A stretch of DNA of 22,413 bases from a virus, in the IMG/VR virus record IMGVR_UViG_3300035660_000335, positions 1 to 22,413 of that record; one strand, 5' to 3'. The notes beneath the pieces are model-generated. The model searched no databases. It saw only the letters and a program-made list of their open reading frames with translations, and was not told the origin of the DNA. This document shows positions 1 to 22,413 of the stretch, piece by piece. How positions within the stretch are numbered: position 1 is the first letter of the stretch; every line of letters starts with the position of its first letter. The position numbers and the translations under genes are program-made.

Positions 1-274
1 ATTCGCGTAGCCACGCTGCCCATCGACTACGGCTGACATACCGCACGGACCAAAGCCCAGCCCACGGTCTACCGGGGGTTTTGCAACAACCGACAATCCG
101 AAGTTGATCGGTACGCGGGTCAAGCAACTCGAAGGTACGGAAACTACAGGAGCGCAGACTGGGGGGTCGTCTCGCTCGCCTAAGTTCTCGCTCCTCCATG
201 AGTTGCGGAAAATGGCGTAACTGGAACCGCCGCTGCTTCGCGCGATTCAACGCTCGTTCGTGTTCGGTCGACAT
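1..274 (-). CDS. Possible partial ORF running off the left edge, frame uncertain
   Basis: On the minus strand an ATG at 274 (MSTEHERALNRAK...) opens a frame that stays open for about 91 codons to the window edge. It overlaps the end of the upstream small gene by 28 bases. The first ~36 residues look like a small basic phage protein. The remainder is Arg/Trp-rich and less convincing. From the CCCCCC run at about 156-161 a second frame reads more naturally (…VPINFGLSVVAKPPVDRGLGFG…), but it has no start codon after the TGA at 247-249. The real gene may therefore use one frame, the other, or a shift between them at the C run. No family was recognised and the Shine-Dalgarno is weak. The 3' end lies outside the window. 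Confidence 0.25.
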   Translation of the reverse strand, partial: MSTEHERALNRAKQRRFQLRHFPQLMEERELRRARRPPSLRSCSFRTFELLDPRTDQLRIVGCCKTPGRPWAGLWSVRYVSRSRWAAWLRE

Positions 275-459
275 AGTATCAACACTTCGATCAAGCCGTC
301 TCGGTTGAAGCGGATTTCGTCGGTCGTCGCCAGTTCAAATAAGCCGGCGGGGATCACAATACTGGCGACAGGTCCGTCGCAATGAATCATGGTGGGAGAC
401 AGAGTGAACTTCTCAAGTCGTTCGCCATCCCGCCAGTGCTCGATGTCGAACCGCTCCAT
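247..459 (-). CDS. Small hypothetical protein (70 aa)
   Basis: The protein begins MERFDIEHWRDGERLEKF and ends CRPNTNER. A longer frame exists from 585, but its first 42 residues are Arg/Ser/Asn-rich and are simply the shadow of the small gene at 461-592. I therefore place the start at the internal ATG at 459. That ATG follows the upstream stop by one base (TGATATG) and has AAGAAGGG a few bases before it, which suggests translational coupling. It looks like a short soluble mostly beta protein, with alternating hydrophobic residues and no Cys cluster or membrane segment. No family was recognised. It sits at the downstream end of the minus-strand operon, so it may be an accessory protein. Confidence 0.65.
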   Translation of the reverse strand: MERFDIEHWRDGERLEKFTLSPTMIHCDGPVASIVIPAGLFELATTDEIRFNRDGLIEVLILCRPNTNER

Positions 460-460
460 A

Positions 461-592
461 TCATTTGCCCTTCTTTGGTTTGACGTGCTTCGGAAGTTTG
501 GTGCCCTTCGGCGTGTGCGCCTCGAACTTCTTTGCCAGTTTCGGCTTGTTCGCGTACATCCACGCCCGTTGCGATTGCGATACAAATGGCAT
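461..592 (-). CDS. Small basic conserved phage-type protein (43 aa)
   Basis: This short frame reads MPFVSQSQRAWMYANKPKL… and ends KHVKPKKGK. It resembles a small family common in phage and bacterial genomes that begins MPF.S..QR.WMYA and has a TPKG..LP motif. This is from memory of the family and its function is not known. The ATG at 592 follows the stop of the metallophosphoesterase gene by 11 bases, with AAGGA between them, and its own stop is one base from the next start. About a quarter of the residues are Lys or Arg, so nucleic-acid binding is conceivable but unproven. Two overlapping longer frames on the same strand are shadows of it. Confidence 0.8.
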   Translation of the reverse strand: MPFVSQSQRAWMYANKPKLAKKFEAHTPKGTKLPKHVKPKKGK

Positions 593-603
593 TGCTTAGG
601 TCC

Positions 604-1902
604 TTATGCTGGCCCAATCTCGCGGCCGTTGTCGATCAGGTACCGAGTTGGCTGCTTGCGTTCATTCTCATCCTTGAGTTTCACATGCAGCCGCCAGGAG
701 ACGCCGTACTTGGGATTAACACCGTGGAAAAGCTGGCACGGCTCCCGATACCCGGCCAAGGCGTTGTAGGCGAATGGATCGGTCCCAATCCAACTTCCGT
801 TGACCAACATCTCGCCGTCGATGTCCGAGAGAGTCGCCAGCGTATGGTGGTGGCCCATCACGAAGTAGCGGGGTCGCTGCCCAGTCATGGCACCTAATGC
901 AATCAAGCCTTTCTGCTTTCGCACGGCGCCATACCACGGCAGACCCAGACTGCCCCGAACATCATCGCCATGGCTGACAGTAAAGCCGACGCCGTTAATC
1001 AGAATGTTAGCCGACCAAGCATCAGGAATGACGAAACCAACATTACCCAGGTCCTTGCAGTGCAGCCGGGCTACCTCGGCGACGAGAAAATCCCAATTCT
1101 CCAGGGCCCCGTTGTAGTCCTTCTTGACCGAGCGGCGGCCATGGTTGCCGGCCAGGTAGAGGACGTTGACTCGACCAAAATACGGGGCCAGATCACGGAT
1201 CATCAAGGCATGAAGTTGCCCAATAGCCAAACAGTTCCTAAACTGGTTTCGGTAGTAACTCCGCTCGCACGCTTTGTGGATTTCGCCGCTGGTATGATCG
1301 CCATAGGCCAGGACCCACAGAGTCGGAAACGAAAATGTCGGCGCCAACGTCTTCTGGGTCCAATCAATGATGGTATCCACATACCGCTCAGCCCGGACAC
1401 AGGAAATCGGAAAGTCGTAACACTCCAGACCGCCTACGGCCTCGGGTTTGACCACAGCGTCGTGATGCCCATCACTGAGGTGCATCACGCAGTCTTCGAC
1501 AATCTTTGGCTTCTGAGCAGGAATGTACAATGTCGGCAACGCCTCAAACGGTTTCACCCGCTGTTCCATCTCCGTGACAATCGCCTTGAACAGCCCGGCA
1601 GTCTTGGCGCCGGCCTTGACCCGCTTTCGTTCTCGATCGCGCTCATCCGTCAGATGGACAATCTCGCTCTCCAACTCCATGATCCGCTCATTCGTCGGGT
1701 CGTATTCGACTGCCTTGTACTGACCGCCCGAGTTTTTAGACTCATAGCCATCCGGCCAAGGCACTTTCCGATGCGACCGCCCAGTGGCGATATTCGAGAT
1801 CGCCGACCGACTTACGTTCATCACTCGGGCAATATCCGGCTGGGACCGACCCTGCGCAAGAAGTTGCTTGATCTCAATGACCTTTGCGTCGCTTATCACC
1901 AT
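604..1902 (-). CDS. HTH-coiled coil-metallophosphoesterase
   Basis: This is a calcineurin-like metal-dependent phosphoesterase of 432 residues. Residues ~1-45 form a helix-turn-helix (QPDIARVMNVSRSAISNIATG), and ~70-115 is a charged region likely to form a coiled coil. The catalytic domain shows the family motifs in order: SDGHHD (D144, H146), GDHTSG (202-203), AGNHGR (N253, H254), SHGDD (H311) and MGHHH (351-353). These are the expected ligands of a two-metal centre. The family includes DNA nucleases (Mre11/SbcD type) and phosphatases, so the substrate is not determined here. Related phage proteins with an N-terminal HTH occur in replication or packaging regions. The ATG at 1902 is preceded by AGGAG at good spacing and lies 11 bases after the protease stop. 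The sequence appears complete. Confidence 0.88.
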   Translation of the reverse strand: MVISDAKVIEIKQLLAQGRSQPDIARVMNVSRSAISNIATGRSHRKVPWPDGYESKNSGGQYKAVEYDPTNERIMELESEIVHLTDERDRERKRVKAGAKTAGLFKAIVTEMEQRVKPFEALPTLYIPAQKPKIVEDCVMHLSDGHHDAVVKPEAVGGLECYDFPISCVRAERYVDTIIDWTQKTLAPTFSFPTLWVLAYGDHTSGEIHKACERSYYRNQFRNCLAIGQLHALMIRDLAPYFGRVNVLYLAGNHGRRSVKKDYNGALENWDFLVAEVARLHCKDLGNVGFVIPDAWSANILINGVGFTVSHGDDVRGSLGLPWYGAVRKQKGLIALGAMTGQRPRYFVMGHHHTLATLSDIDGEMLVNGSWIGTDPFAYNALAGYREPCQLFHGVNPKYGVSWRLHVKLKDENERKQPTRYLIDNGREIGPA

Positions 1903-1913
1903 GACTTAATCTC

Positions 1914-2882
1914 CTATGCGGGGCCGCCAGGTGGCGGCATTGGTGCGACACTATCCTCGTCAACCTCAACGGCGATGCCATCGTCCAGCGGACTCTCGTC
2001 CCGTACCATGTGCATAGGCATAGGGACAGTCGGGTCCAGTGCCCACTCGATCTTCATCTTCCGGGCCCACACTAACATCCGCCGACCAGGTACGATGAAA
2101 TTCAAACCGGGACCGGCACCGAGGACGAGCAGACCGATGCACTTGCCGTCCGTCGTGTACACGCCACCACCACTGCTACCGGGGTAGCCCATACAGGATG
2201 TCTGATCGAACATCGGACCCGGCTCTAACAGATCACGGTCGGTCTGCGAAATGACTCCCAGACTTGCACTGTTGTATAGACCCAACGTACAACCCATGTG
2301 AACTATGGGCGTACCGACCGGCAACGGGCCAGTAAGATCGAAAGTCGCTGATGCCGTGGTGAAGTTGTCTTGCAAAATTTCCAATAAGGCAAGATCATCG
2401 CCCTTATCGGGATCACTGTAAGCAATGACCTTGGCTTCGGTCTTCACGGAGTCAATGTACTTGCCGGCTTCACGTCGTTCCTGATAGACCTTCAGAGGAC
2501 CGAATGTGCCATCATCATCGCGAACGCACAAAGCAACATGACCAGCGGTCCAGACGTAGGTCTTGCGAACGTCGCCGACCTGTCGAGTCACGAGCACACC
2601 GGTGCCCGAACTCCTACCGACTTCTACCCGGACCGTGACTGCATCGATAAGCTCGTAGGCGATAGACGCATCGAAACGCCGCAGTAACATGCCGACCTGT
2701 TCGTGGAGTTGAAAACGTAAGTCGGCGCAACTCGACTGCACATCCGCCAACTGACATGCCTGGTCACGCAGTCCATCACGTAGTCCAAGTGATGCACCTA
2801 TAAGCATCGCCACAGCGACGGCACCTACAAACAACTTGATGATCCGTCTCTCCTTTTCTTTTCCCGTTGTGTCGCCCATCAT
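1914..2882 (-). CDS. Membrane-anchored trypsin-like serine protease
   Basis: This 322-residue protein has an N-terminal hydrophobic segment (~14-34, IIKLFVGAVAVAMLIGASLG) preceded by a charged stretch, which fits a signal anchor. A chymotrypsin/trypsin-fold protease domain follows. The triad is visible: WTAGHV (H115), GDDLALLEI (D163) and GYPGSSGGGV (S237 in the GxSGG motif). The SGTGVLV strand before the His is also typical of this fold. The C-terminus is acidic and Pro-rich. Its ATG overlaps the helicase stop by four bases (ATGA), so the two are translationally coupled. Known family members cut proteins in the envelope or periplasm. A host-envelope, lysis or virion-maturation role is inference, and the substrate is unknown. 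Confidence 0.85.
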   Translation of the reverse strand: MMGDTTGKEKERRIIKLFVGAVAVAMLIGASLGLRDGLRDQACQLADVQSSCADLRFQLHEQVGMLLRRFDASIAYELIDAVTVRVEVGRSSGTGVLVTRQVGDVRKTYVWTAGHVALCVRDDDGTFGPLKVYQERREAGKYIDSVKTEAKVIAYSDPDKGDDLALLEILQDNFTTASATFDLTGPLPVGTPIVHMGCTLGLYNSASLGVISQTDRDLLEPGPMFDQTSCMGYPGSSGGGVYTTDGKCIGLLVLGAGPGLNFIVPGRRMLVWARKMKIEWALDPTVPMPMHMVRDESPLDDGIAVEVDEDSVAPMPPPGGPA

Positions 2883-5521
2883 TGCTTCTCCCAGTTGATG
2901 CCGCCTAGTATTTCACCTAGCGTGAGTAATTCCAGACGGCGATTCTCACGGATTACATCAAGCACCCGCTCGTCAGACGGCAAGTGCAAAAGATCAACGA
3001 TTACACACCCCTTGTTCAAGTCCATCCCGATTCGGTGAATACGATCCTCGCTTTGCGTTCGATACTCCGGCTTCCAACTGTTGGACCAGTACACTGCCAT
3101 GCGTGACTCAGTTAGCGTCAACGACATCCCACCAGTCTCCGGGTGAGACACGAAGGCCACCCGCGGATGGTCGAGATCGGACCAATAGTCCAACGCCTCC
3201 TCGTCCAGGACCGTCTTGCCCTCGTGTGTAGTCACCAGCCAGCCCCGGCCGTCGCACCGCACCACGTCCCACTTTTCCTTGAGGCAGATCGCAGCAACAC
3301 GATCCACCGACCCGGTAAACCCCGCGAAAATCACGATGCGGCCAGTTTCCTCGCACTCGTCCAGAAGTTCGCGAAGTTTCGCGTCCTTCGGGCACGGATA
3401 TTCCTTGGCAACGCGAATCTTCTTGGAAACTTCTTTCTTGCCGTGGCAGCGGGGGCAATCGACTAAGTGTTTCTCCAGGGGCCGATCAATCAGACTGGCA
3501 TCCTGGTAAGTCGTTCCGTCCGCGTCGAACCACTCATCAACCTGGCCATTACCGCAACAATGAGGGCAGGAAGTCTTGCCATCGGGCACGTCATGGTATT
3601 GAAAGCCGTCGCTCAACTCGCGCAGTAGCGTCAGGCCGGTAATCGTATTAGGAGCAGACGAGACAAGCGCCTCAGCCGCTCGCAGTGTACTAGCATTGGG
3701 TTTACAGTAGACGCGACGGTATTGTTTATCCGGCAAATCGAGGCAGTCCTTCTTGTGCTTAATGATGACCAAGCCTTTGAGTCGGTCGTACAGGTAGGCA
3801 ACCTCATTAACGCTGGGTTCGTACCGATGTCCCTCGTGCTCGTCTCCCTCAAAGTTTCCACAGTGCTTGCACTTCCGCTCGTCATCCTTCCAGCCAGAGC
3901 GTTTCTTGAAGATGCCCGCGTCAAACTCGTGATCGACAAGGAACGCGAGGCGGGCTTCCAACGCTTTAGGCGACCCCTCCTTGAGAAAACCGGGCCAGGC
4001 GATTTCGCACTGGCGCCACCAATCCAGTGGAGACTTCGGGCTCGGCGTGCCCGACATTTCAATGACGTAGCCATCGTATCCGTATTTATCTCGCACCATA
4101 TCGGCAAGCCGCTGAGCCGCTTCGCTTCGCTGGGAAGTTGCACCTTTGCAGCGGCTCGACTCGTCAAAGACCACCAACTGCGGAACTGGCATGGTAGGGT
4201 CCCACTCATCAATGACCCGCTTGAGTGCCTCGTAGTTCAACATCTCCACATGAATCATTGGATCAAGATTCCAGCGACGGAATTCGCGCTGAATATTAGG
4301 CAGGCTTGTCTTCGGGCCAATCCACCAACAGTCCTTGATGCCAGACCGCTCCATCACCTCCTGGGCGGCCAGGGTCTTGCCGCAATTCTTGACGATAAAG
4401 CCATTGGCGACGAAGTTGCGGTACGGGTCCGCACACACCACGTCATAGACTCTGGTATTTCCAGCGGGCGTCACGGATTCCACAGTTCCCAACGCCGCAT
4501 TGAAGTCAACTCGTTCTCGGCCGCCCGAGAGATTCCTGAAACCATTCCTTCGTGCATGAAGCCTTCTATGTTCAGCGTCTCGCAGCAATTGCAGGTTCTC
4601 AAAGCGGTTGTCGTCCTTACGCCCGTTGATATGGTGGACTACTTCGTCATCGTGGAGATACCGCCCGATGTATTTCTCCATGACCAAGACGTGCTCGTGC
4701 ATCGTCGCACGACGCCCGGCGCGCGGATGGCCCGGACAAGCCACCCAGACGTATTCTCCTGTGTCGCAGCGTGCTAACGGTTCCCACGTCCCGACGCCTG
4801 TACTGAGAAGCCCGCTCACCAAGACGCGGCTGCCCGGCTGCAAAACGTCTGCGCGAACAAGGTTCAGGTCGAAGTTGTAGAACTCGTGGTCGGGAGTAAC
4901 ACGGATCGAAATGCCGTTCGTCAGACGTACTTGCACGACCGATTGGACGCCTTTGTCGAGTACGTGTACGATGCGGTTGAGGCGCAAGGTGTCGCCGCAC
5001 AGAGAGCGAATGTAGGTAGGAATCAACTGATCCCACGCCCGACCACGGTCCTGCCCGCCATGAAACTTGCGCCACAACTCGGCCAAACTTATCTTAAATC
5101 CCTTGCCAGCCCTGTTGACGTGGACAAGGGCCTCTCCGTCCACGCACCCCATCTCGGCCGCCATGATGCCATAGTGATAGGTCAGGAAGTGATCGGCTAA
5201 ATCCTTCTGATGCGGCATCAGCGGGCGAGTGTACTCGTGCTTCTGCACTTCCCGGTCGAACCAGGCGTACGTATCCTCACCCATGAGGTAGGAAAGTTGA
5301 AAGCGATTGCGCTGGCAATCGGCGACTGACCAAATTTGCCGTGGCGGATCGAGATAGCCATGCCACTTCGAGCCGGTCATTGCCTTGATCTCGTCCTTCA
5401 AGGCGAAGGGGCTTTTCAAGAACTCGATGCGCCCACCGACGTACGCCAGTGTAGCCGTCGAACGGACCAGAGAGCCGCCTGCGGTGCGATGGATGAGTTT
5501 GACTTCTTGAACTTGTGTCAT
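2879..5521 (-). CDS. SNF2-like superfamily 2 helicase/ATPase interrupted by an intein
   Basis: The 880-residue precursor contains a 254-residue intein (126-379). Splicing would leave a 626-residue ATPase. The two parts rejoin as AAEMG + CGKTL, an intact Walker A motif. Downstream lie VVFDESS (Walker B/DExx), EMSGTPSP (motif III), FAGFTGS, SHPETGGMSLTL (motif V) and SEDRIHRIG (motif VI), the last strongly SNF2-like. Cys-rich pairs (CKHCGNF, CPHCCGNG, CPRCHGKK) suggest a zinc-binding insertion between the two RecA-like lobes. The MPHQ near residue 103 fits the Q motif. Related phage proteins are treated as replication, recombination or remodelling helicases. It overlaps both neighbours by ATGA. 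Activity would depend on protein splicing because the intein separates the P-loop. Confidence 0.9.
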   Translation of the reverse strand: MTQVQEVKLIHRTAGGSLVRSTATLAYVGGRIEFLKSPFALKDEIKAMTGSKWHGYLDPPRQIWSVADCQRNRFQLSYLMGEDTYAWFDREVQKHEYTRPLMPHQKDLADHFLTYHYGIMAAEMGCVDGEALVHVNRAGKGFKISLAELWRKFHGGQDRGRAWDQLIPTYIRSLCGDTLRLNRIVHVLDKGVQSVVQVRLTNGISIRVTPDHEFYNFDLNLVRADVLQPGSRVLVSGLLSTGVGTWEPLARCDTGEYVWVACPGHPRAGRRATMHEHVLVMEKYIGRYLHDDEVVHHINGRKDDNRFENLQLLRDAEHRRLHARRNGFRNLSGGRERVDFNAALGTVESVTPAGNTRVYDVVCADPYRNFVANGFIVKNCGKTLAAQEVMERSGIKDCWWIGPKTSLPNIQREFRRWNLDPMIHVEMLNYEALKRVIDEWDPTMPVPQLVVFDESSRCKGATSQRSEAAQRLADMVRDKYGYDGYVIEMSGTPSPKSPLDWWRQCEIAWPGFLKEGSPKALEARLAFLVDHEFDAGIFKKRSGWKDDERKCKHCGNFEGDEHEGHRYEPSVNEVAYLYDRLKGLVIIKHKKDCLDLPDKQYRRVYCKPNASTLRAAEALVSSAPNTITGLTLLRELSDGFQYHDVPDGKTSCPHCCGNGQVDEWFDADGTTYQDASLIDRPLEKHLVDCPRCHGKKEVSKKIRVAKEYPCPKDAKLRELLDECEETGRIVIFAGFTGSVDRVAAICLKEKWDVVRCDGRGWLVTTHEGKTVLDEEALDYWSDLDHPRVAFVSHPETGGMSLTLTESRMAVYWSNSWKPEYRTQSEDRIHRIGMDLNKGCVIVDLLHLPSDERVLDVIRENRRLELLTLGEILGGINWEKQ
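4385..5146 (-). other. Intein with HNH homing endonuclease domain, in the helicase P-loop
   Basis: This in-frame protein insertion runs from C126 to N379 of the helicase precursor, with C380 as the +1 nucleophile. Block A is CVDGEALVHV, block B is TPDHEF, and blocks F/G are VYDVV…NFVANGFIVKN followed by C. The centre (~276-322) is an HNH nuclease: EHVLVMEKYIGRYL, VVHHINGRKDDNRFENL, then EHRRLH. The residue before the terminal Asn is Lys where inteins usually have His. Family knowledge predicts autocatalytic excision and, through the nuclease, homing into intein-free alleles. P-loop insertion sites are common for inteins in viral ATPases. Whether this one splices efficiently cannot be read from sequence. 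Confidence 0.92.
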
Positions 5522-6075
5522 CGTTTGTGCGTCAGGTACAAAGTGCGGTCGGGTAGTTGATGCTGATCAAAGTCTTTCCAGGCGCCGATGCGCCTGGCCT
5601 CAAACAAACCTTGCACGCGATTGAAGAACGCCCGTATATTGGCCTGGCTATCTTTCACCGAGCCCGCTTCTACCGCGGCACGCCACTGTGCGAGTGTCCC
5701 TGTGACCACGGCAAGTTGCGTCCCTCGTTGCAGTGTTTCTCCGAGGGCGAAAGGCATCCCCGCAACCTGTAAGATGTCGAGCATGTCACGCTCTTCGGCA
5801 GCCACAAGCAAACTGAACGACACATGGGCGAACAGTCGGGATGTAATCGGTCCACACTGCAACGAAGCCAAGCACGCTAAGAACCGTTCCGTGTCCGATA
5901 AGTCGATCGAACTCGCATCAGCCTCTTCTGCAAGGCTGCGTCCAAGCGCCGGCTGACTCAGACCCAAGAGGGTCTGAAAGTCAGTCGACGGCATCTGGAT
6001 GATTACGGCATCGGCATTCATAAATCCGCTCGCTGGAATCCCCTTCACCGAAGCACTCGGTTGAGGCCGTGGCAC
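5518..6075 (-). CDS. Hypothetical protein in the replication operon (up to 185 aa)
   Basis: I do not recognise the family. The frame opens with GTG at 6075. An ATG at 6021 (MNADAVIIQMPSTDFQ) is an equally good or better start, because the first 18 residues look like non-coding translation. The protein is mostly helical by composition, with Leu/Ala-rich stretches, and the C-terminal part is more charged (ends DRTLYLTHKR). No catalytic motif, Cys cluster or membrane segment is visible. Its stop overlaps the helicase ATG by four bases (ATGA), so the two are coupled and it may be a helicase partner. That link is inference from position only. The gap of about 70 bases (about 120 if ATG is used) to the upstream gene holds no clear terminator. 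Confidence 0.7.
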   Translation of the reverse strand: MPRPQPSASVKGIPASGFMNADAVIIQMPSTDFQTLLGLSQPALGRSLAEEADASSIDLSDTERFLACLASLQCGPITSRLFAHVSFSLLVAAEERDMLDILQVAGMPFALGETLQRGTQLAVVTGTLAQWRAAVEAGSVKDSQANIRAFFNRVQGLFEARRIGAWKDFDQHQLPDRTLYLTHKR

Positions 6076-6144
6076 ACCTGTTCCAGCTTCCCACGGTCAG
6101 ACGGCCGAACCCGGACGCCGAGCGGAGGAGCCCACAACGGGTAA

Positions 6145-6924
6145 CTAACGAGCGCGTTCCTTACGGGCCGGCTCGGCGACCTTCTCGGTGCCACCCGACT
6201 TGACCGTGAGAAACTTGGTGATCTCGCGCACGACGATTGCCGTGGAAGGAGTCTTCCCGAACGGAGCCGACGACTTCACTGCCATCGGGACGTGCCACGA
6301 CTGGTTACGCTTGTTCTCCGCGAGGCGGACCTTCAGCGTCACGGGCATGGGGTCATGCGGCTCCAAACCGGTGACATCGGCGCCAGCGGCGGCCCGCCGG
6401 TCGATGTCAGCCTGAGCGAGCGGCAAGAACGGGAAGAGCTTCTTGGCCTCCGGCCGGCTGGACTTGTTGCCGAAGTAGACCTCAAGAAACTGCCCGGTGG
6501 ACTTTTCCAAGACAAGAAAGCTGACGCCGTGCTGGCAGCCGCTTTCCTTGACCATCGACTGGGCCGCAATCCGCTTGAACTCGTCGGACTGCTCGTCGTA
6601 GGAAACGACGATAGCGGATTTGTCGCTTGTATCGAGGGCCTTGGGTCGGCGGGCCAGCGGCAGGACGGTGATCGAGTCGCCAAGATCGACAATCTCCTCA
6701 TTACCGGCCTCGGGGATACCCCAATGTCCGGGGGGTATGCGACCCCTATCAATGTCGGCACCCTTGGTGTACAGTTTCACGTACTTGAGGAAGTCGCCTC
6801 CGCGGGAGAGTTCAGCGTACGCCTCGTCACTGCCAAGTTGAGTGGATGGAAGTTGAGTCAGGTCAAAAGTCATCAATTCGTTGCCCACAAGATGTTCCTC
6901 GCAAAAGAGTGAATTGAATTTCAT
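6145..6924 (-). CDS. Conserved phage-type protein of unknown function, possible ssDNA-associated
   Basis: This 259-residue protein is the first gene of the leftward unit. It contains the stretch GDFLKYVKLYTKGADIDRG, then GHWGI, a DLGDSITVLPLARRPKALD segment, SDEFKRIA and an SWHVPM motif near the C-terminus. I associate this pattern with proteins found beside phage replication genes that are sometimes suggested to bind single-stranded DNA. This is a resemblance, not an assignment. The C-terminus is basic (KVAEPARKERAR). Starts: ATG at 6924 (used here), GTG at 6927, or ATG at 6873 (MTFDLTQLPSTQ). None has a strong Shine-Dalgarno. If transcription starts in the adjacent 19-bp box, the leader to 6924 would be only a few bases, which favours either near-leaderless translation or the 6873 start. 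Confidence 0.75.
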   Translation of the reverse strand: MKFNSLFCEEHLVGNELMTFDLTQLPSTQLGSDEAYAELSRGGDFLKYVKLYTKGADIDRGRIPPGHWGIPEAGNEEIVDLGDSITVLPLARRPKALDTSDKSAIVVSYDEQSDEFKRIAAQSMVKESGCQHGVSFLVLEKSTGQFLEVYFGNKSSRPEAKKLFPFLPLAQADIDRRAAAGADVTGLEPHDPMPVTLKVRLAENKRNQSWHVPMAVKSSAPFGKTPSTAIVVREITKFLTVKSGGTEKVAEPARKERAR

Positions 6925-6957
6925 CACAGTGTTCGTCTTAAACTAGACCGGACCGCC

Positions 6958-7032
6958 TTATTTGTAGCGATATTTCAGAGAGTTTTCAGAAAAGTTTCAG
7001 AAAATTTTCAGGTAGTTTTCAGCTACAAATAA
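6958..7032. repeat. Perfect 11-bp inverted repeat enclosing the phased array
   Basis: TTATTTGTAGC at 6958-6968 is the exact reverse complement of GCTACAAATAA at 7022-7032. The arms are 53 bp apart and enclose four full units and most of the fifth unit of the phased array. The right arm begins on the final G of the last TTTCAG. Confidence 0.88.
6973..7027 (+). repeat. Five phased 11-bp repeats (TTTCAG iterons)
   Basis: TTTCAG occurs at 6973, 6984, 6995, 7006 and 7017, each exactly 11 bp from the last. The units are TTTCAGAGAGT, TTTCAGAAAAG, TTTCAGAAAAT, TTTCAGGTAGT and TTTCAGCTACA. The preceding base is usually T. The array is AT-rich and directional. About one helical turn per unit places every copy on the same face of the DNA. 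This fits iterons of a replication initiator or a cooperative operator array. Confidence 0.85.
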
Positions 7033-7076
7033 CTCAATTAGTCCTATTTTTAGATGAACACTAAGAAGAGGCACAA

Positions 7077-9770
7077 ATGCCAACAGTCAATCAGTCAATC
7101 CGAGCGTTCCTTGAAGCCCAGTTGCCGCGTCACAACGGCCCGGACTTGCTTCGACGAATCCTCATTCACTTCCCCGGACTGGAGGTCCAAGTCAAGGTTG
7201 CTGCCGACTCTGGCGAACCCGTGGACGGCAAACGGAGCACGTATACCGATGGTGTAAACGAGTGGTTCAATATCCGCACGCCCAAGAAGGCCGACAGTCA
7301 GCCTGAGTGGCATGACTATGAACTTCAATGGCCACTCGATCTTCACGCGGAGGCCATTGGTTGTACGGGTTGGGAGTGGACGACACGACGATCATTGTGG
7401 GTGGCCTTTGACGTGGACTCCTTAATCGGCCACGCGAAGGGGGTGGGACTAACAGACGAAGAGCTGGAGAAGGTCAAGTCGATGGCGTGCGACTTGCCGT
7501 ACGTCGAAGTCCGCCGCAGCACCGGCGGCACCGGGCTTCACCTCTATGTCTATCTTGACAGAATCCCCACCGAAAATCACACCGTCCATGCCGCACTGGC
7601 CCGCGCGGTGCTGGGCATGATGAGTTCCACCACGGGCTTTGATTTTGCGAGCCAGATCGATGCCTGTGGAGGCAACATGTGGGTCTGGCACCGCAAGATG
7701 ACTGCTGAGAACCACGGCCTAGAAATTATCAAGTCGGCGACCCAAACACTCTCCAGCAGTGATTTACCAGCCAACTGGCACGACCACCTGGCTGTCGTCA
7801 CCCGCCAACGAGCGAAAGTCCTAATCGCCAACCTGCCGGCCGAGGACATTGACCCGTTCGAGAGTCTTGCCAGTAGTCGTCGATTGGTTCCCCTGGATGC
7901 GATGCACAAGGCAATCATTGAAGAACTCGGCCGCTCCGGATTTTCCACTGTATGGGTGCCGGACTTCCACTTGCTGCAAACCCACACCCACGCGCTACAA
8001 GCCCTAATTGACAACCCCGAACACCGCACCAGCCTAAAGCTCAAAGGTTTCTTCCGGACGAATTCAAAGGGACGGGACCCCGCAACGCCCAACTGCTTCT
8101 GCTTCCCCGCCGAAGATGGAGCATGGCGGGTATACCGATTCTCTCCCGGTGTCGACGAGGCCGACATGTGGGAACAGGATGGTGTGGGTTGGACCACCTG
8201 CGACTTCAACAAAGCCGCCAATCTGTCAACGGCCGCAAAAGCGGGCGGCGGCACCGAAGCCCCGAACAATGGTGGCTATGTATTTCCGACTGCCGTCGAA
8301 GCCGGTGAAGTCGTGGAGGTACTTGGGCAAAAGTTGGACATCCCCGAACACCTCCAACAACGGGAAACCCGACTGAAGACCCAACGGGACGGAAGGATTG
8401 TCTTCAGCATCACCAAAGAAAACAAAGAGGAAGTAGCCCCTCCGGGATGGATCAACGATGGCAAAAAATTAACGCGCGTGTTGAAAGTGAAGTCGGAGGT
8501 TCAGGCTCAAGCGAACGAAGAGAGTTATGCCGAGCACGACAAGATCGCCCGTTTCGTGGTAACTCCGGCTGGTCGTAGCGCTGGCTGGTACGGCCGGGCA
8601 CAGAACGGCGTCTGGGTTGACGGTAACAAGGACGATATGAGGGGACTACTGCTTAGAGAAGGTAAATCGAAGCCCGAGGTTGACGTAATCATCGCAGATA
8701 TTTGGGCACGGCACTGGAAGCTTGTCAATCTGCCATTTCAACCCGAATACCCCGGTGACCGTCAATGGAATTTGGACGCGGCCCAATATAAAGTGAAGCC
8801 GGCCGACGCAGAAGGACCACACCCACACTGGGACATGATCTTGCAGCACTGCTTCTGCGACTTGGATGGGCCATTGAAGGAAATGCCGTGGGCACAGCGA
8901 GCCAACATCCGGACCGGGGCCGACTATGGACTACTCTGGTCGGCCTGCCTGTTGCGTGAACCCTTTTGCCCTTTGCCCTACCTATTTTTGTACGGCGACG
9001 AGAACTGCGGCAAATCAATTTTCCACGAAAGTTTTGCCATTCTCGTCACTAAGGGTTTGGTTAGTGCAAACAACGCCCTTCAAAATCAAAATGGATTCAA
9101 TGGGGAACTAGCAACAGCCATCCTCGCGTATGTGGAAGAAATCGACATCTCCCATACGCCGGGAGCGCTGGCCAAAATCAAAGAATGGGTACTCAGTCCG
9201 ACGTTTCCCGTACGGAAGATGCGGACCGACACCTACGCCATTCCGAATACTCTACATTTCGTCCAAACCTCTAATTACCCGGAGTATTGCCCCATTTTCC
9301 CGGGCGACACGCGGATTACCATGGCCCACGTTGCGCCACTGGAAATCGAAATTCCCCGCCGAAAGATGGACGATTATCTCAAAGAAGAGGCGCCAGCCTT
9401 CCTTCGCACGCTGCTTGACTTGCCACTGCCAAGTGCGGACGGCCGACTTCGCATCCCCGTAGTCGAGACACACAACAAGGTGGCCGCACAAGACCTCCGC
9501 CGAACCCCGGTGGAGCAGTTCATCGCGGAACACTGCCACGCGATACCGGGAAGCCGGATTCCGTTCTCGGATTTCTGCGAACGGTTTCGTGCTCAACTGC
9601 CGGATGAAGAGGGAGTGAAGTGGAGCAAACCGCGTATCGCCCGCGCGCTGCCATCGAAGCACCCCGCGGGTTCGCATACCGGAAACGTAAAGTACGTCGT
9701 CAATCTATCCTGGGACCCCGAAACACCGACTGAGCCCTGGGTCGTCGTCGATGGGAGGCTGACCCGATGA
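7077..9770 (+). CDS. Primase-superfamily 3 helicase fusion (replication protein)
   Basis: This 897-residue protein is likely the virus's primase-helicase. The N-terminal part has archaeo-eukaryotic primase features: VAFDVDS (D112 and D114, candidate metal ligands) and STGGTGLHLYV (148-158), followed by FDFASQIDACGGNMWVWHRK. The C-terminal third is a D5/SF3 helicase: Walker A GDENCGKS (640-647), Walker B YVEEID (685-690), and motif C around VQTSN (729-733) with GDTRIT after it. Such proteins make primers and unwind DNA at the origin. The ATG at 7077 has AAGAGG seven bases upstream and beats an out-of-frame ATG at 7054. It lies directly beside the repeat-rich control region, which supports an origin there. 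Its last codons overlap the next start (ATGA). It appears complete. Confidence 0.93.
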   Translation: MPTVNQSIRAFLEAQLPRHNGPDLLRRILIHFPGLEVQVKVAADSGEPVDGKRSTYTDGVNEWFNIRTPKKADSQPEWHDYELQWPLDLHAEAIGCTGWEWTTRRSLWVAFDVDSLIGHAKGVGLTDEELEKVKSMACDLPYVEVRRSTGGTGLHLYVYLDRIPTENHTVHAALARAVLGMMSSTTGFDFASQIDACGGNMWVWHRKMTAENHGLEIIKSATQTLSSSDLPANWHDHLAVVTRQRAKVLIANLPAEDIDPFESLASSRRLVPLDAMHKAIIEELGRSGFSTVWVPDFHLLQTHTHALQALIDNPEHRTSLKLKGFFRTNSKGRDPATPNCFCFPAEDGAWRVYRFSPGVDEADMWEQDGVGWTTCDFNKAANLSTAAKAGGGTEAPNNGGYVFPTAVEAGEVVEVLGQKLDIPEHLQQRETRLKTQRDGRIVFSITKENKEEVAPPGWINDGKKLTRVLKVKSEVQAQANEESYAEHDKIARFVVTPAGRSAGWYGRAQNGVWVDGNKDDMRGLLLREGKSKPEVDVIIADIWARHWKLVNLPFQPEYPGDRQWNLDAAQYKVKPADAEGPHPHWDMILQHCFCDLDGPLKEMPWAQRANIRTGADYGLLWSACLLREPFCPLPYLFLYGDENCGKSIFHESFAILVTKGLVSANNALQNQNGFNGELATAILAYVEEIDISHTPGALAKIKEWVLSPTFPVRKMRTDTYAIPNTLHFVQTSNYPEYCPIFPGDTRITMAHVAPLEIEIPRRKMDDYLKEEAPAFLRTLLDLPLPSADGRLRIPVVETHNKVAAQDLRRTPVEQFIAEHCHAIPGSRIPFSDFCERFRAQLPDEEGVKWSKPRIARALPSKHPAGSHTGNVKYVVNLSWDPETPTEPWVVVDGRLTR

Positions 9771-9955
9771 GACCACTATCCATCAACGATTTAATTACTG
9801 TTGCGAACTACCTGCTTTGTACCAAAGCCAAGTTACGGACGGCGCTCAGCGAACTAGGATTCGATCCCGACAGGTACCCGCGCATCCGCGCATGGTTACG
9901 CGAACTCCATGTCCGGCAAGAGAAGACGACGCACCTTTGGATTTACGAGGAATAG
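9767..9955 (+). CDS. Small hypothetical protein (62 aa)
   Basis: The protein begins MRPLSINDLITVANYLLCT and ends THLWIYEE. The ATG overlaps the primase-helicase stop in ATGA, so it is probably translated by coupling. It is compact and helical with no recognisable motif. The pattern LRTALSELGFDPDRYPRIRAWL could form a small helical DNA- or protein-binding unit, but nothing decides this. Position suggests a replication accessory. No family was recognised. Confidence 0.7.
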   Translation: MRPLSINDLITVANYLLCTKAKLRTALSELGFDPDRYPRIRAWLRELHVRQEKTTHLWIYEE

Positions 9956-9958
9956 ACA

Positions 9959-10360
9959 ATGACCGCCCCTACAATAAAAGACTCGGGTTCAAGGTCCAAA
10001 TTTTGCACCGGAGCAGTACGTGATTGCCAGACTGGCAAGGGACGCATGGACCTACTCCCTATGCGGACACTGATCCGCCTAGCCCAGCACTTCGAGGAGG
10101 GCGCGGTGAAGTATGGCGACGACAACTGGCGCAAGGGGATTCCCCTTCGTAGGTTCGCCGACAGTGCCCTGCGTCACCTCTGCAAGTTCCTGCGAGGCGA
10201 CCGAGACGAGCCGCACCTGATTGCGGCCGTCTGGAATCTGGCCTGCCTCTACGAGACCCAATCTCTCATTGAAGAGGGTCTACTGCCGACGGCGCTAAAT
10301 GATCTGCCGAACAATCCCCTTGAAGTCCAGAAGAACCCGCTCAACATCCAACCAACATGA
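9959..10360 (+). CDS. DUF5664 / dATP-dGTP diphosphohydrolase N-terminal-like protein
   Basis: This 133-residue protein has the hallmark pattern of a common phage domain: FCTGAVRDCQTGKGRMDLLP, LIRLAQHFEEGAVKYGDDNW.KGIPL.RF.DSALRHL.KFL.GDRDEPHL.AAVWN. Databases name related domains dATP/dGTP diphosphohydrolase N-terminal (DUF5664), related to MazG-like helical nucleotide hydrolases. Acidic residues in the two EEGA/GDRDE helices could bind metal. If active it would hydrolyse purine deoxynucleotides and shape the dNTP pool. Enzymatic activity of this single-domain form is inferred. No purZ-type adenylosuccinate synthetase is visible nearby, so a modified-base pathway is not supported here. The start at 9959 has GAGGAA six bases upstream. 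Confidence 0.82.
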   Translation: MTAPTIKDSGSRSKFCTGAVRDCQTGKGRMDLLPMRTLIRLAQHFEEGAVKYGDDNWRKGIPLRRFADSALRHLCKFLRGDRDEPHLIAAVWNLACLYETQSLIEEGLLPTALNDLPNNPLEVQKNPLNIQPT

Positions 10361-10830
10361 AACGAATCCCGCTGACGAAAGGCAAGGAAGCCTTAGTAGA
10401 CGACGAGGATTACGAATACCTGATGCAGTGGAAGTGGTACTACCACGGTCACTACGCCGGGCGAAATCTACCTCGTGCGAACGGTAAACAGAGGAATATA
10501 TTCATGCACCCTGTAATTGCCGGTCTTTTGGGCCTGCACAAAGGACACCTTGACATCGACCACGCTGATGGCAACAAACTAAATAATCAAAGAGCTAACC
10601 TACGGATTGCAACTCGATCCCAAAACAAAGGCAACGGCGTTCGATACGTAACTAACACAACAGGTTTCAAAGGTGTCACTCAGTTTCGAGACAAGTGGAT
10701 GGCTCGAATACAACTTGACGGCAAACGTGTTTATTTGAAGTGCTGGGGCACACCAAAAGAAGCTGCCCTTGCATACAACGAAGCTGCCTCCCGATACTTC
10801 GGGCAGTTTGCACGGTTAAACACTCTTTGA
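10357..10830 (+). CDS. HNH endonuclease with AP2 DNA-binding domain
   Basis: This 157-residue free-standing homing-type endonuclease has an HNH core at ~48-90 (MHPVIAGLLGL, HLDIDHADGNKLNNQRANLR.AT..QN). An AP2-like three-stranded DNA-binding domain follows at ~101-155 (TGFKGV….KWMARI.LDGKRVYL..W.T.KEAALAYNEAA). This architecture is well known in phage mobile endonucleases that cut intein-free, intron-free or homing-free alleles. It overlaps the upstream stop by ATGA and ends three bases before the exonuclease. It is therefore tightly fitted in the operon and not obviously disrupting a neighbour. No intron boundary was recognised around it. It is likely a selfish element and not a replication factor. 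Confidence 0.92.
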   Translation: MKRIPLTKGKEALVDDEDYEYLMQWKWYYHGHYAGRNLPRANGKQRNIFMHPVIAGLLGLHKGHLDIDHADGNKLNNQRANLRIATRSQNKGNGVRYVTNTTGFKGVTQFRDKWMARIQLDGKRVYLKCWGTPKEAALAYNEAASRYFGQFARLNTL

Positions 10831-10833
10831 GAC

Positions 10834-11430
10834 ATGGGAAGGCCTACATTGCATTATCTCTACGGCAACGTCATCGCCGCAATTGACGTAGAAACCACCG
10901 GTACACTGGCCGGCTACCATGACTTGATACAGATTGCCATCGTCCCGCTAGATGCCAAACTGCACCCGTCAGGGTCCCCATTCTGCTCCTACGTGCGCCC
11001 CGAGCACCCCGAGCGTGCCGACCCAAGCGCTTTGCAAATCAACCATCTCGATCTCGAAACCCTCCAAGACGCCCCAACCCAAGAGCGAGTAGTCGATCTA
11101 CTCCAAGAGTGGTTCGACGAACTGGACTTGCCGGTCGACAAGCGCCTCATCCCACTGGCACACCGCTGGACGTTTGAGAATAGCTTCCTCACGGCCTGGC
11201 TGGGGACTGCCGGTCTGGAGCACTTCTTCCACATCCACCCGCGGGATGCCATGATCCTCGCACTAGCATTCAAGGACAAGTGCGGATTGCTCGGTCTGCC
11301 CATGCCGTTTGAGAGCGTGTCCCTGACCAATCTGTGCCGAGTCTACGGGATCACAAACACGAAGCCGCACGACGCTTTAGCAGACGCAATCGCTGAGGCG
11401 GAACTGTACCGGAAACTTCTAGGCAGTTAG
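10834..11430 (+). CDS. DnaQ-like DEDDh 3'-5' exonuclease
   Basis: This 198-residue protein is of the RNase T/DnaQ exonuclease fold. Exo I is AAIDVETTG (D18, E20). Exo III is HDALADA (H179, D184, the DEDDh spacing). The Exo II region reads AHRWTFENSFL, where the usual FD is FE (E115), a conservative change at a metal-binding position that could alter activity. Family members proofread DNA or trim RNA or DNA ends. Beside a primase-helicase, a proofreading or recombination role is plausible but inferred. There is no polymerase in the window. The start is weakly supported by Shine-Dalgarno. The stop TAG overlaps the stop of the convergent gene (TTAG at 11427-11430), so there is no intergenic terminator. 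Confidence 0.88.
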   Translation: MGRPTLHYLYGNVIAAIDVETTGTLAGYHDLIQIAIVPLDAKLHPSGSPFCSYVRPEHPERADPSALQINHLDLETLQDAPTQERVVDLLQEWFDELDLPVDKRLIPLAHRWTFENSFLTAWLGTAGLEHFFHIHPRDAMILALAFKDKCGLLGLPMPFESVSLTNLCRVYGITNTKPHDALADAIAEAELYRKLLGS

Positions 11431-11852
11431 TACAACCCCTTCGGGCAGTGCTCCGTCGCCATCTTGATCTTGTTCCGAAGTGGCGAGCCGGTGGGCGCAA
11501 TGTTGCATCCGCAACCACGGCACTTCTGGCCAACTCGCCAATCACACTTAGCACAGTGTGTCTCATAGAGTTGACGAACCTCTTCATCGGTGCGTTCAGG
11601 TCGACCGGCCGTAACCCAGCCGCCTAGTGCCATTGTATAGTGAATTGCCTGCCGTGTCAGACTTGGCATGGTCGGTAATTTGCTGCGCGGACAAGTGGCG
11701 CACTGCTCATCTGTCACCTCCTTCGTGAAGAAGGCGCAGGCGGGGTCGGCACAGCGCACGATCGTTCGCTGTTCTTTGCGGATCACAATGACGTTTCGCC
11801 GGTCACAAACCATAGTCCTATCCCAGTAGTCAAGAAGTATCAGATTGATCAT
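11427..11852 (-). CDS. Cys-rich putative zinc-binding phage protein
   Basis: This protein of up to 141 residues has two Cys clusters. The first is CADPAC….EQCATCP and the second, C-terminal, is HCAKCDWRVGQKCRGCGCNI….ATEHCPKGLY. The second resembles a small zinc-binding tail seen in many phage proteins (CxxC…CxxCGC…ATExCPxGxW). Its function is unknown. Two starts are possible: ATG at 11852, or ATG at 11813 (MVCDRRNVIVIRKEQ), which has AGGA just upstream. It is the last gene of the late minus-strand run and converges with the exonuclease gene with overlapping stops. Structural zinc binding is a reasonable inference. The partner and role are unknown. Confidence 0.75.
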   Translation of the reverse strand: MINLILLDYWDRTMVCDRRNVIVIRKEQRTIVRCADPACAFFTKEVTDEQCATCPRSKLPTMPSLTRQAIHYTMALGGWVTAGRPERTDEEVRQLYETHCAKCDWRVGQKCRGCGCNIAPTGSPLRNKIKMATEHCPKGLY

Positions 11853-11886
11853 GTACTACCATAATTGCCGATCAGTGAGGTGCATT

Positions 11887-12306
11887 TTAGTATACTGTAG
11901 ATCGAAGAATTTTTCCATTCGAGTTAGTTCCAGCAAGAGCAATTCCGTTGCCAAGGTAACAAAGAGCGCTAACAAAAGTCTCACTAAATTGCTGACCTAA
12001 ACTTGACCATGATGCTCCGTAGTTAGCGGACCGAAGAATTTTTCCATTCTCGGCAGTTCCAGCAAGAACAATTCCATTAGTGAGGTAAGCAAAATCCCAA
12101 ATCTGGGTATCATTATATTGCCCACCTACGTGTACCCATGTTGCTCCGTAATCAGTGGATCGAAAAATGCGTCCAGTTGCACTGGTTCCCGCAAGAGCAA
12201 TTCCGTTACCGAGGTAGCAAATATCGTGAATACAAACCTCACTGAGTTGCTGACCTAAGTTGTACCACGTTACTCCATAGTCAGGTGATTCGAAGAATTT
12301 GTCCAT
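11887..12306 (-). pseudogene. C-terminal part of a frameshifted Asp-box propeller fibre gene
   Basis: This 139-residue frame continues the repeat domain of the adjacent collagen-like protein in a different frame. It holds Asp-box (BNR) repeats of the type LGNGIALAGT…GKILRS.DYGATW, which form beta-propeller blades in sialidases and related proteins. The first ATG (12306) has no Shine-Dalgarno and lies inside a repeat. The upstream ORF ends at the point where the repeat period is one base too long. Removing one base would join the two into a 448-residue protein spanning 11887-13234. The last blade is cut short (RSTVY then stop). It is probably not translated independently unless the ribosome shifts frame. 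Confidence 0.8.
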
Positions 12307-12520
12307 GTGCGCTAGTTCCAGCGAGAATAATTCCGTTACCGAGGTAGCAAAGACTCACAATCGCCGTCTCCCCGGATGACTGATCTGACCATGTTGCTCC
12401 GTAGTCAACGGATCGAAGAAGTTTTCCATGTGGGTAAGTTCCAGCAGAAGCAATTCCGTTACCGAGGTAGCAAAGACTCACAATCGCCGTCTCACTAAGT
12501 TGCTGGCCTAAGTCCGTCCA
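11904..12520 (-). repeat. Five propeller-blade repeats, period 129 bp
   Basis: Blade-coding units start at 11904, 12033, 12162, 12292 and 12415 (aligned on cgaaga). The intervals are 129, 129, 130 and 123 bp. The 130 marks the frame-breaking extra base near 12284-12292. The 123 is a clean two-codon deletion. Copies share long identical stretches, so recombination between them is likely. Confidence 0.85.
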
Positions 12521-13234
12521 AGACTTACCAAACGATTCGATGAAAGCCTTATTAAGAGTAGCGATAGTAGTAAGATCAGCGCCTGGGGGACCGCTCGGAC
12601 CGCTTGGACCGCTCGGACCGCTTGGACCGCTTGGACCGCTTGGACCGGTCGGACCGGGGTCACCGGGGTCACCGGGGTCACCGGGGTCACCGGGGTCACC
12701 GGGGTCACCGGGGTCACCTTGAGGGCCACTTGGACCGCTCGGACCGCTCGGACCGCTCGGACCGCTCGGACCAGGATCACCTGGGTCACCGGGGTCGCCT
12801 GGGTCGCCTGGGTCGCCTGGGGGACCGCTCGGTCCACTCGGACCGCTCGGACCGCTTGGACCGCTCGGACCGCTTGGACCTGTGGCCCCAATTGCAGCCA
12901 ACACATCCCAATAGGTCCCGTTAGGTGGTTGCTGATTCGTGCACCCCAAGATGCAAACGTAAGAAGTTCCAGCACTGGTGACTGCATCATCGACCGCATA
13001 AGCATGGTCACCGTCCCAGGTCCCGTGCCAATTCACGCCTTCTGGGCCTTGTGGTCCCACTACCCCGTTTGATCCGAAAGCAACCTCTAAGACTTTCCCC
13101 TGAGTTGCAATCAATTCGGCGGTAAGACGGTCCCAATCCTCGTCCGTGGGATTACAACTGAACTTGTCCCGCAAAAGGTTGCCTGTCTTTCCGTCCCAAA
13201 CCGAATCAGGGAAACTTGGTTGTATTTTACTCAT
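12281..13234 (-). CDS. Collagen-like tail fibre, truncated by a frameshift
   Basis: This is a 317-residue fibre or receptor-contact protein. Residues ~1-55 ([12 protein letters not shown]…[15 protein letters not shown]) resemble the N-terminus of the large collagen-like protein ending at 16521, probably a virion attachment domain. Next comes a carbohydrate-binding-like module ([17 protein letters not shown]…YVCILG…W). About 100 residues of Gly-X-Y (GPSG, GDPG blocks) follow, then the first Asp-box blades. It stops (RIT then TGA) where the blade should read DYG.TW, so most of the propeller is in another frame downstream. Its ATG overlaps the glycosyltransferase stop (ATGA). The function as a host-adsorption fibre is inferred from domains and context. 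Confidence 0.85.
12580..12886 (-). repeat. Collagen-coding 9-bp repeats
   Basis: Tandem copies of ggaccgctt/ggaccgctc and ccggggtca encode GPS and GDP triplet blocks of the fibre stalk. Blocks alternate: six or seven GPSG-type, then GDPG-type, and repeat. Unspaced, coding-frame repeats of this kind expand and contract by slippage. They are not a CRISPR array. Confidence 0.9.
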
Positions 13235-14388
13235 TTCATCGTCTCAAAAGTTGTCAACCAGTTAAGTTGTTGGCGCTCACGCTCGGCGTACCAACCTTGG
13301 CCCCACAGGTCCGTCAACATCTGAAAGTATTCCTGATATTTCCACCGCACACGATCCATACTATAATTCGCCATGGCTCGTTCGTGGATGTACTGCGGGT
13401 CCAACGTGGACGCACTCTTAGCCGCAAAGAGAAAGTGGTCAAGGGTTCGGCAGCGAAATCCCGTCTTGCCGTGCTCGACCGTTTCGGGGAACGCGCCGAA
13501 ATCGGTCGTGATAACGGGTGTCCCCGCCATTTGGGATTCGATTGCCACCGCGCCGAAAGGCTCTAAATATACAGTTGGAACGAATGTCGCGATAGCGTTC
13601 TGGTACAACTTCGCCCGCTTCTCTCCGGTGGCAAAACCGACGTACTCCAGGTTGTCGCCTGCGTAAACTTCGCCGTCCGCGCAGTGGATTCGGTTGCCGT
13701 CCACCTTGACGCATCCCTGCCCCGCGATCTTCAACTTTGCGCCCAACCGCTTGCATGTCTCGACAGCGATGTTGATGCCTTTGCGTTTGATGAGCCGGCC
13801 TAGGTAGAGGTAGTAATCGCCCTTCTCAACTTGGAGCGGGTAGTCGGCCGGGTTCAGATAATTTTGGATCACCGCGTCGTAAAAGTAACCGTTCGGATCG
13901 AATCCGCCCTCAGCGCCATAAATCTTGTGCATGTGGGCGTAACTCTCGAAGACCCGATACTTGGCAAAAGTGCCGTTGTAACCAATGCCGTACTCGACCA
14001 CCATCACGTCATTGCCGACAGTCTCAGCCAACGACTGATTCAATGCGCCCATGATGATGCACACGAAGTCGCGTGACTGCTTCCGTTTGTTGATCTCAAC
14101 GGCAGTCCGATCGTTCATCAACTTCCAATACGGTGCCCTGCCTGACCAATCCACCTCGTAGAGGGTATTAGGATCGTAAGAGCCGAAGAACGACTCTTGC
14201 TCCGCGCGAGACATGATCGTCACGTCCTCGTCGCACTCCACCTCGCTTCCCTCTACACCGTAGTGGTAAACCTCGTGACCAAGACTCTTCATCATCTGGA
14301 TAAAGTGCAGGGTCTTCATGGTAAACGCACATGCAGAATGAAATACATTCGTCTGGGTATGTGGCAAGGCAACAACGTGAAATCGCAT
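13231..14388 (-). CDS. GT4-type glycosyltransferase (GT-B fold)
   Basis: This is a retaining GT-B glycosyltransferase of 385 residues. The C-terminal nucleotide-sugar domain shows [19 protein letters not shown] (~192-210), [17 protein letters not shown] and the donor-binding motif EPFGAVAIE (E276-x7-E284), followed by [25 protein letters not shown] set the start at ATG 14388 ([12 protein letters not shown]), which has AAGGTG just upstream and follows the upstream stop by 22 bases. An earlier ATG at 14424 lies inside the previous gene. The sugar and acceptor are not known. Its place between two fibre genes, coupled by ATGA to the collagen-like one, suggests glycosylation of fibre proteins. Modification of host surface sugars or of DNA are alternatives. 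Confidence 0.88.
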
Positions 14389-14410
14389 TTTACACCTTTT
14401 ATACTGGGCC

Positions 14411-15817
14411 TTATTGTGCGGCAAGCAGACGGTCTACTTTTTCTGTCAAGGTCGCGATGGTGGCTCGTTGCTGCTTCACAAGTTCCACCAGGTACAGAGA
14501 AATCAATTCGTAGCGAATGGACTCAGGCTGGCCGGCATCATCGCAGACCACCAGGTTCTTCAAACCCAAGTCCACAAAATCTTCCGCGATGTAGCCCACA
14601 CTCGGACAATCCGTCTCAATGTAACGAAAACTCACTGGCGAAGCACCTAGAATCTTGACAAACTCCTCTGCCAACGGTTGGATGTCCTTCTTATACTTCC
14701 TCGCCGACGAGGTTTTGTAGAAGTTGCCATTGGCATCAATCACCACGGCCGTGCCAGCAACACCTGTCAGACCAGTCACAGCAAAGTTGGTGGTGGGAGC
14801 CATTCCTATACCAACCTTGCCGGCACCTGTGATTACAAACATATTGTTTGTAATTTGATCCGCACCTGCTGCAATATGGAAACTATCATCTGTATTGATA
14901 CCGAATGTCCACCACTGCATGGCACCACCCGCACTGGTCGCACCATAAAGATTCCAAGCAGCTTGAGCAGCAACAGACGGACTCGCCTGAATTACACGAC
15001 CTTTCGTCGCTGGATTTGCAATTGCACTAATGTCGTTAATATGAATACAGGCATCGGCCGTAGCAACCGCCGTACTGATTACTAATGCACCACCGATCGC
15101 CTGCAATTTAGCGTATGTCCCGCTAGTATTCGCACCAATTGTCAGTTTATGAGCAACTGAATCATAATAGAAGTAGGAATTATCTTGTGCGAGGACGGGA
15201 CCAGTGCCAACGTATAAAACTGATCCCGTTGTGCCAGACGTTACCGCCGAACCAATAGCAAGTGGACCCGTAGGTCCTGTATCTCCTTTCGGCCCCGTGG
15301 CACCAGTTGGACCTTGATCACCCTCCAAACCAGTTAAACCTTGGATTCCTTGTTGACCAGCAAGACCAATGTTCCAATCAGTTTTTGTTCCCGAACCACC
15401 AATCAAATCAATACTGACAACCAACGTAGTCCCAGAATAGGACGTAACTAAACCCTCCATGAAATTTGTCCCGTCTGCCGCACTGGCAGCACGTACCCGA
15501 TTACCCGTCAAATACGCCAATCCTGCCTGTGTGGTAAAGGTCTTACTCCCGGTTCCAATTGCTAAAGACGTGACCGAAGTAGCAACATAACTCGGACCGG
15601 TCGGACCGGTCGGACCGGTCGAACCGGTCGGACCAGTCGGCCCGGTCGGACCAACTCGCGTACTCCAGGATAGATTTCCACTGCCATCAGTAACCAAAAC
15701 TTGATTAAGACTACCGTCAGCAGCGGGAAAAATGAACGGCGCAATCACAAACTGATCGCCAGCAGTAAATTGACGAACCTGTCCGCCATCCACAATCAAT
15801 GGTCTCTGTTGAGCCAT
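14411..15817 (-). CDS. Collagen-like tail fibre with C-terminal S74 chaperone
   Basis: This 468-residue fibre has a short N-terminal module (PLIVDGGQVRQFTAGD) shared with the gene at 15870-16508, then a Gly-X-Y stretch (~56-76). A middle region follows with a second collagen-like stretch (~167-202, GLAGQQGIQG…GPTGP) and beta-rich sequence. A C-terminal peptidase S74 intramolecular chaperone begins near residue 370 (SSARKYKKDIQPL…VSFRYIETD…VGYIAEDF…LISLYLVELVKQQ…LTEKV). In known fibres and endosialidases this domain drives trimer folding and then cleaves itself off at a Ser near its start, so the mature fibre would be ~370 residues. A strong GGAGGAG precedes the ATG at 15817. It is likely a trimeric receptor-binding or side fibre. 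Confidence 0.88.
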   Translation of the reverse strand: MAQQRPLIVDGGQVRQFTAGDQFVIAPFIFPAADGSLNQVLVTDGSGNLSWSTRVGPTGPTGPTGSTGPTGPTGPSYVATSVTSLAIGTGSKTFTTQAGLAYLTGNRVRAASAADGTNFMEGLVTSYSGTTLVVSIDLIGGSGTKTDWNIGLAGQQGIQGLTGLEGDQGPTGATGPKGDTGPTGPLAIGSAVTSGTTGSVLYVGTGPVLAQDNSYFYYDSVAHKLTIGANTSGTYAKLQAIGGALVISTAVATADACIHINDISAIANPATKGRVIQASPSVAAQAAWNLYGATSAGGAMQWWTFGINTDDSFHIAAGADQITNNMFVITGAGKVGIGMAPTTNFAVTGLTGVAGTAVVIDANGNFYKTSSARKYKKDIQPLAEEFVKILGASPVSFRYIETDCPSVGYIAEDFVDLGLKNLVVCDDAGQPESIRYELISLYLVELVKQQRATIATLTEKVDRLLAAQ

Positions 15818-15831
15818 ACTGAAACTCCTCC

Positions 15832-15855
15832 TCCTGCCACACTTGGGTGGCAGGA
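15832..15855 (-). promoter_or_regulatory. Intercistronic hairpin next to a ribosome binding site
   Basis: TCCTGCCAC (15832-15840) and GTGGCAGGA (15847-15855) form a perfect 9-bp stem with a 6-nt loop. In the minus-strand transcript the hairpin lies immediately before the GGAGGAG of the S74 fibre gene, and its 3' arm ends in AGGA. There is no following U run, so it is not a standard intrinsic terminator. It may tune translation or mark an mRNA processing site. Confidence 0.55.
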
Positions 15856-15869
15856 AGTCATCATTGTTA

Positions 15870-16508
15870 TTACAACTTAATCGGAGCCATCACCATCAAG
15901 TCCATTTTCGTGGCGCTGATCGCGCGTCCGACGCGCACAACAAACTGTCCGGCAGTCGTCGGGGCGGTTTCCGTGAGTAAACCAACCGTAGCCCCACTCA
16001 AATAATAAATGGCACCAGGAGTCAGGCCGCCGGTAGTACCTGCAACAATGTCCCACTCGCCAGTCGTAGCTGTCAGAACACCGTCGATCAAAATCTGACC
16101 GGATGCAGTAGTGAGAATCGAAGCATCCTTCACCAAACCGAGTACCTCCGTGGTGGCCAGTGCATTCGCCCGAGCGAGATCAATACCACCGGTAGACTTT
16201 GTGTAAACCGGTGAACCAATCACAATAGTCCCAGCATTGTCATTAACCATCCCGATGTCATCGACACCACTAGCTCCAGTCGGACCACTCGGACCACTAG
16301 GACCACTAGGACCACTAGGACCACTAGGACCAGCATCGGGGTCCACCCATTCCAGTACCGTACCGGAAGCCGGAACGGCAAGAACCTGAGTGGGATCACC
16401 CATCGACTCAGGCAATTTAAACGCACCCATGTCAACTCCGTCACCAGATTGAATCTGTTCGAGTTGACCACCATTCAACACCAGTGGTTTCCGATAATCC
16501 ACAGTCAT
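15870..16508 (-). CDS. Short collagen-like fibre/decoration protein
   Basis: This 212-residue protein has the N-terminal module KPLVLNGGQLEQIQSGD, which parallels the S74 fibre's N-terminus. Around residues 60-80 there is a short GPSG collagen-like run. The C-terminal domain (IGMVNDNAGTIVIGSPVY… [11 protein letters not shown]…VGRAISATKMDLMVM) matches the C-terminus of the large collagen-like gene next to it. It therefore looks like a hybrid of its two neighbours. The C-terminal domain also resembles beta-rich phage surface or decoration domains seen beside tail fibres, but no enzyme motif is present. The start ATG at 16508 has AAAGGTG upstream. It is likely a virion surface protein, and its exact position in the tail is unknown. 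Confidence 0.8.
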   Translation of the reverse strand: MTVDYRKPLVLNGGQLEQIQSGDGVDMGAFKLPESMGDPTQVLAVPASGTVLEWVDPDAGPSGPSGPSGPSGPSGPTGASGVDDIGMVNDNAGTIVIGSPVYTKSTGGIDLARANALATTEVLGLVKDASILTTASGQILIDGVLTATTGEWDIVAGTTGGLTPGAIYYLSGATVGLLTETAPTTAGQFVVRVGRAISATKMDLMVMAPIKL

Positions 16509-16520
16509 TGTAACACCTTT

Positions 16521-17828
16521 CTAAAGACGCACCCTTGTTTTGATGTTAATGTCAAGAAGTGTTGTCGTCATTGCAACCCCAACTTGTACCACGAAACCGG
16601 ATGCAGGAGGAATCGTAGTAATCTGCCCACTAACAGCATCCAAATAGTAAATTGCTCCGGGGGTCAGAAGACCGATCCCTCCCAAAGGAATAGACCAATC
16701 TGTTAACTCCAATCCTCCTACTGGAACAATGTCGAAAGTACCACCAGTTAATACTTCTCCCCTACAAAACCCACAGATTTGACTCGTTGTCCCTAATACT
16801 GCCTCTGCCCGATAAGCTAACGTATCCACTTGATTCACATAAACCGGTTGACCAGCATGGATTGCCTCCCCGGCCACTGCCTTGATGTCTTCAGAACTCT
16901 GAGAGCCAGCAGGACCGGTTGGACCGGGATCACCTTTTGGGCCGGGAGGTCCAGGAGAAGAAGTCCCACCCCCACCACCCATTCCAGGTGCCCCACGATC
17001 AACAATCAGAATCCATTGAGACCCATCAAATGGATAACCTAATTTCCCCGTCTTACGAGCTTGGTATAAAGCACCTTTATACGTTACAATATCGTTTTCT
17101 TGATACTCCGACCCAAAAACGTACGGCATTACACGAACTTTTACTGGTGGTCCAGGGATGCCGGGATCACCTTTCGCACCGGGATCACCAGCCGGGCCGG
17201 TGGCCCCTGTTGCGCCGTCATCACCCTTCGCACCCGCCGGGCCGGTGGCCCCTGTTGCGCCGTCATCACCCTTCGCACCCGCCGGGCCGGTGGCCCCTGT
17301 TGCGCCGTCATCACCCTTCGCACCCGCCGGGCCGGTGGCCCCTGTCGGGCCGAGATCACCTTTCGCACCGGTGGCCCCTGTTGCACCGTCATCACCCTTC
17401 GCACCCGCCCCGCCGATGGCCCCTGTTGCGCCGTCATCGCCTTTCGCACCCGCCGGACCGGTGGCCCCTGCCGGGCCGGTGGCCCCTGTTGCGCCGTCAC
17501 CAGCCGGGCCGGTGGCCCCTGTTGCGCCGTCATCACCCTTCGCACCCGCCGGGCCGGTGGCCCCTGTTGCGCCGTCATCACCCTTCGCACCCGCCGGGCC
17601 GGTGGCCCCTGTTGCACCGTCATCACCCTTCGCACCCGCCGGGCCGGTGACCCCTGTTGCACCCGTTGGCCCCACTTCACCGCTGTCACCCGTGGACAGA
17701 TGTTTTTGAACAGCGACGATCTCATTCGCCATGTCCTGCCAATCGCGCGCATCGGGAGGCTGTACATACCCAGTCTCCAGGGTACGGCGTGTCAGACCGT
17801 TCCAAATTCGGCGCGGAAAACTTGACAC
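16521..17828 (-). CDS. Large collagen-like fibre protein (435 aa)
   Basis: I start this gene at GTG 17828, immediately after GGGAGGT and overlapping-adjacent to the stop of the tail-tip gene. A longer frame from 17984 lies inside that gene. The N-terminus ([15 protein letters not shown]…[15 protein letters not shown]) parallels that of the propeller fibre. About 180 residues of Gly-X-Y follow, mostly the 15-residue unit [15 protein letters not shown]. Next is a carbohydrate-binding-like module ([18 protein letters not shown]…W), a second short collagen stretch ([14 protein letters not shown]), and a C-terminal domain ([11 protein letters not shown]…VQVGVAM) shared with the next gene. It is likely a trimeric stalk with distal binding domains. 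The order after the tail-tip gene suggests attachment to the tail end. Confidence 0.87.
17175..17655 (-). repeat. 45-bp collagen-coding tandem repeats
   Basis: Near-identical 45-bp units (cccttcgcacccgccgggcc, then ggtggcccctgttgcgccgt, then catca) each encode 15 residues, [15 protein letters not shown]. Several copies are identical at the DNA level and some are shortened to 9-30 bp. This implies recent expansion or ongoing homogenisation. The region is extremely GC-rich and produces long antisense frames that are not genes. Confidence 0.9.
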
Positions 17829-17829
17829 A

Positions 17830-20800
17830 TTAACCTCCCGCCACCCTCGGTTTCCGGACTTCGCCTTGATTCGGTGCATTCTGATTACCGGGTGGTACCT
17901 CAAGGCATTCACTGCCATGTGGGGTTGGACCGGAAACCCAAGCTGGGAACGTCTCGCCAGTCGCCGCCCACCAACCTGTTCCACCGCAATGTGGCGTCGA
18001 CGAATACTCTTGAGCCTTCACTCTCATTTGACTTGCAAAAAGAGATGCACTGAAAAGAGCAGTGAATGTGTGACATATCTGCGTGGAACTACTATCACAA
18101 ACAAGTCCTTTCGTGCTGGCCGGTCGACCGCAAGGACCTGCACAACCACCGTTACCCATCCCTATAAGATTAGCCGTCAGATAGGTCACGGTTACGGTAT
18201 AAATACAACCAGCATCCCCATACAACACCTCGCCACAGACCCGATCCTCTTTCTCCTTCTTATCATTGACCCCGCCGGCAGCCGCCGGAGTATCAATCTT
18301 TGTTTGCTGTATGTCACGGTTGGCCTTCTTCAATGTACGAATAATCGGGTCATTTTCATCAATAATCGCGTCGTCCGTGGCGGGGCAAAAGCACGTTTCC
18401 AATACGTCGTCCAGATCGGACGGATGCTCGTCACCGGATGTCAGGACTGCGGGCGGATTGCCGTCCGGCTCCTGGGCAACATACAAAAGATGTCCCGACG
18501 GTGGACTAACCGTGAAGTTGTAACCCAAACCCGCCAAGCGCTCCTCGGCCGTAGGGAAGATCGTGCCCACAGCGATGTCGGCGGGCCACGCATGAACGTA
18601 GGGAACGGCCTCGCCCGCCCGCAATGGCGTCCAGCAGGTGAAGGTAATTTCCTCTGCGCCCACATCATACTTCACCGCCGTAATGACCGCCTTGACCGGC
18701 TGCGGGGCCACGTCGGACAAATCCAACGTCACACAATCAAAGACCTCCAAGTCCAAGTACTTCAAGGGCGTAGTGAACTCGACCGTCTTCCAAACATTCG
18801 CATCCCGAATCATCCAGAACGTAGCACTTTTCAGTACATTGTCGTAAAGGTTCTGCGTGTAGTACGCCAGGGTCTTCTCATGCGTGCCGTACTTGGCGAC
18901 GTTGTGTTTGAGGACGATCTTCAGTTCGCCTTCCGACTGGCTCCGCGACCAGGTGACAACGTGCTTGGTGAATACGTCATCCGTGCTACTGAGACCGACT
19001 TTCAACGTGTTGGCCAATACATCACTCTCAGTGATCGTTACAGCCGTCAATCCTTGATTGAGTAAGGTTGGTTCCTCCGAGGCATACTTCAGGTATACCA
19101 CATCGTCGCGGACGTAAACCATACAACGACTCTGTACGGCAATGTCCGCAATCAATTCCATCACATTCTTACGTTCCAAGAGCGCAAACTGAACGGGGTA
19201 TTTCTCCAATCGCGTGCGCACATGGTCGAACGAATCGCCGTCCACATCGAGCGACGTGTACTGCCCCACGAGCCAGGCGATGATGTCCACCGGGTTTGGG
19301 TCAATTGGATTTGGAACCGAAGAGGTGAGTGTGACATACAGGTCGTCCGACCACTTCGAGGCGACCACGCGCTTAGCGCCGTCCTGGTCCGTGACGATCT
19401 CGGACCGCTGACTGAGTGGCTTGGTCATACCGATCTCGGTCACCGTGTAACCACCATAGTTAGTCTCGTAGATGGTATAAAACTCGACGGGCACTGTGAC
19501 CAACTTGGGACCAAAGTTGGTCTGCTTCATGGCCGCCACACGGGTGATCGTGGAAGGAAGGAGGTTGACGATGTACAAGACCTCGGCCTCGGCCTCCAAG
19601 AACACCTTGCTCCCGGCCCTAGCCCAGAAGAGTGAGTCGGTGGCCATGTTGTCGTAGGCTTTGCGGGAGTCCACCGGGCCGCCCACGGAAAGGCGGCCGG
19701 GTTGACTCTGAATCTCCTTGTCGCACCAGGCCGTGAATTCCCGAGGATCAAAGTTTGTCCCGCCCGAGGAACCATTAACGACGCGGGAATCGTACCAAGA
19801 CGAACCTGATTGAGTCTGCTTCCAGGCCCCGCCCTCCAGGACACTGCCCGTCGCGAAACTGCGATCATTCACTGGATGGCATTGAGAGGGCGGGTTGACG
19901 ACCAGATCAGGGTGCTCACGATTTTCAATGGTGAATACGTCGCCAGCGAACCGCCCAATGAACTTGCCACCCTCAATGTTGATCGTGATGCGCTGGTTCT
20001 GCGGGAAGAGTGTAGTCGCCCCACGAATGGTCATCGTCGGATGTTCGTAAGAAACCTGCTGTTGCAACTGATACATCAGATCGCAGATGATGTAGAAGCG
20101 ATCCTCCACACAAGACTGATCCGGTCCCCAGTTCTGTTGTTTCGCGGCATCAAAAATCCATGGGTCCGACGATGATACTCCAGGAGTAAGTATGGTAGAA
20201 GCTGTCACCACGTCCGACTCACCCAACGGGACGTTCGCGCACTGGATGTACTTGGCCTGGCAGATACGAGATTCGAGCGTGTAGTCGTGGATCGCCTCTC
20301 CCGCTTGCAGGATGCCGTAGCGGGGCGCGCGGACCTGGGTGGCCTTCACGTCGCAGACCGAGCCGAAGACCAGCGGCCAGGGTTTCCCCAAGGCGTCTGG
20401 CGGGATCACAGGGAAGTCCCCCTCCTCCATCGAAAAGCCCGCCTCCACGTCCTCGATCTTGGTAGTCACGTCGAAGCTGACCGTGCGATCCCCCTCGTTC
20501 CAGGAGAAGGGACTGTTGATCTCCCCCTTGAACAACAGGAACTTGTCCGAGAGGCTCAGTCCGTCGAACCATTGGTAGACCCAGACGGGGCGCTTGTGCA
20601 GGTCGTGACTGTCGCAGATCGCCTTGATCGCGCCGTCCGTATCATCCAGAGTCAACTTCACCTGGCTGGAATCGCTGCTACCATCGGTCTTCATGGCCGA
20701 GTCGATGTTGCCGATCTCCACGATCTGCCCGAGGATCGAAGCGGTGATCTTGCGATCGGCGTAGGCGCAGCGCTGCCCGCCATCGACCCATTGGATTTCG

Positions 20801-20868
20801 ACGATCAAGATGGGTTCGGTGCCGTACTGGGCGTCGAGTTTCGCTTGGGCGGCCGTAACATTACGCAT
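17830..20868 (-). CDS. Putative tail-tip/hub structural protein (1012 aa)
   Basis: This is the largest gene in the window and is likely a tail-end structural protein. The N-terminal ~190 residues ([22 protein letters not shown]…[34 protein letters not shown]…FLLFKGEI…[12 protein letters not shown]) match a pattern I know from long siphovirus-type tail-tip proteins, although the family is poorly named. A mixed central region follows. The last ~200 residues include Cys-containing stretches ([22 protein letters not shown]) and a basic tail. There is no enzyme motif. ATG 20868 has GGGAG at good spacing, 13 bases after the upstream stop. It lies between small tail proteins and the fibres, the usual place for a hub that carries fibres. 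Hub function is inferred from order and size. Confidence 0.75.
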
Positions 20869-20881
20869 GAATCACTCTCCC

Positions 20882-21292
20882 TTAGCAACTAGGCGTCGCC
20901 GGGGTAGAAACCAACACGCCTTCGCATTCGAGGGTAATCGCTACGCGCTCATTCCCAGGCTGCCCGCCGGCCCTCTCCACCGTGTCGAACTCGAAGGGAT
21001 TGCTCGTGAACCAGACTCGCCAGACCTCGCCCTTGTGGTTGGTCAATCGAATCTGGGAGCGATAATACGATTGGAGAAACGCCCGCAGTTCGAGCGATTT
21101 CATGCGGGACATATTGATCTGGTACATCAACTTGTGCCGGCCATCAGTCGTATGAACGTGCGTGTACCGTGTGCCGTCCATCGCCTGCTTAATGACGACC
21201 GTATGCTGCTTGGCTTCGGAGTCATTGAACTCCGGACTTGGCAACACCGTTGTCGTCATCAACCCTGGCCAAGGCGCCTGTAAGATCAACAT
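20882..21292 (-). CDS. Small tail protein (136 aa)
   Basis: This beta-rich protein begins MLILQAPWPGLMTTTVLPSPEFND. The segment HTVVIKQAMDGTRYTHV…LRAFLQSYYRSQIRLTNHKGEVWRVWFTSNP parallels the C-terminal domain of the upstream protein (LRTFFALSLGKEVGLLDHENRQWRGIIINP). The two are therefore related by duplication. Its ATG has GAGGGTG just upstream and overlaps the preceding gene's end by seven bases. Such pairs in phage tail modules are usually distal-tail or tail-tip components. The specific role is not determined. Confidence 0.72.
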   Translation of the reverse strand: MLILQAPWPGLMTTTVLPSPEFNDSEAKQHTVVIKQAMDGTRYTHVHTTDGRHKLMYQINMSRMKSLELRAFLQSYYRSQIRLTNHKGEVWRVWFTSNPFEFDTVERAGGQPGNERVAITLECEGVLVSTPATPSC

Positions 21293-22323
21293 AATTCACC
21301 CTCAAACTCGAACGACACCGAGTAGTCCCCGTGTTCAGGATTGAGTATCGGCGTATCCGGATTGATGATGATGCCCCGCCACTGTCGGTTCTCGTGATCC
21401 AACAAACCGACTTCTTTTCCAAGAGACAGGGCAAAGAATGTCCGCAGATCAGCGACTTGAGGCGACCGCAGAGCGCTGACTTGCACGGAAAGTTTCTGCA
21501 CCTTTGGCCAGTTCGGATCGGCAAATACGATCAAGATGCCGCCGCGAGTCGTCCGATTGACACGATTGAAGGTCAGGTTATCCTTGTTGGCAAAATCAGG
21601 GTTCCGTAGCACAACGGTCAACGTCGGCGATACGTAGGGATAGGTCAGCGTAAGGGTGGCATCCGCCAATATAGGCGACGTGACGGACGGCGGAGTGGTC
21701 CCTTCATCGCCGCTGAAGCCGACGAACGGCCGGTACTGCCGCACGAGGCAGGACGGACCCTCAAGCTGATAGGTGCCTGACTGGATGAGTCCCAGCATCG
21801 TGGTCACCCAACGCAAAAATGCCCCTTCGGCCACCACTGTCTGCGTAAGCCCAAGCAGTTGCTCAACATCTTTTCCCTTACCGATCGAGACCGTCTGGAC
21901 TAACACAAGGGCGTTATCCGCGGCGTTGCACTTGTCTCCCACGGTTTCCAGAGCCAACTCGTTACTTGCCAACAGGGGAATAACCCGATTCGCACGATCT
22001 GCTAAACCAAGGGGGTCGGAAACCGACAGATTGACCACAGACACATGAACAAAAGCCTCTTGCTCCAGTTCGAGCACATGCGCAAGCCGCGTGTACACGG
22101 GCCCTCGCATGTCCTCGGAGTCGACAACTCCCAGTGTGTCAACGACGGAGAAATTCCAATCCCCGTGCCAACCGGTCGAGTCGTCCAGTCCCAGTGAGTC
22201 CGTTACGGAAACCGCTTGGATGGTAGCACTGCCCAACACTTCGACGTACTGGCGCGTGACCCTAGCCAACCCGTCACCAGGGCCAAGGACTTCGGCATAC
22301 TGTCGCGTAACTCGTAATGTCAC
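21286..22323 (-). CDS. Tail protein with N-terminal internal repeats (345 aa)
   Basis: This protein begins with a duplicated motif, RVTRQYAEVLG then RVTRQYVEVLG. Three copies of a V.D.LG..D motif follow (SVTDSLGLDDS, SVVDTLGVVDS, SVSDPLGLADR). Both patterns are familiar from siphovirus structural proteins of unknown fine role. The C-terminal ~110 residues form a beta-rich domain shared with the next gene. It starts at GTG 22323, directly abutting the TAA of the upstream gene, with AGGTGG as a candidate ribosome binding site. The tail location is inferred from repeats and gene order. No enzymatic motif was seen. Confidence 0.75.
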   Translation of the reverse strand: MTLRVTRQYAEVLGPGDGLARVTRQYVEVLGSATIQAVSVTDSLGLDDSTGWHGDWNFSVVDTLGVVDSEDMRGPVYTRLAHVLELEQEAFVHVSVVNLSVSDPLGLADRANRVIPLLASNELALETVGDKCNAADNALVLVQTVSIGKGKDVEQLLGLTQTVVAEGAFLRWVTTMLGLIQSGTYQLEGPSCLVRQYRPFVGFSGDEGTTPPSVTSPILADATLTLTYPYVSPTLTVVLRNPDFANKDNLTFNRVNRTTRGGILIVFADPNWPKVQKLSVQVSALRSPQVADLRTFFALSLGKEVGLLDHENRQWRGIIINPDTPILNPEHGDYSVSFEFEGELC

Positions 22324-22413
22324 TTAAGCCACCTGTACTCCGAATTGAGCAGCGTCTACCCCGTCGTACGTCCAGGCCGCAGTCGTGTCGGGATTAGTCT
22401 CCAAAACCCGACA
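22324..22413 (-). CDS. C-terminus of a tail/structural protein (partial)
   Basis: The last 29 codons of a gene that enters from the right edge end with …VQVA and TAA. The sequence (VLETNPDTTAAWTYDGVD, then AAQFGVQVA) resembles the C-termini of proteins that precede tail genes in some siphovirus-like genomes. The next gene's GTG follows without a gap. The function cannot be judged from this fragment. Confidence 0.65.
   Translation of the reverse strand, partial: CRVLETNPDTTAAWTYDGVDAAQFGVQVA

Follow-up and report, generated by a model that had tools for sequence, protein, structure and literature searches.

The primase-polymerase of NrS-1 starts DNA synthesis at TTTGGTTA, a sequence that reportedly occurs as two opposite-strand copies at the centre of the NrS-1 genome and has been proposed as its origin (PMC8718748, PMC7102993). 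Across the 36.7 kb of NrS-1 read here (AB746912.1, locus L161), the exact TTTGGTTA was found once, at the junction of two GGTTACACTTT iterons. About 11 such iterons, in both orientations and including inverted pairs, lie directly 3' of the primase gene at 17061-17378, three of them at 12-bp spacing. This region is annotated as protein NRS1_29, which may be spurious, and repeats are not mentioned in the NrS-1 literature searched. Comparable seven-copy clusters were found directly 3' of the homologous NrS-1-type primase genes of Stenotrophomonas phage S1 (CCCGCACA; L162, 2489-2733) and Halomonas phage H4907 (CTGTCTGA; L164, 4934-5155), and the two halves of the S1 cluster are mirrored.

Three other kinds of system share parts of this layout. 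The pri-rep-ori regions of SaPI and other phage-inducible islands have repeats of element-specific sequence that flank an AT-rich region near primase or helicase genes, and their iterons are multiple and lie 3' of the initiator gene. Bacterial bidirectional promoters are pseudo-symmetric DNA between divergent genes, where a single promoter with overlapping elements is read either way (PMC12825309). OmpR/PhoB-type regulators bind tandem boxes, direct repeats with an 11-bp period; the sites of Mycobacterium PhoP are 7-bp direct repeats with a 4-bp spacer, 11 bp in all (PMC4832192).

The window considered here is the whole stretch of DNA that was analysed, 22,413 nucleotides of the IMG/VR virus record IMGVR_UViG_3300035660_000335. 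It shares with NrS-1 a homologous ring-helicase half and short iterons at near-one-turn spacing beside the gene, whereas the NrS-1 iterons, about 11 copies of another sequence in both orientations, are downstream, and TTTGGTTA is not enriched in the gaps of the window's family. Unlike in the phage-inducible islands, the repeats of the window are two mirrored arms that lie at a divergence point, on the 5' side of the gene. In contrast to bidirectional promoters, it has two separated, near-identical outward elements around a central array and no sigma-70 consensus. It differs from OmpR/PhoB boxes in having five copies, of a sequence that is not known as such a box.

The TTTCAG array and its setting

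The features of the locus are as follows (window coordinates).

6145..6888, minus strand: left divergent gene, 247 aa, with a probable GTG start at 6888 by alignment with relatives L001, L002 and L098
6921..7069, no strand: whole mirrored region, with 48-nt arms (6921-6968 and 7022-7069), a 53-nt centre and its axis at 6995
6928..6946, minus strand: outer block of the left arm, CTAGTTTAAGACGAACACT read outward, 11 bp beyond the inner block
6958..6968, minus strand: inner block of the left arm, GCTACAAATAA read outward
6958..7062, no strand: AT-rich segment, 28.6% GC, which includes the AT-richest 100 bp of the window
6962..6967, plus strand: degenerate in-register copy TTGTAG, two mismatches, overlapping the left inner block
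6973..7027, plus strand: array of five TTTCAG hexamers, units TTTCAGAGAGT, TTTCAGAAAAG, TTTCAGAAAAT, TTTCAGGTAGT and TTTCAGCTACA
7022..7032, plus strand: inner block of the right arm, GCTACAAATAA, its first G being the last base of the fifth TTTCAG
7044..7062, plus strand: outer block of the right arm, CTATTTTTAGATGAACACT, 11 bp beyond the inner block and 14 nt before the primase ATG
7077..9770, plus strand: primase-SF3 helicase, 897 aa, its C-terminal part homologous to the NrS-1 primase-polymerase

An earlier note on this DNA, made from the letters alone, had described five TTTCAG hexamers at exactly 11-bp spacing, and the sequence confirmed all starts (6973, 6984, 6995, 7006 and 7017) and the uniform step. 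The same note placed all copies on one DNA face, which holds roughly and not exactly, since an 11-bp step drifts by about 2 bp over four steps against a 10.5-bp helix. The five hexamers are identical, while the 5-bp spacers between them differ, and the last hexamer ends 54 bp from the primase ATG at 7077. In none of 60 dinucleotide shuffles of the window did any hexamer occur in five copies evenly spaced at 8-25 bp. The only other constant-spacing arrays of five hexamers in the window are 9-bp coding repeats in the collagen-like tail genes. TTTCAG or CTGAAA occurs 11 times in the window, and five of these copies are within the array.

Around the array lies an inverted repeat, a larger structure absent from the earlier note, whose centre the array fills. 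The array has a single orientation, unlike the symmetric elements that flank it. Read outward, each side consists of GCTACAAATAA, an 11-bp unconserved spacer and then CTANTTTNAGANGAACACT. Through the inverted repeat, both flanking genes are given outward GCTACAAATAA and CTANTTTNAGANGAACACT in the same register. The arms are 71% complementary, and the best ungapped mirror score was 20, whereas 500 shuffles reached at most 16. The lowest-GC 100 bp of the window has about 28% GC, compared with 55% window-wide. In both the window and L001, the arms are two conserved blocks separated by an unconserved spacer, as would be expected of protein-binding or promoter elements and not of a continuous hairpin stem. 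This two-block decay may indicate which positions are under selection. A search against Rfam gave no match, and the window's arms were not found in other virus contigs.

The rightward primase operon is a short island in a genome that is otherwise mostly leftward. In this operon, a gene at 9959-10360 (plus strand) encodes a dATP/dGTP diphosphohydrolase N-terminal domain (Pfam dGTP_diPhyd_N) and is followed by genes for an HNH/AP2 protein and a DnaQ-like exonuclease. Two leftward regions were also observed: a DNA helicase gene (phrog_62) with an intein carrying an HNH endonuclease at 2879-5521, and, at 12281-18000, several tail proteins of collagen-like Gly-X-Y type, with long repeats of 9, 18 and 45 bp.

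A search of the primase against INPHARED gave no match. The family profile (A2) matched only the NrS-1 primase-polymerase in the PDB (6k9c, 6lrb and 6k9e; E 6.7e-11 for 6k9c), a homology of the SF3 ring helicase. The N-terminus has invariant D112, D114, S148, G153 and H155, which fit AEP motifs, but only 1 of 22 members matches the Pfam AEP-TOTE model and one the LigD Prim-Pol model, weakly.

The mirrored region among relatives

The relatives comprised 80 viral contigs found through the primase, L098 found through the left gene, and two bacterial MAG contigs. The nearest by primase identity are L001 (66%), L098 (62%) and L002 (60%). TTTCAG arrays were absent from these three and from every other relative gap examined, so that the array is known from one lineage only, that of this virus. 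Being specific to the window virus, its function cannot be read from conservation. Among the family gaps scanned, only L024 had a comparable array of such length in register at 11 bp: four AAGTAA-like copies at the centre of its primase gap. A wider role of TTTCAG at 11-bp spacing as a phage motif was considered and rejected: four-copy 11-bp arrays were found in 11 stretches of viral contigs for TTTCAG and in 15 and 26 stretches for two control hexamers.

The more general finding is the family's mirrored divergent region, which goes beyond the TTTCAG array; the array is a private decoration at the centre of this mirrored control region. An inverted repeat beyond that of shuffled sequence was present in 47 of 53 distinct gaps (40 shuffles each), with its axis at a median of 0.52 of the distance from one gene start to the other. 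In 41 of 54 loci, no stronger inverted repeat lay within 8 kb. The gap also holds the AT-richest 100 bp in 34 of the 54 loci, compared with 2.2 expected. Perfect arms measure 20-47 bp, and their sequences are unrelated between distant viruses. Where sequences differ among L003, L004 and L009, the differences are mirrored, both arms being alike. No convincing copy of the arms was found elsewhere in 49 of 51 loci; in the other two, L027 and L028, a single third copy stands in front of a second ParB-like gene. Template switching by DNA polymerase is established to homogenise the arms of inverted repeats (PMC8604942), and perfect arms are therefore explicable without a functional hairpin.

In six relatives, including L034, L073 and L075-L077, the mirror axis lies 0.7-2.1 kb from the primase. 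In the named loci, the ParB-like gene and the primase are set further apart, by extra genes or by a longer gap, and the mirror is at the divergence point. Where an extra leftward gene adjoins (a methyltransferase in L050; also L068), the mirror is placed beyond that gene. The mirrored repeat tracks the divergence point and not any particular gene.

In most relatives examined, the left gene encodes a protein with a ParB_N domain, usually together with an HTH_ParB domain. The window, L001, L002 and L098 have an unrelated protein of about 245 aa in its place, which gave no database matches in any of the four; the structure predicted for the window's protein is of low confidence (pLDDT 35). ParB_N was not found in these four records, of which those of the window, L001 and L098 are fragments and that of L002 is 77 kb. 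The mirror persists in all four without ParB_N, so it is not simply a ParB site, which weakens a ParB-like operator as the sole reason for it.

Some further patterns were observed near these gaps. A recurrent TGATTTGATT...AATCAAATCA dyad occurs shortly upstream of start codons in the 5' regions of L014, L018, L022 and many other relatives, and one of the most frequent 8-mers in the gaps is ATCAAATC (25 of 54). A conserved CGTTTAYACGC-like short palindrome lies between the mirror and the primase ATG in L003-L007 and L009, degenerate in L005. Between the divergent genes of L098, at 5887-5994, lies a perfect inverted repeat of 47 bp with a loop of 14 nt.

Possible roles in transcription control and as a replication origin

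The best reading of the locus, to which we give a probability of about one in two, is a mirror-symmetric divergent promoter/operator in which TTTCAG would form a lineage-specific array for cooperative binding. Two transcription units diverge from the gap. Transcription control is favoured by where the mirrored region lies, by its symmetry, by the way it follows the divergence point and by the lone arm copy in front of another gene. The two outward copies of GCTACAAATAA-11 bp-CTANTTTNAGANGAACACT, one facing rightward to the primase-helicase operon and one facing leftward to the 247-aa gene, would be matching promoter/operator halves. A putative DNA-binding protein, of phage or host, may bind the TTTCAG array cooperatively, loading along one face, and the loaded protein would switch or balance the two divergent transcripts. 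The replication genes and the leftward transcription unit could thereby be controlled together. Arms that match within a virus and differ between viruses may be kept so by polymerase template switching between them, acting on a structure that is presumably selected for symmetry. The TTTCAG repeats are probably a binding array and most likely serve the control of the divergent transcripts.

Some results stand against a promoter, among them the single orientation of the array between symmetric elements. Arms of 20-47 perfect bp are more than a promoter requires, and arms without other copies in nearly all loci are unlike a shared phage promoter; a general phage promoter was not supported on the same count, the only further convincing copies being those of L027/L028 among the 51 loci. 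A sigma-70 promoter was not found in the window gap. Outward sigma-70 -10 boxes at arm ends had been seen by eye in some relatives and were not supported, as a -10 matrix over 36 relatives showed no outward bias there.

A replication origin, the main rival, is a tentative reading with a lower probability, and the two roles are mutually compatible. The arms would serve, one on each strand, as start or recognition sites, the TTTCAG hexamers would be initiator iterons and the AT-rich centre would be the segment that melts. The primase-helicase would be an NrS-1-type self-priming enzyme, and promoter function may coexist. The match of the family profile to NrS-1 alone in the PDB and the iterons beside the primase genes of NrS-1, S1 and H4907 favour this reading; however, those three clusters are downstream of the gene and not upstream, and six other INPHARED relatives have no iteron cluster beside the primase. 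The AT-richness of the gap, in the window as in most loci, is also in favour, as are arms that are unique within a locus and virus-specific and an AT-rich centre between repeats like that of phage-inducible island origins. Among the traits of an iteron origin, the window has the in-register short repeats, not reproduced by shuffling, and the adjacent AT-rich segment. Repeats kept with changed sequence were not found in the relative gaps scanned, except in L024.

The earlier note had called the array a strong candidate for the viral replication origin or its master switch. The switch part gains from the divergence point and from a mirror kept across the family. The origin part is weakened, as the gene pair is kept in relatives that all lack the TTTCAG repeats, an outcome that the note itself had named as refuting, and the mirrored repeat remains at the divergence point even when the primase gene is far away. 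The GC skew check proposed in that note gave the origin no support. Skew is negative where genes run leftward, turns positive in the primase operon and returns to negative past its end. Because skew tracks gene strand, and no cumulative turn independent of strand was seen, it was discounted as origin evidence; in four large records, no global cumulative turn was present at the gap.

TTTGGTTA as a start site of the family was likewise rejected. It occurs twice in 25.1 kb of family gaps, a rate not clearly above the rest, and by eye its exact form was found only in L006 (arms) and in L010 and L020 (left arms).

A more specific combination, which is doubtful, would join both roles. The arms would be paired opposite start sites for an NrS-1-type self-priming primase-polymerase within the divergent promoter of its own operon, the virus-private site changing in both arms at once and TTTCAG iterons being added here, which would make the region a bidirectional self-primed origin fused to a transcription switch.

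Unlikely is a neutral 11-bp tandem duplication in AT-rich spacer DNA. Four-copy arrays of the control hexamers are as common as those of TTTCAG, and the array is present in one lineage only, which agrees with this explanation. The five hexamers are identical while their spacers differ, which argues against it with less force given the post hoc choice of hexamer, and the array takes up precisely the symmetric middle of a control region that is conserved. More improbable still is a tandem box of hexamer-N5-hexamer type for a host winged-helix response regulator of the OmpR/PhoB class, which would tie the replication genes to the state of the host. Five consecutive direct repeats at 11 bp, running up to the rightward element's inner block, have the right geometry, but TTTCAG is not known as an OmpR/PhoB-type consensus, the box is missing from relatives, and this explanation is really a sub-case of the divergent promoter/operator. 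The least probable is that the region functions as a DNA cruciform or an RNA hairpin: single-strand folds are predicted to be strong in L001 and L003 (z about -8) and L098 (z -21), but that of the window region is moderate (z -3.6), with its stem broken by the 11-bp unmatched spacer on each side, and Rfam gave no match.

Meaning for the phage family

The mirrored divergent region recurs, with its sequence completely changed, in nearly every member of a phage family for which no relative was detected in INPHARED. This family is a natural series for the concerted evolution of two inverted sites, and it also serves the question of how a phage switches its replication genes jointly with the remainder of its genome. 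If the origin reading is true, the arms would be candidate start sites for NrS-1-type self-priming replication, for which an in vivo origin has so far only been proposed. The mirrored stretch is where the genes of an uncultured phage family are read both ways, and perhaps also where copying of the genome starts.
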